From Halalkalicoccus tibetensis (GTDB lineage Archaea; Halobacteriota; Halobacteria; Halobacteriales; Halalkalicoccaceae), in NCBI RefSeq assembly GCF_037996645.1, contig NZ_JBBMXV010000004.1:211684-275683 (forward strand): a stretch of 64,000 nucleotides of DNA. The letters run 5' to 3'. Position numbers and translations under genes: made by a program. The notes beneath the pieces were generated by a model. The model ran no database searches and was not told where the DNA came from. It saw nothing but the letters and a program-made list of their open reading frames with translations. Within the stretch, counting starts at the first letter, position 1; each line of letters opens with the position of its first letter. Shown piece after piece: positions 1 through 64,000 of this stretch.

Positions 1-1125
1 CAGCAGGTGGGTCGGATCGAGCGTGTCGTTTCGATACACCTTCTCGACCGAGAAGTAGCGCTGGGGCGGTTCGAGCTCGCCGACCGCCTCGCCGGAGAGG
101 TAGCGCATCGACAGCGAGGTGGTGTGGCCCCGCAGGTCCATCCCGCGGGCGACCTCCTCGGTCCACGGCGAGTGATACCCGTCGCCGTCCGCGCCGACGC
201 CTTCCAAGTGGGCCGAGCGCACGCGTTCGAGGAGCTCCTCGGGGAGTTCGTCGGCCTCGTCGGGCCGCTCGAGGGCGAACTGGTCCCAGTGCGTTCTCGC
301 GGGGTGGTCCTGGGGCATGAACAGCGCGTCGTTGATCCAGAACTCCGAGTCGACGTGCGGGCCGTCCATCTCCTCGAAGCCCATCCCGACCAGGACGTCC
401 TTTACGCGGTCCGCGGTCTGGCGGAGGACGTGCTTCTTCCCGCCGACTACTTCGGCGGCGTCTGCCTCGACGTTGTACTCGGCGAACTCCACCTCCTCCC
501 ACTCGCCGGTCGTGAGCAGTTCGGGGGTGAGCTGGCCCACCGTCTCGCTCTCCTCGATCCCCTCCATCAGCGCGGTGACGCCCGCGTCCGTCAGCGTCAC
601 CGAGCGGACCGTCGACTCGCGGCGGGAGACGAGGTCGCGCCGATCGAGGGTCGACAGCACCAACTCGTCGGTCACGGGCTCGCCGGCGTCGATCAGCGCC
701 AACGCGTCGGCCTCCTCGTCCTCCTCGCGATCGGTCGCCGAGAGCTCGCCCGAGTCGATCTCGCCGTATCCCTTCCGGGCGTAGTTCGACAGCGCGATGT
801 CGACCTCGCCGCCTTCGAGGCCCGATCGACCGATGACCTCGCCCATCGGGACGGGTTCCTCGTCGGCGTCGAGCTCGAGGGCGGCCTCGTGGAGCCGTCG
901 CTCGGGCAGTCCCATCTCGGCGTACTGCTCGCCCTCCTCGGTCAGCGAGACGCCTTCGATCGCCTCCTCGGAGACCTCGAGCAGCCCCTCCTCCTCGAGC
1001 GCGAAGACCGCGCCGGTGACGGTTTCCGGTTTTTCGCCGAGCTCCTCGGCGAGCTGTGCAATCGTGCGCTCCTCGGTGGCGCTTGCCGCCTCGAGGACCG
1101 CCGCTTGTGTCGATGGCAGTCGCAT
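1..1125 (-). CDS. pheS: Phenylalanine--tRNA ligase alpha subunit, C-terminus cut by window edge
   Basis: Charges tRNA-Phe with phenylalanine as the catalytic alpha subunit of the alpha2-beta2 enzyme in the cytoplasm. The 375 codons visible start at the ATG complementary to 1123-1125 and run off the left edge. The first ~80 residues look like the winged-helix tRNA-binding region of archaeal PheS. Then comes a linker, then the catalytic core with GPHVDSEFWINDALFMPQDH and a downstream motif 2 region (RNDTLDPTH) at the edge. thrS lies 71 bases upstream on the same strand, so the two synthetase genes may be cotranscribed. pheT is expected just outside the window on the left, which is inference. 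Identity is secure because the core motifs are unmistakable. Confidence 0.93.
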   Translation of the reverse strand, partial: MRLPSTQAAVLEAASATEERTIAQLAEELGEKPETVTGAVFALEEEGLLEVSEEAIEGVSLTEEGEQYAEMGLPERRLHEAALELDADEEPVPMGEVIGRSGLEGGEVDIALSNYARKGYGEIDSGELSATDREEDEEADALALIDAGEPVTDELVLSTLDRRDLVSRRESTVRSVTLTDAGVTALMEGIEESETVGQLTPELLTTGEWEEVEFAEYNVEADAAEVVGGKKHVLRQTADRVKDVLVGMGFEEMDGPHVDSEFWINDALFMPQDHPARTHWDQFALERPDEADELPEELLERVRSAHLEGVGADGDGYHSPWTEEVARGMDLRGHTTSLSMRYLSGEAVGELEPPQRYFSVEKVYRNDTLDPTHLL

Positions 1126-1196
1126 TCGTTGTGTGAGTGGTCGCAAAGCAGTCGTTTAGCGGTTCCGGACTCCGCGGGCTCGTCGAGCGGACGCGG

Positions 1197-3143
1197 CTAT
1201 TCGAGGAAGTCCGGCTCGGTGCGCTTCTGGCCGACCTCGCTGCCGAGGTGGTCGCGGAACTCGACCGGCGAGACGTCGTCGCGCTCGCGCTCGAAGCGAT
1301 CCCGGACCGAGACCGTGCCGGCCTCCTCCTCGTTGCCCCCGACGATCAGCATGTATGGAACGCGGTCGTCGTGCGCTGTTTGAATCTTCTTGCCGATGGT
1401 CCACGATCGGTCCTCGATCCCCACGCGGAACTCCGAGAGTTCGTCCTTGACCTCCTCGGCGTACGCGACGTTGTCGTCGCTGATCGGCAGGATCCGCACC
1501 TGCTCGGGCGCGAGCCACGTCGGGAAGTTCCCGTTGAAGTGCTCGATCATCACGCCCATGAACCGCTCGAAGCTTCCTAACAGAGCCCGGTGGACCATCA
1601 CGGGGCGGTGTTCCTCGTTGTCCTCGCCCGTGTAGGTGAGATCGAGGCGCTCGGGGATGTTGAAGTCGAGCTGGACGGTGCCGATCGTCCACTCCCGTCC
1701 GAGGGTGTCCCGGGCGTCGAGGCCGATCTTCGGGCCGTAGAAGGCCGCCTCGCCCTCCTCGACGTCGTAGTCGAGGCCCTCGTTCTCGAGGGACTCCCGC
1801 AGGGCCTCGGTGGCCTCCGACCAGACCTCGTCGCTTCCCACTGCCGTCTCGCCCTTCGTCTCGAGCTTGTAGATGACCTCGAGGTCGAACTCGGTGTAGA
1901 TCTCCTCGATAACGCGCAGCGTCTCGGTGATCTCGCGCTCGATCTGGTCGGGGCGGATGAAGGCGTGGCCGTCGTCCTGGGTCATGCCCCGGACCCTGAG
2001 CAGCCCCGAGAGCTCGCCCGACTGCTCGTTGCGATAGACGTTGCCGAACTCCGAGAACCGCACGGGCAGATCCCGATAGGAGCGGATCTGCTGGTCGAAG
2101 ATGTAGGCGTGGTTCGCACAGTTCATCGGCTTCAGGCCGTACTCGGTGCCCTCGCCCTCCGACGTCCCGGGGCTCTCCTGCTCCCAGGCGAACATCTCGC
2201 CCTGCTCGGTGAACGTCTCGTAGTGGCCCGTCGGTTTCCAGAGCTCGGCCTTGTTGAGCTCGGGCGTCCTGACTTCTTCGTAGCCCAGCTCGTCGTTCTG
2301 CTCGCGGATGTACTCCTCCAGTTCCCGGCGGATCGTCATCCCGTTGGGGTGGTAGTGGGGACAGCCCGGCGCGTGGTCGGGCACCGAGAAGAGGTCCATC
2401 TCGCGGCCGATCTTGCGGTGGTCGCGCTCCTTGGCCTGCTCGCGGCGCTCGAGGAACTCCTCGAGTTCCGACTCGCTGGGGAACGCCGTGCCGTACACAC
2501 GAGTCAGCATCTCGTTGTCCTCGGTGCCGCGCCAGTAGGCCCCCGAGATCTCGAGCAGGGCGAACCCGCCGATCTCGCCGGTCGACTCGACGTGCGGGCC
2601 CCGACAGAGGTCGCGGAACTCCGCCTGCTCGTAGAAGCTCACGGGGTCCTCGCCGACGACCTCCTCCTCCAGGATATCGCGCTTGAACGGGTTGTCCTCG
2701 TAGTACTCGAAGGCCTCCTCGCGACTCATCTCGACGCGCTCGATCGGGACGTCGGCCTCGATGATCTCCTCGGCCTCGGCACTGATCTCTTCGAGGTCGG
2801 CCTCGTCGAGATCGACGCCGGTAACGTCGTAGTAGAAGCCGTCGTCGGTCCACGGACCGATGGTGAGCTTCGCGTCGGGATGGAGGCGCTGGAGGGCCTG
2901 GGCGAAGACGTGGGCTGCCGTGTGGCGCAGCGCGTCGACGTACTCGTCGCTGCCGTCGGTGACGATCTCGATCTCGACGTCCCCCTCGATCGGGTGTTCC
3001 TTGGCGACGAACTCGCCGTCGACGACGCCGGCGACGGTGTCGCGCCCGAGACCGGGGCCGATCTCGTAGGCGACGTCCTCGACCGTCGAACCGGCCTCGA
3101 CGGCGAGCTCGGAGCCGTCGGGGAGGGTTACGGTGACGCTCAT
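1197..3143 (-). CDS. thrS: Threonine--tRNA ligase
   Basis: Charges tRNA-Thr with threonine in the cytoplasm. The protein is 648 residues, the usual length for a full bacterial-type ThrRS. Domains in order are an N-terminal TGS domain (about 1-62), then a bacterial-type editing domain with H74xxxH78 and C180/H184 (CRGPHV), then the class II core with the motif 2 area ([11 protein letters not shown]), and an anticodon-binding domain near the C-terminus. A reading frame extends 44 codons upstream of 3143. I chose the ATG at 3143 because TGS domains begin exactly with this [10 protein letters not shown]-type strand and the upstream residues are arginine/glycine-rich junk. Having the bacterial-type editing domain rather than the archaeal D-aminoacyl-tRNA deacylase-like domain is known for haloarchaea. 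Confidence 0.95.
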
Positions 3144-3278
3144 ACCTACCCTGAACCGGGGCGGCGTAAATAAGCGTTCATCCGACCCGTAGACGGCACC
3201 GCTGTCCCCTCCTCCGGCCCCACGGCGTCCGTTCGCGGCGATCCGTGACGCAAGCGAGGCCATGGGCGACGACACGGA

Positions 3279-3286
3279 TTATATAC
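3279..3286 (+). promoter_or_regulatory. Probable TATA box for the acidic lipoprotein gene
   Basis: The octamer TTATATAC lies about 45 bases upstream of the ATG at 3329 in otherwise GC-rich DNA. A transcript starting about 25 bases downstream would carry a short 5' leader of about 20 bases. This is a sequence-only prediction. Confidence 0.5.
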
Positions 3287-3328
3287 GCACACCGAAAGAC
3301 TAATTCCATATCTATTAGAGTAATAATT

Positions 3329-4324
3329 ATGGTACGATCGAAGCGCCATGCGGTACTGACCGTTCTCGTCTGTCTGACTGTTCTTCTGGCCGGTTGTTCG
3401 GGCTGGGGAACCGACGGGCCGGTGGACGAGGAGGCCGAGTCGAACGGGAGCGATGACCTCGAGGAAGCCGACGCCGAGGCCGACGACGACGGAACGGCCG
3501 ACGGATCGGACGATGTCGGAGCCGACGGGGCTGACGACGCCGACACCGACGACGGCGAACTACCGGAGTCCGGAACCGATGACGAGGATAGCGACGTGAC
3601 GGACGACGAGACGGACGCCCCCGAGGGCGATTCCGACGGGGAGACCGGTGCTGACGACGGCGATGATGCCAGCGTCGACGACGGTGACGCGGAGGAGGGC
3701 GACGAGGCTGATGAGGGCGAGGGTGATGGAACAGACGGCGATGAGGCTGACGACGCCGATGGAGGCGACGCCGACGAGAACGACGGCTCCACGCTCACCG
3801 TCGAGACCGCCGACGTCGTCACCGACGAGCCGGTCGACGCCGACGTGATCTCGCTCGCGCAGGACGGCGAGACGGTCGACGAGGCGAGCGGCGAATCGGC
3901 GACCTTCGAGGGCCTCGCGGACGGCGAGTACGACCTCGAGCTCCACGACAGCTTCGGCGACTGGGCCTACGGCGACACGATCACGATCGACGGCGAGGAC
4001 GCGACGCACGTCGCCGAGATCGACCAAGGCCACACCTACTGGCCCGGCGTCGAAGTGACGATCGTCGACGGCGACGGCGAGCCCGTCGAGGGCGAGATGG
4101 TGACAATCGACGGCGAGGAGTTCGTGACCGGGCCTGACGGCACCGTCGAGGAGGAGATCGAGTCGAGCTACACCGACGAACGGGAGTTCGTCGTCGAGTA
4201 CGGCGAGCAAAGCGAGACCGTCGAGACCGATTGGGAGACCTGGGACGGGGAACCCGAGACCGTGACGTTCGAGACCGAGGACGGTGACGCGGACGGCGAC
4301 GCCGCATTGGCGATCGCGGCGTAG
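3329..4324 (+). CDS. Acidic secreted lipoprotein with a C-terminal beta-sandwich-like region
   Basis: Probably an extracellular lipid-anchored protein of unknown job. The start at 3329 (331 residues) gives a classic short signal: basic MVRSKRH, hydrophobic core, then lipobox LLAGC with the lipidated cysteine at residue 23. An earlier ATG at 3245 would bury this signal, so I rejected it. Residues ~27-150 are a low-complexity Asp/Glu/Gly linker. Residues ~150-325 look like two Ig/carboxypeptidase-regulatory-like beta modules (TFEGLADGEYDLELHD, then VEVTIVDGDGEPVEGEMVTI). The architecture of lipobox, acidic spacer and beta module is common for haloarchaeal surface proteins. It is divergent from thrS. 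No enzymatic motif is visible. Confidence 0.8.
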   Translation: MVRSKRHAVLTVLVCLTVLLAGCSGWGTDGPVDEEAESNGSDDLEEADAEADDDGTADGSDDVGADGADDADTDDGELPESGTDDEDSDVTDDETDAPEGDSDGETGADDGDDASVDDGDAEEGDEADEGEGDGTDGDEADDADGGDADENDGSTLTVETADVVTDEPVDADVISLAQDGETVDEASGESATFEGLADGEYDLELHDSFGDWAYGDTITIDGEDATHVAEIDQGHTYWPGVEVTIVDGDGEPVEGEMVTIDGEEFVTGPDGTVEEEIESSYTDEREFVVEYGEQSETVETDWETWDGEPETVTFETEDGDADGDAALAIAA

Positions 4325-4450
4325 ACCGCGGCGTTCGGATATCCCTTTTCGCTGGCCATTCGGCGGCTGGAAGCCTCACGACGGAGACCGGCCGAGGCGT
4401 GAGAATACCCCTCACAGAGGGATTCTTCCGAGCCTGGGCGAGGCAAAAAG

Positions 4451-4458
4451 CCTATAAC
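4451..4458 (+). promoter_or_regulatory. Probable TATA box for tatA
   Basis: CCTATAAC is centred about 29 bases upstream of the tatA ATG at 4484, and an A-rich tract precedes it. This spacing predicts a leaderless or nearly leaderless tatA mRNA, the commonest haloarchaeal arrangement. Confidence 0.55.
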
Positions 4459-4483
4459 TCAGACGGGGTTACCGACTACTAGG

Positions 4484-4828
4484 ATGACAGTACAATTTGC
4501 CCCGTTGTTCGGGCCGATCCCTGGCGGGATCGAACTGGCAGTGATCGTGCTCATCGCGATCCTGCTTTTCGGTGCGAACAAGATCCCGAAGCTCGCCCGT
4601 TCGACCGGGCAGGCGATGGGTGAGTTCCAGAAAGGCCGCGAGGAGATCGACCAGGAGCTCAAGGAGATGCGCGACGGCGCGACCCAGACCGAGGACGAGC
4701 CCGAACCCGAGATCGGCGAGGACGAGGAGCCCGAGATCGGCGCCGACGAACCCACCGCCGAGATGGAGTCCGACACCGGGGCCGACCTCGAGACCGAGAC
4801 GAGCACCGAGACCGACGAGAACCGATAA
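4484..4828 (+). CDS. tatA: Sec-independent protein translocase TatA
   Basis: Pore-forming TatA/E-type subunit of the twin-arginine translocase, which exports folded proteins and carries most secretion in haloarchaea. The protein is 114 residues. One transmembrane helix spans about 15-31 and is preceded by the short extracytoplasmic segment. A hinge, FGANKIPKLARSTG, matches the TatA FGxxKLPxL consensus. An amphipathic helix follows (about 37-60), then a highly acidic C-terminal tail. The gene appears monocistronic: a T5 tract follows within about 10 bases of the stop and the tRNA-Arg gene begins at 4861. Several Tat-lipoprotein substrates (halocyanin, DctP) are encoded in this same window. Confidence 0.93.
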   Translation: MTVQFAPLFGPIPGGIELAVIVLIAILLFGANKIPKLARSTGQAMGEFQKGREEIDQELKEMRDGATQTEDEPEPEIGEDEEPEIGADEPTAEMESDTGADLETETSTETDENR

Positions 4829-4860
4829 CAGTTTTTCCCTCCCCACGCCACGTCCGAACG

Positions 4861-4933
4861 GGGCGTGTGGCCTAGCGGATAGGGCGGAAGGTTCCTAACC
4901 TTCAGACCGCGGGTTCGAATCCCGTCACGCCCG
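4861..4933 (+). tRNA. tRNA-Arg (anticodon CCT)
   Basis: A 73-base cloverleaf can be folded by eye. The acceptor is GGGCGTG/CACGCCC and the D-arm GCC...GGGC. The anticodon stem GAAGG/CCTTC encloses loop TTCCTAA (anticodon CCT, reading AGG). The T-arm is GCGGG/CCCGT with TTCGAAT, and the discriminator base is G. There is no intron. Its 3' end is the reference copy for the direct repeats that bound the AT-rich insert downstream. Confidence 0.95.
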
Positions 4934-4957
4934 CTCACTTCGTTCGCGGGCGTTCCT

Positions 4958-4987
4958 GACTGCCGCTCGCGTTCGCTCGCGGCAGTC
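4958..4987 (+). repeat. Perfect 9-bp inverted repeat after tRNA-Arg
   Basis: GACTGCCGC at 4958-4966 is exactly complementary to GCGGCAGTC at 4979-4987, with a 12-base GC-rich loop. It lies between the tRNA 3' end and the first repeat copy. It may be a terminator-like hairpin or part of a recombination site; the sequence does not decide. Confidence 0.6.
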
Positions 4988-5002
4988 CCGCCACGCCCGC
5001 TC
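4987..5002 (+). repeat. Imperfect copy of the tRNA-Arg 3' end (inner repeat)
   Basis: CCCGCCACGCCCGCTC repeats bases 4921-4936 of the tRNA-Arg 3' region with a single T-to-C change. The same 11-base core CCCGCCACGCC recurs at 6074-6084. Base composition switches from GC-rich to AT-rich immediately after this copy and back again immediately around the distal one. Confidence 0.6.
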
Positions 5003-5053
5003 GTAATAAAGTTAGAGCAACTACTCACAATTAACGAAGTGTCTTCGCACGCA

Positions 5054-5839
5054 TCAGTTTTCGCCGAAAAGATACCTATTTTGCTTTCTTTCTAGTATAG
5101 CAGCTAAGTGTATTCCATCAAAATATATATCTTCAAACTCAGTCATCACATAATCCTCAAACCACTCGTAAAGTGACTCCATTGAGGTATAATAATCTAC
5201 AATCAATTGTTCTAACGGTAACCCACCGTCTCTTGAGTTCTCATTGATGATGCACTTCGAAGAAGAGCTCCATTTATCGCTCTGTAGCAACTTTTCAGTC
5301 TTCACGCCGATTTCTCGCTCCATAGTGATTGTTCCATCACGCATCTCCCCTTGCTCGTTTCCGGATAGCGCAGAGGGGAAGTCATGCACGAATACTGTAC
5401 GTAGGTCTTTGAAGAACGGGCCGAGTGTAAGGAGGTTGTTCAGTTGCTTCGTCTTCTTATCATGCGCTTTTCTCAACTCAATCTCCGGACGCAACTCTTC
5501 TAACCTTGGGATAACATGGTCGAGAAGATGCTCTTCGCGGTTTTTAGATGAGACAACGAAATTACTGAGATGCCGTAGAATATCCATGGCGGAATCATCG
5601 AGTTTGTTGCTGCCAATCAAATATTCTGATGAGGTGTAGTTTCTGACCTCCGTAATGAGGGCGTTATAATTCTCGTCAACGATGTAGTTTGATCGATTTA
5701 GTGTACGCAGGTGGTCAAGTACCTCGCTCCATTCATGGTTGTTGAGTTCTTTCTTGAGAGTGACGAATTCTCGGTATTCTTCATCAGTAAGCTTCTCTTT
5801 TCGTTGTTCTATTTGGTGTAACGTGAGAATATTTGGCAT
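5054..5839 (-). CDS. Unrecognised 261-residue protein of the AT-rich island (possible HEPN-like)
   Basis: I do not recognise the family. The predicted protein is mostly alpha-helical and charged, with no signal peptide or membrane segment. Unlike its neighbours it is rich in Lys, Asn and Ile and uses AT-ending codons, which points to recent transfer. Around residues 140-155 there is KDLRTVFVHDF, which contains R-x4-H, the spacing of the active-site motif of HEPN-domain ribonucleases. That is suggestive only, since the motif is short. The gene is alone between the putative att repeats. A defence or toxin role would fit the location but is inference. Confidence 0.65.
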   Translation of the reverse strand: MPNILTLHQIEQRKEKLTDEEYREFVTLKKELNNHEWSEVLDHLRTLNRSNYIVDENYNALITEVRNYTSSEYLIGSNKLDDSAMDILRHLSNFVVSSKNREEHLLDHVIPRLEELRPEIELRKAHDKKTKQLNNLLTLGPFFKDLRTVFVHDFPSALSGNEQGEMRDGTITMEREIGVKTEKLLQSDKWSSSSKCIINENSRDGGLPLEQLIVDYYTSMESLYEWFEDYVMTEFEDIYFDGIHLAAILERKQNRYLFGEN

Positions 5840-6124
5840 TGTATTATGGATAGAATTAGATCGTATTGAAATTTCTCCATTGATTCATATCAGCCGAAAT
5901 GTATGTAGTGAAAATTTACATGTAGTATTATGATTGATGATGCGACGGTAGCCCTCATAACTGCTGTTCTGGGTAACTGTATTTTCCGGAAGCTGTCTTC
6001 TTCGTGATATGCAACACCGATGCAATCCTTCTGTGTCCTAAAAACCTCATTTACAGTAGAGCGCGATGAACGCCCCGCCACGCCGATGAAAAACGAAACC
6101 GCGAGAAACGGTTGCCGCTCGGCT
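5840..6124. other. AT-rich stretch with no supported gene
   Basis: The first 235 bases continue the AT-rich insert upstream of the 5054-5839 gene and must hold its promoter. A TATA-like tract lies around 5860-5930 on the - strand. After 6084 composition returns to GC-rich. I see no convincing ORF. Confidence 0.5.
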
Positions 6125-6262
6125 CTACTTCCCGAGGATCTGTGAGACGAGCGTTCGGAACCGCAGCGGGTGCTCCGCCGTCGTTTTCCCGTTGTACCCG
6201 TCCATCGCCGCGCCCGCGTTCTCGATGTGCTGCGTCTGCCGTGTGTGCTGTGTTCGACTCAT
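6125..6262 (-). CDS. Small conserved-looking 45-residue protein
   Basis: A 45-residue basic protein starts at the ATG complementary to 6260-6262 and ends in SQILGK. Support is moderate: GC-rich codon use like true genes of the window, a purine-rich GGGAGG about 17 bases upstream, and a TATA-like AAATAGTTAAG further upstream on the - strand. The middle (AAMDGYNGKTTAEHP) resembles short haloarchaeal proteins of unknown function that I have seen, but I cannot name a family. It shares its upstream region with the divergent pilus operon. It may be an ordinary uncharacterised microprotein or a chance ORF. Confidence 0.45.
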   Translation of the reverse strand: MSRTQHTRQTQHIENAGAAMDGYNGKTTAEHPLRFRTLVSQILGK

Positions 6263-6414
6263 AGTTACTCGTCCTATACTACCTCCCTTAGAGACTTAAC
6301 TATTTTTAGAGATAACAATCATCCAAAAACGCCGACCCGTCCGTTGTGGTCTCTATCTACTGGTATGGTACCGCACGCCGACCGTAGGGAACGACGACAC
6401 GGTCGAAAAACTTT

Positions 6415-6426
6415 TTTACATATATG
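6415..6426 (+). promoter_or_regulatory. Probable TATA region for the pilus operon
   Basis: A T-rich/TATA tract (TTTTACATATATG) is centred about 24 bases before the ATG at 6442, again predicting a leaderless or short-leader mRNA for the pilB-pilC operon. Confidence 0.45.
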
Positions 6427-6441
6427 TTTTCTATATGTTCA

Positions 6442-8760
6442 ATGTCAACTGACGATGCCGACGGGAGCGCCGAGGGTCCCGTTTCACCGAGGGGGCTTGT
6501 GGGCGCGGAGACGGACGTCGGCGATCGTCCGGAGGGTATCGAGGCGTCGATCGCCGCGGGCGCCGCTGACGCCGCGTTGCTCGCCGACTATCTCGACCCC
6601 GACGAGCTCGTCGTCAAGGACTGCTACGCGTGGGAGCACGTCAAGCGCAAGTACCACTACGCGGACGACGGCTCCGTTCCTATGGGCTCCAATGGCGAGC
6701 TGATCCCGTTCGACCCCGCGGCACTGCTGGGGTTCGATCCCGAGCGAACCGGGGACCGCCTCCGTGAAGGGGCCGCCGCAGCCGACGCGCTCGCCGATCT
6801 CGTCGACGAGCGGACAGTCGACGTGAACCTGGGGATCGACGAGGACGCCTTCTTCGCGCCGGGGGGCGAGCCCGCCCTCACGACGCGCTACGACCTCGAG
6901 AAGGCGGTGCCGATGGCGAAGAAACGCCAGTTCAAGGAGGTCGAGCGCTACTGGGTGAACGAGCCCTACGCGTTCGTGATCGTCTTTCACTCCCGGACGG
7001 AGAACGAGACCAAGTACTACGCGATCGAACCGCATCTCGACCCGATCGAAACCGAGCTCGCCGAGTTCCTCACCGGGAAGCTCAGGACCGCGATCAAGTA
7101 CACCGACGACGCCGGCGTCGGAAGCGAGGCCGAACGCAGGGCGGTGATCGAACGCGAGACGCGCCGGCTGCTCGATCGCTACGACCTGATCGAGCGCCAC
7201 GACGCCGGGCTGATCGGTCGAGTGCGGTCGCTCCTCGGGCGGGGCGAGGGGACCGAGCCCGTCCCCGCGACCGGGGTCCGCCCGGAGCCGGTCGTCCTCG
7301 CCGAGGACCCCGAGACGGTGACCGAAGCCCAGATCACGAAGCTGCTCTACTACCTCAAGCGCGACTTCATCGGCTACGAGCGGATCGACCCGATCAAACA
7401 CGACATCAACGTCGAGGACATCAGCTGTGACGGCTACGACTCGCCCGTCTTCGTCTACCACACCGACTACGAGCAGATCATCACCAACGTCCGCCACGGC
7501 CGCGAGCGCCTCGACGACTTCGTCGTGAAGCTCGCCCAGCGCTCGGGCAAGGGGATCTCCAAACGTCGCCCGCAGGTCGACGCCACGCTGCCCGACGGCT
7601 CGCGCGCCCAGCTCACGCTCGGCCGCGAGGTGAGCGATCACGGCACCAACTACACGATCCGGCAGTTCAAGGACGTCCCGTTCACGCCGATCGACCTGAT
7701 CAACTGGCACACCTTCTCGCTCGAACAGATGGCCTTCCTCTGGCTCGCCATCGAGAACCACAAGAGCGTGCTGTTCGCGGGCGGCACCGCCAGCGGGAAG
7801 ACCACCGCCCTGAACGCCGTCTCGCTGTTCATCCCCTCGAACGCGAAGATCGTCTCGATCGAGGACACCCGCGAGGTCGAGCTGCCCCAGCGAAACTGGA
7901 TCGCCTCCGTCACGAGGCCCTCCTTCGCCGAGGACGGCGGGGGCGACGTCGACGAGTTCGACCTGCTCGAGGCCGCGCTGCGCCAGCGGCCCGACTACAT
8001 CGTGATGGGCGAGATCCGCGGCGAGGAGGGGCGCACGCTGTTTCAGGTCATGTCGACCGGCCACACCACCTACACCACCTTCCACGCCGACTCGGTGGGC
8101 GAGGTGCTGAAACGGTTCACGACCGACCCGATCAACGTCTCGAAGACGATGTTCACGGCGCTCGACCTCGTCGCGGTCCAGACCTCGACCCGGGTCCGGG
8201 GGAGGAAGGTCCGCCGGAACAAGTCGCTCACCGAGATCAACCACTACGACCCGGAGCACGACGAGATCAACGTCAGGGACGTCTACCGGTGGCGCTCCGA
8301 GTCCGACGCGTTCCTCGAGGTCGGCGACTCGAACACCCTCGAGGAGATCCGCTTCGACCGCGGCTGGAGCCACGAGGAGCTGCGCGAACAGCTGTTCGTC
8401 CGCCGGGTCGTCCTGGCCTACCTCATCGACGAGGGACTCGACGAGTACCGCCAGGTCGCCGCGACCCTCCAGGCGTTCATCAACGATCCCGAGACGATCC
8501 TCGAGCTGATCGCGAACGACGAGCTGGCGGCGGGTCTCGAGGACCTCCGCTCGATGGAGAGCGTCCTGATCGACGTCGATCCCGAGACCGAGGCGCTGGT
8601 CCCCCGGCCCGAGCCCGACGAGGCGACCGCCGAGCTCGCTAAGGAGGTCCTCGAGCGGGCCGACGACCGGCTGTTCGCGGACCACCGCGGGACGGCGCGG
8701 TCGCTCGGGGACGCGCTCGCGGCCGAGTCGGGGCGGGGCGACGAGGGGCCCGCCCCGTGA
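6442..8760 (+). CDS. pilB: Type IV pilus assembly ATPase (PilB/GspE/FlaI family)
   Basis: Cytoplasmic motor ATPase that powers assembly of type IV pilus-like fibres. The protein is 772 residues from the ATG at 6442; a further ATG at 6424 gives six extra residues that lie within the TATA tract. There is a long N-terminal region, then the secretion-ATPase core. Walker A is GGTASGKTT (about 446-455). The Asp box/Walker B region DYIVMGEIRGEE lies near 515-527, and a His box (STGHTTYTTFHADS) follows. The ~130-residue extension after the core is typical of haloarchaeal PilB3-type proteins. It overlaps pilC by the GTGA junction, so the two are translationally coupled. The whole locus supports adhesion-pilus biogenesis. 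Confidence 0.92.
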   Translation: MSTDDADGSAEGPVSPRGLVGAETDVGDRPEGIEASIAAGAADAALLADYLDPDELVVKDCYAWEHVKRKYHYADDGSVPMGSNGELIPFDPAALLGFDPERTGDRLREGAAAADALADLVDERTVDVNLGIDEDAFFAPGGEPALTTRYDLEKAVPMAKKRQFKEVERYWVNEPYAFVIVFHSRTENETKYYAIEPHLDPIETELAEFLTGKLRTAIKYTDDAGVGSEAERRAVIERETRRLLDRYDLIERHDAGLIGRVRSLLGRGEGTEPVPATGVRPEPVVLAEDPETVTEAQITKLLYYLKRDFIGYERIDPIKHDINVEDISCDGYDSPVFVYHTDYEQIITNVRHGRERLDDFVVKLAQRSGKGISKRRPQVDATLPDGSRAQLTLGREVSDHGTNYTIRQFKDVPFTPIDLINWHTFSLEQMAFLWLAIENHKSVLFAGGTASGKTTALNAVSLFIPSNAKIVSIEDTREVELPQRNWIASVTRPSFAEDGGGDVDEFDLLEAALRQRPDYIVMGEIRGEEGRTLFQVMSTGHTTYTTFHADSVGEVLKRFTTDPINVSKTMFTALDLVAVQTSTRVRGRKVRRNKSLTEINHYDPEHDEINVRDVYRWRSESDAFLEVGDSNTLEEIRFDRGWSHEELREQLFVRRVVLAYLIDEGLDEYRQVAATLQAFINDPETILELIANDELAAGLEDLRSMESVLIDVDPETEALVPRPEPDEATAELAKEVLERADDRLFADHRGTARSLGDALAAESGRGDEGPAP

Positions 8761-10760
8761 GCCTCGCGCTCGGGGACGCCGCCACCGACCGCCTCGGCGA
8801 CGCCTTCTACCCCCTCTATCGCCTGCTGTTCGGCGAAGAGAGCCAGTTCGCCGCGGAGTTCGCGACGACGCTCGAACGGGCCAGAATGAGCGACACCGTC
8901 GAGCACTACCTCTCGCGCGCGCTCGCCTACGGCGTGCTCGCGGGCGGGGCGCTGTGGATCCTCGGCCTCCTGCTGGGCTACGCGCTGTTCGCGACCGGGC
9001 TCGTCTCGCCCCCGATCGTCGGCGTCCCGATCTCGGATCAGCGCCTGATCGACCTCATCGTCGCCGCGCGGATCCCCTCGCTGGTCGCCGGGACCGGTCT
9101 CCTGCTGGGATCGGTCGGCTTCGCCCTCGGGTTCGGGACGCTCGTCGCGCTCCCCTACTCGCGGGCCGGGGCGCGGAGACGGGAGATCGACATGCTGCTC
9201 GCCGATTCGGTCTCGTTCATGTACGCGCTGTCGGTCGGCGGGCTCGATCAGCTGGAGATCGTCGAGGCGATGGCGGCGGCCGACGACACCTACGGCGAAG
9301 TCAGCAAGGAGTTCCAGAGCATCGTCGCCGAAACGGAGTACTTCGACACGGACTACCGGACCGCGATCAGGAACCAGGCGCTCGAGACGCCCTCCGACGA
9401 ACTGGGCCAGTTCCTGACGGACATGCTCTCGATCATGAACTCCGGCGGGGACATGACGCGCTTTCTCGAAGACAAGAAGGACAAACACATGCGCACCGCG
9501 AAACAGCAGGAGGAGCTCACCCTCGAGACCCTTGAGCTGTTCGGCGAGATGTACATGACCCTCTCGCTGTTCCCCCTCCTGTTGATCATCCTGCTGGTGA
9601 TCATGAGCATGCTCGGCGAGGCCTCGGAGTTCATGCTGTACGCGACGGTCTACGCGCTGATCCCCCTGGTCGGCGTCGCCTTCCTCGTGCTCGTCTCGAC
9701 GGTGAAACGCGACGAGCCCGGCGACGGCTATCTCCACGCCGAGGACGGGGGCGCCGATCCGGAGGAAGGGAACCCGCTGTTCGACCTCGGGCTGGTCGAG
9801 CGCTACGCCGGCTCGTTCGGCGTGTTCGATCGGATCGAGCACAACGAGGGGACCCACAGGACCGGCCGGCTCCTGCGTCGCCCGCACCACTTCTTCCGGG
9901 ACTACCCCGCCTACACGCTGGCTCTGACGGTCCCGGCCGCGCTCGCGCTCGTCGGCGCCGCCGTCGTCGGCGGGGCCGCGCCGCTGTCGTGGGGCGGGCT
10001 GGTCGACGCGCCCGTCTGGGGTACCTTCGTCTGGATCTACCTCCCGATATACGTCGTCTGCGTCCCGCTCGCGGTCTTCCGGGAGTGGAACGTCCGCTCG
10101 CGGACCGCGATCACCGGCTCGCTCTCGGATACCCTCCGGAAGCTCTCGAGCGCGAACGACACCGGGATGACGCTGCTCGAGTCGATCCGGGTCGTCGCCG
10201 ACACCTCCTCCGGGAAGCTCGCCCGCGAACTCGAGGTCATGCACGCGAAGGTCGCCTACGGGACGAGCCTGAAGGGCGCCCTGATCGAGTTCAACAACCG
10301 CTATCACATCCCGCGACTCGCCCGGACGGTCAAGCTGATCACCGAGGCCCAGACGGCCTCGAGCCGGATCACGCCGGTGCTCACGACTGCGGCCCAGGCG
10401 AGCGAGAACCAGGACGACATCGCCCGCGAGCGGAGATCCAGAACGCGGATGCAGGTCGTGATCATCGTGATGACCTACCTCACCCTGCTGGCGGTGATGG
10501 CGGTTCTGAAGTCCCAGTTCCTCGACGTGATGGGCGGGCTCGACACCGGTGGGGCCGGGGCGGCGGGCGGGGGCGGCGCCGGGTTCGAGGGTGTCGACGC
10601 CGGGCTGCTCTCGTTGCTGTTCTTCCACGCGGTGACGCTCCAGGCGATCCTTTCGGGGCTCATCAGCGGCTACATGCGCGACGCGGAGATCCTGAGCGGG
10701 GTCAAGTACGTCGTCGTCCTGATGACGATCGCGCTCTGCGTCTGGACGGTGGTGGGCTGA
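8757..10760 (+). CDS. pilC: Type IV pilus platform membrane protein (PilC/TadC family)
   Basis: Integral membrane platform on which the pilus is assembled, working with the upstream ATPase. The protein is 667 residues. The start is GTG at 8757, overlapping the pilB stop in GTGA. It has the duplicated T2SF layout of haloarchaeal PilC. Membrane helices lie near 55-80 and 95-130. A cytoplasmic helical domain follows (VSFMYALSVGGLDQLEIVEA), then helices near 265-320, then a second repeat with helices near 385-440 and 565-665 and a similar domain (LRKLSSANDTGMTLLESIRV). The stop overlaps the next gene as TGATG, so this operon is tightly packed. Confidence 0.9.
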   Translation: MSLALGDAATDRLGDAFYPLYRLLFGEESQFAAEFATTLERARMSDTVEHYLSRALAYGVLAGGALWILGLLLGYALFATGLVSPPIVGVPISDQRLIDLIVAARIPSLVAGTGLLLGSVGFALGFGTLVALPYSRAGARRREIDMLLADSVSFMYALSVGGLDQLEIVEAMAAADDTYGEVSKEFQSIVAETEYFDTDYRTAIRNQALETPSDELGQFLTDMLSIMNSGGDMTRFLEDKKDKHMRTAKQQEELTLETLELFGEMYMTLSLFPLLLIILLVIMSMLGEASEFMLYATVYALIPLVGVAFLVLVSTVKRDEPGDGYLHAEDGGADPEEGNPLFDLGLVERYAGSFGVFDRIEHNEGTHRTGRLLRRPHHFFRDYPAYTLALTVPAALALVGAAVVGGAAPLSWGGLVDAPVWGTFVWIYLPIYVVCVPLAVFREWNVRSRTAITGSLSDTLRKLSSANDTGMTLLESIRVVADTSSGKLARELEVMHAKVAYGTSLKGALIEFNNRYHIPRLARTVKLITEAQTASSRITPVLTTAAQASENQDDIARERRSRTRMQVVIIVMTYLTLLAVMAVLKSQFLDVMGGLDTGGAGAAGGGGAGFEGVDAGLLSLLFFHAVTLQAILSGLISGYMRDAEILSGVKYVVVLMTIALCVWTVVG

Positions 10761-12100
10761 TGACCGGATCGAACGGGACGGGGAGGACGGATGGGATCGA
10801 CGAGCGCGGGCAGACGGAGCTCGTCGGGGTCGTCCTGCTGATCGGGCTGACGATCATCGGGACGACCGCCATCGTCGCGTTCGGGACGGCGACGATCGCC
10901 GACTCGCGGGAGGCCTCGGAGCTCCGGAGCACCGAGCACGCGATGACGCTGTTCGACTCGAAGGCCGCGAACGTCGCGCTCGGCGAATCGCCCGTCCGGT
11001 CGGTGCAGTTCGGCCGGACCGGCGGCCAGTTCGAGGTGCGCGAGGACGTCGGATCGATGCGCATCGAACACCACACCGAGGGAGAGGAGGAGCCGGTCGA
11101 GTGGGAGGGCTGTGGGACCGAGCGCGGCGTCTGTGAGGTCGACCTCGGGGCGATGGTCTACACCCACGGCGGGGCCGAGATCGCCTACCAGGGTGGCGGC
11201 GTCTGGCGCCACGAGGGCGGCGGGACGACGATGGTCTCCCCGCCGGAGTTCCACTACCGCGGCGAGACGCTGACGCTCCCGGTCGTCGCGACCAGCGGCG
11301 AGGGCTCCGCGGGCGGTGGCCCGATGGCCACGCTCCGACCGGGCTCCGAGGACGGCTCGGCGCCGGCCTACGCCGGCGCGATCGAGAACGGCACCGTCTC
11401 GGTCACCGTCGAGAGCCCCTACTACCGGGGCTGGGAGCGGTACTTCGAGGAGCGGACCAACGGGAACGTCAGCGTGGACCGGGAGGCCGAATCGGCGACC
11501 GTCGAGCTGGTCTCGACCGAGACCCAGGGCGAGTTCACCATGTCCGGCAACGGCGACGAGATACGGATACGCGGGCTCGTCGAGGAGGAATCGGTGAACG
11601 AGTTCGACCTCACGCTCTACCCGAACGTGCCCGGACAGGGGGCGAGCGGGCGGAGCTTCAACCCGTTCGAGTGGGGGTTCTCCGACCCCGACTCCTCGTT
11701 CGACCTGCTGCTCTGGAACGACGGCGACGACGTCGGGATCGAGGTCACCGACGCCGACGGCGGGGAGACGTGGCGAAACGACGCGGCGTTCGCGATCGAG
11801 GAGGACGAACACGGCGACGAGTACGTGGAGGTCGTTCTGGTCCCCGAGGGGGACGGGCCGATGCTCGAGGGCGATGCGAGCGGCGAGGAGCGCCCGCTCG
11901 GCGAGGTCGTCGGCTCGGAGCTGTACGCGGCGGGGCCGAACGTCGATCTCGAGATCTACGACCAGGGACAGGGCGGGGGATCGGGCAGCGACCGGGTCGA
12001 CTACGAGGTCGCGTTCGGCTACATCGACTACGAGAGCTCCGGGCAGTTCATCGCCTACCTGCACGTCACCGAGAACGAAGTCGAAGTGCGCCTCAGCTGA
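10760..12100 (+). CDS. Large pilin-like surface protein cotranscribed with pilBC
   Basis: Probable exported pilin-like or minor pilin component. The protein is 446 residues from the ATG at 10760 (TGATG overlap with pilC). The reading frame is open much further upstream inside pilC, but the overlap start is the natural one. A short hydrophilic leader is followed by ERGQTELVGVVLLIGLTIIG, a hydrophobic segment with the Gln-Thr-Glu start seen in haloarchaeal archaellin/pilin-like proteins. The large remainder is acidic and beta-rich (FNPFEWGFSDPDSSFDLLLW). It ends 8 bases into the convergent - strand pilin-like cluster. I cannot say whether it is processed by PibD or is a structural pilin. Confidence 0.85.
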   Translation: MTGSNGTGRTDGIDERGQTELVGVVLLIGLTIIGTTAIVAFGTATIADSREASELRSTEHAMTLFDSKAANVALGESPVRSVQFGRTGGQFEVREDVGSMRIEHHTEGEEEPVEWEGCGTERGVCEVDLGAMVYTHGGAEIAYQGGGVWRHEGGGTTMVSPPEFHYRGETLTLPVVATSGEGSAGGGPMATLRPGSEDGSAPAYAGAIENGTVSVTVESPYYRGWERYFEERTNGNVSVDREAESATVELVSTETQGEFTMSGNGDEIRIRGLVEEESVNEFDLTLYPNVPGQGASGRSFNPFEWGFSDPDSSFDLLLWNDGDDVGIEVTDADGGETWRNDAAFAIEEDEHGDEYVEVVLVPEGDGPMLEGDASGEERPLGEVVGSELYAAGPNVDLEIYDQGQGGGSGSDRVDYEVAFGYIDYESSGQFIAYLHVTENEVEVRLS

Positions 12101-12809
12101 ACGCGACGTCGAGGCTGTCCTTGGTCACGTACACCCGGTCGGTCTCGAACGTACAGGCGACGTTCGTCCCCGACGTCTCACAGCTCGAACCGTCGTCGAG
12201 CGACCGGAGGGTCCGCTCCCAGGCGTCTGTCCGGTCGGTTTCCACCTCGATGGTCACGGTATGACTCCCGTCGGTCGCCGTCCGGGTGACCGTGTTCCGG
12301 TGGTCCGTGCGGACGAGTACCGTCCGATCCCCGCTCACCGGCGCCGAGCGGACGCCCGAGACGTCCGTGAGGTGGATCATCGCGCGGTCCCCGTCGATCG
12401 ACATCCGCGGGTCGCGAACCGCGACGGTTCCCGGCGCCGACTCCCTGAGGACCGCCCCGTTGCTGTAGACGATATCGGTCCCCATGTTCGAGTCGTAGAC
12501 GACCTCCCCCGTCGAGACGATCGGCTCGCCGCCGTCGACGCTGACGGCGATCCGATCGCGGCTCTCGACGCGCAGTCCCGCGTCGGCGAGTTTGACCTCC
12601 GTCGCCCGGCTCGGGGCGTCCCGATGGGTGATCGCCTCGACGTTGTCCGCGAGTACGTCGAAGGCGCGCTCGGCGTTGTTCACGCGCTCGGCGTCGCGCG
12701 CGTCGGTCAACCCCGCCATCCCGGTGACGTAGACGACCCCGAGGGTCGTCACGACAAGCGCGAAGATCAACACGAACCCGAGCGCCTCGCTCACCCCGCG
12801 ATCAGCCAT
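12093..12809 (-). CDS. Pilin-like protein, last gene of the - strand cluster
   Basis: A 238-residue exported pilin-like protein. The N-terminus (DRGVSEALGFVLIFALVVTT) is the archaeal type IV pilin-like pattern: short charged leader, then one hydrophobic helix at about 9-30, then an acidic beta-rich domain. Two cysteines (SSCETSGTNVAC) near residue 215 could form a disulfide outside the cell. The start overlaps the stop of the preceding gene by 8 bases. It is the terminal member of a five-gene cluster that converges on the pilBC operon. A role as a minor pilin is inferred from context and N-terminus. Confidence 0.82.
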   Translation of the reverse strand: MADRGVSEALGFVLIFALVVTTLGVVYVTGMAGLTDARDAERVNNAERAFDVLADNVEAITHRDAPSRATEVKLADAGLRVESRDRIAVSVDGGEPIVSTGEVVYDSNMGTDIVYSNGAVLRESAPGTVAVRDPRMSIDGDRAMIHLTDVSGVRSAPVSGDRTVLVRTDHRNTVTRTATDGSHTVTIEVETDRTDAWERTLRSLDDGSSCETSGTNVACTFETDRVYVTKDSLDVAFS

Positions 12810-13260
12810 TTCGCACCTCGATAGCGCCCCCGTCGAACCCGATCACGACGGTGCCGCCGGCGATCGGGCCCGGTTCCACCGCCACGTCGCGCTCCGTGGT
12901 GAACCGGACCGACACCGGCCCGTCGAGCCGGTCGCTTCGCAGCTCGATCCGCTGTGTCGCCTCCCCATCCTCGTCGGGCTCCCCGGCGACCCCGATGGAG
13001 TAGCTCCCCCCGCCGACCACGGTAGGAAGGTCCCGCTCGAGCTCGACCGCCTGTCCGCTCCGCGAGAGACGGTCGACGGTCATGAGGTCCGCCGCGAGGC
13101 GCTCGCCGTGGACGGTCAGTTCCTCGGCGGTCGCCCGCTCGCGCTGGGTGTCGACGACGGAGCCGGCGGTGACGAACAGTCCCGAGATCAGGACCGCCGT
13201 GATCGCGAGCGTGAGGGTGTAGCCGAGCGCGGTCGAGACGCCCCGATCGGACCGGCTCAT
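12802..13260 (-). CDS. Pilin-like protein, cluster gene 4
   Basis: A 152-residue protein beginning MSRSDRGVSTALGYTLTLAI, with one hydrophobic helix (about 10-32) followed by a beta-rich ectodomain. The RxVSTxLxYTLTL start is characteristic of a haloarchaeal family found beside PilB/PilC. The ATG overlaps the upstream stop by four bases (ATGA), and the downstream gene overlaps its end by 8. Likely a minor pilin or assembly factor; no enzymatic motif. Confidence 0.82.
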   Translation of the reverse strand: MSRSDRGVSTALGYTLTLAITAVLISGLFVTAGSVVDTQRERATAEELTVHGERLAADLMTVDRLSRSGQAVELERDLPTVVGGGSYSIGVAGEPDEDGEATQRIELRSDRLDGPVSVRFTTERDVAVEPGPIAGGTVVIGFDGGAIEVRNG

Positions 13261-13664
13261 ACCCGCCCCTCCCCGGTGACGGCGATCTCCCCGGAACGAT
13301 ACGTCAGCTCCGCGTTCTCGTAGGTGACCTCGATCGTCGCCCCCGTGATCGCCTCGTCGCCCTCGATGCCCAGGACGTCGACCCGGACGGACGAGCCCGA
13401 ACGCAGCTCGTGGGCGAGGACCTGCTCGGTCCAGGCGTCGAGCTCCGCCTCGAACGTCCCCGCGTCCGTCCCCGAGGAGGTCATCGTGGCGACGTGGTCG
13501 ACGGCGAGCGCCTCGGCCGCGAGCGCGTCGCGCTCGCCGACGTCGGCCGTGCGCGTCCCGACGGTCTCCGTGTAGATGACGCCGTTGAGCACGAGCGCGA
13601 GGACGACGAACGTGACCGCGATCGTCAGTCCGGCTACCAGAAGAAGCTGGCCCCGATCGTGCAC
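13257..13664 (-). CDS. Pilin-like protein, cluster gene 3
   Basis: About 135 residues from a GTG at 13664 that overlaps the upstream stop (TAGTG). An ATG four codons earlier (13676) is the alternative. I prefer the GTG because it gives the family-like start xHDRGQLLLVAGLTIAVTFV and matches the stop/start overlaps of the other genes in the cluster. One N-terminal membrane helix (about 6-28) is followed by an acidic domain (ALAVDHVATMTSSGTDAGTF and beta strands). It fits the small pilin-like set seen with haloarchaeal pilus ATPases. Function beyond that is unknown. Confidence 0.8.
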   Translation of the reverse strand: MHDRGQLLLVAGLTIAVTFVVLALVLNGVIYTETVGTRTADVGERDALAAEALAVDHVATMTSSGTDAGTFEAELDAWTEQVLAHELRSGSSVRVDVLGIEGDEAITGATIEVTYENAELTYRSGEIAVTGEGRV

Positions 13665-14251
13665 TACATCCGCCACACGACCACCTCCACCTCGACGACC
13701 GCGTAGAACGACTCCTCGTTGGTGTTCTCGACGTAGAACTCGTCGGTCTCGCCCAGTTCGTCGTCAGTCGGACCCCCCTCGTCGTAGAACGGGTCCTCGC
13801 CGTAGAGGGTGCGGAGGCGGGTCGCGCTCACGGCGTGGTCGCTTGGCTCGCCGGCGTGGACGATTCGCTGTCGCTCGACGGACCCCTCGCCGTCGACGTG
13901 GTCGACGTGGAGGTTGTACGCGACCCCGCGGTCGGAGAACGCCCCCGTGAGCCGATCGCCGAGATCGGTGTCGAGCTCGCCCGGGGCGTAGTGGTCGTCG
14001 TCCTCGCCCTCGAGACCGTGGAAGGTGCCCTCCGCGTCGTTCCAGTACAGCACCGTTTCCTCCAACTCCCCCGCCCCGTCGGCCGCGCGGAGGACGTCCT
14101 CGGCGGCGGCCCGCTGTTGGTTCTCGATGTGCTGGCTCGACGTGCTGGCCGAGAGCGGCGTGACCGCGGTGACCTGCATGGCGAACAGGAGGCTCGCGAT
14201 CAGGATCACCGCCGCCGCGAACGCCTCGAGGGTGTGGGCCTGGGCGCGCAT
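13664..14251 (-). CDS. Pilin-like protein, cluster gene 2
   Basis: A 195-residue protein starting MRAQAHTLEAFAAAVILIAS at 14251, where ATG overlaps the upstream stop (TGATG). One hydrophobic helix spans about 8-32. The remainder is acidic, with LRAADGAGELEETVLYWND and a C-terminal beta region (ENTNEESFYAVVEVEVVVW). The RAQAHTLE start is again a haloarchaeal pilin-like signature. A longer open frame continues upstream, but it runs antisense through cluster gene 1 and has no pilin start. Confidence 0.82.
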   Translation of the reverse strand: MRAQAHTLEAFAAAVILIASLLFAMQVTAVTPLSASTSSQHIENQQRAAAEDVLRAADGAGELEETVLYWNDAEGTFHGLEGEDDDHYAPGELDTDLGDRLTGAFSDRGVAYNLHVDHVDGEGSVERQRIVHAGEPSDHAVSATRLRTLYGEDPFYDEGGPTDDELGETDEFYVENTNEESFYAVVEVEVVVWRM

Positions 14252-14721
14252 CACCAGACCTCCACGACGAGGCGGTGGGCCTCCCCGTCGTAGGTCACCG
14301 TCCGCTCGGCCACCGTCACGTCGGCCGATTCCGGCGGTGTCGGACCGCGTTCGTGGTCGGTCCCGTCGATCGCGACGTTGAGCCGCGCCGGCTCCGAGAC
14401 ACCCAGCTCGGCGACGAACTCCCCGCTGTCGTCCGATCCGCCGAAGAACTCCTCGACCTCGCTTTCGTCGAGCACGCCCGGCTCGTCCGCCAGGGCGTCG
14501 TCCGCGAGATGCGTCGCGGTTCGGTCGGCGACGGCCGGATGGGCCGACTGGCTGGCGCCAAAGGGCACGATCATCTCCGGGACCAGCGCGAAGACGAACC
14601 CCACCACCATCAGGAACATCGCGGCCCCGACGAGGAAGTCGATCGTCAGCTGTGCCCGTTCGTCGGTTCGCCACCGGCCCGAACGGCCGGCCCCTGCCCG
14701 CGTATCGCCGTCGTCGCTCAC
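14251..14721 (-). CDS. Pilin-like protein, first gene of the - strand cluster
   Basis: A 156-residue protein with a 20-residue basic N-terminal leader, then ERAQLTIDFLVGAAMFLMVV and a membrane helix to about residue 47, and an acidic ectodomain. It is the promoter-proximal gene of the five-gene cluster; an AT-rich TATA region lies 20-30 bases upstream. With the four genes after it, all overlapping or abutting, it forms one operon. The leader length and the AQLTIDF start resemble archaeal prepilin signals. Cleavage by prepilin peptidase is inferred. Confidence 0.82.
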   Translation of the reverse strand: MSDDGDTRAGAGRSGRWRTDERAQLTIDFLVGAAMFLMVVGFVFALVPEMIVPFGASQSAHPAVADRTATHLADDALADEPGVLDESEVEEFFGGSDDSGEFVAELGVSEPARLNVAIDGTDHERGPTPPESADVTVAERTVTYDGEAHRLVVEVW

Positions 14722-14740
14722 TACGTTCTTATTATATTGA

Positions 14741-14750
14741 GAATATAAAA
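14741..14750 (-). promoter_or_regulatory. Probable TATA box for the pilin-like cluster
   Basis: Read on the - strand this is TTTTATATTC, centred about 25 bases upstream of the ATG at 14721, in an AT-rich pocket (14728-14760) within GC-rich DNA. The spacing predicts a leaderless transcript. Confidence 0.55.
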
Positions 14751-14827
14751 ATACTATGAATTAAGTGATGTCGGGGCGAGCGCGGAGTAAACAGCGTCAT
14801 TACCGAGGGCGCCCACTGGACGACCGA

Positions 14828-15025
14828 ATGGCGAAATGGAAATGTGACCAGTGTGGAACCGTCCACCGGCGCAACCCGAACAAGTGTCGTTCCTGCGGGA
14901 ACACCGTTCTGAGCCCGTATCACGGCGATGAAGGCGGGAGCCCGCTCGACGACCCCCGGGTGCGCTACGGGCTGATCGCGCTCGCGGTACTGCTCGTCGT
15001 CGTCCTGGTGGTCGCCCTGCTTTAG
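14828..15025 (+). CDS. Small zinc-ribbon membrane protein
   Basis: A 65-residue protein from the ATG at 14828. Four cysteines in two CxxC pairs (C6/C9 and C20/C23; KCDQCG and KCRSCG) form a zinc ribbon. After a charged stretch a single C-terminal helix (about 43-65) anchors the protein in the membrane, zinc ribbon probably inside. An in-frame ATG 21 codons earlier would add a basic tail; the family normally starts right before the ribbon. It converges on the MATE gene with a four-base overlap. Function unknown. Confidence 0.75.
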   Translation: MAKWKCDQCGTVHRRNPNKCRSCGNTVLSPYHGDEGGSPLDDPRVRYGLIALAVLLVVVLVVALL

Positions 15026-16467
15026 TCGTCGGTCGGGGCCCCGCGGGGCCCGTACGAGCGGCTGATGACCTTCCACTTGCCGGTCGAGAACCGGTAGTAG
15101 TTGATCACCGCGGGGACGGCCGTCTCGGCGACGAACGCGAGGTAGAGCCCCCAGAGCCCGAGCGGCGTGACGGCCCCGAGATAGGCGAGCGGGATCGAGA
15201 AGCCGAACATGCCGAGCGCCTGGCTGTAGAAGGGCCAGCGGGTGTCGCCGCTGGCGTCGAGCGGGCCGGCCGCGCCCTTCGAGACGCCCTGAAGGATCGT
15301 GGCCACGCAGGCCGCATAGACCAGCGAGACCGCGATCGGGACGGTCGAGGAGGCGGGATCGTCGACGAACGCGAGCACGATCGGCTCGGCGAACAGGAAG
15401 ATCAGCGCCGCCGAGACCACGTAGACCGCGACCGCGAAGCGGACGATCTCGTGGCCGTAGGCCTCGGCGATACCCTCGTGGTCCTCGCCGAGCTCCTGAC
15501 CGACCAAACTCGAGGAGGCAAGCCCGAAGCCCCAGCCGGGCGTGTTCATGATGCCCCAGATCCGCCGGGCGACGACGTACGCCGCGACGGTGTTCTGGCC
15601 GAAGAGGTCGACGATCAAGAGCAGGGGGAACTCCGCGACCGTCCAGACGAGGTTCCGGCCCATCACGGGCAGCCCGATCGAGACCAGCTGGCGGAGCGTC
15701 CCGACGTCGGCGTACGCCCCCGTCGGCGAGACGGTGACGGGGAACTCGCCCATGCCCGGGAACCGGCCGGCGACGAGTCCGACGGCGAACATCCCGGCGA
15801 CGACGACGTTCGAGAGCACGGTCCCGATCGCCGCGCCGACGACGCCCAGCTCGAGCCCGAAGATCAACACGGCGTTGATCCCGATGTTCGCGACCGCGCC
15901 GCTGGCGCGCGCGAGCATCGCGGTGTAGGCGTCGTCGCTCCCGACGAGCGTCCGGCTGCCGATCAGGTTGAGCGCCGCGAAGGGCACCCCGAGCGAGGCG
16001 ATCCGGAGGTACTGTCCGCCCAGCTCGATCGCCTCGGGGTCGTTGCTGATCAGCGCGATCAGCTCCGTCGAGAACAGCCAGAACGTCGCGGTGAGCGGGA
16101 GGGTCAGCAGCACGACCAGCAGCGCGCTCGATCGGACCGCCCGCCCCAGCTCGCCGTGGGCGTCGGCGCCGAACGACTGGGAGACCAGCGCGATCGTCCC
16201 GCCGGCGACCCCGCCGCCGACGGCGAACGCGAGCCCCCAGTAGGCGCCCGCGAACCCGACGCCGGCGATCGCCCCGGAGCCGACGGCGACCCCGACCATC
16301 GCCACGTCGACCGCGTTCTTCGACATCCGGGCGATACCCGTAACTACGCGCGGCCACGCGAGGTCGGTGATCCGACGGACGCGGTGGCGGTCGATCAGGC
16401 CGGCCCAGGAGAGCGCCAGCCCGACCCAGAGGATGAGCAGCTTGACCGGGTTCGGGACACGACTCAC
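15022..16467 (-). CDS. MATE family efflux transporter
   Basis: Multidrug/metabolite exporter of the MATE (DinF/NorM) family in the cytoplasmic membrane, usually driven by Na+ or H+. The protein is 481 residues with about 12 transmembrane helices in two related halves. Family-like segments include GGTIALVSQSFGA near residue 90 and the equivalent in the second half. There is an N-terminal amphipathic extension of about 35 residues before the first conserved helix. Substrate cannot be told from sequence. It is monocistronic, with a 540-base gene-free upstream region. Confidence 0.9.
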   Translation of the reverse strand: MSRVPNPVKLLILWVGLALSWAGLIDRHRVRRITDLAWPRVVTGIARMSKNAVDVAMVGVAVGSGAIAGVGFAGAYWGLAFAVGGGVAGGTIALVSQSFGADAHGELGRAVRSSALLVVLLTLPLTATFWLFSTELIALISNDPEAIELGGQYLRIASLGVPFAALNLIGSRTLVGSDDAYTAMLARASGAVANIGINAVLIFGLELGVVGAAIGTVLSNVVVAGMFAVGLVAGRFPGMGEFPVTVSPTGAYADVGTLRQLVSIGLPVMGRNLVWTVAEFPLLLIVDLFGQNTVAAYVVARRIWGIMNTPGWGFGLASSSLVGQELGEDHEGIAEAYGHEIVRFAVAVYVVSAALIFLFAEPIVLAFVDDPASSTVPIAVSLVYAACVATILQGVSKGAAGPLDASGDTRWPFYSQALGMFGFSIPLAYLGAVTPLGLWGLYLAFVAETAVPAVINYYRFSTGKWKVISRSYGPRGAPTDD

Positions 16468-17005
16468 AGAACTCGTCCGTTCTAACGGCTTGGGCCCAAA
16501 AGCCCTTGTTTACGCGGCAGTCGCGACCGGTTTCAGGGTGGCTCGCACACACATGACCGTCGTCCTCCCGCGTGCCGGATCCGACGAAACGGATTTCACG
16601 GGGTGTGCTATATCACGTCACACCTTCGGACGGTCCGGTCACGAGCATCGATGCCGTTCGAGATCGGTTCTCGTCGGACGTTCGTCGCGACGTTCCGCGA
16701 ACGGGTTCAGGCCCCACGTGTGCCGGATCCCGGCAGTCCGGGCGCGATAAACGGGATCCCCGTCCGGGAGGACGCATCAGAGGCGAACGGTTGCCGTCCC
16801 AGGGGAGCTCATCCAGTTCAGCCATGGGAAGGTCCGATCCGGATCGGGGACAGATGGGCTCCGTCGTGAAGAGTAATCAGTGTTATCACTCGAAAATACG
16901 CACGTGTTCCCGATATCGCTCCGCGATCGGTCCTCTCGACCCGACGCGTGAGCCGACGGCTACCGAGGCCCCGAACTATAAGGGATCACGTCCACATTCC
17001 CTCCC
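16468..17005. other. Gene-free intergenic region
   Basis: 538 bases between the MATE gene and the amphi-Trp gene. The open frames here are arginine-, proline- and glycine-rich on both strands and look like non-coding GC-rich shadows. I see the expected promoters at the two ends (TATA at 16975-16982 for the + strand) and nothing else I can support. Confidence 0.5.
16975..16982 (+). promoter_or_regulatory. Probable TATA box for the amphi-Trp gene
   Basis: ACTATAAG is centred about 27 bases upstream of the ATG at 17006, predicting a leaderless mRNA. Confidence 0.55.
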
Positions 17006-17428
17006 ATGGCAGACGTCTCGACGGAGTCCGAGAAGACCCGCGCGGAAGTCGCCGAGTACCTCCGGGAGTTCGCCGACGAGCTCAGCCCGCGAGGGGAGGG
17101 CGCGACCGACGACGATCGGGACCGTTCGCGGATGGGCAAGGACCGAACGGGGACCGAGGACGCCCGGACGGGCGACGCCGGAACGGGAGATGCCCGGGAG
17201 GCCGGCGACCGAACGACCGACGACCGGACTGCCACCGATCGGAAGGTGACGGTCATCGCCGGGAACGAGAGCGCGACGATCGTCCCCCCGGAGACCCTCT
17301 CGTTCGGGGTTGAGGTCGACTCGGAGGACTCGCTGCTCGGGGGTCCCACCGGCGAGCGCGGCGTGACGTTCTCGCTCGGCTGGTCGTCCGACGACGTCGA
17401 GACGGACGACGAGCTCGACGTCGAATAG
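17006..17428 (+). CDS. Amphi-Trp domain-containing protein
   Basis: A 140-residue acidic soluble protein. The N-terminal ~30 residues (STESEKTRAEVAEYLREFAD) form an amphipathic helix. A disordered Arg/Asp/Gly/Thr-rich linker follows (about 30-75). The C-terminal ~50 residues alternate hydrophobic and acidic positions (ETLSFGVEVDSED, then GVTFSLGWSSDD), with the tryptophan near the end that gives the amphi-Trp family its name. Members are common in haloarchaea and have no established function. It has its own leaderless-type promoter and appears monocistronic. Confidence 0.7.
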   Translation: MADVSTESEKTRAEVAEYLREFADELSPRGEGATDDDRDRSRMGKDRTGTEDARTGDAGTGDAREAGDRTTDDRTATDRKVTVIAGNESATIVPPETLSFGVEVDSEDSLLGGPTGERGVTFSLGWSSDDVETDDELDVE

Positions 17429-17530
17429 CGCCCTTCGAACCGTCGATCAGACCGCGACGGGAAACGACGACGCCGTCGCTTCCACTGGTCGGCCGTAGCG
17501 TCGGGCTGTCGGACGAACGAAGCGAGTCGG

Positions 17531-17575
17531 GTGGACTCGACGGGATTTGAACCCGTTGAGTCTCTCCTGCGGGGG
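17531..17575 (-). repeat. tRNA 3'-end fragment at the left border of the second AT-rich island
   Basis: Read on the - strand this is the T-arm and acceptor 3' strand of a tRNA (CGGGTTCAAATCCCG, then CGAGTCCA), without a D-arm or anticodon arm. The outer ~25 bases match the 3' end of the intact tRNA-Ala at 18759-18830 except for three positions. Two of those form a compensatory T-stem pair (A-T instead of C-G). That suggests it came from a related tRNA allele brought in by an element rather than by simple duplication. Confidence 0.65.
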
Positions 17576-17811
17576 TATTTTATCAACCAGAATATAGATA
17601 TTATGCGAAAAAATAGTACAAAAATACGCAATAATTATACTAAGCGAGTTAAATCCCAACCGGCATTTGCCGTCTACGTTTTAGTATCATCAATTATCTC
17701 GTTCTATACTAGTTGCGGTGGGTTATTACATCTATATAATTCTAGACCATACTAGCAGTGTTAAACGGTGTACTTTATGTGGGTTGGTCACAAGGACTAA
17801 TTATTCCAGGC

Positions 17812-18402
17812 ATGGATTTAGACTCTGAAGACGAATTGGGGGACGCTTTCAAGAAAAATCCAGTATTTATTGCTAGTGCCGCTACAATTCTTTTTCTTGG
17901 AGTCATTCTTGGTGTACTTCTACCAGGAATTGGCGGCGGTATAGTATTCCTTTTGGTCATTCTCGGATTTATAGTACTTATCTTTCTATGGGACAAGAAT
18001 ATTGAACTCCCAGATCACGAGAAATCACATAGTGAGTACCCAAAATCCTATACTAAATCTCGTGAATATGAGGGATACAATGTCACAATTTCCGTTGAGG
18101 AGTGGATAGGTGGAGAACATAACAAGAATATTAAGCGGAGAGTCAGTGCAACCGCAACGGATGTAGACAATACTCTTGTTACAGAAGTAGATGATACACG
18201 TACAATCGGACGTGTGATACAAACAACGATTGACGAGACAGTTAATGCAGAGGAATTGAATCATTCTCGGTCCGACCAAACACACGATGTTGTTGAATCG
18301 GTCTATGATGACATTATTACCTATGAAGCGACAGGTTCCTCTGAAGACACAACAGAATTAGATTCAGCACTTGATGTGGTATTCGGTGAGAAAGAACCGT
18401 GA
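17812..18402 (+). CDS. Unrecognised AT-rich membrane protein of the second island
   Basis: I do not recognise this family. From the ATG at 17812 the protein is 196 residues; a GTG at 17758 would add 18 residues. A short acidic N-terminus (MDLDSEDELGDAFKKNP) is followed by two closely spaced membrane helices (about 18-38 and 42-60, separated by LLPGIGGG). The remaining ~135 residues are soluble and polar (YNVTISVEEWIGGEHNK, IGRVIQTTIDETVN). Codon use is AT-rich and unlike neighbours, which indicates acquired DNA. A hairpin of two helices plus a cytoplasmic domain is common in membrane-acting defence effectors, but there is no motif to support that. Confidence 0.65.
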   Translation: MDLDSEDELGDAFKKNPVFIASAATILFLGVILGVLLPGIGGGIVFLLVILGFIVLIFLWDKNIELPDHEKSHSEYPKSYTKSREYEGYNVTISVEEWIGGEHNKNIKRRVSATATDVDNTLVTEVDDTRTIGRVIQTTIDETVNAEELNHSRSDQTHDVVESVYDDIITYEATGSSEDTTELDSALDVVFGEKEP

Positions 18403-18758
18403 AGTGGCACTGCATAGAGGCGTTATTCAATTTCGTGCTACACCAATATTGTAATTCAATCCCCGATTATGACTATTCAATAGGGGGAAGTGATGTCATA
18501 AATTAACTAATGGCTGTTAGCCAAGCTGGCTATCCAATTCGTTCCAGAACTTCCTTCCGGTCTTATATGGGTGTTTGGTCATATCGCAGGTGGCTGGGGG
18601 ACTCTTGTGTCTCAATTGGCTCTGTGCTGCTTTTAGGCCTCTCTCTGCGGTCATGTATGCCCCAAGGGAGTGGTTCTCGGCCCAAAAGTGACGAATCCGT
18701 CCGTCTCAGAGTCCGTACCTTTCGGTGTGGGACCCTGATTACGACGGAGGAATGGTAG
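18403..18758. other. Right part of the AT-rich island, no supported gene
   Basis: 356 bases of intermediate GC. An 82-codon + strand frame (18510-18758) is Ser/Arg-rich and unlike a real protein. On the - strand a short frame ends in KTGRKFWNELDSQLG before a stop at about 18510, possibly the end of a decayed gene. I assign nothing. Confidence 0.4.
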
Positions 18759-18830
18759 TGGACTCGCCGGGATTTGAACCCGGGGCCTCTCCCATGCCAA
18801 GGGAGTGATCTACCACTGATCTACGAGCCC
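18759..18830 (-). tRNA. tRNA-Ala (anticodon GGC)
   Basis: A 72-base cloverleaf. The acceptor is GGGCTCG/CGAGTCC with one G-T wobble and the D-arm GATC...GATC. The anticodon stem CTCCC/GGGAG has loop TTGGCAT (anticodon GGC). The T-arm is CCGGG/CCCGG with TTCAAAT, and the discriminator base is A. No intron. Its 3' end faces the AT-rich island. Confidence 0.95.
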
Positions 18831-18927
18831 TCGTACTTCCCGGTATCCGGGGTAGAATGATAAACGCTTCGAACCCCGGTCGGGCTGTGTCCCTCGTAGG
18901 CTCGATACCGCGCTGGAAGGGCCGACC

Positions 18928-19131
18928 TCAGATCTGCTCCCCGGCGCTCACCACGCCGATCCCCAGGGTCAGCGAGACGGCCAGCAGGAGCACGAACTCC
19001 AGGATGTGGGAGCTTCCCGCGAGCACCGGGAGCTCCATCGGGACGATGTCGGACGTGATCACCGCTACGAGGAGATAAGCGCCGAACAGCGCGGCCGCAG
19101 CCGAGAAGAACCCCGCTTTCGTCGAGACCAT
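18928..19131 (-). CDS. Small two-helix membrane protein
   Basis: A 67-residue hydrophobic protein from the ATG complementary to 19129-19131. An upstream ATG at 19167 adds 12 residues without a membrane character. Two transmembrane helices span about 7-28 (FFSAAAALFGAYLLVAVITS) and 42-62 (HILEFVLLLAVSLTLGIGVV). Codon use is typical for the window. No neighbour suggests a role and I cannot assign a family. Confidence 0.6.
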   Translation of the reverse strand: MVSTKAGFFSAAAALFGAYLLVAVITSDIVPMELPVLAGSSHILEFVLLLAVSLTLGIGVVSAGEQI

Positions 19132-19615
19132 GTCCCGACCGTAGCCGGGCCAGCCACTAAAGCCCACGGGGTTTCTCCCGTACCGGGCCGTCTTCGGGCC
19201 TCCGACGCCCGTCGGGAACGTGCAAGCGAAGACCTTAATCGTCTCGCTGTTCGCACACTTACTACGGCGTTCACGGACCGATCACTGACCGTATCGGCGC
19301 CCGAACAGAGCGAACGGCGACCACAACGGACCACACGGATCGACCCGAGATACCTGTTACTCACCAAGTAAACGGACAACACGACCCACACACCGGGGCT
19401 TCCGTTCGAACATCGCTCGACAGTGTACCGGACGGTACCAACCATGGCGCTCTGAACGACGAAACGACATCACCAGATAGGCCACGTCCGATGTCCCACG
19501 CGCCGGCTCGTACGGCTCCTCGAGGGACGGCTCCGTCCTTAATTGTGTTATTTTATCACGATACCTAACGCATCTTATAATAAGACGTATATATCCCTGT
19601 CCGGTAACTGGGTCC
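19132..19615. other. Gene-free region upstream of the TRAP operon, with its promoter
   Basis: 484 bases with no convincing ORF. Two AT-rich elements near the right end, around 19574-19584 (CTTATAATAAG) and 19588-19596 (GTATATATC), lie about 38 and 24 bases before the dctP ATG at 19616. They are the likely TATA/BRE region. The rest, including the segment read as arginine-rich on both strands, shows nothing I can support. Confidence 0.5.
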
Positions 19616-20692
19616 ATGAGACTCTCGAGGCGGAGAGCCCTGAAGTCGGCGGGGGCCCTCGGCGCGATCGGACTTGCCGGGTGTACGGGCGACGATGACG
19701 ACGAGAACGGCGACTCGGGGACGATGCGGGTCGCGACCGCCTACGCCGAGGACTCGCCGGTCCCGCTCGCCCAGCAGGAGTTCGTCGAGAACGTCGAGGA
19801 AGCGACCGACGGCGAGCTCGAGCCCGACCTCTACCCGGGCGGGCAGCTGACCTCGGGGCCCGATCTCGGTTCCCAGCTCCAGGGCGGGAGCGTGGAGGTC
19901 GGCTCGCTGTCCTACTCGAACCTCTCGCCGTACGCCGACATCATGGACATCGTCAACCTCCCCTATTTCGCCGGGGACTTCGAGTCCTTCCTGAACCTGA
20001 TCACCAGCGACGTCTGGGAGGAGGTGGCCCATGAGGAGCTGCGCCAGCAGGGGTTCGAGCCGCTCTACACCTGGATGAGCAGCCCGCGGGCGGTCGGCGT
20101 CCGCGAGGAGGTCGGCGGGGCCGTCGAGTCGATCGACGACGTCGCGGGGCTCGACATCCGGATCGCGGCCTCGGACATCGGCGAGCAGACCTGGGATCTG
20201 GCGGGCGCGAACGCGGTCCCCGTCGACTGGGGCGAGACCGCCCAGGCCCTCGAGGAAGGCGTCGTCGACGGGCTGCACGTCTCGGTCCCGCCGCTCGCTG
20301 CCTACGGGTTCGAGGACAGCCTCGGCTCGATCACGGTCATCGATCAGGTGATGGACGTCGGCATCTTCGTCGCGAGCCGGGACTGGTTCGACGACCTCGA
20401 AGAGGACGTCCAGGAGGACATCCACGAGGCCGCAGAAGAGACCTTCGAGTACCAGCTCGACGGCCTCGTCGAGATGGCCGAGGAGTCCGAGCAGGTCTTC
20501 GAGGAGGCGGGCGTCGAGATCAACGAGCTCGACGATGCGGCCCTCGAGGAGTGGGAGGAGGCCACCGGCTACCAGCGCTCGGAGTGGGACGACTGGAAGA
20601 CGGATCTCGCGGGCGACATGGAGACGTTCGAGGCCTTGGAGGAGGCGACCGAGCAGGAGAGCGACTACGAAGTCCCCGGCTACGACGCGTAA
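19616..20692 (+). CDS. dctP: TRAP transporter substrate-binding protein, DctP family
   Basis: Extracytoplasmic solute receptor that hands a small organic acid to the DctQM permease. The protein is 358 residues. The N-terminus is a Tat lipoprotein signal: RRRALKSAGALGAIGLAGC, lipid-anchored Cys at residue 22, then an acidic linker. The mature part follows the DctP fold (VATAYAEDSPVPLAQQEFVE, LPYFAG, IRIAAS). The family arginine region is replaced by DIRIA-type context, so the substrate class is not predictable. First gene of a dctPQM operon: dctQ starts 38 bases after its stop. TATA elements sit directly upstream. Confidence 0.9.
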   Translation: MRLSRRRALKSAGALGAIGLAGCTGDDDDENGDSGTMRVATAYAEDSPVPLAQQEFVENVEEATDGELEPDLYPGGQLTSGPDLGSQLQGGSVEVGSLSYSNLSPYADIMDIVNLPYFAGDFESFLNLITSDVWEEVAHEELRQQGFEPLYTWMSSPRAVGVREEVGGAVESIDDVAGLDIRIAASDIGEQTWDLAGANAVPVDWGETAQALEEGVVDGLHVSVPPLAAYGFEDSLGSITVIDQVMDVGIFVASRDWFDDLEEDVQEDIHEAAEETFEYQLDGLVEMAEESEQVFEEAGVEINELDDAALEEWEEATGYQRSEWDDWKTDLAGDMETFEALEEATEQESDYEVPGYDA

Positions 20693-20729
20693 CCGGACGG
20701 ACCGATCCACCTCATTTTCCCCACACACG

Positions 20730-21293
20730 ATGGACTACGATACCCTGTACGAGAAGTCGAAGGGCGTCCTCGGGAGCCTGGAGCTGTACCTGTTGATCAG
20801 CCTCTACATCTACCTGATCGTGATCGTCAACATCGAGATCATCCGTCGGTTCATCCTCGATAGCTCGTCGGTCTGGGGCCAGGAATCGGCCCAGTTCATG
20901 TACATCTACCTGACCTGGCTCGGCGTCAGCTGGGGGGTCCACAAGCGGGTCCACGTCCGGATCGACGTCCTCCATACGTTCATCTCGGAGCGCGCACGGG
21001 GGATCCTCTACGTGCTGAGCGGGATCGGGCTGCTCGTGTTCTCGCTGTACGCGATCCGTTGGACCCTGCCGCTCATCGAGACCTCCCTGGAGTTCGGCTC
21101 CGAGACGCCGGGGATGCGGGTCAACCAGGCGTACTTCCAGGCGGCGATCCCGATCGCGTTCACCCTGACGGTGATCCGGACCCTCCAGTGGCTCTATCGG
21201 GACCTCCGTGACCTCTCGGCGGGCGACCCGATCGACGACGGCACCCAGCTGTTCCGCACCGACGACGAAGACCAAGCCGACCGAACGATCTGA
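20730..21293 (+). CDS. dctQ: TRAP transporter small permease, DctQ family
   Basis: Small membrane subunit that pairs with DctM in the Na+-driven TRAP transporter. The protein is 187 residues with four transmembrane helices (near 18-40, 52-72, 90-112, 133-155) and a charged C-terminal tail. The family-like loop WLGVSWGVHKRVHVRIDVL sits after helix 2. An open frame continues upstream into dctP, but the ATG at 20730 gives a standard DctQ N-terminus. The stop is two bases before dctM. Confidence 0.88.
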   Translation: MDYDTLYEKSKGVLGSLELYLLISLYIYLIVIVNIEIIRRFILDSSSVWGQESAQFMYIYLTWLGVSWGVHKRVHVRIDVLHTFISERARGILYVLSGIGLLVFSLYAIRWTLPLIETSLEFGSETPGMRVNQAYFQAAIPIAFTLTVIRTLQWLYRDLRDLSAGDPIDDGTQLFRTDDEDQADRTI

Positions 21294-21295
21294 CC

Positions 21296-22567
21296 ATGGA
21301 GCTACTCGCCGGATTCCTCGCGCTGATCGTACTGCTCGCGCTCGGATTTCCGATCTTCGTCGCCATCGGGCTGAGCTGTGTCGTCTTCCTCCAGATGGGG
21401 GTGCTCGATCCACAGATCTTCGGGGAGACGATGTTCTCCGGGCTCAACGAGTTCGCCTTCCTCGCGATCCCGCTGTTCATCCTGACGGGGACGGCGATCG
21501 TCGAGACGGGGATGTCCCAGCGCCTGCTCGATCTGAGCCTGGAGCTGTTCGGCTCGCTGAAGACCGGGATCGGCACCTCGGTCTCCTTCGGCAGCGGCAT
21601 CTTCGCGACCATCAGCGGCTCGAACGCCGCCGACTCGGCCGCGATCGGGCGGATGGCGCTCGGCCCGCTCGAACAGGTGGGCTACGACCGGACCTACGCC
21701 TCGGCGATGATCGCGAGCGGCTCGGCCACCGGGATCCTCATCCCGCCGAGCATCTCCTACATCATCGCCGGGATCGCGCTGGGGGTGTCGGTCTCCCAGC
21801 TGTTCCTCGCGACGTTCGTCCCGGGAGCGATCCTCCTGACGGGCGTGATCCTGGTCAACGTCGTGATCAACAGGACGCGGGGCTACGAGACCGACAACCG
21901 CGAACACCAGGGGTTCGACGCGAGCGATGCGGCCGCCGCCCTCTGGCGCGCGAAGTTCGCCCTGTTCGTTCCGTTTCTCATCCTCGGCGGGATCTACTCG
22001 GGGGTGTTCACGGCGACCGAGGCTGCGATCGCCGCGGTCACGGTGATCTTCGTCATCGGCGCGCTCACCGGGACGATGTCGCTGTCCTCCTATAGTCGGG
22101 TGCTCGAGGAGAGCGCGCTGGTCAACGGGATGATCGCGCCCATCATCGCGACGGCGCTGATCTTCGGCGACATCCTCACGCTCAACCAAATCCCCCAGAT
22201 GGTCGCCGAGACGGTGACGACGCTCTCGACGAGCTACGTCGTGATGATCCTGCTCATGCTCGTGGTCTTCTTCGTCGCCGGCGCGACGATGGAGCTGGGG
22301 CCGAACATCCTGATCCTCGGGCCGCTGTTCCTGCCGCTGGCCCAGGAGTTCGGGATGGACCCGATCCACTACACGATCTTCATGATGTGTGCGTTCGGGA
22401 TCGGCTTCATTACCCCGCCGATCGGGATCAACCTCTACGTGCTCTCGGGGATCAGCGGCGAGTCCGTCATGGACATCTCGCGGGAGGCCGTCCCGTTCAT
22501 GCTCGTCATGCTGCTTCTGGTGCTGGTCATCGGGCTGGTGCCGGAGCTCTCGCTGGTCTTCTTCTAA
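21296..22567 (+). CDS. dctM: TRAP transporter large permease, DctM family
   Basis: Main transport subunit of the TRAP system, 423 residues with about 12 membrane helices. Family signatures are FGSGIFATISGSNAADSAAI (near 98-118), the segment SATGILIPPSISYIIAG, and FGIGFITPPIGINLYVLSGI near 365-385. The start directly follows dctQ, so the three genes form a complete binding-protein transporter operon. There is no neighbouring catabolic gene on this strand to name the substrate. Confidence 0.92.
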   Translation: MELLAGFLALIVLLALGFPIFVAIGLSCVVFLQMGVLDPQIFGETMFSGLNEFAFLAIPLFILTGTAIVETGMSQRLLDLSLELFGSLKTGIGTSVSFGSGIFATISGSNAADSAAIGRMALGPLEQVGYDRTYASAMIASGSATGILIPPSISYIIAGIALGVSVSQLFLATFVPGAILLTGVILVNVVINRTRGYETDNREHQGFDASDAAAALWRAKFALFVPFLILGGIYSGVFTATEAAIAAVTVIFVIGALTGTMSLSSYSRVLEESALVNGMIAPIIATALIFGDILTLNQIPQMVAETVTTLSTSYVVMILLMLVVFFVAGATMELGPNILILGPLFLPLAQEFGMDPIHYTIFMMCAFGIGFITPPIGINLYVLSGISGESVMDISREAVPFMLVMLLLVLVIGLVPELSLVFF

Positions 22568-22745
22568 GGCCTTCCGGGCCCGCTCCGGGACGAGTCACAA
22601 CCCTTTAGCCCGCGCATGAACGAACCCGAGTGGGAACAGCACGGCCGCAAATCCGACTCGCCACGGACACTTATCCCGTGGCTCTGGGATTGCGGTAGTG
22701 CACGAAAAGTGCCGTCTGCGGTCTGTGCGGTTCCTATCCTCAACA

Positions 22746-23210
22746 ATGGCACGAATGCATACACGCCGCCGCGGCTCGTCCGGTTCGGACCGGCCGGCGG
22801 CAGACGAACCACCGGAGTGGAGCGACGTCGACGCGAGCGAGATCGAATCGCGCGTCGTCGAGCTCGCAGAGCAGGGTCACGACCCCAGCCAGATCGGCAT
22901 GAAACTGCGCGATGAGGGCGTCAAGGGGACCCCGATCCCGAACGTCAAACTCGCGACCGGCAAGAAGGTCGGCGAGATCCTCGAGGAGAACGACGCCTCG
23001 CCCGAGGTCCCCGAGGACCTCCGGAACCTGATGGAGCGGGCGATCCGCCTGCGCGAGCACATGCAGGACAACCAGCAGGACGCCCAGAACAAACGCGCCC
23101 TGCAGAACACGGAGGCGAAGGTCCGCCGTCTCGTCAACTACTACCGTGGCGACGAGATGCCCGCGGACTTCCGCTACACCTACCAGAACGCCCAGGAACT
23201 CCTCGAGTAA
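22746..23210 (+). CDS. rps15: 30S ribosomal protein S15
   Basis: Primary rRNA-binding protein of the small subunit (uS15). The protein is 154 residues, the long archaeal/eukaryotic form with an N-terminal extension (MARMHTRRRGSSGSDRP) before the conserved core (GHDPSQIGMKLRDEGVKGTP and a C-terminal LVNYYRG segment). The stop overlaps the start of the RecJ-like gene as TAATG. The 178-base upstream gap includes a possible TATA (ACTTATCC near 22669) and a leader. It heads the operon S15 - RecJ-like - Pcc1 - S3Ae. Confidence 0.95.
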   Translation: MARMHTRRRGSSGSDRPAADEPPEWSDVDASEIESRVVELAEQGHDPSQIGMKLRDEGVKGTPIPNVKLATGKKVGEILEENDASPEVPEDLRNLMERAIRLREHMQDNQQDAQNKRALQNTEAKVRRLVNYYRGDEMPADFRYTYQNAQELLE

Positions 23211-24256
23211 TGGCCGCCACGGGTCGATCGGAGCATGATCTCGCCGCGGCGCTCACGGAGTCCGGCTTCGTCCGGATAGCCCCGCGTGCGGACGGCGACG
23301 CGATCGCCGCCGCCGGGCTGCTCTTGCGGGCGCTCGCGGCCCGATCGATCCCGTTTCAGGCCCGCGTCGTCCCGCCGACCGACGAGCCGTCCGCCGCGGC
23401 GACCCTGCCGGTCGGCTTCCCCGACGGGCTCGCGCCCGCGGACCGACCGATCAGCGCCGCCGCGGCCGACCTCGTCCGCGAGCTCGGCTGCGAGCCCGAT
23501 CCCGGCCTCGTGCTCGCGGGCTGTCTGCTCGGGGGCGACCCCGACGCGGCCGGCGTCGAGCTCGACCGACGACGGGGCGTGGGGATCCCCACGGCCGACC
23601 TGGCCGACGGGCTGGCCCACTCGACGCTCGTTCACGCCGAGTTCTCGGGCGACGAGACGGCCGTCGCCGCGGCGCTCGCCGAGCTGGTCGACGACGACCG
23701 GGCGGTCGCGTCGCTGGCGGCGCTCGAAACCGTCGGCTCCGACGGGGCGAGCGAACGCGCCGCGGCCGCCATCGAGCGGGCGCTGCGCCCGCACCCGACC
23801 CCCGAGGGCCCCTTCGAGACCGCAGAAGGCCTCGCGGACGTGCTCGACTGCCTCGCGGGCGACGCGCCGGGGCTCGCCCTCGCGCTCGCGATGGGCCACG
23901 ACGTCCGGGTCGACGCGCTCGAAGCGTGGCGAACCCACTCGACGGCCGCCCACGAGGCGGTCCGGGCGGCCGACACCGGCCGGTACGACGGCCTGTTCGT
24001 CGCCCGGATCGCAGAGGGGCCGGTCGGAACGGTCGCGCGCCTGCTCAGGGACTTCCGCTCGCCCGAGCCCGTCGTCCTCGTCATCGGGGACGACGAGGCG
24101 GGGGCGGCCGGCCTCACCGACGGGATCGGCGACGCGGTGATCGAGGCCGCCGAGGCGGTCGGCGGGACGGGCGGCGCCACCCCGTCGCGGGGTCTCGCCC
24201 GCTTCGACTGCCCGCCCGAGGCGTTCCTCGAGTCGTTCCGGGAGGCGATGGCATGA
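23210..24256 (+). CDS. RecJ-like (DHH superfamily) protein of the S15-Pcc1-S3Ae operon
   Basis: A diverged DHH-family protein related to archaeal GINS-associated/RecJ-like nucleases. The protein is 348 residues. Near the N-terminus it has RIAPRADGDAIAAAGLLLRA (about 22-42), the position of the DHH motif I. The classic DHH triad is weak, so activity is uncertain. The C-terminal ~100 residues (FVARIAEGPVGTVARLLRDF, then VVLVIGDDEAGAAG) resemble DHHA1. The order S15, RecJ-like, Pcc1, S3Ae is conserved in haloarchaea, which supports the call. Its start overlaps the S15 stop and its stop overlaps Pcc1 (ATGA). Confidence 0.75.
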   Translation: MAATGRSEHDLAAALTESGFVRIAPRADGDAIAAAGLLLRALAARSIPFQARVVPPTDEPSAAATLPVGFPDGLAPADRPISAAAADLVRELGCEPDPGLVLAGCLLGGDPDAAGVELDRRRGVGIPTADLADGLAHSTLVHAEFSGDETAVAAALAELVDDDRAVASLAALETVGSDGASERAAAAIERALRPHPTPEGPFETAEGLADVLDCLAGDAPGLALALAMGHDVRVDALEAWRTHSTAAHEAVRAADTGRYDGLFVARIAEGPVGTVARLLRDFRSPEPVVLVIGDDEAGAAGLTDGIGDAVIEAAEAVGGTGGATPSRGLARFDCPPEAFLESFREAMA

Positions 24257-24489
24257 GACGGATCACGATCCGAACGACCCACGACGAGCCCGAGCGGGTC
24301 GCGCGAGCGGTCGGCCCGGACAACACGCCCGAGATGACGACGCGGAGCGACGACGACCGGGTGGTGACGACGATCGAGCGCGAGTCGACGGGCGGCCTGC
24401 GGACGACCGCGGACGACTACGTCGTGAACCTGACGGTGGCCGACGAAGTGGTACAGCTTTCAGACCGAACCGATGAACACAAACCATGA
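24253..24489 (+). CDS. pcc1: KEOPS complex subunit Pcc1
   Basis: Small dimerising subunit of the KEOPS complex, which makes the t6A modification at position 37 of ANN-decoding tRNAs together with Kae1, Bud32 and Cgi121. The protein is 78 residues from the ATG at 24253 inside the ATGA overlap. It has the typical beta-alpha-beta pattern (ITIRTTHDEPERVARAVGPD, then VVTTIERESTGGLRTTADDY). It lies between RecJ-like and S3Ae with overlaps at both ends, so it is coupled to ribosomal protein expression. Confidence 0.82.
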   Translation: MRRITIRTTHDEPERVARAVGPDNTPEMTTRSDDDRVVTTIERESTGGLRTTADDYVVNLTVADEVVQLSDRTDEHKP

Positions 24490-25121
24490 GTGAACGATCA
24501 GTTTCCCGACAGCAGCAACAGAAACGGTGGTACACCGTGCACGCGCCCGAGCAGTTCGACCGGGCCGAGCTCGGCCAGTCACCCGCGAACGAACCCGAAC
24601 AGCTCCTCGGGCGTAACCTCGAGACCACGCTCGGCGAGCTCAACAACAACGCGAGCGAGAACAACATCAAGCTCACGTTCAAGATCAACGACGTGGGCAG
24701 CGACAGCGCGTACACGGAGTTCACGAAACAGGAACTCACGCGCGACTACCTGCGCAGCCTCGTCCGCCGTGGCGCCTCGAAGATCGACGCCTACGTCACG
24801 GTGATGACGACCGACGACTACCGCGTGCAGGTCCAGCCCGTCGCCTTCACCACGAAGAAGGCCGATCACAGCCAGGAGCACGCCATCCGAAAGCGGATGA
24901 TCGAGATGGTGCGCGAGGCCGGCGAGGAGCGCACCTTCTCGGGGCTCGTCGACAGCGTGATCGAGGGACGGCTCTCGAGCGCGATCTACGGCGAGGCCAA
25001 GACGATCTACCCGCTCCGACGGGTGGAGATCCAGAAGCTCACCCTCGAAGCCCGACCCGAGGAGGTCGCCGAGGAGGAGGCGACCGCCGTCGACGTCGAC
25101 GAGGAGGACGTCGAGGCGTAA
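24486..25121 (+). CDS. rps3ae: 30S ribosomal protein S3Ae (eS1)
   Basis: Archaeal/eukaryotic small-subunit protein eS1. The protein is 211 residues. The N-terminus (KRWYTVHAPEQFD) and centre (LRSLVRRGASKIDAYVTVMT) are diagnostic, and there is an acidic C-terminal tail typical of halophile ribosomal proteins. It starts in an ATGA overlap with pcc1 and is the last gene of the operon, converging on halocyanin. Confidence 0.95.
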   Translation: MSERSVSRQQQQKRWYTVHAPEQFDRAELGQSPANEPEQLLGRNLETTLGELNNNASENNIKLTFKINDVGSDSAYTEFTKQELTRDYLRSLVRRGASKIDAYVTVMTTDDYRVQVQPVAFTTKKADHSQEHAIRKRMIEMVREAGEERTFSGLVDSVIEGRLSSAIYGEAKTIYPLRRVEIQKLTLEARPEEVAEEEATAVDVDEEDVEA

Positions 25122-25148
25122 TCGGCAATCGACGCTCGATCCGATCCG

Positions 25149-25565
25149 CTATTCTTCGACGACGATCCGGCCGATCATCCCGCCGCGTTCGTGCGGGACG
25201 CAGTAGTAGTCGTGCTCGCCGGGCACCTCGAAGGTGTGCTCGAACCGGTCGCCGGTGTAGATCGAGCCCTCGCGGTCGTCGTACCACGCCATCCGGGCGT
25301 CGTTCTCGGTCTCGAACCCGCCGGTGGCGAAGAAGCCCGCACCCTCCGGTTGGCCGCCGTCGTAGGCGGTGACCGTGTGGGCGCGCGAGCCGGTGTTCTC
25401 CCAGATCACCGTATCGCCGGCCTCGACAGTGTAGGACTCGGGCAGGAACTCGTGGGCGCTCATACCGATGTCGTGGTCCTCGGTGAGGTCCGCGATGGCG
25501 GTACAGCCCCCCAGGCCGGCGATGGTGCCGCTCCCGGCGAGCGCGAGGAACGTACGCCGTTTCAT
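25149..25565 (-). CDS. Halocyanin-type blue copper protein
   Basis: Membrane-attached small electron carrier at the outer face of the cytoplasmic membrane. The protein is 138 residues. It has a Tat-type RR signal (MKRRTFLALAGSGTIAGLGG) with lipobox cysteine C21. A plastocyanin-like domain with a full type 1 copper site follows: His63 (SRAHTVT), Cys122, His125 (YYCVPHE) and Met130. All four ligands are present, so it should bind copper. It is single-domain, like short haloarchaeal halocyanins. Redox partners are not in the neighbourhood. Confidence 0.92.
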   Translation of the reverse strand: MKRRTFLALAGSGTIAGLGGCTAIADLTEDHDIGMSAHEFLPESYTVEAGDTVIWENTGSRAHTVTAYDGGQPEGAGFFATGGFETENDARMAWYDDREGSIYTGDRFEHTFEVPGEHDYYCVPHERGGMIGRIVVEE

Positions 25566-25694
25566 GGTTCGATGTCGGCACCCCGGAGCCTATAGGCTGT
25601 CGATCACCGGCAAGGGTGGGGACGTCGCGGCACCGTTACCGATCCCTTCACACGGATTCACAATCGATAAAAGGACGCTGTGAGAGCGGGGGGT

Positions 25695-26405
25695 ATGGAG
25701 CTCGCGCCCCGCTTCGTCGGCCGGCTGGGGATCGCCGACGCGGTGACCGTCGGCAACGCCGCGCTCGGCTTCCTGGCGGCGGCGGTCGCGGCGGTCGACG
25801 TCCGGGTCGCGGCGCAGTTCGTCCTGCTTGCGGCAGTGCTCGACGGGCTCGACGGCGTGCTCGCACGGCGCTACGGCGGCACGCCGGCCGGCCCGCATCT
25901 CGACTCGCTCGCCGACGTCGCCTCCTTCGGCGTCGCGCCCGCCATGCTGGTGATCGCGGTCGCAGAGGACGCGGCCGAGGGCGCACCGGAGGCGGCCGTC
26001 GCCTTTGGGATCCCCGCGCTGTTCGTCGCGATGGCGGTCGTCCGGCTGGGGCTGTACACGGCCTACGACGCGGAACGGACGACGACGCTGGGCGCGCCGA
26101 GCACGCTCGCCGCGACGGCGCTGGGCGCGGCGGTGCTCGCGGGGGTCGAGGAGCCCGCTGCGGTGCTCGCGATCACGGCCGCGTTCTGTTATCTGATGGT
26201 CTCGCCGATCGAGTATCCCGACCTGCTCGCGCGCGACGCGCTGTTGATGGGGGTGATCCACGTGCTCGCGGTCGTGATCCCGGGCTTCCAGGGCGGGCTG
26301 TTCCCCGTCGCCCTGCTGACGCTCGCGCTCGCGTATCTCGTCCTCGGGCCGCGCTTCTACTGGGGGGAGGCCGAGCGGCGCCGCGAGGAAGGGAAACGCT
26401 CATAG
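25695..26405 (+). CDS. CDP-alcohol phosphatidyltransferase, probable archaetidylserine synthase-type
   Basis: Membrane enzyme that joins a CDP-activated lipid to a small alcohol in polar lipid synthesis. The protein is 236 residues with about six helices. The family motif is complete: D50-G51-x2-G54-x2-A57-R58-x7-G66-x3-D70-x3-D74 (LDGVLARRYGGTPAGPHLDS). The closest pattern (protein starting with a short soluble stretch, LDSLADVASFGVAPA) is the serine-type subfamily, so an archaetidylserine synthase is my best guess. A GTG at 25680 is an alternative start; the ATG at 25695 is preceded by GGGGGGT. It is followed 24 bases later by the HEAT-repeat gene. Confidence 0.85.
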   Translation: MELAPRFVGRLGIADAVTVGNAALGFLAAAVAAVDVRVAAQFVLLAAVLDGLDGVLARRYGGTPAGPHLDSLADVASFGVAPAMLVIAVAEDAAEGAPEAAVAFGIPALFVAMAVVRLGLYTAYDAERTTTLGAPSTLAATALGAAVLAGVEEPAAVLAITAAFCYLMVSPIEYPDLLARDALLMGVIHVLAVVIPGFQGGLFPVALLTLALAYLVLGPRFYWGEAERRREEGKRS

Positions 26406-26428
26406 GCCGCTCGGCCGGACCCCACTGT

Positions 26429-27877
26429 ATGAGCGAGGACGCCCCCGACGAGAACGAGGCGGCTCCCGAGGAGGAGCCCCCGGCGGACGACGAGGCGGCC
26501 GAACAGGAGGACGCCGAGCCGGAGCCAGAGCCCGATACCGAGGGCGAGAACGGTGAGGAGGTCGCCGAAGAGGAGGAAGACCCGGACGACGAAGGGGCCG
26601 ACGAGGAGGAAGGAGCTGACGAGGACGAGGCCAGCGAGGACGACGAAGGCGAGGAGGGCGACGACCTGCCCGTCGAGCCGCTGACCGAGGAGACGCTCAC
26701 CGAGCGCCTCGACGGCGCGGAGGCCGCCCTCGAGGAGGCAGAGACCGAGGACGACCTCGACGACGTCTCGGCGACGCTCGTCTCGATCGGCGACGACCTC
26801 GAGGAGGCCGACCTGCCCGAGCCCGACGAGGACGACGAGGACGCGGAAGACCCCCGTGAGGCCCTCGAGGAACGTCTCGACGGGCTCCAGGACGAGCTCG
26901 AAGAGCAGCGCGGCCCCTACAGCGAGGACGTCATCGAGGGGATCGAGGAGGCCGGAACGACCATCGACGAGACCCGCTGGACCGAGACGGGCGAGGCCGA
27001 GCTCGTCGAGCCCGTCGAGTCGTTCGTCGAGACCGTAAACGACGTCCTCGGGGTCCATCTCGGGCTCGGCGGCGAGGAGCCCGACGCTCTCGTTGCGATC
27101 CTCGAGTCGGCCGCAGTAGCGGTCGGCGACGCCGAGCTCCACCCCGACGAGGACGGCGAGGAGATCGCAACGCTGCTCGAGGCCGTCGAGGAGCTCCAGG
27201 CGGCGCTCAACGACGCCGAGGAGTGGGACGACCTCAGCACCCGCCAGAAGCTCGCCGCCCACGGCTTCTACGACGTGCTCGACCATCGCAAGGACTTCCC
27301 GCCCGAGTGGCACGCGCTCAAGGTCTACGAGAAGCGCGGCGAGCCCGAACCCATCCTGCTCGCGCTCGAGCAGCTCGGCTCGGAGTTCATGGAACGCCAC
27401 TGCATCGAGTCGCTCACCCGGATGGGCGACGAGGCGGCACTGGACGCGATGACCCAGCGCGCGAACAAGCGCGACAAGCCCGCGATCAAGGCGCTCGGGA
27501 AGATCGGCAGCGAGGAGTCCGTCGAGATGCTCTCGGAGTACATCGAGGGCGACAGCGACCCGAAGCTCCAGCTCGTGACGCTCAAGGCGCTCGGCGAGAT
27601 CGGCAGCGAGGAGGCCACCCAGGCCGTCGCCGACCGCTTGGTCGCGGACAACGACGAGGTCCGAAGCCGGGCGGCCCGCGCGCTTGGCCTGATCGGGGAC
27701 ACCCGGGCGATCGAGCCGCTCTCGGACCTCCTCGCCGACGACGACTCCGACACCGTGCGCGCGAGCGCCGCATGGGCGCTCAACCAGATCGGCACCGAGA
27801 AGGCCCTCGACGCCGTCGAGCCCTATGCCGACGACCGTGCGTTCCTCGTACAGGCCGAGGCCGAGAAGGTCGCCTGA
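26429..27877 (+). CDS. Acidic HEAT-repeat protein
   Basis: A 482-residue cytoplasmic protein. Residues 1-85 are almost entirely Glu/Asp/Ala/Pro, an intrinsically disordered acidic tail. The middle (85-275) has helical segments with acidic runs. The C-terminal ~170 residues contain several HEAT/PBS-lyase-type repeats (AIKALGKIGSEESVEMLSEY, TLKALGEIGSEEATQAVADR, AARALGLIGDTRAIEPLSDL, SAAWALNQIGTEKALDAVEP). Such repeats are scaffolds for protein binding. The partner is unknown. It probably shares a transcript with the preceding phosphatidyltransferase. Confidence 0.82.
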   Translation: MSEDAPDENEAAPEEEPPADDEAAEQEDAEPEPEPDTEGENGEEVAEEEEDPDDEGADEEEGADEDEASEDDEGEEGDDLPVEPLTEETLTERLDGAEAALEEAETEDDLDDVSATLVSIGDDLEEADLPEPDEDDEDAEDPREALEERLDGLQDELEEQRGPYSEDVIEGIEEAGTTIDETRWTETGEAELVEPVESFVETVNDVLGVHLGLGGEEPDALVAILESAAVAVGDAELHPDEDGEEIATLLEAVEELQAALNDAEEWDDLSTRQKLAAHGFYDVLDHRKDFPPEWHALKVYEKRGEPEPILLALEQLGSEFMERHCIESLTRMGDEAALDAMTQRANKRDKPAIKALGKIGSEESVEMLSEYIEGDSDPKLQLVTLKALGEIGSEEATQAVADRLVADNDEVRSRAARALGLIGDTRAIEPLSDLLADDDSDTVRASAAWALNQIGTEKALDAVEPYADDRAFLVQAEAEKVA

Positions 27878-27919
27878 CGGGGACGAAGCTTCTTATACGG
27901 GGACGGGGCCAACCGGGGC

Positions 27920-29533
27920 GTGCCCCGGTCGCGCCCCGCCGTCGCCGCTCGCCTGCTCGCTCTCGTTCTCCTGCTCGGTAGCGCTGCGGCTCTCGGAGCG
28001 GCCGCGACGGCCGATCCGTCCGAAACCACCATCGTCGAGGTCTATCCCAACACGAACCACGCGGGTAACGCCGGGGAGTACCTCGTCGTCGAGTTCCCCG
28101 ACGACGGCGACCTCGCCGAGTACTCGCTGACCGACGGCAAGACGACGACGCCGCTCGGCGACGATACCGTCTCGGGAGCCGTCGCGTTCAGTCGCGCGCC
28201 CGACCTCACTAGAGGGAAGGTCGCCCACCCGGTCTACGAGCTGCCCGAACACTTCGCGATGGCCTAGACCGGCGAGACCATCCGCCTCCAGCGCGACGGC
28301 CGGACTGTCGACGAGACCACCTACGAGAGCGCCTCACAGGGCGAGCGGTGGCTCCGGACCGACGAGGGATGGGGATGGGAAAAGCGCGGGGCGACCGACT
28401 TCGAGGCCCGCGACCTCCCCGCCGAGCGCGCGACGGGGTTCACCCTCCCCGACAGCCCCGAGGTCCCGCTCGACACCCTCGGGGATGCCGACGACCGGCT
28501 CTATCTCGGCGGCTACTCCCTCGAATCCGAGCGAACGGTCGAGGAGCTGCTCGCGGCCCATGACCGGGGCGTCGAAGTGCGCGTGCTCGTCGACGGCACG
28601 CCCGTCGGCGGCCAGAGCGAGACCGAGGCCGAGGCGCTCGACCGGCTCGCGGCGGCGGGCGTCGACGTCCGGGTGTTCGACGGACCCCCGACTCGATACC
28701 GGTTTCACCACCCCAAGTACGCCGTCGTCGACGATCGCGCGCTCGTCATGACCGAGAACTGGAAGCCCGCCGGCACGGGCGGGGCGTCGAGCCGCGGCTG
28801 GGGCCTCCTCGTCGAGGGAAGGGAGGTCGCCGACGAGCTGGCGACCGTCTTCGAGGCCGACGCGGGCTGGGAGGACACCGCCGCGTGGGACCGCTCGCTC
28901 GCCGGAACGTTGGTCGAGGCGGAGGCCGAAAGCGCCGGTTTCCCGGGCGAGTTCGACCCCGTGACGGCCGAGGTCGACTCGGTCCGACTGGTGGTCGCGC
29001 CCGACAACGCCGAGGAAGAGACGCTCTCACTACTCGCAAGCGCCGAGGAGTCGATCCTGGTCAAGCAGCCGACGATCGCCGACGACCACGCGTTCCTCCG
29101 GGAGGTCGTGGCGGCGGCCGAACGGGGCGTCGAGGTCCGGGTCCTGCTCGACTCGACGTGGTACGTCGAGGACGAAAACGAGGAACTCGTCCGCTGGCTC
29201 GACGATCAGGCCGAGTCGGGCGGCCTCCCGATCGAGGCCCGGCTGGTCGAGCCCGACGGCTTCGAGAAGCTCCACGCGAAGGGGATCGTCGTCGACGACC
29301 GGACCACGATGGTCGGGAGCATCAACTGGAACGCGAACTCGGTGGAGAACAACCGGGAAGTGGCGCTGATCGTCGAGAGCGAGGCGATCGCGAGCCAGTT
29401 CGCCGCGGTCTTCGAGGCCGACTGGGCGGGCGAGGACGGTCGCTGGTCGTTCCCGGTCGGAGTCGGCCTCGGGGTCGCCGCCGCGGCCGCCGGCGCCGTC
29501 CTGGTCGGGTCGCGGCTGGTCCGCTTCGACTAG
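27920..29533 (+). pseudogene. Phospholipase-D-like secreted protein interrupted by one in-frame TAG
   Basis: Reading across a single TAG at 28265-28267 gives one 537-residue protein in an unbroken frame: signal peptide (hydrophobic ~12-30), a lamin-tail-like beta domain (STTIVEVYPNTNHAG region to ~115), then two PLD modules with HxKxxxxD motifs H264-P-K266...D271 and H452-A-K454...D459, and a C-terminal membrane helix (about 512-532). Both catalytic HKD motifs are intact and the downstream part shows no decay. So the stop is a recent nonsense mutation, a sequencing error or a readthrough site. Without readthrough, the downstream part could restart at an internal codon but without its signal peptide. 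It converges on recJ with a four-base overlap. Confidence 0.75.
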
Positions 29534-31428
29534 CGATCGGTGACCGTCTCGGCGCTCGAGAGCGCCTCGTCGATCTCCGCGTCGCCCATCTTCTCGACCA
29601 GCGCGTCGAGCACTTCCTCGCGCATGCCCGCGACGAACTTGATCGACCCGACGACCAGATGGCCGCCGCCGGCGACGCCGGCGCCGTCGATCTCCTCGAC
29701 GAGTTCGCTCACCATTCGGGGGATGTCGAGGCGCACGCCGTCGGACCGGAGGACGGCGAAGTCGGGACCGTAGCCGATCGTGATGACGGGGTCGCCCGTC
29801 TCCTCGACGACCCGGTCGTGGATCTCGCCGGTGGTCGTGCCGGGTGCGGGGAACGTGAAGCGGTGGGCGTGGTTCTCGACGTCGATCCGACAGAGGTGTG
29901 CACCGTTGTCTAAGCGCTCACGTTCGACGTGGGGCATCGCGGCCTCGAGCTGTTCGTCGATGTCGCGCCGGGCGCGCTCGGCGAGGAACGAGACGAGCTC
30001 GGCGTGACGGTCGGTGTCGCTGCCGACGTCGAGCACGTCGGCGATGAGCGACCGGCCGGCGCTGTAGCGCAGCCAGTGGGCGGCGTAGTCGAGCGCCTCG
30101 CTGACGTCCCGGAGCTCGTTCTCGTCGTAGCCCTCCTCGCGGGCCAGCTCGAGGTAGTCGTCCATCGCGTCGGCCTTCGAGCGGTCGGCGATGCCCGCGA
30201 CCGCGGGGACGTGCCGGAGCTCGTCGGTGATCGTCGGGTCGATCATCCGCGCGAGCTCGACACAGAGCATCCCCGTGGTGATGCGGTAGTCCTCGCCGTG
30301 GAGATACGGGTTAACGTGGGCCGCGAGCAGCTCCTCTACGGCCTCCGGGTCGGGGTGGTGGTGGTCGACCGCGGCGATCGGGATGTCGTAGTGGGCCAAC
30401 GTCTCGTAGGCCGGAACGTCCTCCTCGGTGCTCCCGTTGTCGAGCATCAACAGGAGGGGGAGCTTCTGGCCGTGGCGCGCCCGATCGCCGAGCGCGTAGT
30501 TGAGATCGCGCGTGGCGTCCTCCATCTCGTAGAAGGGCGCCTTGCTCGGCAGCCGTTTGAGGAGGTGCTGGGCTGCGTCGGGGTCCTCGTGGGTCGCCTC
30601 GATGAACCGCTCGATCGCGAGCGCGACGGGGACGGCGGCGCACATCCCGTCGCCGTCGGCGTGATGACGCATCCGGATGGGACGCCCCTCCAGAACCATC
30701 CGCCGGATCAGCCGCGCGACCTCCTCGAGTCCCGAGAGCATGGGTTCGAGGGCGTCCCACTCGATCAGCGGGTCGATCCCGTGGGGTTCGGATCGCTCCG
30801 CGAGGGCCTCGGCGAGGCGGTCCTCGGCGGCCGTCCTCGTCTCGCCCTCGAGCGTCGATAGCTCCTCGACCTCGACCTGTAGGGCGCCCTCGCGCTCCTC
30901 GACGCCTCCCGAGACGTGGACGAGGTCGCCGACCTCGATCTCGGGATGCGACCGAACGCCCGCCCCCTCGAAGGCCGTACAGGGGACGACGCCGTTCTCG
31001 TCGCGGACCTGAAAGATCGTCGGGCCGCCGGTCTGTTTGATCTGGACGACCTCGCCCTCGAGATGGACCGACTCGCCCGTGGCGAGGTCGCTGGTCTGGG
31101 TGGTCTCGTAGCTGTGTTCGATCTCCTTGGTCCTCGCCGATTCGGGGTCGATCGGGGCCGGCGAGAAGGCGATATCGCCGTTCTCGCGGACCTGATCGAG
31201 CGTGACGACCAGCCGGTCGCCGACCTCGTAGTCGGCGTCGCCCTCGAGCGTCGATTCGTGGACGAGACCGGAGACTTCCTCCGAGAGATCGACGAAGACG
31301 CCGTATTCGACCACGCCATTGACCGTCGCGAGATAGGGAGTGTCGGGATCGAGGTCCTCGACCGTACACGCTGCACGGAGCTCATAGACGACTTCGTCGT
31401 CGCCCGCGAGCTCAGAGTTCGCTGTCAT
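29530..31428 (-). CDS. RecJ-like DHH family exonuclease with S1 and OB domains
   Basis: Probable single-strand-specific nuclease or phosphoesterase of the archaeal RecJ family. The protein is 632 residues. Domains are S1 RNA-binding (about 25-85, GVVEYGVFVDLSEEVSGLVH), an OB-fold (about 105-190), a DHH domain with the metal motifs MRHHADGDGMCAAV (about 252) and AVDHHHPDPE (about 355), and a C-terminal DHHA1 with GGGHLVVGS near 598. The DHH ligands look complete, so activity is expected. Haloarchaea carry several paralogs of this architecture. It is divergent from the JAMM-ribL pair. Confidence 0.88.
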   Translation of the reverse strand: MTANSELAGDDEVVYELRAACTVEDLDPDTPYLATVNGVVEYGVFVDLSEEVSGLVHESTLEGDADYEVGDRLVVTLDQVRENGDIAFSPAPIDPESARTKEIEHSYETTQTSDLATGESVHLEGEVVQIKQTGGPTIFQVRDENGVVPCTAFEGAGVRSHPEIEVGDLVHVSGGVEEREGALQVEVEELSTLEGETRTAAEDRLAEALAERSEPHGIDPLIEWDALEPMLSGLEEVARLIRRMVLEGRPIRMRHHADGDGMCAAVPVALAIERFIEATHEDPDAAQHLLKRLPSKAPFYEMEDATRDLNYALGDRARHGQKLPLLLMLDNGSTEEDVPAYETLAHYDIPIAAVDHHHPDPEAVEELLAAHVNPYLHGEDYRITTGMLCVELARMIDPTITDELRHVPAVAGIADRSKADAMDDYLELAREEGYDENELRDVSEALDYAAHWLRYSAGRSLIADVLDVGSDTDRHAELVSFLAERARRDIDEQLEAAMPHVERERLDNGAHLCRIDVENHAHRFTFPAPGTTTGEIHDRVVEETGDPVITIGYGPDFAVLRSDGVRLDIPRMVSELVEEIDGAGVAGGGHLVVGSIKFVAGMREEVLDALVEKMGDAEIDEALSSAETVTDR

Positions 31429-31520
31429 TACGGCCCCTTTTGGGGGCGCCCGGTTTAACCGTTATCAAGCGCGCTCGGGGTTTCGCAACCGTTAGTACGC
31501 GCCGGCGGCCAGACGTGGGT

Positions 31521-32033
31521 ATGGGACTGTTCCGGTCGCTGTTCCGATCCAGCGAGATCATCGGCATCGCGGCCGACACCCTCGACTTCGCGCTCTCGGC
31601 CTCGGAGGAGACCCACCCCGACGAGTACATGGGGATGCTCCGGGGCGAGGACGCCCGCAAACTCGGGCTCGATCGCGACGGCACCGTCGTCACCGACGTG
31701 CTCGTGATTCCCGGGACCGAATCCGGCCCCACCAGTGCGACCGTGAAAACGAACATGATCCCCAACGACCTCTCTGGGGTCGGCTCGATTCACTCGCATC
31801 CCAACGGCGTCCTCGAACCCAGCGACGCCGACCTACGCACCTTCGGCAGCGGCTCGGTCCACGTCATCATCGGCGCACCCTACCGGCGGAACTGTTGGAA
31901 GGCGTTCGACTCGAAGGGCGAACCCCGCGAGCTCGACGTTCTCGACGTCTCGCTGCCCGAGGAGCGCTTCTTCGACTTCGACCAGCAGGACATCGACCGC
32001 GAGCTCAAGGAGGAGGACCGCCGGCGATGGTGA
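31521..32033 (+). CDS. JAMM/MPN metalloprotease (desampylase-like)
   Basis: Probable zinc isopeptidase that removes ubiquitin-like SAMP proteins, as shown for a haloarchaeal JAMM family member. The protein is 170 residues. The catalytic JAMM set is complete: Glu35, then H91-S-H93-P-x6-P-S101-x2-D104 ([15 protein letters not shown]). The N-terminus ([20 protein letters not shown]) carries a family-like leader before the MPN fold. The ATG at 31521 follows GTGGGT. It overlaps the ribL start by seven bases, so the two are co-translated. I recall this pair being conserved in Haloferax relatives, where the protein is the second JAMM paralog. The substrate here is inferred. Confidence 0.85.
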
Positions 32034-32455
32034 GGGCGCTCGCACAGGGCACCTTCGACCTCCTGCATCCCGGCCACGTCCACTACCTCGAGGAGGCCGC
32101 CCGGATGGGCGAGGAACTGCACGTCATCGTCGCTCGGAGTGCGAACGTCACCCACAAGGACCCCCCGCTGCTCGACGGCCGCCAGCGCCGGGACATGGTC
32201 GGGGCCCTGGAGGCCGTCGACCGCGCCCACCTCGGCCACGAGTCGGACATCTTCGCCCCCATCGAGCGGATTGACCCCGACGTGATCGTGCTGGGCCACG
32301 ACCAGCACCACGACGAGGCGGCGATCGAGCGCGCGCTCGCCGACCGGGGGATCGACTGCGAGGTGCGCCGGGCCTCCCCGCGCGAGCCGGCCCATGACGA
32401 CGAACTGCTCTCGACGGGCCGGATCATCGACCGGATCCGCGAGCGGCGCTGCTAA
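32027..32455 (+). CDS. ribL: FAD synthase (FMN adenylyltransferase) RibL
   Basis: Archaeal enzyme that transfers AMP from CTP/ATP-type donors to FMN to make FAD. The protein is 142 residues of the nucleotidyltransferase cytidylyltransferase-like fold. The nucleotide-binding motif H14-P-G-H17 sits in [17 protein letters not shown], and the second motif [11 protein letters not shown] lies at the C-terminus. The start at 32027 overlaps the JAMM gene's last codons. A T6 terminator follows six bases after the stop. Confidence 0.9.
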
Positions 32456-32460
32456 CGGAC

Positions 32461-32466
32461 TTTTTT
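32461..32466 (+). terminator. T6 archaeal terminator after ribL
   Basis: A run of six T residues begins six bases after the ribL stop codon in otherwise GC-rich DNA. That matches intrinsic archaeal termination, which depends on T-runs. Confidence 0.55.
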
Positions 32467-32527
32467 ATCGGAGGTCCTCACTCACTTCGTTCGCTCGAAC
32501 CCCCGACAAAAACCTCCACTAAAAAGG

Positions 32528-32550
32528 CCGGCGCGGCGGAGCCGCGCCGG
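32528..32550. repeat. Perfect 10-bp inverted repeat
   Basis: CCGGCGCGGC (32528-32537) and GCCGCGCCGG (32541-32550) are exact complements around a 3-base loop, preceded by A5. It lies in the ribL to 32624 gap. It has no T-run after it on the + strand; on the - strand the A5 becomes a T5, so it could terminate - strand transcripts. Confidence 0.6.
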
Positions 32551-32623
32551 GCCGCCACCACCATGATCAGCCAGTTCTCGGTTTCGGTGATACGTTGAAG
32601 TGGCTGCCGAGCCTACTACCACC

Positions 32624-32800
32624 ATGTTCCGAGCCATCCTCCCCGAAGGCGAGTTCGACTGTGAAAGCTACGAGCAGACCGATCAGGGCGTCGAGCTCTA
32701 CACGGGGGACGGGGAGCTGATCGCGTTCGTCCCCTACGCGAACCTCGTCGCGATCCTCAACGAGGAGGTCGAGTCGGCCGACGATCGATCGGTCTTCTAG
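32624..32800 (+). CDS. Small conserved haloarchaeal protein, 58 residues
   Basis: A short acidic soluble protein starting MFRAILPEGEFDCESYEQTD. The pattern of alternating hydrophobic strands (VELYTGDGELIAFVPYANLV) suggests a small beta-barrel-like fold. It resembles short haloarchaeal proteins of unknown function, and it converges on purM with a four-base overlap. No motif points to a role. Confidence 0.7.
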   Translation: MFRAILPEGEFDCESYEQTDQGVELYTGDGELIAFVPYANLVAILNEEVESADDRSVF

Positions 32801-33789
32801 AGCGAGAGTCCGCGGATCGCGACCGCCTCACCCTCCTCGACGCGGCCGATCACCCGGCCGTCGGTCCCCTCGGCGAGCGCCTCGGCCGCCCCCTCCTCGG
32901 GGACCGCCGCGACGAATCCCGTCCCCATGTTGAACGTGCGGTGCATCTCCTCGTCGGAGACCCCCGCCGACCGAACGAACTCGAAGACCGGCTGGGCCGG
33001 GTAGGGGTCGTCGATCTCATAGCGAAGATCGCCGAGGCGCTTGAGGTTCGTCCACCCGCCGCCGGTGATATGGGCCGCACCGCGGACGCCGTGTGATCGC
33101 ATCGGCTCCAAGAGATCCGTATAGAGGCGGGTGGGCTCCAGCAACGCCTCGCCGACGGTCTCGTAGCCGTCGTGGGGGAACGGGTCGTCGTAGCCCCCCT
33201 CGCGGGTCGCGGCCTCGCGGGCCAGCGTCAGCCCGTTGGAGTGGATTCCCGACGAACGCCATCCCACGAGCGTGTCGCCCGGCTCCGCGCTCCCCTCGAA
33301 GACCGCGTCCTTGGGCGCGAGGCCCGCGCAGGTGCCCGCGAGGTCCAGTCCCCGAACGACCTCGGGCATCACGGCCGTCTCGCCGCCGACCAGCGCGAGG
33401 CCAGCTTCCTCGGCACCCGCCGAAAGCCCCTCGCCGACCTGTTCTGCGACCCCCTCGTCGGGCTCGTCGACCGCGATGTAGTCGACGAACGCGACCGGCT
33501 CGACGCCGGCGGCCACGAGGTCGTTCGCGTTCATCGCGATGCAGTCGATCCCGATCGTCGAGTAGTCGTTGAGGGCTTCGGCGACCAGCAGTTTCGTTCC
33601 CACGCCGTCGGTCGCGAGCGCGAGGTACCGGTCGCCGATGTCGAGCAGGCCCGCGTAGTCGCCCTCGCTCTGGCCGACCGCCGAGACCAGCGCCGCCGTC
33701 GCGGCCTCGCTGTCGGCGATGTCGACGCCGGCTCCCGAATAAGTGAGCTCCCCGTCGGCGCCCGCGTCCGTGTCCTCGTTCTCGCTCAT
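32797..33789 (-). CDS. purM: Phosphoribosylformylglycinamidine cyclo-ligase
   Basis: Fifth step of purine synthesis: closes the imidazole ring of FGAM to AIR using ATP. The protein is 330 residues, the expected length. Landmarks are the N-terminal TYSGAGVDIADSE, the glycine-rich LATDGVGTKLLVAEAL (about 60-76) with the catalytic-site Asp, and ALVGGETAVMPEV near 142. GWRSSGIHSNGLTLAR lies near 180. A frame extends nine codons upstream; MSENEDTD at 33789 is the natural start. No other pur genes are near, which is usual in haloarchaea. Confidence 0.95.
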   Translation of the reverse strand: MSENEDTDAGADGELTYSGAGVDIADSEAATAALVSAVGQSEGDYAGLLDIGDRYLALATDGVGTKLLVAEALNDYSTIGIDCIAMNANDLVAAGVEPVAFVDYIAVDEPDEGVAEQVGEGLSAGAEEAGLALVGGETAVMPEVVRGLDLAGTCAGLAPKDAVFEGSAEPGDTLVGWRSSGIHSNGLTLAREAATREGGYDDPFPHDGYETVGEALLEPTRLYTDLLEPMRSHGVRGAAHITGGGWTNLKRLGDLRYEIDDPYPAQPVFEFVRSAGVSDEEMHRTFNMGTGFVAAVPEEGAAEALAEGTDGRVIGRVEEGEAVAIRGLSL

Positions 33790-33887
33790 GGCCGAGTGCG
33801 CGCGCGGTGCGGCCAAAAGCCCACCGTTTCGCCCCTCGAGCCCCCGCTCCCGATACGCGTTTGCGTCCCGACGCCCTACGCTCCCCC

Positions 33888-34805
33888 ATGGGACGCCGCA
33901 CGCTCGCCACCCTGCTCGGGCTGTTCGTGCTGGCGGGGTATCTCGCGGCCGCCTACCTCCTCTACCGCGGCCTGGTCACGATTCTCGGGGCGATCGACCC
34001 GCTCACGCTCCTCGTGGCGCTGCTCGCCGGCACCCTCCTCTCGGGCTATCTGAGCTACCGCTTCGGCACCCGGGGGCTGCTCCGGAGCCTCGATTCGCGA
34101 CCCCTCGAACGTGCACAGGCACCCTGGCTCCACCGCCGGATCGACGCGCTCGCCGGGTCGATGGCCCTCGAGCGCCCGGACGTGTTCGTGGCGTCGCTCG
34201 GCGCGCCCAACGCCCTCGCGATGGGCAGCTCCCGACGGGGCGCGCTCGTCCTCGACGTCGGGCTCGTCCGGCTGCTCGACGCCGACGAGCTGACCGCGAT
34301 CGTCGCCCACGAGCTCGCACACCTCGAGAGCGACGACGGGCTCGTCCGTACGCTGGTCTACGCGTCGGTCCAGACCCTGCTGGGCGCCGCGCTCGTCGTC
34401 GCGGCACCGTTCGCGCTCGCGCTCACCGGCGTCGGCCACGGGCTGGCGCTGATCACTGGTTGGCGGGAGAACCCGGCTCTCAGGATCCGGGCGGCGCTCG
34501 GCGCTGCGGTCGGCCTGGTCGTCCTCCTGGTGGCGGCGCTCGCCCGGGCCCGCTCGCGCCGGCGCGAGATCGCCGCAGACGACCGCGCGGCGGAGGTAAC
34601 CGATGACCCGCTCGCGCTCGCGCGGGCGCTACGCAGGATCGAACACGCCTCACAGCCCCGCGTGGGCCCGTTTCGGATCCCCGTCGAACACGAGGAGAGG
34701 CCGATCGAGCGGGTGCTCTCGACGCATCCCTCGACGGACGAGCGCGTCGAACGGCTGGCCGAAAGCGCTCGCGGGAGGACGGGACGGCGGGTGCGAATCG
34801 AATAG
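33888..34805 (+). CDS. M48 family (HtpX-like) membrane zinc metalloprotease
   Basis: Membrane-embedded protease that probably degrades misfolded membrane proteins. The protein is 305 residues. Two N-terminal helices (about 5-28 and 38-57) are followed by the peptidase domain with the zinc motif H141-E-L-A-H145. Two more helices lie at about 158-182 and 198-222. The third-ligand region is RRREIAADDRAAEV. The C-terminal IERVLSTHPSTDERVERLAE is a standard M48 signature. The last codons and stop lie in a tandem 25-bp duplication (34789-34840). Confidence 0.9.
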   Translation: MGRRTLATLLGLFVLAGYLAAAYLLYRGLVTILGAIDPLTLLVALLAGTLLSGYLSYRFGTRGLLRSLDSRPLERAQAPWLHRRIDALAGSMALERPDVFVASLGAPNALAMGSSRRGALVLDVGLVRLLDADELTAIVAHELAHLESDDGLVRTLVYASVQTLLGAALVVAAPFALALTGVGHGLALITGWRENPALRIRAALGAAVGLVVLLVAALARARSRRREIAADDRAAEVTDDPLALARALRRIEHASQPRVGPFRIPVEHEERPIERVLSTHPSTDERVERLAESARGRTGRRVRIE

Positions 34806-34840
34806 TCACTCAAACGGGTGCGAATCGAATAGTCACTCAA
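34789..34840. repeat. Tandem duplication of 25 bp spanning the M48 stop codon
   Basis: The 25-bp unit beginning GGGTGCGAATCGAATAGTCA occurs at 34789-34813 and again, identically, at 34816-34840, separated by two bases. The first copy holds the M48 C-terminus and stop. The second holds the C-terminal codons of the convergent Mrr-like gene on the - strand. Perfect identity implies a recent slippage event. Confidence 0.9.
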
Positions 34841-35909
34841 GGCCCACCGCCCGCCAGCGCATCAGCAGGTACCACCCTCCGACGAACATCGCGAACCCCG
34901 GGAGCAGCGCGGCGACGGCGTACCATCGCCGCCACCGAGTCCAGGTCCCGTCCTTGAGGATGGCATAGGGAAGCCCGGCCCACGCGATCAGCATCGAGAG
35001 CCCGCCGTCAGCGCCGCCGAGCATGGCGGCGATCGGCCACAGCGCCGTGGTCGCCGCGACCCACTGCCAGCGCTCGCCGGGGAGCCGCGAGTCGAGCGGC
35101 CCCTCGTCCTCGCGGGCCGCCGTTCCCGCCTTCGCCGTCGATCCACGATCGGCTGTCGTTTCCCCGATCGAACCCGCTTCGATCGACTCGTCGGGCGATC
35201 CGAAGCTCGGTGTCGACGTCCGCGACTCCACCTCCGCCTCCGCTTCCGAATCCGATTCGGGCTCGGGATTCGGTTCGACTCCTGGGCCGGGCTCGGGTTC
35301 CGGTTCGCGGATCGCGGGGACGTACCGCTCGACGAGACCCGTCGCGTCGAGCCCCTCGACCAGGCCCGCGAGGTCGTCGCCGTCGACGAGCTTCACGTTG
35401 AGCTGGTGGGCCAGCTCCCGTGCCTGGCCCGAGAAACCGTTGGTCGTCACCACCAGCACCTTGTCGACCCCGTGGCGCTGGTGTTTCAGGCTCGCGTACT
35501 GCTGGATGTCGGGGCTTCCGACGGTCGTGTTCGGCCCGTAGCGTTTGGCCTGGATCAGCGCTTTCTCCTCGTAGGGCGAGTTCCGCGTCGCCACCACGTC
35601 GATCCCCCGATCGTTCGACTGGGTCGAGACCTCCGTCTCCCAGCCCATCCGCTCCCAGAGGTCCGCGACGAACTGCTCGAAGTCGTAGTCGTCCATCGAC
35701 TGGAGGGCCTCCTTAAGCCCCGAGTCCGGGGTCACGTCCGTTTCGGTAGTGCGGGCCCGGGCGTCGACGCCCACGTTCGATTCCGCACCCGTCTTTCCGT
35801 CGCTCTGCCCGTCCTCGGCGGCCTGCTCCAGGGCTCGAATCGCCTCCTTGGTCTGCTTGCGTGCCTGGCGCCGAAGGAGGCGCTTCAGGCTCCGCTTCAC
35901 CGACCACAC
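34833..35909 (-). CDS. Mrr-like restriction endonuclease domain protein with C-terminal membrane helices
   Basis: A predicted DNA-cleaving protein tethered to the membrane. The protein is 358 residues. A basic coiled-coil-like N-terminus (1-35) is followed by an Mrr_cat endonuclease domain (about 66-200): DYDFEQFVADLWERMGW, catalytic Asp104 (DRGIDVVA) and Q120-A-K122 (LIQAKRYG), and VLVVTTNGFSGQA. A Pro/Glu/Ser-rich linker (205-275) precedes two or three helices (about 285-350). No methyltransferase is adjacent. This form is often called a restriction endonuclease but may act in DNA repair or on foreign DNA at the membrane. It ends inside the second copy of the 25-bp repeat. Confidence 0.82.
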   Translation of the reverse strand: MWSVKRSLKRLLRRQARKQTKEAIRALEQAAEDGQSDGKTGAESNVGVDARARTTETDVTPDSGLKEALQSMDDYDFEQFVADLWERMGWETEVSTQSNDRGIDVVATRNSPYEEKALIQAKRYGPNTTVGSPDIQQYASLKHQRHGVDKVLVVTTNGFSGQARELAHQLNVKLVDGDDLAGLVEGLDATGLVERYVPAIREPEPEPGPGVEPNPEPESDSEAEAEVESRTSTPSFGSPDESIEAGSIGETTADRGSTAKAGTAAREDEGPLDSRLPGERWQWVAATTALWPIAAMLGGADGGLSMLIAWAGLPYAILKDGTWTRWRRWYAVAALLPGFAMFVGGWYLLMRWRAVGLE

Positions 35910-35960
35910 CCCTCGGTGTCCATGGGATACCCACAGACTGACACTACAAATCGCTGCCGG

Positions 35961-36578
35961 CTACAGGAAGAGGAACGCGGCCGCCCCCAGCGCCAGCCCG
36001 ACGCTGACCCCGAACGTGAGCAGGAATACCGGAAGGTTCCACGCGAGGACGGTTTTCCCATCTAGGGGCCCGAACGGGATCATGTTGAACGCCGCCAGCA
36101 GGAGGTTGATCCCGACGCCGTAGAGTCCGAGCCGGAAGACGAAGTCGGCGGGGACGAACAGCAGCGGCGCGAACAACAGCGCCAGCGCGAGGTTCGTCAC
36201 GGGGCCGGCGACGGCGATCAGGCCGTTCTCGCGTTTCGTGATCCGGCCGCGGTGGTAGACTGCGCCGGGGGCGGCGAAGATGAAGCCGGCCATCGCGCTG
36301 ACGATCGCGAGCCCGAGCATGCTGTAGTCGGCCTTGAACGCCGCCTGCTGGCCGAACTCGATGGCGACGACCTTGTGGGCCAGCTCGTGGAGCAGGAACC
36401 CCACCCCGGCGGTGAGCATGCTGATCAGGAGCAGCGACGCGAAATCGCCGCGCGCGACGCCCGCCGCCCCGCCCGCGAAGAACAGCGCGAAGGCGACCCC
36501 AAGCGCGACCCACGCGATCAGCAGGTCCCGGAGCTCCTGGCTCCCGAACCGGATCGAACCGATCGTCGCGCCGCTCAT
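35961..36578 (-). CDS. Site-2 protease family (M50) membrane metalloprotease
   Basis: Intramembrane zinc protease that cleaves within the membrane. The protein is 205 residues with about six helices. The zinc site is H64-E-L-A-H68 (FLLHELAHKV) plus Asp173 (GPLDGKTVLAW). AVAGPVTNLALALL is another family segment. It starts in an ATGA overlap with the upstream TraB gene, so they are cotranslated. It is a compact version without PDZ or CBS domains. The substrate is unknown. Confidence 0.88.
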   Translation of the reverse strand: MSGATIGSIRFGSQELRDLLIAWVALGVAFALFFAGGAAGVARGDFASLLLISMLTAGVGFLLHELAHKVVAIEFGQQAAFKADYSMLGLAIVSAMAGFIFAAPGAVYHRGRITKRENGLIAVAGPVTNLALALLFAPLLFVPADFVFRLGLYGVGINLLLAAFNMIPFGPLDGKTVLAWNLPVFLLTFGVSVGLALGAAAFLFL

Positions 36579-37867
36579 GCCAGCACCCCCCAGATCAGCT
36601 CGGCGCTGTTTCTCGCCCCCTCGATCATGAGGTCGCCGACCGCGCCGACCCCGCCGATGTCGCTCGCGAGCCACGGCAGGACGACCAGCGGGAACAACAC
36701 GGTGGCGATGACGCTGCCGATGTTGGTCGCGGCGACGACCGCGATCAGACGGAACAGCGGAACCTCGAGCATCCGCCTGAAGAGGTCGAGGATCGCGCTC
36801 TCGTCGTCCGAAAGGATCTCGTTCAGCGTCCCGATGTCGGCGACGTTGACCGCCTGATAGCGCAGCTCGACGTAGCCCGCGAACCAGCCCGGCGCCAGCA
36901 GCGGGTTGACGCTGGTCATCCAGGCGATCGCGCCGCCGACGGTCGCGCTCGGCCAGTGGGCGCCCGCGAGCTTCGCCATCGTGAACGCGAAGACGCCGTT
37001 GAAGAGGAACCACGCCGCGAACACCCGCAGCAGGAAGTCGTTCTGCGCGCCGGCCATCGCCAACAGGAAGAAGAAGCCGAGGAAGGCCAGCGCGATCAGG
37101 TAGCCCACGACCTTGTAGATCGAGAAGCGCCGCCCCGACTGGGTGCCGACGAGCGACTCCATCGGCGGCAGGCCCGCGGGGTCCTCGAGATGGCGCTCGA
37201 TCCCCTGGCGGTGGCCCGCGCCGACGACCGCGACCACGTCGAAGCCCTGCTCGCGCAAGGAAAGCAGTTTGTGGGCGATGTAGGCGTCGCGCTCGTCGAT
37301 CAGCGCCTCCGCGCCGCCCGGCGAGAAGCGGCGGAACTCCGCCATCATCGCCGTGACGACGTCGGCGTCGGTCAGCTCCTCCATGTCGATCTCCTCCTCC
37401 TCGGAGCCGTAGCCGAACATCCCCATGAACAGCCCGCCGACGAGCTTGAACTTCTCGATCAGCGTCATCCGGGCCCAGAAGCGCTGGATCGTCGTCTGGA
37501 TCTCCCGGTCGACCAGCGCGACCCCCAGCCCGATCTCCTCGGCGGTCTCGACGGCGGCGTGCATGTCCGCGCCGGGCTCGATGTCGAAGCGCTCGCCCAG
37601 GCGGGTCTGGACGTACGAGAGCATCCAGTAAGCGAGGAACTGGAAGACGGTGTTTCCGCGCAGGAGGTCGCCCGCGTCGAGGTCGTCGGGGAGCTCGCCC
37701 TTCATCTGGCGGTAGCGACCCTCGTCGAGCTCGACGGCGACGACGTCGGGGCGCTCGCGTTCGATCGTTTCCTCGACCTCGGCGACGCTGTCGGCGGAGA
37801 TGTGGGCGGTGCCCACGAGGCGGATCGAGCCCTCGCCCGCCTCGCGTGACACCTGCCGGTCGGTCAT
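36575..37867 (-). CDS. TraB/PrgY family membrane protein
   Basis: A 430-residue protein of the TraB (pheromone-shutdown, TIKI-like) family. The N-terminal domain (about 15-235) has the conserved GTAHIS (19-24) and VVAVELDEGRY. VGAGHRQGIERHL near 228 carries the conserved His. These GxxH and Glu residues are proposed metal/active-site residues of a putative protease superfamily. The C-terminal ~180 residues hold five or six membrane helices. A long frame extends upstream antisense to the next gene; the ATG at 37867 is the start. It forms an operon with the M50 protease, which suggests linked membrane proteolysis. Confidence 0.88.
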   Translation of the reverse strand: MTDRQVSREAGEGSIRLVGTAHISADSVAEVEETIERERPDVVAVELDEGRYRQMKGELPDDLDAGDLLRGNTVFQFLAYWMLSYVQTRLGERFDIEPGADMHAAVETAEEIGLGVALVDREIQTTIQRFWARMTLIEKFKLVGGLFMGMFGYGSEEEEIDMEELTDADVVTAMMAEFRRFSPGGAEALIDERDAYIAHKLLSLREQGFDVVAVVGAGHRQGIERHLEDPAGLPPMESLVGTQSGRRFSIYKVVGYLIALAFLGFFFLLAMAGAQNDFLLRVFAAWFLFNGVFAFTMAKLAGAHWPSATVGGAIAWMTSVNPLLAPGWFAGYVELRYQAVNVADIGTLNEILSDDESAILDLFRRMLEVPLFRLIAVVAATNIGSVIATVLFPLVVLPWLASDIGGVGAVGDLMIEGARNSAELIWGVLA

Positions 37868-38065
37868 CACCACCCCTTGTGGGGCCCGGTTTTTATACTG
37901 TCGGTTGTCCGCCCATGGGTCGGACCACCCCATCGGTGGCTTCGTCGGCACGGCCGGTTCGGGCATATCCGTCGGAGCAGGGCGGATAACGTCAAACAGT
38001 CGAAATGTAGGGCCGCACGAGAGAGGCAGATTCATGCGCGTTCGTGAGAATGGGCCAGTAGAACC

Positions 38066-39049
38066 ATGGTTTCGCCAGGGGAGCTGCGGATGTTGCTGGA
38101 GTTGACCGAGGGAGAGGGGGAGTTCACGCCGGAGACGGGGACCGGCGGGGCGGTCGAGTACCCGAGGGCGGCACAGCTGCTCGACGACCGCGACGAGCAG
38201 GTCGTCGACGTGCTCGAACGCTACGGCACGCGGGGCGTGCTCGCGGGCGAGTTCGTCTCGAAGGTCTACAGCTGCCCGGAGTGTTCGACCCAGGGCATGC
38301 AGTACACGACCGCCTGCCCGAGCTGCGAGTCGGCCCACGCCGTCGAGACGACCGTCGCCGAGCACCGCGCCTGCGGGCTCACGGTCCCCGAATCGGAGTT
38401 CCGGCACGACGGCGAGCTCGTCTGTCCCGAATGCGAGACGACGGTCGGCTCCGAGGAGCTCGACCGCGACGAGCGCTACGTCTGTAAGGAGTGCGACGAG
38501 CAGTTCACCGAGCCCGACCATCGGCTGTGGTGTCGGGAGTGTCTGTACATGTTCCCGCCCCAGGAGACGATCGAGCGGGCGCTCTATCGCTACCGGCTGA
38601 CCGACGACGGCCGCGAGTGGATCGAGCACCACCGCAGGGCCCGGGAGGCGGCCGCCGACACCCTCGAGGAACGCCGGTTCGAGGTGAGCATCGACGCGGC
38701 CGTCGAGGGCGAGGGCCGGAGCTACCCGGTCCACGTCTTCGCCGAGGACCAGCTGCTGGGCGAGCGCCGGATCGTCGCGCTGGCCGAGCGCCCGACCGAC
38801 GAGGATATCGAGGAGTTCAGCGAGCTCGCCCGCCGGGTCGACGCCCACCCGATCGTCGTCACCACGACGGGGGCCGTCTCCGAGGAGGTCGCGGAGCGGG
38901 CGAACACCTCGGAGCTCACGCTGCTGTCGGCCCGCTCGGACGGCACCCTCGACAGCGACTTCGACGTCGGCCGGACCGCCACCCGGAACCGCTCGCTGTT
39001 CCAGCGCTTCACCTCGGCGGTGGACGTCCCGGCCTGGAAGAGCCAGTAG
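38066..39049 (+). CDS. TackOD1-like multi-zinc protein
   Basis: A 327-residue soluble protein. Residues 70-160 carry five cysteine pairs: C70/C73, C84/C87, C120/C123, C140/C143 and C156/C159, with an extra Cys at 103. The order and spacing (CPECSTQGMQYTTACPSC, EHRACGLTVPESEF, LVCPEC, YVCKEC, WCRECLYMFPPQE) match the TackOD1 output domain described in archaeal signal-transduction proteins. A short helical N-terminal part precedes it. The C-terminal 130 residues, with VALAERPTDEDIEEFSELAR, look like a Rossmann-like or nuclease-like module. Probably a regulator or sensor output; no histidine kinase is near. Confidence 0.72.
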   Translation: MVSPGELRMLLELTEGEGEFTPETGTGGAVEYPRAAQLLDDRDEQVVDVLERYGTRGVLAGEFVSKVYSCPECSTQGMQYTTACPSCESAHAVETTVAEHRACGLTVPESEFRHDGELVCPECETTVGSEELDRDERYVCKECDEQFTEPDHRLWCRECLYMFPPQETIERALYRYRLTDDGREWIEHHRRAREAAADTLEERRFEVSIDAAVEGEGRSYPVHVFAEDQLLGERRIVALAERPTDEDIEEFSELARRVDAHPIVVTTTGAVSEEVAERANTSELTLLSARSDGTLDSDFDVGRTATRNRSLFQRFTSAVDVPAWKSQ

Positions 39050-39493
39050 CTACCGCCCGCCGTTCTCGCCGTCGAGCGCCTCCTCGCGCAGGCGCTCGCC
39101 GCGCTCGCTCCCGACCGTGAGATCGGGCACCGAGGTCGGGTGCCGATCGTCGTCGATCGCGACGTAGACGAAGTACGACTCGGTGGTCTTTTCGGCCTCC
39201 CCGGTCCGGAGGTCCTCGCGATACGTCCGCAGACGGACCTTCACGCTGGTCTTCCCGGCCTCGTAGACGTACGCCTCGATCAGCGCGACGTCGCCGACCT
39301 CGATCGGGCGCTCGAAGTCGACCCCGTTGATGTGGGCCGTGACACAGGACTCGCCGGCGAAGCGCATCGCGCTCATCGCGCCGATCTCGTCCATCCACTT
39401 CAGGACGTTGCCCCCGTGGGCGGTCTGGAGGCTGTTCGCGTGGTTGGGCTGGACCATCTCCCGGTTCTCGATGAAGGTCTCGAGCAGATCCAT
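39050..39493 (-). CDS. Acyl-CoA thioesterase, hotdog fold
   Basis: Hydrolyses acyl-CoA to free acid and CoA. The protein is 147 residues of the YciA/BFIT class: MVQPNHANSLQTAHGGNVLK carries the conserved Asn-His and HGG elements, then WMDEIGAMSAMRFAG, and the strand RPIEVGDVALIEAYVYE. Its stop abuts the TackOD1 gene stop (convergent, no gap). A single hotdog domain must act as a multimer. The acyl specificity is unknown. Confidence 0.88.
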   Translation of the reverse strand: MDLLETFIENREMVQPNHANSLQTAHGGNVLKWMDEIGAMSAMRFAGESCVTAHINGVDFERPIEVGDVALIEAYVYEAGKTSVKVRLRTYREDLRTGEAEKTTESYFVYVAIDDDRHPTSVPDLTVGSERGERLREEALDGENGGR

Positions 39494-39577
39494 ACGCCGG
39501 CTTGCGCGGGTGGGTAGATGAGCCTGCTGTCTCGTCCGAGGGTCACGCTTATCGGCGTCCCCGACCTCCGATCGGCC

Positions 39578-40033
39578 ATGGGCCTCGACGTCGAAATCCC
39601 CGATCCCCCCGAGCTCGACGCAGATGATCCCGCGGAGTACGACGACGTCGACGCGGTCGGCGTCGAGGACTACCGCCGCGAGGAGCTAGAGGGCTTCCTC
39701 GCCGACGGCGCGTGGGCCGACGCCTTCGAGGAGTGGGCCGCCCACACCGAGCTCACCGAGGAGGAGTACGCGGTCGCCCGTGACCTCGATCTCCTCGATG
39801 AGTTCGACTTCTTCTGGGACGACTTCGCCGACCGCGTGGGCTATCACGCCCCCGGCCTCCCGGAGGACTGGCGCGAGCGCGAGCTCCATCCCGAGCTCGA
39901 CTCCTGGAGCACCGTCTCCGCGATCAACGCCTCGCTCACCGAGCTCGGCCAGATCGCGAGCGACGTGCTCAAGGAGGAGTACGTCGACTGGGAGGCCGAG
40001 TACGAGGCGCCCGACGACCTCCCCGACTTCTGA
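39578..40033 (+). CDS. Conserved acidic haloarchaeal protein, 151 residues
   Basis: A soluble, very acidic protein from the ATG at 39578. An ATG 20 codons upstream adds a non-acidic tail and is less likely. It is largely helical, with an EEWAAHTELTEEEYAVARDL stretch, aromatic-rich LDEFDFFWDDFADRVGY and a C-terminal LGQIASDVLKEEYVDWEAEY. I do not recognise a named family. No membrane segments. Its neighbours do not suggest a pathway. Confidence 0.72.
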   Translation: MGLDVEIPDPPELDADDPAEYDDVDAVGVEDYRREELEGFLADGAWADAFEEWAAHTELTEEEYAVARDLDLLDEFDFFWDDFADRVGYHAPGLPEDWRERELHPELDSWSTVSAINASLTELGQIASDVLKEEYVDWEAEYEAPDDLPDF

Positions 40034-40040
40034 ACGCCGG

Positions 40041-40184
40041 CTACTCGCGGGGAACGGCGAGGTTCCGGACCGGCTCGCCGCAGTCGGGACAGCTCCCAAG
40101 GTGGTCGTCGCTCACCGTGCGCGCCTGACAGGCCACACACTCGTAGTACGATCCGGTCGGGCTGTAGGGGTCCCCTTGATGCAT
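40041..40184 (-). CDS. Rubrerythrin-like zinc-ribbon microprotein
   Basis: A 47-residue protein with two CxxC knuckles, C16/C19 (YYECVACQ) and C32/C35 (GSCPDCG), ending RNLAVPRE. This matches the very common haloarchaeal rubrerythrin-like single zinc-ribbon proteins, which generally begin with a DPY...SYYEC segment as here. Probably binds zinc. Role unknown. Confidence 0.82.
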   Translation of the reverse strand: MHQGDPYSPTGSYYECVACQARTVSDDHLGSCPDCGEPVRNLAVPRE

Positions 40185-40252
40185 GGTCGTCGGTAATCGC
40201 GTGCTACTGGATAACGCTTGTCCTGATATACGACCGAATCGATTGAAGTATA

Positions 40253-40810
40253 TTAGGCACTACTAGCGACGACGGCGAACGTTTCTGGACGTTCGTCCGA
40301 AAAACCGACCTCGAAGCCGGCCGCGACGAGCTGTTCGGTGGCGGCCGCGAGGTCGTAGCGTTCCTCGGTCGGCGGGCCGTCCTCGCCCGCACCGGCGGCC
40401 GACCAGTCGACGACGACGAACCGGCCGCCCGAGGCGAGCACCCGCCGGACCTCCGCCAGCGCCGCCTCGCTGTAGAACTCGTGGTAGGTCATCGTCGTCA
40501 CCGCGGCGTCGCACTCGTCGTCCTCGAAGGGGAGATCGGCCACGTCCGCGGTCACGGGCGTGACGTTCGCCGGGAGTCCCTTCTCGCGATAGATCTCGTG
40601 CATCTCGGCCTGGAGGTCGACCGCGTGGACGCGATCGGCGAAGGGCGCGACGTCGTCGGTGTAGAAGCCGGTCCCGCTGCCCAGATCGACGACGGTCTCG
40701 GTGCCGTCGAGCGCGAGCAGCCCAAGCAGCTCCTCGCGCGAGCAGTAGCGATAGCGCGAGGGGTCCTCGAGGCTCGTGGCGCGCTCGACCGGGTAGGTAT
40801 GAAAGCCCAT
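40253..40810 (-). CDS. Class I SAM-dependent methyltransferase
   Basis: A 185-residue Rossmann-fold methyltransferase. Motif I is VVDLGSGTGFYTDD (about 38-51), followed by the acidic VHAVDLQAEM and motif IV-like CDAAVTTMTYHEF. The N-terminus (MGFHTYPVERATSLEDPSRY) is a family-typical substrate-binding lead. This pattern is like UbiE/arsenite-type or small-molecule methyltransferases; the acceptor is not clear. Single gene with its own promoter region. Confidence 0.82.
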   Translation of the reverse strand: MGFHTYPVERATSLEDPSRYRYCSREELLGLLALDGTETVVDLGSGTGFYTDDVAPFADRVHAVDLQAEMHEIYREKGLPANVTPVTADVADLPFEDDECDAAVTTMTYHEFYSEAALAEVRRVLASGGRFVVVDWSAAGAGEDGPPTEERYDLAAATEQLVAAGFEVGFSDERPETFAVVASSA

Positions 40811-40903
40811 GATCTCGGGAGGTGTCCCCGGGACTTAGCTCCCGCGCGGGCAGGACGTGCCGATTCCGTGGTTCATATAGGCACCAACCCCTACGTGACT
40901 GTC

Positions 40904-41383
40904 ATGCTCGAACTCGCTCCGCTCGCGGACCCGTTCCCGCGGGGGATCGCCCATTACCTGATCGGCGGGCTGTTCATCGGCCTGGGGGTCGCGACGATCT
41001 ACCTCGGCACCGGCATCATCGCCGGCGCGAGCACGTTCCTCGAATCCACCCTCTCGTACGTCTCGTCGGTCGAGCGCTTCCAGCGGTACCGGCCCTCGCG
41101 CGACTGGCGCGTGGTCTTCACCGTCGGGATCGTCCTCGGCGCGGGGCTCTACGCGCTGGTGTTCGCCCGCGAGGTCTTCGTCACGGACGTCCAACCCTGG
41201 CGCCTCGCGCTCGGCGGCGTGCTCATCGGGATCGGCACCCGCGTCGGGAAGGGCTGTACCTCGGGCCACGGCGTCTGTGGGATCGGCTCGCTGTCGGGCA
41301 CCTCGGTCGCGAACGTCGCGACGTTCATGCTGATCGCGATCGGGACCGCGCTGTTCGTCGGGACGATGGGGGTGAGTCCCTGA
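40904..41383 (+). CDS. YeeE/YedE family sulfur-compound transporter, first half
   Basis: Membrane protein of the YeeE/YedE (DUF395) family, which imports thiosulfate or related sulfur species. The protein is 159 residues from the ATG at 40904, four to five helices. The conserved cysteine motif RVGKGCTSGHGVCGIGSLSG lies near residues 105-125 and contains the reactive cysteines. It is the half-size form; the matching half is the next gene, 127 bases downstream. Together they make a two-polypeptide transporter. It is divergent from the methyltransferase. Confidence 0.88.
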   Translation: MLELAPLADPFPRGIAHYLIGGLFIGLGVATIYLGTGIIAGASTFLESTLSYVSSVERFQRYRPSRDWRVVFTVGIVLGAGLYALVFAREVFVTDVQPWRLALGGVLIGIGTRVGKGCTSGHGVCGIGSLSGTSVANVATFMLIAIGTALFVGTMGVSP

Positions 41384-41387
41384 TGCA

Positions 41388-41483
41388 CGAGGTTCGACGA
41401 GTGCAGACGAGGAGAACCTCGGTATGGACGAGCGGGAAGGGACGACCCGCGAGTCACGAGATCCGAGCACAGCGAGGATCTCG
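41388..41483. repeat. Two palindromic hairpins between the YeeE/YedE halves
   Basis: Two perfect 8-bp inverted repeats: CGAGGTTC (41388-41395)/GAACCTCG (41414-41421) and CGAGATCC (41457-41464)/GGATCTCG (41476-41483). They fill the intergenic gap between two genes that should be cotranscribed, and resemble the palindromes inside and after glpA. Confidence 0.65.
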
Positions 41484-41510
41484 GAACGAGCGAACGGGGA
41501 GGAACGACTC

Positions 41511-41963
41511 ATGAGCCTCGACAATCGCGGGACGGCCCTCGTACTCGTCGGGGGGATCCTCTTCGGCTTCGGGCTGGGCTACAGCCGGATGGCCGAACCC
41601 GAGATCGTGCTCGCCTTCCTCCAGCTCACCGACTTCGGGCTGTTGTTCGTGATGGGCGGGGCGGTGATGGTCACCGCCACGGTCTTCGCGATCGCGACCC
41701 GGCGGGGCGGGCGCGCGCCGCTGACGGGCGAGCTCTACGCGATGCGCCACAAGTCCTTCGACAACAACGTGCTGTTCGGCGGGGCGATCTTCGGCGTCGG
41801 CTGGGGCCTCTCGGGGATCTGCCCCGGCGCGGCCTACGCGAGCCTCGGGCTGGGCAACTACCTCATCCTCTACGGGATCGGCGGGATGTTCCTCGGCGCC
41901 TACGTCCAGGGCCTCGCCCGGTCGTACGTCGGCGGAACCGACGCCGCCGCCGACCCGAGCTGA
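41511..41963 (+). CDS. YeeE/YedE family sulfur-compound transporter, second half
   Basis: Partner of the upstream gene: 150 residues with four or five helices and the second conserved cysteine motif, GVGWGLSGICPGAAYASLGL, near residues 100-120. N-terminal ATG at 41511 (preceded by GAGGAACGA); an upstream frame reads through the palindromic spacer and looks non-coding. The two halves are expected to assemble in the membrane. Thiosulfate transport is inferred from the family. Confidence 0.86.
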   Translation: MSLDNRGTALVLVGGILFGFGLGYSRMAEPEIVLAFLQLTDFGLLFVMGGAVMVTATVFAIATRRGGRAPLTGELYAMRHKSFDNNVLFGGAIFGVGWGLSGICPGAAYASLGLGNYLILYGIGGMFLGAYVQGLARSYVGGTDAAADPS

Positions 41964-42017
41964 ACGGCGGCTCCCGACACGACACTGTCGCGATCGGAAA
42001 CCACGGGCCGGTCCCGC

Positions 42018-42362
42018 TCAGGGCCGGATCTCGCGAACGGCGACCCGTGCCGCCGCGCCGGGCCACACCCGTGCGGGGGCGACCCCGAGCGCACGCGAGA
42101 GCGCCGTCGGCTCGACGTGTGGGCCGATCCGGGCGACGGTGGTCCCGCCGACCGCGACGTCAGCCGAGAGTTCCGCGTCGACGAACCGCGAGCCGAGGGG
42201 ACCGATCAGCTCCGTTATCGTCCCTAGGCTCCGGAGAACGGCGATCGCCCCGCTCACCGACTCGAGCCCGACGGTGAGGTGCGTACCCGAACCGGTCATC
42301 GAGACGGGGTGGCCCTCGACGGCGAGTTCGAGATCGGCCTCGACGGCGATCGCCCGGTCCAT
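42018..42362 (-). CDS. Hypothetical protein, second gene of a two-gene operon
   Basis: A 114-residue soluble protein. It is beta-rich, with repeated short strands (LELAVEGHPVSMTGSGTHLT, AELSADVAVGGTTVARIGPH). It has no cysteine or membrane segment. The ATG at 42362 overlaps the stop of the preceding small gene (TGATG), so they are coupled. I do not recognise the family. It may act with that partner. Confidence 0.68.
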   Translation of the reverse strand: MDRAIAVEADLELAVEGHPVSMTGSGTHLTVGLESVSGAIAVLRSLGTITELIGPLGSRFVDAELSADVAVGGTTVARIGPHVEPTALSRALGVAPARVWPGAAARVAVREIRP

Positions 42363-42580
42363 CAGTCGCGCTCGCGCGTCGAGATCCGCAGCGTGCCGTC
42401 GACCCGCCAGTGGGCGTAGTCGGCGTCCTCGCCGGTCTTGCTCGGGACGTCGACCTCCATCTCCTCGAACTCGTAGGTGATCTCCGCACCCCGCCCCGTC
42501 AGTCGGTCGTAGAGTCCGATCGCGAGCTCGGGCCAGGTCTCGGTCTCGTCCACTCCGTCCGCCGGATCATCAGAGCTCAT
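42362..42580 (-). CDS. Small acidic protein, paralog of the 56849-57115 product
   Basis: A 72-residue acidic protein. The C-terminal half (MEVDVPSKTGEDADYAHWRV, then DGTLRIST) can be aligned to the C-terminal half of the protein at 56849-57115, where VDVPTEFGE and LNGSVKISS occupy the same places. The conserved part looks like three beta strands. This suggests a small family of haloarchaeal proteins with two copies in this window. Function unknown. Coupled by overlap to the next gene. Confidence 0.68.
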   Translation of the reverse strand: MSSDDPADGVDETETWPELAIGLYDRLTGRGAEITYEFEEMEVDVPSKTGEDADYAHWRVDGTLRISTRERD

Positions 42581-42690
42581 CGGACCCGTCTAGGGACCCT
42601 CCCTACGTCATTGTTCACATCTGACCGATTATCGATACGAGCCCGGCTCCTTTCGCTACGGTTATGAGTGTGCACTTCATTGCCATGGGT

Positions 42691-42876
42691 ATGCTGGCAC
42701 GCACCGAGCTACGAACGCCACAACAGCGCGAATGCGAACGCTGCGGACGGCGCGAGGTATGGGACGCGACCGATGGATGTTGGCGGATCGCGACCGAGGA
42801 CGGCGTACGATCGAGCGGCAACCTCCACTGTATCCATGAGTGGGACATCGACGGCACCTTCCGCCCCTACGAGTAG
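42691..42876 (+). CDS. HEWD-motif small cysteine protein
   Basis: A short soluble protein with a likely zinc knuckle CERCGRREVWD and a C-terminal CIHEWDIDGTFRPYE, the HEWD sequence that names a haloarchaeal small-protein family. Three in-frame ATGs (42664, 42685, 42691) are possible. I prefer 42691, giving 61 residues, since family members are about 60 residues. The gene abuts cutA with no gap, so they are likely cotranscribed. Role unknown. Confidence 0.7.
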   Translation: MLARTELRTPQQRECERCGRREVWDATDGCWRIATEDGVRSSGNLHCIHEWDIDGTFRPYE

Positions 42877-43179
42877 ATGCCCACGGCCTATATCACGGCC
42901 CCGACCGACGCCGCCCCCGCGCTCGCGCGGACCCTCGTCGAGGAACGCCTCGCGGCCTGCGTCAACCGCGTCCCCTGCGAGTCGACCTACCGCTGGGAGG
43001 GCGAGGTCGTCGAGAGCGAGGAGGTGATCCTGCTCGCGAAGACCACCGACGGGCGCTTCTCCGAACTGGTCGAGCGCGTCGAGGCGGAACACCCCTACGA
43101 AACGCCCTGTATCGAACGGTTCGACGAGGAAGCGGTTCTCCCGGCGTTCGCCGAGTGGATCGAGGAATCGACCCGGTGA
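42877..43179 (+). CDS. cutA: Divalent cation tolerance protein CutA
   Basis: Small trimeric protein linked to copper/divalent-metal tolerance. The protein is 100 residues, the usual length. Signatures are ARTLVEERLAACVNRVPCES near 17-36, YRWEGEVVESEEVILLAKTT and HPYETPCIERF near 70-80. It directly follows the HEWD gene. The biochemical role of CutA is still poorly defined in archaea. Confidence 0.92.
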   Translation: MPTAYITAPTDAAPALARTLVEERLAACVNRVPCESTYRWEGEVVESEEVILLAKTTDGRFSELVERVEAEHPYETPCIERFDEEAVLPAFAEWIEESTR

Positions 43180-43186
43180 GGGCCGC

Positions 43187-43858
43187 TCAGCGAAGCTCCG
43201 ACAGCACCGACAGCGCGCCCGCCGAGTAGCTCCCCTCGATGACCTCGTCGGCGGCCGCGAGCGCCGCGTCGTCGGCGTTGGCCACCGCGAACGACCGGCC
43301 GGCCGCCTCAAAAGTTGAAACGTCGTTCTCCGAGTCCCCGATGGCGACGAACTCCTCCGGCGAGCGATCGATCACCCGACAGACCGCGTGCAGCCCCTCG
43401 CCCTTCGAGATCGCGGGGTCCTTGACGTGGTAGGCGTAGCCCGTATCGACGACCTCGAGGCCGTGGTCCTCGGCCAGCGCCTCGAGAGGGGCAAGCGGCG
43501 AGGCGCGGTTGACGGCGACCTCGGTCTCGCGCCAGCGGTTCACCAGGTCGCTCTCGCCCCATCCTACACTATGGCCCGCCTCGCGGTACTCCGCGGCGAC
43601 CGTCCGGGGGCCGTCCGCGTCGCCCGTCACCCGGACCTCCTCGCCCGCCAGCGCGATCCCGCCGTTCTCGGCGATCACCAGCGGCTCGATTCCGACGAAC
43701 TGACAGAGCGCGACGGGATAGGGGAAGGCCTTCCCGGTGGCGATCACGACGGGGGCGGGCCACTCGCGCAGCGTCTCGAAGACGCGCGGGTCGATCGCGC
43801 TCGAGCCGTCGCCGCGGGTGATCGTGCCGTCAATGTCGAGGACGATCGGTGGGGTCAT
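43187..43858 (-). CDS. Phosphoglycolate phosphatase (HAD superfamily, archaeal type)
   Basis: Haloacid dehalogenase phosphatase, most like archaeal phosphoglycolate phosphatase. The protein is 223 residues. Motif I is VLDIDGTITRGDG with the nucleophile Asp8 and Asp10. Motif II is VIATGKAFPYPVA, motif III includes the lysine in ISKGEGLHAV, and motif IV is GDSENDVSTF. A longer frame starts at a GTG at 43957, but the ATG at 43858 directly precedes the HAD core. Substrate assignment within the HAD family is uncertain. Confidence 0.85.
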   Translation of the reverse strand: MTPPIVLDIDGTITRGDGSSAIDPRVFETLREWPAPVVIATGKAFPYPVALCQFVGIEPLVIAENGGIALAGEEVRVTGDADGPRTVAAEYREAGHSVGWGESDLVNRWRETEVAVNRASPLAPLEALAEDHGLEVVDTGYAYHVKDPAISKGEGLHAVCRVIDRSPEEFVAIGDSENDVSTFEAAGRSFAVANADDAALAAADEVIEGSYSAGALSVLSELR

Positions 43859-43950
43859 ACCCTCCCTCGAACCCGGACGGGTAAACTGGCGACGGTTCCC
43901 ATTTCCAGTACCATCAAAGGTTATGTTCCCGCTCATTGATGTGGGCCGTG

Positions 43951-44442
43951 ATGCCACGAAACGTACTCATGACGGGAATCGGGGGGCTGTCGGTCGCGCT
44001 GCTCGTGACGGGCGCGCTCGGCGCGTATCGGGTGTTCTCCTATCTGGCCGCGCTGCTCATCCTCGCGACGTTCGCCGTCCCGGCGATCGAGGCGGGCGAG
44101 CGCGAGCGGTCGGTCGCGCCGTTCACCGGGCTGATCGCCGGGTTGGCGGTGTTCTTTCTCGTCGGCCTCACCGGGATCTGGCTGCTCTGGGATCCGGCGG
44201 TCGTCGAGTACAGCTACGTCCTCGGGGTGCCCGAACCCACCCTCGTCTACTTCGCGTTCATCTGGCTGCTCCCGCTTCTGGGGGCGATCTACTACTCGCT
44301 GATCTTCGACCGGATCGGCGGCGAGGGGATCGTCGACGACATCCTCGAGCGGGCGCGCGACGCCCAGCGGACCGAGCAGTTCCCGCTGGCGCCCGATCAG
44401 ATCGAGCGGACGACCGACCTGGAGGTGGAGGACGATGATTGA
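43951..44442 (+). CDS. Small membrane protein preceding the sodium:solute symporter
   Basis: A 163-residue protein with about four membrane helices (near 10-32, 38-55, 62-85, 98-125) and an acidic cytoplasmic tail of about 40 residues. The segment VYFAFIWLLPLLGAIYYSLI resembles the short partner proteins that often precede SSS-family symporters. Its stop lies 8 bases inside the symporter gene, so they are coupled. An ATG at 43936 would add five residues. Probably an accessory subunit of the transporter. Confidence 0.78.
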   Translation: MPRNVLMTGIGGLSVALLVTGALGAYRVFSYLAALLILATFAVPAIEAGERERSVAPFTGLIAGLAVFFLVGLTGIWLLWDPAVVEYSYVLGVPEPTLVYFAFIWLLPLLGAIYYSLIFDRIGGEGIVDDILERARDAQRTEQFPLAPDQIERTTDLEVEDDD

Positions 44443-46015
44443 TCACCTGCTCCCGCTCCAGGAGGGGGGGATCCCCGTCGCCGACGACCCGGTGATCCTC
44501 GCGTTCGGGGCGGCCTACCTGCTGATCGTCATTCTGATCGGCGCCTGGGGCTACCTACAGACCAACTCCACGAGCGACTTCCTGATCACCGGCAAGTCCA
44601 TCGGGACGTGGGTGCTCGCGATGACCGCTTTTTCGGTCATTCAGTCGGGCTTCGGCTTCGTCGGCGGCCCCGAGCTCGTCTTCGAGTTCGGCATCTCGGC
44701 GCTATGGATCTTCTTCACGGCACCGCTGGGCTTCCTCGTCACTTGGGTCGTGCTCGCCAAACGGCTGCGGATCCTCGCGGACATCCGCCACGTGCTGACG
44801 CTCGCGGACGCGACGTACGTCCGCTACGAGAGCGAGTGGGTCCGCGGGCTCACCGGCGTGGCGGTCGCGCTGGGCGTGATCGCCTACCTGGCGGTGAACC
44901 TCGCGGCCCTCCAGTTCGTCATGCGCGCGATCTTCGGGATCCCGCTGCTCTGGGGGCTGCTCGGCGGCGCGCTGATCCTCCTGCTCTACAGCATGCTCGG
45001 CGGGATGATCGCCGGCGTCTGGACGGACTTCCTGCAGGCGATCACGATGATCATCGGCGCGGTGTTCGTCTTCGCCTACGCGCTCTCGTTCGGCGGCGGG
45101 ATGGAGGGCATCACGGGGAACCTCGCGAGCGCGGACCCCGCGCTGATCTCGCCCTTCGGCGCGCTGGGCGGCGCGACCACCGCCGTCCTCGTCGGGATCT
45201 CCTGGTGGTTCCTCTTCTCGATCGGCGCGGCCGGCCAGCCCCACCTCATCACGAAGTTCTACATGAGCCGGAACATGACGATCCTGAAGTGGGGCGCGCC
45301 GATCGCGGCGATCTCCTATGCGATCTCCAGTCTGATCGCCTTCTCGGCGGGGCTCTCGATGCGCGCGCAGGTCGAGGCCGGCGCGATCGAGCAGACCTTC
45401 AGCGCCTCGGAGGTCGGGCCCGTCTTCGTCCTCGAGTTCACCCCGAGCATCGTCGCCGGGCTGATCCTCGCGGCGCTGCTGGCGGCGATCATGTCCACGA
45501 GCGACTCCTTCCTCAACATCGGCGCGGCCGCCATCTCGCGGGACATCCCGCGGGCGATGGGCCGGCCCATCACCGACGACAGGACCGAACTGCGGGTCAC
45601 CCAGGGCGCGCTGGCCGGGCTGACGGTGCTCGCGACGATCGTCGTCTTCTACTCGGAGGCGCTCGTGGGCATCCTCGGCGCGATCAGCTGGGGCTTCTTC
45701 GCCGCGGCGTTCGTCCCCGTCGTGGTGCTCGGGCTGAACTGGAAGGGCGCGACCAAGGAGGGCGCGGTCGCCTCGCTGCTGGTCGGGATGGCGTTCAACA
45801 TCGTCTACAACCTCGTCCCGGAGGCCGCGACCGTCGCGGGCGCCGACTGGCTCGTCGAGGCGGTGCTCGCGACCTACCCGTATCCCGCGGAGGTCCCCGC
45901 CGAAGCGATCTCGCTGCTGGTCGCGATCGCCGTCTTCGTCTTCGTCTCGCTGGCCACCCAGGGCCGGGACGGTAACGCGCTGCCCGAGGACCTCCACGCG
46001 CTCATCGAGCGATGA
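44435..46015 (+). CDS. Sodium:solute symporter (SSS family)
   Basis: Sodium-coupled importer of a small organic solute. The protein is 526 residues with about 13 helices. Family segments are ITGKSIGTWVLAMTAFSVIQ, GGMIAGVWTDFLQAITMIIG near 190-210, and LLAAIMSTSDSFLNIGAAAI near 350-370. The acetate/monocarboxylate or pantothenate subgroup is plausible, because an acyl-CoA synthetase is encoded directly downstream in the same operon. The substrate is inferred from that neighbour. Confidence 0.88.
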   Translation: MIDHLLPLQEGGIPVADDPVILAFGAAYLLIVILIGAWGYLQTNSTSDFLITGKSIGTWVLAMTAFSVIQSGFGFVGGPELVFEFGISALWIFFTAPLGFLVTWVVLAKRLRILADIRHVLTLADATYVRYESEWVRGLTGVAVALGVIAYLAVNLAALQFVMRAIFGIPLLWGLLGGALILLLYSMLGGMIAGVWTDFLQAITMIIGAVFVFAYALSFGGGMEGITGNLASADPALISPFGALGGATTAVLVGISWWFLFSIGAAGQPHLITKFYMSRNMTILKWGAPIAAISYAISSLIAFSAGLSMRAQVEAGAIEQTFSASEVGPVFVLEFTPSIVAGLILAALLAAIMSTSDSFLNIGAAAISRDIPRAMGRPITDDRTELRVTQGALAGLTVLATIVVFYSEALVGILGAISWGFFAAAFVPVVVLGLNWKGATKEGAVASLLVGMAFNIVYNLVPEAATVAGADWLVEAVLATYPYPAEVPAEAISLLVAIAVFVFVSLATQGRDGNALPEDLHALIER

Positions 46016-46455
46016 GCGAGGAGCGTCTGGGGCATCTGACGGGCTGGATCCGCCGGCGCCCGAACTCGCTCGAGTTCTGGGAGCTCGTGCTCACGACCGA
46101 CCGGCTGCTCTGGTGTTTCGCCGGCGAGACGTACTCCTCGGCGCTGTTGCGCGCCGACATGGGCGAGAGCACCCGCGACGAGCTCGCCGGACTCGACCCC
46201 GAGGCGATCGCCGAGTACGACGACCGCAACTTCGCGGTGCCCCTCGACTCCCTGGCGTGCCTGCGGCTGGTTCGGGGCACGCGCTTTCGGCGCGCCCGCC
46301 TGGAGGTCGAATGGAACGGCGGGGAGCGGACCCTCTACAGCACGAAGGCGAGCGACCCCCAGGAGGAGTTGATCGATGCGCTGTCCTCGGAACCCGCCCT
46401 GGAGGGCGTCGCGGTCGAGGCGCGAGCGCCCGCCTCCCTGTTCGAGCGATCATGA
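46012..46455 (+). CDS. Hypothetical protein in the symporter-CoA ligase operon
   Basis: A 147-residue soluble protein. Its composition and strand pattern (FWELVLTTDRLLWCFAGETY, VPLDSLACLRLVRGTRF) suggest a PH-like barrel. No catalytic motif. The start overlaps the symporter stop (ATGA) and its stop overlaps the CoA ligase start, so it is a true operon member. Possibly a regulatory partner of the transporter. Confidence 0.72.
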   Translation: MSEERLGHLTGWIRRRPNSLEFWELVLTTDRLLWCFAGETYSSALLRADMGESTRDELAGLDPEAIAEYDDRNFAVPLDSLACLRLVRGTRFRRARLEVEWNGGERTLYSTKASDPQEELIDALSSEPALEGVAVEARAPASLFERS

Positions 46456-48080
46456 ACCCCGAAGACGACCCGTGGTACTGCCGGCTCGACTACGAGGGCT
46501 ACGAGGAGGCCCGCCGCGAGTTCTCGTGGGACCTCCCCGAGGGGTACAACCTCGCGTACGACCTGCTCCGGAAACACCCCGATCCCGACGCGCCGGCGCT
46601 CCTTCAGGCCTCCCCCGACGGCCGCCGGGAGACCTACTCCTTTCGCGACCTCGATCGGCTCTCGAACCGGCTCGCGAACGCGCTCGAATCGCGGGGGATC
46701 GAACGCGGCGACCGCGTCGGCGTGATCGTCCCGCAGAAGCCCGAGAACGCCCTTACACATCTCGCCTGTTGGAAGATGGGCGCGATCTCGCTTCCCCTCT
46801 CGGTCCTGTTCGGGCCCGAGGCGCTCGGCCACCGGCTCGATGACAGCGGCGCGACGGCCGTCGTCGCCGACGCCTCGGTTCGAGAGACCGTCCGGGAGGT
46901 CGAGGACGACTGCCCGGCGCTCGACCTCGTCGTCGGGGTCGGCGAGGACCACGGGTTCGAGCCCTTCGAGTCGCTTCTGGAGGGGAGCGCCGAGGAGTAC
47001 GCGCTCGCCGAAACGACCGCCGAGACGCCCGCGATAATCATCTACACCAGCGGTTCGACCGGCCCGCCGAAGGGCGTCCTCCACTCCCACGGGGTGTGGG
47101 TCGGGCACTGTCCCGCCTTCTCGATGTACTTCGAGGGCGATCTCGAGGGGGTCTACTGGACGCCCGCCGACTGGGCGTGGATCGGCGCGCTCGGCGATCT
47201 CGTCTTCCCGGCGTGGCACTACGGCCAGCCCGTCGTGGGCACCCCGCTGGGGAAGTTCGATCCCGAGGAGGCGTACGCGATCATGGAGGAGTTCTCGGTC
47301 ACGGGGACCTTCCTCCCGCCGACGGCGATCCGCATGATGATGGACGTCGATTCGACCCAGTATGACCTCTCGATCGAGGCGATCTGCTCGGGCGGGGAGC
47401 CGCTGACCCCCGAGATCCTCGCGTGGGCCGACGAGGAGCTGGGCGGCGTGCCGGTCAACGAACTCTACGGCCAGACCGAGGCCAACCTGCTGGTAACGAA
47501 CTGTCGGAAGTGGTTCCCCGCGCGGGCCGGCAGTATGGGCAAACCCGTCCCCGGCCACGACGTGCGGGTCGTCGATCCGGAAACGGGCGAGGAGCTGCCT
47601 GCCGGGGAGATCGGCGAGATAGCGGTGCGTCGAAAGGGCGACCCGGTCGTCTTCTCGGAGTACTGGAACCGATCGGGGAAGACCGACTCCGTGACGGTCG
47701 GGGAGTTGCATCTCACGGGGGATCTGGGCTCTCTCGACGAGGACGGCTACTTCTGGTTCAAGTCGCGCAACGACGACCTCATCGTCACCAGCGGCTACCG
47801 GGTGGGGCCCCGCGAGATCGAGGACGTGTTGCTCGATCACGAGGGCGTCGCTCAGGTCGGCGTGGTCGGCGTTCCCGACGAAACCAGAGGCCAGATCGTC
47901 AAGGCGTTCGTCCAGCCCGCGTCGGGCCGCGAGGGCTCGGAGGAGCTGCGCGAGACGCTACAGGCGTTCGTCAGGGAGCGCCTCGCGGCCTACGAGTACC
48001 CCCGGGAGATCGAGTTCCGCGAGGAGCTCCCGCGGACGACGACCGGCAAGATCCGGCGCAAGGACCTCCTCGAGGAGTGA
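46452..48080 (+). CDS. Acyl-CoA synthetase (AMP-forming, medium-chain/acetate type)
   Basis: Activates a carboxylic acid to its CoA thioester through an acyl-AMP intermediate. The protein is 542 residues. The A3 P-loop is IIYTSGSTGPPKGVLHSHGV near 196-215, and A5 is VNELYGQTEANLLV. The A7/A8 region is LTGDLGSLDEDGYFWFKSRN followed by DDLIVTSGYRVGPREIED, and the C-terminal catalytic lysine is in TTTGKIRRKDLL. This is the class of haloarchaeal acetyl/propionyl or medium-chain acyl-CoA ligases. With the symporter upstream it forms an uptake-and-activation cassette. Chain-length specificity is not predictable. Confidence 0.93.
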   Translation: MNPEDDPWYCRLDYEGYEEARREFSWDLPEGYNLAYDLLRKHPDPDAPALLQASPDGRRETYSFRDLDRLSNRLANALESRGIERGDRVGVIVPQKPENALTHLACWKMGAISLPLSVLFGPEALGHRLDDSGATAVVADASVRETVREVEDDCPALDLVVGVGEDHGFEPFESLLEGSAEEYALAETTAETPAIIIYTSGSTGPPKGVLHSHGVWVGHCPAFSMYFEGDLEGVYWTPADWAWIGALGDLVFPAWHYGQPVVGTPLGKFDPEEAYAIMEEFSVTGTFLPPTAIRMMMDVDSTQYDLSIEAICSGGEPLTPEILAWADEELGGVPVNELYGQTEANLLVTNCRKWFPARAGSMGKPVPGHDVRVVDPETGEELPAGEIGEIAVRRKGDPVVFSEYWNRSGKTDSVTVGELHLTGDLGSLDEDGYFWFKSRNDDLIVTSGYRVGPREIEDVLLDHEGVAQVGVVGVPDETRGQIVKAFVQPASGREGSEELRETLQAFVRERLAAYEYPREIEFREELPRTTTGKIRRKDLLEE

Positions 48081-48081
48081 C

Positions 48082-48264
48082 TCAGCCGTTCCCGAGGACG
48101 TTATCGAGCAGCTCGCGGATGTCCTGAACCTCGGCGGCATCGAAGCCGAACTCGCCCCGATCGGGGCCGACGAGGTAGTAGTCGAACCTCTCGTCGTCCT
48201 GGGCGCTCTCGATACCGATCCCGTCGGGATCGCCGACGAGCAGGTCGTCGTCTCGCGTGCTCAT
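48082..48264 (-). CDS. Small acidic protein, 60 residues
   Basis: A short soluble acidic protein from the ATG at 48264; an upstream ATG at 48291 would add nine residues. Pattern: IGIESAQDDERFDYYLVGPD, then a C-terminal amphipathic helix VQDIRELLDNVLG. It resembles short haloarchaeal uncharacterised proteins. It converges on the CoA ligase with a one-base gap. No further evidence for function. Confidence 0.65.
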   Translation of the reverse strand: MSTRDDDLLVGDPDGIGIESAQDDERFDYYLVGPDRGEFGFDAAEVQDIRELLDNVLGNG

Positions 48265-48337
48265 GGCTATTGCATCGCTTGCTCCGCTCATTAACCTATG
48301 GCCTGCAAAATAGGATTGAAACGGCGTCCTCAGCCGG

Positions 48338-49384
48338 TTAGAGCCCGAGATACGCCGCGTTGGGCAGGAGGCCGAGCAGATACAGCACGCCGATCAGCAG
48401 CGTCATGATCGCGATCGCCATCGCCGGCGGGTCGACGTGGGTCCCCGAGTGGGAGTAAAAGACCCGCTGGGTGACCTCGCCGAACAGGCCGCTGAGACAC
48501 CCGAAGAGGGCGGCGACGATCAGGACGACGGGATCGCTGCCCACCGCGGAAGCCGCGATCATCGCGCCCGACGAGCCCAGCAGCGTTATGTGGTGGGTGA
48601 CGGGGATCTTCTCGACGCCGAGGTTCAAGAAGAGCAGGCTCGCCGCGGAGATCCCATAGCCGAGGAACATGCTCCCGGTCTCCAGCCAGGCCCATCCACC
48701 GAGGACGCCGCCGACGAGTCCGATCGCCGTCACGCCCGACCACGTGTACTGGTGGGGAAGCCAGGGCTCGGTCGACGGCCGCTCGCTGCCCGCACGGGTC
48801 TCGCCGCGCTCGAACGGCGACATGTCCAGATATCCGTTCCCCGCTGGCGTCCCGATCAACGGGTAGTCGAAGACGACCCGCGCGACGAGCGCCGTAAGCG
48901 CGACCGACATCGCGATGTTGTCGAGCGGGAGCCCGATCCCCTCGCCGATCTGGGTGACGAGCATCCCGAGGGCGCCAAACAGCGCGCCGACCAGCAGGAT
49001 GTCGGGCTTGGTGCCGAAGGCGTAGGTGATCTCCTTCCCGAAGTGAAACCCGCCAGGGGTCCCCATCTCGGGATAGCGCTTGCCGGCGTAGGCCGTGGCC
49101 GCGACCCCGCCCGCGAAGGCGATATGTGGGCCGACGACCGGTCCGAAGCCGATCGCGCCGGTCACGTCGAGCGCGATTCCCTCGACGCCGGCGTCGGCGA
49201 GCTCCGCCTGCAGCGCCCCGAGCCCCTCGCCCAGGAGGACGACGAACCCGGTGAAGACGAAGGAGGGAAGCGCCCCGAGCGCCGCGCCGAACGCGCCGCC
49301 CGCGAGCGCCGCGATGAGCAACGCGGCGAACGCCTCGTACTCCATCCCGAGGACGGGGACCTGGAGGACGGTGGCTTCGATCAT
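48338..49384 (-). CDS. Polytopic membrane protein cotranscribed with glpK
   Basis: A 348-residue protein with about nine membrane helices. It starts one base after the glpK stop, so the two form an operon. Glycine-rich motifs (AGGVAATAYAGKRYPEMGTP, YAFGTKPDILLVGALFGALG) and a conserved THHITLLGSSGAMIA segment are visible. It is not MIP/aquaporin-like (no NPA boxes). Its fixed position after glycerol kinase suggests a glycerol uptake role or another glycerol-linked transport step. That is inference; no transport motif confirms it. Confidence 0.78.
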   Translation of the reverse strand: MIEATVLQVPVLGMEYEAFAALLIAALAGGAFGAALGALPSFVFTGFVVLLGEGLGALQAELADAGVEGIALDVTGAIGFGPVVGPHIAFAGGVAATAYAGKRYPEMGTPGGFHFGKEITYAFGTKPDILLVGALFGALGMLVTQIGEGIGLPLDNIAMSVALTALVARVVFDYPLIGTPAGNGYLDMSPFERGETRAGSERPSTEPWLPHQYTWSGVTAIGLVGGVLGGWAWLETGSMFLGYGISAASLLFLNLGVEKIPVTHHITLLGSSGAMIAASAVGSDPVVLIVAALFGCLSGLFGEVTQRVFYSHSGTHVDPPAMAIAIMTLLIGVLYLLGLLPNAAYLGL

Positions 49385-49385
49385 C

Positions 49386-50921
49386 CTACTCGTCCCTCGC
49401 CCAGCCCCGCGAGCGCTCGACGGCCTCGGACCAGCGCTCGTAAGTGCGATCGGCGTCCTCCGGGTCCATCTCCGATTCGAACTCCCGGTCGATCTGCCAG
49501 TTATCGCGGAGCTCGTCGACGGTCTCCCAGTAGCCCACGGCGAGACCCGCGGCGTACGCGGAGCCGAGCGCGGTGGTCTCGTCGACCTCGGGCCGGACGA
49601 TCTCCGAGCCGATGATGTCGGCCTGGAGCTGACAGAGGAAGTCGTTCTTCACCGCGCCGCCGTCCACGCGCAGCGAGCCCATCTCGATGCCCGAATCGGC
49701 CTCCATCGCCTCGGCGACGTCACGGGTCTGATACGCGATCGCCTCGAGGGTCGCCCGGACGATGTGTTCCTTCTTGGTGCCGCGGGTCATCCCGACGATC
49801 GTTCCCCTCGCCCTGCCGTCCCAGTGGGGCGCGCCGAGCCCGGTGAGCGCGGGGACGAAGTAGACCCCGTCGGTGGAGTCGACCCGGCTCGCGAGCTCGG
49901 CGGTCTGGGCCGCGCTCTTGATCAGCCCGATGTCCTCGAGGAACTCGACGGCCGCGCCGGTGATGAAGATCGACCCCTCAAGCGCGTAGTTGATCGGCTC
50001 CCCCGAGCGCTGGAACGCGACGGTCGTCAGCAGGCCGTGTTCGCTTTCGACTGCGTCCTCGCCGGTGTTCATCAGGAAGAAGCTACCCGTGCCGTAGGTG
50101 TTCTTCGCGTCGCCGGCGTCGAAGCAGGTCTGGCCGAACAGCGCGGCCTGCTGGTCGCCGAGCGCGCCCGCGACGGGCACCTCAGCCCCCAGAAAGCCGT
50201 CGGGGTCGGTATGGCCGTAGTAGTCGTCGTCCGAGGAGGGGCGTACCTCGGGGAGACACGCCTCGGGAACGCCGAACTCCTCCAGGAGCTCGTCGTCCCA
50301 GTCGGCGTCGTGGATGTCGTACAGCATCGTCCGCGAGGCGTTGGTCACGTCCGTGATATGGTTGCCCGTGAGCTTGTGGATCAGCCACGTGTCGATCGTC
50401 CCGAACAGCACCTCGCCCTCCTCGGCGCGGTCGCGCACGCTCTGTTGCTTTGCGGGTTCGAGCTTCATCGGGTCGGCGTTCTCGAGGATCCACTCGGCCT
50501 TCGTCGCCGAGAAGTAGGCGTCGGCCTCGAGCCCGGTCTTCTCGCGGATGGTCCCGGCCATCCCCGCGTCCTGGAGCTCCTCTACCCTGTCGGTCGTCCG
50601 GCGGTCCTGCCAGACCAGCGCCTCGTGGACCGGCGTGCCCGAGTCGCGGTCCCAGAGCACCGTCGTCTCGCGCTGGTTGGTGACGCCGATCGCCGCCAGC
50701 TGGTCGGCGTCGATCCCCGCCTCCGAGAGCGCGTCCGTCATCACCGACTTGGTGTTCTCCCAGATCTCGACGGGGTCGTGTTCGACCCAGCCGGGCTGGG
50801 GGTAGATCTGTTCGTGTTTCTCGTACGCGTTGGCGACGACCTGTCCCGCGTGGTCGAACACCATAAAGCGCGTTCCGGTCGTCCCCTGGTCGATCGCACC
50901 GACGAATTGTTCGCTTGTCAT
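49386..50921 (-). CDS. glpK: Glycerol kinase
   Basis: Phosphorylates glycerol with ATP to sn-glycerol 3-phosphate, the first step of glycerol catabolism. The protein is 511 residues, full length. FGGY-family signatures: FVGAIDQGTTGTRFMVFDHA near 5-25, GTGSFFLMNTGEDAV near 260, and VDGGAVKNDFLCQLQADIIG near 400-420. An upstream frame of 14 residues was rejected; MTSEQFVGAID at 50921 is standard. It is divergently arranged relative to glpABC, with the Orc-like gene between them. The 102-base region upstream (50922-51023) holds its promoter, with a TTTATC-type AT-rich element. Confidence 0.95.
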   Translation of the reverse strand: MTSEQFVGAIDQGTTGTRFMVFDHAGQVVANAYEKHEQIYPQPGWVEHDPVEIWENTKSVMTDALSEAGIDADQLAAIGVTNQRETTVLWDRDSGTPVHEALVWQDRRTTDRVEELQDAGMAGTIREKTGLEADAYFSATKAEWILENADPMKLEPAKQQSVRDRAEEGEVLFGTIDTWLIHKLTGNHITDVTNASRTMLYDIHDADWDDELLEEFGVPEACLPEVRPSSDDDYYGHTDPDGFLGAEVPVAGALGDQQAALFGQTCFDAGDAKNTYGTGSFFLMNTGEDAVESEHGLLTTVAFQRSGEPINYALEGSIFITGAAVEFLEDIGLIKSAAQTAELASRVDSTDGVYFVPALTGLGAPHWDGRARGTIVGMTRGTKKEHIVRATLEAIAYQTRDVAEAMEADSGIEMGSLRVDGGAVKNDFLCQLQADIIGSEIVRPEVDETTALGSAYAAGLAVGYWETVDELRDNWQIDREFESEMDPEDADRTYERWSEAVERSRGWARDE

Positions 50922-51023
50922 GGTTAGTGTCGTTTCCGGGGCGCCCCGGTCCGACGGCACCATTCTTTATCGAAGAGTGCCGTACTACCAATAACCAATA
51001 CTGACATTCATGATAAACCTTTC

Positions 51024-52208
51024 CTACCGCTCGCGGGCAGATCCGTGGGTCGCGTCGAACACCTGTCGGAAGACGAGCGTCGGGAACCGGGGCTCGACGC
51101 GGCTCGGCGGGCGCCCCAGCCCGTCGGTTCGTTCCGCGCGCACCCGGTCGAGGACGCCGGTTTCGGCCAGTTCGTAGAGGAACCGCTTGACCGTCGCCGT
51201 CGAGAGCTCGAGCGAGCCCTCGCTTGCGACGGTCTCCGCGGTCTCGCCGATCGACTGCCCGCTCGTATCGAGGTCGAGCAGCCGCCTGAGGACGCGCTGT
51301 CGGTTCTCGGGTAGCGCCAGCACGCACCCGATCGCCACGCCGGACCGTGGGACGGCCTCCATGCCGGCGTCGACCGCCCCCGACTCGATCGTTCGCTTGC
51401 CCGCCTCGTCCGCCCGCACCGCCGCGCCGAACAGCGCCGCGAGCGCGTCGTGGACGTCGCCGTTGGCCCACGTCGCGATCCGCCGGAGCTCCTCATGTGG
51501 GATCGCCTGATGTGCGAGCCCCCGCGAGGCCCGGCTCGTCAGGATGTCCACGAGCGCGTAGCGCTGATAGCTCGGGAGGTGGACGGTCGAGTCGATCGGC
51601 GTCCCGTACTCCCCGGGCGGCTGGCGGCCGATCGCGAGCCACGCGATCGAGTCGGGAACGCGACCGAGGAACGCCTCGACGGTGTCGACGGGGACGGTTT
51701 CGGAGCGCCCGAGGTGATCGACCGCCACGACCGCCGTCCGATCCGACCCGCCGAACGCTCCCTCCAACCGCTCGACGAGGTGGTCGTCGCCGACGCCCTG
51801 TTTCGGGATCCGCTCGTCGAGCAGGGCGTCGAGGATCGCGTGCCGGAGGCCGAACTCGCTTCGCGTCCCGCGCGCGTCGACGTAGGCGAACTCGGCCATG
51901 TCGCCGCCCTCCACGCGCGTGCTCGTGTGGATGCTCGTGCGGCTCTCGTCGCTCACTCGCTCGAGTTCCGAGAACAGCGCCGTGACGAGCGCGGACTTGC
52001 CCGACCCCTTCGGCCCCCAGACGTAGGTGTTCGACGGGAGCTCGCCACCGAGTGCGGGTTCGAGGCCGTCGAGCAGCTGCTCCAGGGCCGAGCCCCGGCC
52101 GTCCGGGTCCCGGACGTGGGCGGCCGGGCTGAGCGCGTCGTAGCTCCTGATCAACTGCGGACCGCCGTCGGATCGTCGCCGCCTCGCGACGCGTTCTTCG
52201 ATGTTCAT
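51024..52208 (-). CDS. Orc1/Cdc6-like AAA+ ATPase, diverged
   Basis: A 394-residue AAA+ protein with a C-terminal winged helix, related to Orc1/Cdc6 proteins. Walker A is WGPKGSGKSALVTALF (GPKGSGKS at 65-72). The Walker B-like strand is AVVAVDHLG, with Asp164 followed by His165 where origin-binding Orc proteins have Glu. This predicts weak or absent ATP hydrolysis. The sensor-2 region and winged helix (IGETAETVASEGSLELST, VKRFLYELAETGVLDR) are present. It sits between the divergent glpK and glpA genes rather than at an obvious origin. It may be a regulator or a degenerate initiator; function unknown. Confidence 0.82.
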   Translation of the reverse strand: MNIEERVARRRRSDGGPQLIRSYDALSPAAHVRDPDGRGSALEQLLDGLEPALGGELPSNTYVWGPKGSGKSALVTALFSELERVSDESRTSIHTSTRVEGGDMAEFAYVDARGTRSEFGLRHAILDALLDERIPKQGVGDDHLVERLEGAFGGSDRTAVVAVDHLGRSETVPVDTVEAFLGRVPDSIAWLAIGRQPPGEYGTPIDSTVHLPSYQRYALVDILTSRASRGLAHQAIPHEELRRIATWANGDVHDALAALFGAAVRADEAGKRTIESGAVDAGMEAVPRSGVAIGCVLALPENRQRVLRRLLDLDTSGQSIGETAETVASEGSLELSTATVKRFLYELAETGVLDRVRAERTDGLGRPPSRVEPRFPTLVFRQVFDATHGSARER

Positions 52209-52436
52209 CGTATCAGGGAGGGTGGGCGGACACCGATGGACCGTGTGTCCGACGGGTGCCGTCGTCCCGGGATCCCCGGACCGCGCTCGCGACCCCGATC
52301 TCGGGGGACGTTCGACCGACGGGAAACCGGTTCGGGACGGTCATTACTAATCTAACAATCAGTCATGTGGGAAATAGTTTACTCCTGGGTCGCGTCGAGG
52401 GGTAAAGTAAAGTAGACGGGAGCCAACGGGAAGACG
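52209..52436. promoter_or_regulatory. glpA upstream region between the Orc-like gene and glpABC
   Basis: 228 bases with promoters for both divergent genes. The last ~90 bases contain AT-rich elements (ATTACTAATC near 52344-52353 and GAAATAGTTTACTCC near 52370-52384), the latter about 60 bases before the glpA ATG. I cannot identify a specific operator. Confidence 0.4.
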
Positions 52437-54302
52437 ATGACAGACAGGGTCGACGTCCTCGTCGTCGGCGGCGGCTCGACGGGCTGTGGCATCGTCCGCG
52501 ACCTGGCGATGCGCGGGCTCTCGGTGGCGCTCGTCGAGCAGGGCAACCTCACCCACGGTACGACGGGGCGGATGCACGGGCTGCTCCACAGCGGCGGCCG
52601 GTACGCCGTCTCCGACCAGGCGAGCGCGCGCGAGTGTATCGAGGAGAACAGGGTGCTGCGCGAGATCGCGGGCCACTGCGTCGAGATGACCGGCGGGATG
52701 TTCGTCCAACTGGAGGACGACCCCGACGAGTACTTCGAGCAGAAACTCGAGGGGTGTCGGGAGTGTGACATCCCCGCGGAGGTCCTCTCGGCCGAGGAGG
52801 CCCGCGAACGCGAGCCGTATCTCACCCGCGAGGTCAAACGCGCGATCGCGGTGCCCGACGGCGCGGTCGATCCGTTCCGCCTCTGCGTGGCCAACGCGGC
52901 CGACGCGATCGAACACGGTGCGCGCGTCGAGACCCACGCGAAGGTGACCGACGTCCTCGTGGAGGGCGGGGAAGGCGAGGCACGAAGTGCCTCGGAGATG
53001 CCGAGCGGGCGAGGCCCGCGAGGCCGTGTCGTCGGCGTGGAGGTCGAACACGAGTCGGGGCCCGGAAAGCGAGACCACGCCGAGCCCGGCACCGTCGAGG
53101 AGATCCGGGCCGACCACGTCGTGAACGCGACGGGCGCGTGGGCCGGGCGCGTCGGAGAGATGGCCGGCGTCGACGTCGAGGTCCGGCCCTCGAAGGGCGT
53201 GATGGTGATCATGAACGCCCGGCAGGTCGATACGGTGATCAACCGCTGTCGGAAGAAGGGCGACGCCGACATCATCGTCCCCCACGAGACGACCGCGATC
53301 CTGGGGACCACGGACGTCGAGGTCGACGACCCCGAGGACTATCCCGAGGAGCGCTGGGAGGTCGACATGATGATCGAGGAGCTCTCGGGACTCGTGCCGA
53401 TCCTCGAGGACGCCCGGACCATCCGCTCCTTTTGGGGCGTCCGGCCGCTGTACGAACCCCCTGGAACCGGAACGACCGACCCCACCGACATCACGCGAGA
53501 CTTCTTCCTGCTCGACCACGAGGACCGCGATTCCCTGCCGGGGATGACTAGCATCGTCGGCGGGAAGTTCACCACCTACCGGCTGATGGCCGAGAAGATC
53601 TCTGACCACGTCTGCGAGAAGCTCGACGTCACCGCGGAGTGTCGTACCGCCGACGAGCCGCTCCCCGGCAGCGAGGACTTCTCGGTGCTTCGCGACTACA
53701 TGGACGAGTTCGGGCTCCGCTCCCCGATCGCCCGCCGCAGCGTCCAGCGGCTCGGTTCGCGGGCCGACGAGGTGCTGAAGACCGACGAACCCAACCCCGT
53801 GATCTGTGACTGCGAGGCGGTCACGCGCGCGGAGATCCAGGACGCCATCGAGGGCGCGGGAAGCGACCTCAACGCCGTGCGGATCAGGACCCGCGCCTCG
53901 ATGGGCAACTGTCAGGGCGGCTTCTGCTGTCACCGGATGGCCGGCGAGCTCCACCCCGAGTACGACGAGGCGACCGTCAGCGAAGCGTGGGACGAGCTCG
54001 TACAGGAGCGCTGGAAGGGCGAGCGCCACGCGCTGTGGGGCGAGGGGCTCTCGCAGGCCGCCTTGAACTACCAGCTCCACGGCACGACGATGAGCCTCGA
54101 CCGCGAGCCCGCCGTAACGGAGTTCGACGCGTTCGATTCGGGCGCCGAGGCGGCGACGGACGGCGATGAGCGAACCCACGGTGAGCGCGAGCGAGACGAG
54201 CGCGATCCACATCGGACCGCGAGACGGTCCGAGGATGGTTCGCGATCCTCGTCGGATCCTCGATCCGACGGCGGGCGACGGGGAGGCGACCATGGCGATT
54301 GA
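52437..54302 (+). CDS. glpA: Anaerobic-type glycerol-3-phosphate dehydrogenase subunit A
   Basis: Catalytic FAD subunit that oxidises glycerol 3-phosphate to dihydroxyacetone phosphate and passes electrons via GlpBC to the quinone pool. The protein is 621 residues. The FAD Rossmann motif is [14 protein letters not shown] (GGGSTG at 11-16). A C-terminal BFD-like [2Fe-2S] domain has C457, C459, C492 and C497. Two oddities: an in-frame palindromic insertion encodes about 15 residues around 181-195 ([17 protein letters not shown]), and the last ~55 residues are an Arg/Asp/Ser-rich tail that reads through hairpins into glpB. First gene of glpABC. Confidence 0.93.
52977..53019. repeat. Palindromic in-frame insertion inside glpA
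   Basis: Two adjacent perfect inverted repeats within the coding sequence: GAGGCAC/GTGCCTC (52977-52983/52987-52993) and GCGGGC/GCCCGC (53005-53010/53014-53019). The local protein sequence is low-complexity and lies between two segments that would normally be contiguous in GlpA. Looks like a small palindromic element that inserted without breaking the frame. Confidence 0.6.
54213..54267. repeat. Cluster of three hairpins at the glpA-glpB junction
   Basis: CGGACCG/CGGTCCG (54213-54219/54225-54231), CGAGGAT/ATCCTCG (54230-54236/54245-54251) and CGGATC/GATCCG (54253-54258/54262-54267). They are in the extended glpA tail just before the glpB start and share style with the elements in glpA and between the YeeE halves. 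Confidence 0.6.
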
Positions 54303-55569
54303 GGACGACGTACTCGTGATCGGCGGCGGGCTCGCGGGCGCGACCGCGGCCATCGTCGCCGCGCGCGGCGGGGCCCGAACCCGGCTTGTCACGCACAAGG
54401 AGAACACGCTGCGCAACGCCAGCGGGCTGGTCGACGTGCTGGGCTATCACGGGAGCGACGAGCCGATCGTCGAGCCCTTCGAGGCGATCCCCGACCTGCC
54501 CGACGAGCACCCCTATCGGACGGTGGGCGTCGACGCGGTCCGCGAGTCGCTCGCGCTGTTCGACGAACTCACCGAGGGGCTCTACGAGGGCGGGCACACC
54601 GACGTGAACGCGCTCTCGCCGACCTACGGCGGGCGGATCAAACCCACGAGCCGGTATCCGACGAGTGCGGCGGCGGGGCTGGCGAGCCGAGCCGAGGACA
54701 CGCTGCTGGTAGGCTTCGAGGTCGTCACGGGCTTCGACGCGCCGCTCGCGGCCGAGCGTCTCGACGCCTCGGTGCCGTTCGACGTCCGGGGGGTCACGGT
54801 CCGGTTCCCCGGCGAGTTCCGGGCCGACGCCCGGGTCACCCGGCTGGCGAAGGCGCTCGACGCCGACGAGCTGCTCGATCGCGAGAACCGAACCGGCACC
54901 CGCGAGGCGCTCGCGGATCTGGTCGCCGAGCACCTCGGCGATGCGGAACGCGTGGGCTTTCCCGCGCTGCTGGGCGACCACGACCCCGGCGCGGTACGCG
55001 AAACCCTCGAGGCCGAACTCGGCGTGCCGGTCTTCGAGGTGCCGATGGGGCCGCCGAGCCTGCCGGGGATGCGCCTCGAGGACCGCCTCGAGGAGGCCCT
55101 CGACGCGGAGGGCGTGCGCGTCGAGTCGGGCAACCCGGCCGTCGATTACACCGAGGACGAGGGCCGGATCACCTCGGTCTCGATCGACCGGGGCCGACGC
55201 GAGACCCCCTATCACGCGGATCAGGTCGTGCTGGCGACGGGCGGGCTCGTGGGCAAGGGGATCGACTCCGATCGCGAGGGGATCAGCGAGCCGGTCTTCG
55301 ACTGTCACGTCCCCCAGCCCGAGGAGCGCTACGAGTGGTTTCATGACCACGTCTTCGACGACCAGCCGTTCGCCCGCTTCGGGATGGACACCGATGATAG
55401 CCTCCGGCCGCTCGATTCCGAGGGCGAGCCAGAGTTCTCGAACCTCCGGGCGGCGGGCGCGGTGCTGGGCGGCTACGATCTGGCGCGCGAGAAATCGGGA
55501 AGCGGCGTCTCGCTGGCGACCGGACTGGTCGCCGGCCGAAACGCGAGCGAGGATCTAACAACACAATGA
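54292..55569 (+). CDS. glpB: Glycerol-3-phosphate dehydrogenase subunit B
   Basis: Second flavoprotein subunit of the membrane-associated GlpABC complex. The protein is 425 residues from the ATG at 54292, inside the end of glpA. The FAD motif is [20 protein letters not shown] (GGGLAG at 11-16). The frame is open 42 codons further upstream through the hairpin cluster, but that part is low-complexity and the ATG at 54292 gives a typical start. Its stop overlaps the glpC start by four bases. Confidence 0.93.
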
Positions 55570-56852
55570 GTGACGCAGAGAGTTCCGACGAGTTCGAACC
55601 GGTAGAAGTGTTCCCCGAGGCCGAGTCCGGAGGGATGGACCTCCGATCGGGGGCCGACGACTGTTACAAATGTTCGACCTGCGACAGCGAGTGTCCGGTC
55701 GCGGCCGTCGACGACGACTTCCCCGGCCCGAAGTTCCAGGGGCCGGAACAGTGGCGCCTGAAGCGCAAGAGCGATCAGGACATCGACGACTCGGTGATGA
55801 ACTGCTCGAACTGCATGCGCTGTGACTCGGCCTGTCCCTCGGACGTGCCGCTCAGCCAGATGCACAACACCGCGCGGGGGACCTTCGTCGAGAACCAGAT
55901 GGCGAAGCTCTCCCGGGAGTACATCCGCAATCGGATCCTCTCGAACTACGGCACGCTCGCGTGGGTCGGCTCGAAGGTCCCCCGCCTGACGAACTTCCTG
56001 ATGAGTAATTCGGTAGTTCAGGAGGTCAACGAGAAGGTGATGGGAATCACCGCCGAGCGGGAGTTCCCCGAGTTCGCCGAACAGACCTTCCGGGAGTGGT
56101 GGTCCGAAAGGGACGGAGCCAACGTGGAGAGCGACGAGAAGCGCGTCGCGTACTTCCACGGCTGCTACTCGAACTACAACACCCCCGAGGTCGGCAAGGC
56201 GATGGTGCGGGTCTTCGAGTCCTTCGGCTACGAGGTCATGGTGCCGCCCCAGAAGTGCTCGGGCACCCCGATGTTCGCCAACGGGATGTTGCCCGACGCG
56301 CGGCGCGCCGCGGAAACCAACGTCGCCGAGCTCTCGGCGGCCATCGAGGACGGCGCCGACGTCATCGCCTCGTGTACCTCCTGTTCGCTCTCGCTTCGCC
56401 AGGAGTACCCCGAGCTGTTCGATCTCGATGGCATCGAGGACGTCTCCGCGCACACCTACGAGGCGCTGGAATACCTCCGGATCCACGAGGACCTCTCGGG
56501 GGCACTGGAGGAAAGCGAGGTCGATTCCGAGCGCTTCGCCTATCACGCGCCGTGTCACGCGCGCAACCAGGGGCTCGCGGGACAGGCGATCGAGCTGCTC
56601 GATCGGGTCGAGGGTGCGGAGGCCGAGGACGTCGGCGACTCGTGTTCGGGCATTTCGGGCACCTACGGCTGGAAGGAGGAGAAGTACGACACCTCGATGA
56701 AGATCGGCGCGGAGATGTTCCACCACATGGAGGACGCCGAACCCGACGCGGGGATGACCGAGTGTCCGACCTGCGCGATGCAGATGGAACACGGGACGGG
56801 CTACGAGGTCCGACATCCCCTTCAGGTGATGGAGGACGCGCTGGTCGATTAA
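55566..56852 (+). CDS. glpC: Glycerol-3-phosphate dehydrogenase subunit C
   Basis: Iron-sulfur subunit that connects GlpAB to the membrane quinone pool. The protein is 428 residues. Two [4Fe-4S] clusters are bound by C33/C36/C39/C43 (CYKCSTCDSECP) and C80/C83/C86/C90 (CSNCMRCDSACP). Two cysteine-rich CCG-type domains follow (YFHGCYSNYN...KCSGTPMF...CTSCSLSL, and HAPCHARNQG...CSGISG...CPTCAMQM). In both, the second Cys of the CCG core is Ser, as is often seen in GlpC. It abuts a convergent small gene with a four-base overlap. Confidence 0.93.
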   Translation: MSDAESSDEFEPVEVFPEAESGGMDLRSGADDCYKCSTCDSECPVAAVDDDFPGPKFQGPEQWRLKRKSDQDIDDSVMNCSNCMRCDSACPSDVPLSQMHNTARGTFVENQMAKLSREYIRNRILSNYGTLAWVGSKVPRLTNFLMSNSVVQEVNEKVMGITAEREFPEFAEQTFREWWSERDGANVESDEKRVAYFHGCYSNYNTPEVGKAMVRVFESFGYEVMVPPQKCSGTPMFANGMLPDARRAAETNVAELSAAIEDGADVIASCTSCSLSLRQEYPELFDLDGIEDVSAHTYEALEYLRIHEDLSGALEESEVDSERFAYHAPCHARNQGLAGQAIELLDRVEGAEAEDVGDSCSGISGTYGWKEEKYDTSMKIGAEMFHHMEDAEPDAGMTECPTCAMQMEHGTGYEVRHPLQVMEDALVD

Positions 56853-57115
56853 TCGCGGTCGTCCCACCAGTCGAGCCACGCGAACAGCGGGCCCGAGAGC
56901 CCCTCGGAGCTGATTTTGACGCTACCGTTGAGGCGGACGGTCGCCGGCGGGCTCTCGCCGAACTCCGTGGGAACGTCGACCGTGAGGTCCTCGGCGGTGA
57001 GTTCGATCGTCTCGTCGCGCGCGAGGTTTCGATCGATCACCGAGTCGGCGGTGTCGAGCCAGGTCGTCGACTCCTTTCGTTCGTCCGCGTCCCCGCCGGC
57101 GTCGGTGTCGCTCAT
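56849..57115 (-). CDS. Small acidic protein, paralog of the 42362-42580 product
   Basis: An 88-residue soluble protein ending in FAWLDWWDDRD. The centre LTVDVPTEFGESPPATVRLN then GSVKISS aligns to the 42362-42580 protein. The N-terminal Asp/Glu/Ser-rich part is a halophilic tail. It is convergent with glpC. No motif identifies a function. Confidence 0.68.
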   Translation of the reverse strand: MSDTDAGGDADERKESTTWLDTADSVIDRNLARDETIELTAEDLTVDVPTEFGESPPATVRLNGSVKISSEGLSGPLFAWLDWWDDRD

Positions 57116-57163
57116 ACTCGGGGTAGGGAGCCGAAGCCCCCTGTAGTTTCCTCCGGCGGTCGT

Positions 57164-58108
57164 TCAGATCGCGGTGTCCTCGGTGTAGTCGAGCGAGTCG
57201 GTGTAGTGATCGAACCCGAGGACGACCGCGGCGCCGACGAGCGTCGCGCCGACGACCGCGGCGAGCAGGCCGGGCGTCCAGACCTCGGTCGCGGCGGCGG
57301 CCTCGTCGACGGGCAGGCGAAGCGCCCCGACCATCAGCCCGACGAGGAAGCCGAGCGTCGCCATCCGGTTGCGTTCGAGCGCGCGCCTCACGAGCCGGGC
57401 CATCGTCAGCAGGCCGACGGTCGCCCCGACCATGAAGACGACGACCGGGACGCCCGGGTCGACGACCGCTTCGAGCGATCCGTCGCCGAACAGGCCGACC
57501 AGCGCGTCCGTAAACTCGGTCAGCGCGCCGAGCATGTATTCGTACTGCCCGAGGATGTAGAGGAAGGCCGCCCCCGAGATCCCCGGGAGGACCATCGCCG
57601 AGATGGCGATCGCCCCCGCGAGAAAGACGAGCAGGAGGCTCGCCTCCCCGCCCGACTCGGTCGCACCACTGACGAAAAAGGCCAGTACCGCCCCGAACAG
57701 GAGTGCCCCGATTCGACCGGGCGTGTCGACATCGGTCACCCGGTAGATCACGACCGCCGAGGCGGCGATCAGGCCGAAGAAGAAGCCGTTCAGCACGGCG
57801 GGATACGCCTCGAACGCAGCGGTGATCAGCCGGGACATGAGGAGGACGGCCGTTCCGATCCCCAGCCCGAGGACCAGCAGGAAGGGGACGTCCATTTCGA
57901 GGAGGTCGTCGCGAAATCGGGTGCGGCCCTCGCCGCTCGCGAGCGCGGGCACCGTCGCGAGGATTCGGGGGTCGAGGCCGGCGATGGCGGCGATCAGCCG
58001 GTCGTAGATCCCCGCGATGAGGGCGATCGTCCCGCCCGAGACGCCGGGGACGATGTCGGCCGCGCCCATACAGACACCCTTCAGATAGATCGAGAGCCAC
58101 TCGCGCAT
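57164..58108 (-). CDS. DUF368 family membrane protein
   Basis: A 314-residue polytopic membrane protein of the DUF368 family. The signature is MGAADIVPGVSGGTIALIAG near residues 14-33, with a second copy-like segment MVLPGISGAAFLYILGQYEY. About eight helices. DUF368 proteins have been linked to polyprenyl-phosphate translocation in bacteria; whether that extends to archaeal dolichyl-phosphate is unproven. The start at 58108 (MREWLS) follows the family. Single gene. Confidence 0.88.
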   Translation of the reverse strand: MREWLSIYLKGVCMGAADIVPGVSGGTIALIAGIYDRLIAAIAGLDPRILATVPALASGEGRTRFRDDLLEMDVPFLLVLGLGIGTAVLLMSRLITAAFEAYPAVLNGFFFGLIAASAVVIYRVTDVDTPGRIGALLFGAVLAFFVSGATESGGEASLLLVFLAGAIAISAMVLPGISGAAFLYILGQYEYMLGALTEFTDALVGLFGDGSLEAVVDPGVPVVVFMVGATVGLLTMARLVRRALERNRMATLGFLVGLMVGALRLPVDEAAAATEVWTPGLLAAVVGATLVGAAVVLGFDHYTDSLDYTEDTAI

Positions 58109-58251
58109 TGGCTTTCGTTCCCCGTCGGGGGACAAAACCGCACCGATCACTCGTCGGCAGCCCCTTCGACCGCGACCGTCCCGCCCCGTAGATCGCCGCC
58201 CCGATCGCGAGGAGCGATAACGGCTTCCCGCTTCGGCAAGTAGCACGGCGC

Positions 58252-58461
58252 GTGACCGAGTACACCACCGTCTCCATCCCGAAGGACCTGGCCGAGCGCG
58301 TCGAGGAGACCATCGAGGGTACGAGCTTCCAGAGCACGAGCGACCTCGTGCGCTTCCTCCTGCGTAGCATCGTCATCCAGCACCAGAAACGGGGCGAGCT
58401 CACCGAGGCGGAGTTCGAGGAGATCACCGACCAGCTCCGCGATCTGGGGTATCTGCAGTAG
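58252..58461 (+). CDS. Ribbon-helix-helix (CopG-type) small DNA-binding protein
   Basis: A 69-residue regulator with the RHH fold: strand TEYTTVSIPKDLAERVEETI, then SFQSTSDLVRFLLRSIVIQH with the TSxxVR helix pair. The start is a GTG at 58252. It should dimerise and bind DNA through the N-terminal strand (TVSIP). It converges on the JAMM-like gene with no gap. The target is unknown. Confidence 0.85.
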   Translation: MTEYTTVSIPKDLAERVEETIEGTSFQSTSDLVRFLLRSIVIQHQKRGELTEAEFEEITDQLRDLGYLQ

Positions 58462-58462
58462 C

Positions 58463-58879
58463 TCAGAGCGACTCGGTCGGCGGCTCGGCCGCGAGGAGTT
58501 CGAGGGGCTGGCGGTCGCCCCGCCTGTCGAAGGCCGCGAACCCCTCGGGCTCCCAGGGGGGCACCGCGACGAGCATCGTCGCGTGCAGGTCGTCGGTGAG
58601 TTCGACCGTCAGCTTCCCCTGTGGATGCGAGACGAACCGCCCCTGGGTCCGGCCGGCCGGCGTCGAGAAGTCCATCCCGAAGACCGCGTTGACCGAGCGG
58701 CCCGCGTCGGGGTGGTAGAAATGCGTGAAGACGGGCGTCTCGGCGGGGAGGCCGAGCTCCTCGTCGTCGTCGAACTCGCCCGCGGGGGTAGTCCCGAGGC
58801 CGACGGAGAACCGCTCGGGCTCGGCCTCCTCGGCGAACTCGAGGAGGGCCGTCGCCAATCCGCGCGTGATGTAGACCAC
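58463..58879 (-). CDS. JAMM-like protein with a degenerate metal motif
   Basis: A 138-residue protein. The N-terminus (VYITRGLATALLEFAEEAEP) and the later segment RFVSHPQGKLTVELTDDLHA are where JAMM proteins have their catalytic Glu and H-S-H-P...S..D. Here the first His of HxH is Val83, with only His85 in place, and the Ser/Asp part is Thr/Asp. It therefore looks like a catalytically dead MPN fold or a distinct metal-free variant. It may serve as a partner or substrate-binding protein in the SAMP system; inference. Confidence 0.65.
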   Translation of the reverse strand: MVYITRGLATALLEFAEEAEPERFSVGLGTTPAGEFDDDEELGLPAETPVFTHFYHPDAGRSVNAVFGMDFSTPAGRTQGRFVSHPQGKLTVELTDDLHATMLVAVPPWEPEGFAAFDRRGDRQPLELLAAEPPTESL

Positions 58880-58921
58880 TTACTACCTATACCCGCCCCA
58901 CAATCATAACTATTCTGCCAG

Positions 58922-59602
58922 TTATAGCGGGAGGAACGTCCGGATGCTCTTCGCGTAGAGCCGCGGGGAGTTCTTCCGCGAGCCCGCGAGCGCCTCGCGC
59001 AGCGCCTCGGGCGCGTCGTCGGTCACCGGCTCGCCGTGGCCGACGAGGACCCGCTCGGGGAGGAAGCCCCGCAGGGCGGTCGGCGGGAACAGCCGGCGAG
59101 CGGGGTGGACGCCGAGGCGCTCGCCCGGCGCGCGGAAGAACTCGGCGGTGCCGACGCTCTCGGCGACCACCAGCGTGCCGCTCTCGTCGTTATAGAGGCC
59201 GACCTCCGTCCAGACCGGGGTATCGAGGACAGCGAAGGATCGATAGCCGGTGTCGGGCAACCCGTCGGCGAACGTCTCGACGGGCGCGTCGATCTCCTCG
59301 CGGGCCTCGGCGAACTCCTCGGGGAGGTAGACCGGGACCACGTGGCGGTTCGCGACCTCCGCGGCGTCGCGGGTGTGGCGATCGAGCAACACGACGACCC
59401 CGCGGACCTCGCCTACCTCCTCGACCCATCCGTCGAGCTCGGGCGTATCGACGGGGTCGATCAGCCAGACGTCGCCGTCCTCGACGAGCGCGTGGCTCGC
59501 ACGCCGCATCTCCTCCTCGGGGAAGGCGATCCAGCTGAAGCCCCCGTCGAACTCCTCGACCCTGCGTGCGTCCCTCGCCTCGCCGCCCTGTTTCATCGGC
59601 AT
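58922..59602 (-). CDS. Metallo-beta-lactamase-like protein without the HxHxDH motif
   Basis: A 226-residue soluble protein whose strand order (SWIAFPEEEMRRASHALVED, VWLIDPVDTPELDGWVEEVG, VVVLLDRHTRDAAEVANRHV, RVLVGHGEPV) resembles the metallo-beta-lactamase fold. The zinc motif position reads LDRHTRD, not HxHxDH, so metal binding and hydrolysis are doubtful. The GHGEP near the C-terminus is a common MBL end motif. Role unknown. Divergent from the VOC gene. Confidence 0.68.
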   Translation of the reverse strand: MPMKQGGEARDARRVEEFDGGFSWIAFPEEEMRRASHALVEDGDVWLIDPVDTPELDGWVEEVGEVRGVVVLLDRHTRDAAEVANRHVVPVYLPEEFAEAREEIDAPVETFADGLPDTGYRSFAVLDTPVWTEVGLYNDESGTLVVAESVGTAEFFRAPGERLGVHPARRLFPPTALRGFLPERVLVGHGEPVTDDAPEALREALAGSRKNSPRLYAKSIRTFLPL

Positions 59603-59757
59603 GGACGAGGGTAGGGCACCCAGCCCGATAAAACGCCGCCTCAGGAGGCACTCGCGTCCGTCGCGCTACGCGAGGATCCACACACCCGGAGACTCGGGCA
59701 CGCCGTCCGGCCCGCCGGCGCCTCACGACTTATGGCGGTCCGCGAGTATCCTCGGCC

Positions 59758-60435
59758 ATGCTCCAGTCCCTGGACCACCTCGCCCTCGAGGTCAAGTACC
59801 TCGACCGGGCCCGCGAGTTCTACACGACCCGTCTCGGGTTGCCGGTCGAGCGCGAGAGCGACACCGAACTCGTCTTTCGTGCCGGCGAAACGGAGCTGGT
59901 CCTGCGTCGTCCCCGTGCCGTCCCCCGTGGCGGCCTGCACACCCACTACGCCTTTTCCACCCCTCCCTCGGAGTACGACGACTGGTGGGCACGGTTAGAG
60001 GACCTCGAACCCGTCGAACACAGCTTCGGCTCCGCGCGCTCGCTGTACGTCGACGACCCCGACGACCACTGCGTCGAGATCGGGGAGGCGGGAGACGGCG
60101 AGGGATCGGGGCTCACCGGGATCTTCGAGGTCGTTCTCGAAGTCGCGGAGCTCGACCGGGCTGAGGACTTTTACACCGACCTCGGCTTCGGGGTCGTCGA
60201 TCGGGGGGACGAACGGCGGCGGGTACGATTGGCGGGGCCGATGGACCTCGAACTCTGGGAGCCCCAGCTGGGACTCGCGGACGCCCGCGGTGGCGTCCAC
60301 GTCGACCTCGGGTTCGGGACGGCCGACCCCGACGACGCTGTGGCGAACGTCAGAGACCGTGCCTGTGCGGTCGAACGGGTGGACGGCGGGCTGCGGGTCC
60401 TCGATCCCGACGGCCACTCCCTGACGTTCGAGTAG
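59758..60435 (+). CDS. VOC (glyoxalase/dioxygenase-like) protein with two modules
   Basis: A 225-residue protein with two vicinal-oxygen-chelate modules: LDHLALEVKYLDRAREFYTT at 5-24, then GIFEVVLEVAELDRAEDFYT at about 121-140. Each has the beta-alpha-beta(3) layout. Metal ligands His7 and Glu in YVDDPDDHCVEIGE near the end of module 1 are seen; the second module ends in LDPDGHSLTFE. Two modules make one metal site. Likely a lyase/dioxygenase or small-molecule resistance protein; substrate unclear. Confidence 0.82.
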   Translation: MLQSLDHLALEVKYLDRAREFYTTRLGLPVERESDTELVFRAGETELVLRRPRAVPRGGLHTHYAFSTPPSEYDDWWARLEDLEPVEHSFGSARSLYVDDPDDHCVEIGEAGDGEGSGLTGIFEVVLEVAELDRAEDFYTDLGFGVVDRGDERRRVRLAGPMDLELWEPQLGLADARGGVHVDLGFGTADPDDAVANVRDRACAVERVDGGLRVLDPDGHSLTFE

Positions 60436-60479
60436 TTACGTTTCGAAATAGCTATGGCGCGACCCTTGACAGGGACGGT

Positions 60480-60753
60480 GTGGACGGCGACTCCCTCCAG
60501 TTTCTGACGCTCTATGCGACCCGCTTCGCGGAGGGGTTCGGTTTCATCACGCTGATCACGCTGCTGCGGGATTCGGGAGCTCATCTGGCGACCGGGATCG
60601 GTCGCCGGGCCGCTCATCGCCGGCTGGCTCATGGTCGAAGTGAGCATGGCTTCGGTGTTCTACGTCGGCAGCGCCTTCGCGATCACGGGCGTGCTCGCCT
60701 TCCTCGGGATCCTCGTCTCCGATCACGGCAGTGGCGCGCTGACGACGTGGTGA
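60480..60753 (+). pseudogene. Remnant of an MFS transporter (internal deletion plus frameshift)
   Basis: The first ~30 codons from the GTG at 60480 (GDSLQFLTLYATRFAEGFGF) are a typical haloarchaeal MFS N-terminus. After about 60575 the same frame becomes nonsense. The next reading frame instead gives SVAGPLIAGWLMVEVSMASV followed by YVGSAFAITGVLAFLGILVS and a stop at 60751-60753, a typical MFS C-terminal helix pair. So the ~350 middle codons are missing and the two ends lie in different frames. Not functional. Confidence 0.8.
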
Positions 60754-60762
60754 GCCCCGAAC

Positions 60763-61062
60763 TCAGAGTCGATCCGTGTCGACGCTCACGCCCGGCGGCG
60801 TGACGATGAGGAACTGCCGGAAGTGGACGAGCTCGCCGCCGTCCTCGCTGATCTCGCGCGCGAAGCCGCTCGCGAGCTCGTTCAGTTCGCCGTCGACCGC
60901 GAGGACGAGGACCTCGCCGCGCTCGGTGGCCGCGATCCACTCCTCGGGGGGAGTGGTCCCGTCGAGAACGCCGAGCGTTACCTTCCGCGACCCCTCGCTC
61001 TCCTCGTCCTCGTCGTCGATGTGTTCCTCGACCGACCGCAGGTCGAGGTTGAAGTCTGCCAT
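60763..61062 (-). CDS. Haloarchaeal conserved protein, DUF5779-like
   Basis: A 99-residue acidic protein from the ATG at 61062. The frame extends upstream antisense, but MADFNLDLRSVEEHIDDEDE is the natural start. A well-ordered strand pattern follows (KVTLGVLDGTTPPEEWIAAT, GEVLVLAVDGELNELASGFA, ELVHFRQFLIVTPPGVSVDT). I associate it with the DUF5779 family from memory. Soluble, function unknown. Converges on the MFS remnant. Confidence 0.72.
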   Translation of the reverse strand: MADFNLDLRSVEEHIDDEDEESEGSRKVTLGVLDGTTPPEEWIAATERGEVLVLAVDGELNELASGFAREISEDGGELVHFRQFLIVTPPGVSVDTDRL

Positions 61063-61115
61063 ACGCTGGGGGTCGCTCCCCGCCCGCAAAAAGTCTAGCG
61101 TCGGCCGCCGCCCGC

Positions 61116-61568
61116 TCAGTCCTTGTACTCCCGGCGGAACCCGCGGAACTCCGCGCGGTGGGCCTCCTCGTCGCTGAGGAGGTCGACGGCGAGGTCCTCC
61201 GTGACGGGGTCGTTTGCCTCCTCGGCGGCGGTGATCAACGACCGGTAGGTCTCGATCGCGTCCTCCTCGGCCTCGATCACGCCGTCGATGACGCTGAGAA
61301 TGTCCGTGCTGTTCTCGGGGGGCTGGAGCCCCTGCTGGCCCGCCTCGAACTCGCCCGATGCCGGCGGCCGGGCGTCGAGCTGCTTGAGGCGCTGGCCGAG
61401 CATGCGCGCGTGGTTGAGCTCCTCGTCGACGTCCAGATCGAGGCTCTCCTTGATCCCCTCGGCGTGGACCCCGTCGAGGACGATCGAGTTCGCCAGGTAG
61501 TTCATCACGGTCTCGAGTTCGTCCATATACGCCTCCCGCAGGAGGTCGATGACCTGATCGTTCGTCAT
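61116..61568 (-). CDS. Ferritin-like domain protein
   Basis: A 150-residue four-helix-bundle protein, a diiron ferritin-like family member. Metal-ligand pattern: helix 1 with DELETVMNYLAN (Glu17, Glu20), helix 2 with DEELNHARMLGQRL (Glu50-x2-His53), helix 3 with DGVIEAEEDAIETYRSLI and helix 4 with SDEEAHRAEFRGF (E-x2-H). A complete bridging-carboxylate set is present. Could be a bacterioferritin-type iron store or oxidase. A monocistronic gene. Confidence 0.82.
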   Translation of the reverse strand: MTNDQVIDLLREAYMDELETVMNYLANSIVLDGVHAEGIKESLDLDVDEELNHARMLGQRLKQLDARPPASGEFEAGQQGLQPPENSTDILSVIDGVIEAEEDAIETYRSLITAAEEANDPVTEDLAVDLLSDEEAHRAEFRGFRREYKD

Positions 61569-61844
61569 GCGATCGCCCTTCGGCTGCCACCCCCTTCAGT
61601 GTGTCCGCTGCACCAACACTCGTCCAGTTTCGGGGCGCGCGCCGCGCTTCTGGACATAGATTCCACAAGAAAAGAGTCGAATATTTCTGACGTCGGCCTG
61701 CCCGCCGTCCGTCGGGCACTATACCGTACCCAGATATCCAATGAGATTAAGGACATTATACAACGGTGCAGTCGTGCGGTTTCCCGGATCGTACCAGCGA
61801 GCCGAACGGTATCTCGCACCACGGCGCGGCGTCGCAGCGGTGGG

Positions 61845-61854
61845 TTTATATATC
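61845..61854 (+). promoter_or_regulatory. TATA box for leuA
   Basis: TTTATATATC is centred about 29 bases upstream of the ATG at 61879. This fixes the start at that ATG (leaderless transcript) and makes the reading-frame conflict inside the gene's first 17 codons significant. Confidence 0.65.
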
Positions 61855-61878
61855 ACGGCGGCTCTGGAAACGAACACC

Positions 61879-63103
61879 ATGTCCAATAACAACATGGACG
61901 CCTCCGACACCAGTCGGGGGGGTCGAGTTCTTCCAGGGCACGTTAGCTTCCAGTGACGAGATCGAGACGGTACGGGTTTTCGACACCACACTACGTGACG
62001 GAGAGCAGACGCCGCGGACGTCGTTCAGTTACGACGACAAGCGCGAGATAGCAGCGGTGCTGGACGAGATGGGGACCCACGTCATCGAGGCCGGGTTCCC
62101 CGTCAACAGCGACGCGGAGTTCGAGGCGGTCAGCGACATCGCCGCCTCGACGAGTTCGACGGTCTGCGGGCTGGCCCGCGTCGTCGAGAAGGACGTCGAG
62201 AGCGCGATCGATTCGGGCGTGGGGATGATCCACGTCTTCGTCTCGACCAGCGACGTCCAGATCGAGGACTCGATGCACGCCACCCGTGAGGACGTCAAGG
62301 AGCGGGCGGTCGAATCGGTACAGCGCGTCAACGACGCGGGCGTCGAGGTGATGTTCTCGCCGATGGACGCCACGCGCACCGACAGCGAGTTCCTCGCCGA
62401 GATCCTCGAGGCCGTCGACGAGGTCGGCGTCGACTGGATCAACATCCCCGACACCTGCGGGGTCGCGACCCCCAGTCGAATGAGCGCGCTGGTGAAGCTC
62501 GTCCGCGAGCACACCGACGCGCGCGTCGACGTCCACGCCCACGACGACTTCGGGATGGCGAGCGCGAACGCCATCGCCGGCTTCGAGGCCGGCGCCGAGC
62601 AGGCCCAGGTCAGCGTCAACGGCATCGGCGAGCGCGCGGGCAACGCGGCCTACGAGGAGGTCGTGATGGCCGCCGAATCGATCTACGGGATCGACACCGG
62701 GATCGACACGACGAGGATCACGGAGCTGTCGCGCCTGATCGAGGAGAAGAGCGACGTCCCGGTGCCGGCGAACAAGCCGATCGTCGGGGCAAACGCCTTC
62801 TCCCACGAGAGCGGGATCCACGCTGCGGGCGTGATCGAGAACAGCGACACGTTCGAGCCGGGGATCATGACCCCCGAGATGGTCGGCGCGAAGCGCGAGC
62901 TCGTGTTGGGCAAGCACACCGGCACCCACTCGGTCCGGGAGTTCCTGACCGAGGCCGGCTTCGATCCCACCGACGGGGAGGTCCGCGAGATCACCCGTCG
63001 GGTGAAGGACTACGGCGCGGAGAAGAACCGCGTCACCCGGAGCGACGTCGAGCGCTTCGCCCGCGAGATCGGGGTCTCTCGGGAGGAGGAGGTCAGAGCG
63101 TAG
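61879..63103 (+). CDS. leuA: 2-isopropylmalate synthase / (R)-citramalate synthase, with apparent frameshift
   Basis: Claisen-condensing enzyme of leucine (or isoleucine via citramalate) synthesis. After the problem point the frame encodes a complete core: DTTLRDGEQTPRTSFSYDDK, the HAHDDFGMASANAIAGF metal motif, NGIGERAGNAAYEEVVMAAE, and GKHTGTHSVREFL. It ends near residue 407 and lacks the ~120-residue C-terminal leucine-sensing domain, so feedback control is probably different. The ATG supported by the TATA box gives MSNNNMDASDTSRGG and then leaves frame at a run of seven Gs (61916-61922). The core continues in another frame as VEFFQGTL. One deleted G (or two added) would restore a normal enzyme. 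LeuA versus CimA cannot be told by eye. Confidence 0.82.
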
Positions 63104-63162
63104 ATGGCCCCTCGAGCGCGCGCCGGCCAGCGACGCCACAGCGGAGACGGGACCCGGAAGGG

Positions 63163-63168
63163 TTATTA
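63163..63168 (+). promoter_or_regulatory. Probable TATA box for the ilvB leader transcript
   Basis: TTATTA at 63163-63168 in GGGTTATTACCC lies about 29 bases upstream of the leader ORF ATG at 63195. The spacing predicts a leaderless start at the leader peptide, separate from leuA transcription. Confidence 0.5.
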
Positions 63169-63194
63169 CCCACGGCTTCCCACACCGCAGATAG

Positions 63195-63278
63195 ATGCAG
63201 ACGACCACCGCTCTCGGGCCGGCGCTTCCCGACAGCGACGCGGTCGTAGCGCGCGCGCTCATTATTGTAGGGGTTTAG
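63195..63278 (+). CDS. Putative ilvB leader peptide rich in Val/Ile/Leu
   Basis: A 27-residue ORF with its own TATA at leaderless spacing, 144 bases upstream of ilvB. Residues 17-27 read VVARALIIVGV: seven of eleven are branched-chain amino acids, nine of 27 overall. They are written with codons seldom used in this window (two ATT, two GTA, one GTT) where ATC and GTC dominate, as is usual for control codons. The stop codon lies in the loop of a hairpin. In composition, position and end motif (A-V-V...R...I-I-V-G) it mirrors the known E. coli IvbL leader of ilvBN, which ends in a Val run and then Gly. Similarity is by eye. Confidence 0.6.
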   Translation: MQTTTALGPALPDSDAVVARALIIVGV

Positions 63279-63285
63279 CCCCTAC
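63267..63285 (+). promoter_or_regulatory. Hairpin at the end of the ilvB leader peptide
   Basis: GTAGGGG (63267-63273), loop TTTAG, CCCCTAC (63279-63285): a perfect 7-bp stem. The 5' arm covers the last Val-Gly-Val codons and the loop contains the leader's stop codon. A ribosome reaching the stop must melt it, while one stalled at the Ile-Ile-Val codons would also occlude the 5' arm. No T-run follows, so it is not a simple archaeal intrinsic terminator. It could affect translation, RNA stability or a factor-dependent stop. Confidence 0.55.
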
Positions 63286-63351
63286 ACCACCCACTCTCCT
63301 CGACCCGGCCGCACCGTCTCCCGACCACCAGCACGCGCGCTATCCCAACCG

Positions 63352-63423
63352 ATGAACCCACGAACCGACCGCTGTCGACCGCCGCATCGCCCGCAAACCA
63401 GTGCCGAACGGACCGAACGATGA
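63352..63423 (+). CDS. Second short ORF whose stop overlaps the ilvB start
   Basis: A 23-residue arginine-rich ORF (ends SAERTER) from the ATG at 63352. Its stop TGA (63421-63423) overlaps the ilvB ATG (63420-63422) as ATGA, the geometry of translational coupling used throughout this window. It has no branched-chain bias. It may be a coupling device that lets ribosomes reach ilvB, or a chance ORF. Confidence 0.35.
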   Translation: MNPRTDRCRPPHRPQTSAERTER

Positions 63424-64000
63424 GCAAGCAAGCATCCACCACGATCGACGACGAGGAGAGCGATCCGGACGTCGAACTACCCGTCGAGAACGGCGCGAGT
63501 TCGGTGATCCGCGCGCTCGAGGGCGCGGGCGTCGAGACCTGCTTCGGCGTCCAGGGCGGGGCGATCATGCCCGTCTACGACGCGCTGTACGACTCCTCGA
63601 TCCGCCACGTCACGATGGCCCACGAGCAGGGCGCGGCCCACGCCGCGGACGCCTTCGGGATCGTCGCCGGCGAACCCGGCGTCTGTCTCGCGACCTCGGG
63701 GCCGGGCGCGACCAATCTCGTGACCGGGCTCGCGGACGCCGACATGGATTCGGACCCGGTCCTCGCGCTCACCGGCCAGGTCGCGACGGCGTCGGTCGGC
63801 AACGACGCCTTCCAGGAGACCGACACGACGGGCGTCACGCGCCCGATCACGAAGACGAACTACTTCGCGACCGACGCCGACACGGTCGGCGACACCGTCG
63901 CCGAGGCGTTCGCGCTCTCGGGGACGGGTCGACCCGGCCCCACGGTCGTCGACCTCCCGAAGGACGTCACCAACGCCGGAACCGACCGGGAGCCGGGCCC
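63420..64000 (+). CDS. ilvB: Acetolactate synthase large subunit, C-terminus beyond window
   Basis: Thiamine diphosphate enzyme that condenses two pyruvates to acetolactate (valine/leucine) or pyruvate with 2-ketobutyrate (isoleucine). The visible 193 codons hold the N-terminal Pyr domain: GASSVIRALEGAGVETCFGV, AHEQGAAHAADAFGIVAGEP with the catalytic Glu at residue 69, CLATSGPGATNLVTGLADAD and a VTRPITKTNYFA strand region. The first ~20 residues are an acidic halophilic extension. The ilvN and ilvC genes are expected to the right. Upstream are the leader ORF and hairpin. Confidence 0.95.
   Translation, partial: MSKQASTTIDDEESDPDVELPVENGASSVIRALEGAGVETCFGVQGGAIMPVYDALYDSSIRHVTMAHEQGAAHAADAFGIVAGEPGVCLATSGPGATNLVTGLADADMDSDPVLALTGQVATASVGNDAFQETDTTGVTRPITKTNYFATDADTVGDTVAEAFALSGTGRPGPTVVDLPKDVTNAGTDREPG

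Follow-up and report, generated by a model that had tools for sequence, protein, structure and literature searches.

The question raised by this locus is why a gene related to archaeal Orc1/Cdc6 replication initiators should sit among the genes for glycerol catabolism. The stretch of Halalkalicoccus tibetensis DNA that was analysed (64,000 nucleotides, hereafter the window) was known from a preliminary description, which reported an open reading frame at 51024-52208 between glpK and glpABC without naming a strand, called its product a degenerate Orc1/Cdc6-like ATPase and suggested a repurposed regulator of the flanking operons. The frame is present on the minus strand, encoding 394 aa from an ATG at 52208, and the plus-strand reading is interrupted by a stop. 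Its location is likewise as described: Pfam domains identified glpK (glycerol kinase) at 49386-50963 on the minus strand, with a likely start MTSEQF at 50921, and, on the plus strand, glpA (glycerol-3-phosphate dehydrogenase subunit A) at 52437-54302, glpB at 54166-55569, whose true start is probably further downstream, and glpC (Fe-S subunit) at 55566-56852. The gene is codirectional with glpK and divergent from glpABC. A membrane protein gene at 48338-49384 on the minus strand, for which 'glpX' is our working label, gave no Pfam match at E 0.001 and probably encodes a homologue of Haloquadratum HQ1732A; it adjoins glpK in most named loci. A bacterial promoter and terminator scan gave no matches.

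The product of 51024-52208 consists of an Orc1/Cdc6-related AAA+ domain and a winged helix and is a predicted glycerol-operon regulator. As judged by profile and fold comparison, its Orc1/Cdc6 kinship is real and distant. The NCBIfam subfamily model TIGR02928 matched it at E 7.1e-19 and 67.9 bits, under the cut-off of 181.3; Pfam AAA_16 was above its cut-off and Cdc6_lid just below (26.8 vs 27). The AlphaFold model (pLDDT 87.4, pTM 0.86) has the AAA+ domain, the lid and a C-terminal winged helix, and among solved structures S. solfataricus Cdc6-1 and A. pernix Orc1 come closest in both sequence and fold. The top structural match was 2v1u_A (A. pernix Orc1, DNA-bound; VIA-align Z 23.8, rmsd 6.4, 346 aligned), with 2qby_A also matching (Z 23.2, rmsd 6.8, 335 aligned), at identities of 20-22% to the 2v1u and 2qby proteins. 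In a protein search of its own genome the next-best match had E 4.3e-5, against 1e-258 for self, and a tree of 14 family rows and nine own-genome paralogues split the two groups by a long branch with 100/100 support. Of 293 genomes from the order, 197 contain an orthologue at E<=1e-20, with about six candidates scored per genome. In a wider sample of 246 genomes from the phylum, a match at E<=1e-25 was obtained for 26, all of them, own genome included, from this same order. The closest named relative among the best 80 of 219 loci is that of Halalkalicoccus paucihalophilus, at 81% identity. Haloferax volcanii HVO_1537 is listed as orc15, a replication initiator with no origin named, in the available text of PMC2841640, and we use orc15-type for the family. 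By position alone HVO_1537 probably belongs to it, because its tag lies near glpK, four locus tags before hvo_1541 in the portion of PMC12607858 consulted, and Haloferax-group loci carry the gene beside glpA.

Translation bears out an intact Walker A, GPKGSGKS at residues 65-72 (51993-52016, minus strand), and a Walker B, AVVAVDH (VVAVDH), at residues 159-165 (51714-51734, minus strand) that ends in Asp164-His165. Conservation of this pair in the clade had been set as a test in the preliminary description; Asp-Glu was not found in the orthologues, and Asp-His is present in 139 of 139 aligned members (131 distinct), a fixation that, from the alignment, is far beyond chance. Decay of a single copy was thereby ruled out, and the term degenerate stands for the Asp-His itself, which is real, but not as local decay, the pair being a fixed family trait. 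The nine own-genome Orc paralogues that could be aligned have Asp-Glu in eight cases and Asp-Asp in one. As a separate observation, another Orc paralogue of the own genome (L005:895-2019) carries Asp-Asp (ALDDVN) at Walker B on a long branch and is possibly a second non-canonical Orc.

Other catalytic positions have changed as well. The sensor-2 position (His253) holds His in 138 of 139 members in place of Arg, the paralogues being GDARRAL-like here; the sensor-1 position holds Arg in 125, Gln in nine, His in three and Asn or Glu in one each of the 139; and the DPRV-like arginine-finger stretch of the own-genome paralogues is missing from the family in an alignment with them. We take these labels from general AAA+ knowledge and the alignment rather than from a nucleotide-bound structure. 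Walker A Lys71 is kept in 132 of 139 members and is Thr in seven (GPxGSGTS; L132-L137 and L204), all from family f8, presumably Natrialbaceae, and all with the glp linkage kept; ATP binding in these seven is doubtful. Other f8 members, L023-L025 for example, retain the Lys. The winged helix is strongly conserved, with T339 and R342 in 139 of 139 members and R366 in 138, and its conserved segment at residues 333-375 (LELSTATVKRFLYELAETG ... GRPPSRVEPRF; 51084-51212, minus strand) is the predicted DNA reader. Together, these features suggest a protein that binds DNA and whose ATPase domain survives as a scaffold, predicted to be catalytically dead.

Linkage to the glycerol genes was counted in 80 named loci, the best-matching of 219. 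A glp gene lies within 400 nt of the orc15-type gene in 62 of these and at 401-1500 nt in 14 more, giving 76 of 80 within 1.5 kb; one further locus has a glp gene at 2.25 kb and three have none in the available stretch. Among the latter, L076 and L081 are second copies whose other copy lies beside glpA, and L068, from a metagenome contig, has little sequence downstream. Such second copies occur in some Haloferax-group genomes (L128/L081, L130/L076), with no glp gene in the stretch and a winged helix closer to the common type. The gene orders number at least six: glpABC divergent from glpK-membrane-orc15; glpABC divergent from orc15-glpK-membrane, as in the window; glpK divergent from glpABC-orc15; orc15 divergent from glpABC-glpK; orc15-glpABC divergent from glpK; and orc15 convergent to glpC. 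Every one of the 197 gene-positive genomes has a glpK match (TIGR01311, E<=1e-3), vs 54 of 96 gene-negative ones, counts that are uncorrected for relatedness and incompleteness. Because 54 genomes have glpK without the orc15-type gene, this gene is not essential to the glycerol pathway. When the ORFs near glp were listed at eight gene-negative loci as candidate replacement regulators, two (L150, L154) appeared IclR-like by eye.

An inverted repeat, TTTACY-N17-RGTAAA, is frequent in the glpA and glpK promoters of gene-positive loci. The window carries it as the predicted operator TTTACT-N17-GGTAAA at 52378-52406 (plus strand), which ends 30 nt before the glpA ATG and is the only exact copy in the 3.6-Mb genome. 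When up to two mismatches were allowed, the genome gave 81 matches vs 100 for the reversed control, and weak matches are uninformative because they are fewer than those of the control. Upstream of glpK, a degenerate predicted operator, GTTATT-N18-GATAAA, was read from the sequence at 50966-50995 (minus strand); its weight-matrix score of 6.5 is under the threshold of 8, and a TATA-like TTTATC at 51012-51017 starts 22 nt ahead of the operator.

Across 35 representatives, the hexamer AGTAAA/TTTACT occurred in 53 of 71 glpA and glpK upstream regions, with seven expected from shuffles, and half-sites were paired at a spacer of 17, sometimes 18. Over spacers of 5-30, TTTACN/NGTAAA pairs in 185 gene-positive regions were found only at 17-18 and, through a repeated GTAAAGTAAA, at 22-23, and none was found at any of these spacers in 62 gene-negative upstream regions; relaxing the half-site pattern adds single or double strays at spacers 5, 21 and 26. 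After de-duplication, the dyad was present in 33 of 85 glpA and 26 of 99 glpK regions of gene-positive loci, and the operator was found in none of 23 glpA and none of 30 glpK gene-negative promoters (53 distinct promoters from 30 genomes). This gene-negative set derives from 43 of the 54 glpK-positive genomes, which were re-searched, 11 incomplete or weak ones being left out, and promoters were taken from 30. Upstream regions were 300 nt long, and one site could be counted from both genes of a divergent pair; counted once over 1.37 Mb from glp loci, 46 of 47 TTTACN-N17/18-NGTAAA sites lay upstream of glpA (25, at 30-37 nt) or glpK (21, at 20-65 nt). Operator presence tracks the gene, also within genera having members with and without it (g18, g27, g42).

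A weight matrix trained without the cluster under test, at a threshold of 8 that we chose ourselves (6 to 10 give similar counts), recovered 49 of 85 glpA and 65 of 100 glpK gene-positive regions, with 71 of 185 falling below it. In the controls it recovered two of 62 gene-negative regions, both from genome G129, which is represented twice and whose glp promoters show no clear half-sites by eye, and two of 185 shuffled regions. At least one region exceeded the threshold in 24 of 26 clusters, and two of 26 had none. Genome-wide, an exact match occurred in 97 of 197 gene-positive vs seven of 96 gene-negative genomes, in some cases away from glp (genus g47), and total exact matches vs the reversed control were 120 vs 21 in gene-positive and seven vs 24 in gene-negative genomes; the genomes are related, and Fisher values for such comparisons overstate significance. 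A sequence-blind dyad scan (any perfectly paired 6-mers, up to 160 nt upstream) showed no peak at spacer 17, scoring 0.09 of 185 positives and 0.09 of 23 negatives. Symmetry alone is therefore not significant, and the evidence is the TTTAC/GTAAA pair at fixed spacing.

The half-site varies between clades together with the winged helix. In a Halorubrum-type group, chosen by locus and title, TTCACN-N17-NGTGAA (half-site TTCAC/GTGAA) is present in 20 of 20 glpK promoters, and it was found in none of 80 other gene-positive and none of 13 gene-negative glpK promoters; the variant was noticed by eye first and counted after. The Halorubrum-type protein differs in the winged helix at positions 338, 341, 343 and 372, and at many other places. 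By eye, Halorubrum glpA and some family-f8 glpA promoters have at most one good half-site. Where the gene adjoins glpA in the Haloferax group (L125, L127, L129 and L131), the winged helix has diverged (IRRVLYELSD...GRPATRPIPNF), the relaxed dyad was found in none of eight promoters and two of the eight exceeded the matrix threshold. The exchange of half-site is seen in one clade; over the two clades, the changes of promoter and winged helix fit direct recognition. The glpK leaders of the same four loci share, by eye, an ACTCTC-N4/5-GAGAGT inverted repeat, perhaps a diverged operator.

Linkage in at least six gene orders, co-occurrence with glpK and an operator that tracks the gene support the earlier suggestion of a repurposed regulator of the flanking operons. 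From these comparisons the orc15-type protein is very likely a dedicated regulator of the glycerol operons, of either sign, on a pseudo-ATPase Orc1/Cdc6 scaffold. Counting against this are the Haloferax-group glp promoters, most of which lack the repeat, the regions and clusters below the matrix threshold, the Halorubrum and family-f8 glpA promoters with at most one good half-site, and the degenerate glpK site of the window. Its C-terminal winged helix would read TTTACY-N17-RGTAAA in the glpA and glpK promoters, perhaps assisted by a basic N-terminal helix and a remnant initiator-specific motif, and the protein would probably dimerise, each subunit taking one half-site. It is much less probable that the operator belongs to TrmB, GlpR or another factor and that the Orc-like protein has a different glycerol role. 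The TACT/AGTA core is shared with TrmB-type sites, which in Halobacterium read TACT-N7-8-GAGTA according to the sections of PMC4158304 available, but the spacing here is 17-18 rather than 7-8, and a TrmB site was set aside on this basis, TTTACN/NGTAAA never being found at 7-8. This explanation, which we consider unlikely, is also at odds with an operator that follows the gene even inside one genus, with the joint change of half-site and recognition helix in the Halorubrum group and divergence of both in the Haloferax group, and with the conserved winged helix that the orc15-type protein itself possesses.

Still less probable, to the point of being hardly credible, is that the protein is a replication initiator or a marker of a dormant origin whose glp linkage is incidental. 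Its Orc1/Cdc6 kinship agrees with such a role, as does the prediction, in the available text of PMC3528665, that most haloarchaeal orc genes lie next to origins, and GC skew in 4-kb windows shows a weak sign change, from -0.026 to +0.046, across the intergenic region between the diverging genes. However, skew shifts of at least this size occur elsewhere in the window (-0.080 at 32-36 kb) and one is expected at diverging transcription, the glp linkage persists across the different gene orders, and the catalytic residues are lost. The preliminary description had named origin repeats with a bidirectional origin at this site as evidence against a regulator and had proposed a search of 52209-52436; neither there nor more widely in 50900-52500 was an origin-like repeat array seen among the listed repeats, which cover 20 of 23 direct and 25 of 53 inverted ones, and an ORB-like pattern was also absent near the gene. 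Repeats, skew and the ORB-like pattern thus gave no origin signature, a result that is not strong alone, given the scope of the repeat listing, the ORB-like pattern used and the weak sign change in skew.

If the protein is a dedicated glp regulator, its sign is rather more likely than not to be negative, and both operator positions suit a repressor because the glpK site lies downstream of the TATA-like word and the glpA site over GGTAAAGTAAAG. The glpK operator would begin about 22 nt downstream of the TATA-like start, across the expected transcription start, and the right half of the glpA operator, about 35 nt before the ATG, would cover the TATA-like GGTAAAGTAAAG. Seen from glpK, 25 sites could be compared, 10 of them glpA-side sites: a TATA-like word lay within 45 nt in 13, at 22 nt in 11 of these, and none was present in 12. 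The same protein and operator could instead activate glp, for example by recruiting TFB/TBP to glpA, a possibility to which we give a minor share of our confidence. One glpA half-site does lie upstream of the TATA-like stretch, and the relative Orc1-2 activates repair genes in the consulted portion of PMC9738581. Against activation, the TATA-like word at glpK precedes the operator, by 22 nt in 11 of the 13 sites that have one nearby, and the TrmB review, in its available sections, associates repression with motifs lying downstream of promoters (PMC4158304).

As a repressor, the orc15-type protein would block TBP/TFB or RNA polymerase until glycerol, glycerol-3-phosphate or the nucleotide state releases it. 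The AAA+ domain, with its fold kept and its catalytic residues lost, would serve as a scaffold and possibly as a ligand pocket. As a guess, the fixed Walker B His could hold the protein in a binding-competent state, so that release would have to come from a ligand or nucleotide exchange. More tentatively still, an initiator ATPase may have become a one-component metabolite sensor, whose dead pocket binds a glycerol-3-phosphate-like metabolite or nothing and whose operator coevolved with it (TTTAC in most lineages, TTCAC in Halorubrum). If true, many haloarchaea would control glycerol use chiefly through a metabolite-sensing Orc15 that has long passed for one of the annotated 'replication initiators'.

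Orc1-derived regulators are themselves known. Saccharolobus islandicus Orc1-2, in the text of PMC9738581 available, is a non-initiator that uses the Orc1/Cdc6 scaffold as a promoter-binding transcription regulator, as is predicted here; its Walker B E154A mutant binds promoters as well or better, and a Walker A mutant binds poorly. Unlike the orc15 family, Orc1-2 has conserved Walker A and B motifs, requires ATP hydrolysis for switch-off and is a global DNA-damage regulator (PMC9738581, same text), whereas the orc15 family has lost catalytic residues and has the adjacent catabolic operon as its predicted target. The archaeal Orc1/Cdc6 initiators (PDB 2v1u, 2qby, 1fnn) share its fold and domain order, but in the orc15 family the Walker B Glu, sensor 1, sensor 2 and arginine finger are replaced or missing and no origin signature was seen. 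Haloferax volcanii orc15 (HVO_1537) would differ from the common type, in that the DNA-reading domain and promoters of the Haloferax group look diverged. TrmB of Halobacterium and GlpR of Haloferax are likewise haloarchaeal regulators responding to glycerol, and the TrmB site shares the TACT/AGTA core (PMC4158304, available sections), but both belong to other protein families and their motifs are spaced differently; in the consulted part of PMC12853182, GlpR is presented as a repressor of glucose and fructose genes.

For Halalkalicoccus jeotgali, Wu et al. give four chromosomal Cdc6 genes, two of them origin-associated, and the word 'glycerol' is absent from the main text in the form available (PMC3528665); a Haloquadratum transcriptome paper mentions, in its accessible portion, the membrane gene beside glpK and not the orc15 gene (PMC5496347). 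No report of the orc15 family as a glycerol regulator, or of HVO_1537 in glycerol control, was found in the open-licence literature, and the new element would be this family as a predicted glycerol-operon regulator. The analysis provides a gene and an exact predicted operator that can be tested in strains amenable to genetics. A further implication is that, among the many 'orc' genes of haloarchaea, some may not encode initiators, which would affect origin counts. The family also offers a predicted natural case of an AAA+ initiator turning into a pseudoenzyme regulator, in which nucleotide chemistry would have been lost to different extents in different lineages.

Eight exact operator matches elsewhere in the genomes (L195-L202) were examined. 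In genus g47, three sites (L196:3118, L197:3183 and L198:2969) lie 192-194 nt before genes with alike N-termini, away from glp, and may mark an extra target; the L196 downstream protein, the only one of the three scanned, is a molybdopterin oxidoreductase by Pfam. The site at L195:3157 lies 56 nt before a second GlpA-like FAD/[2Fe-2S] gene, a possible regulon member, and in L199 a haloarchaeal NiFe-hydrogenase small-subunit gene (2927-4144) follows the site at a distance of 30 nt.
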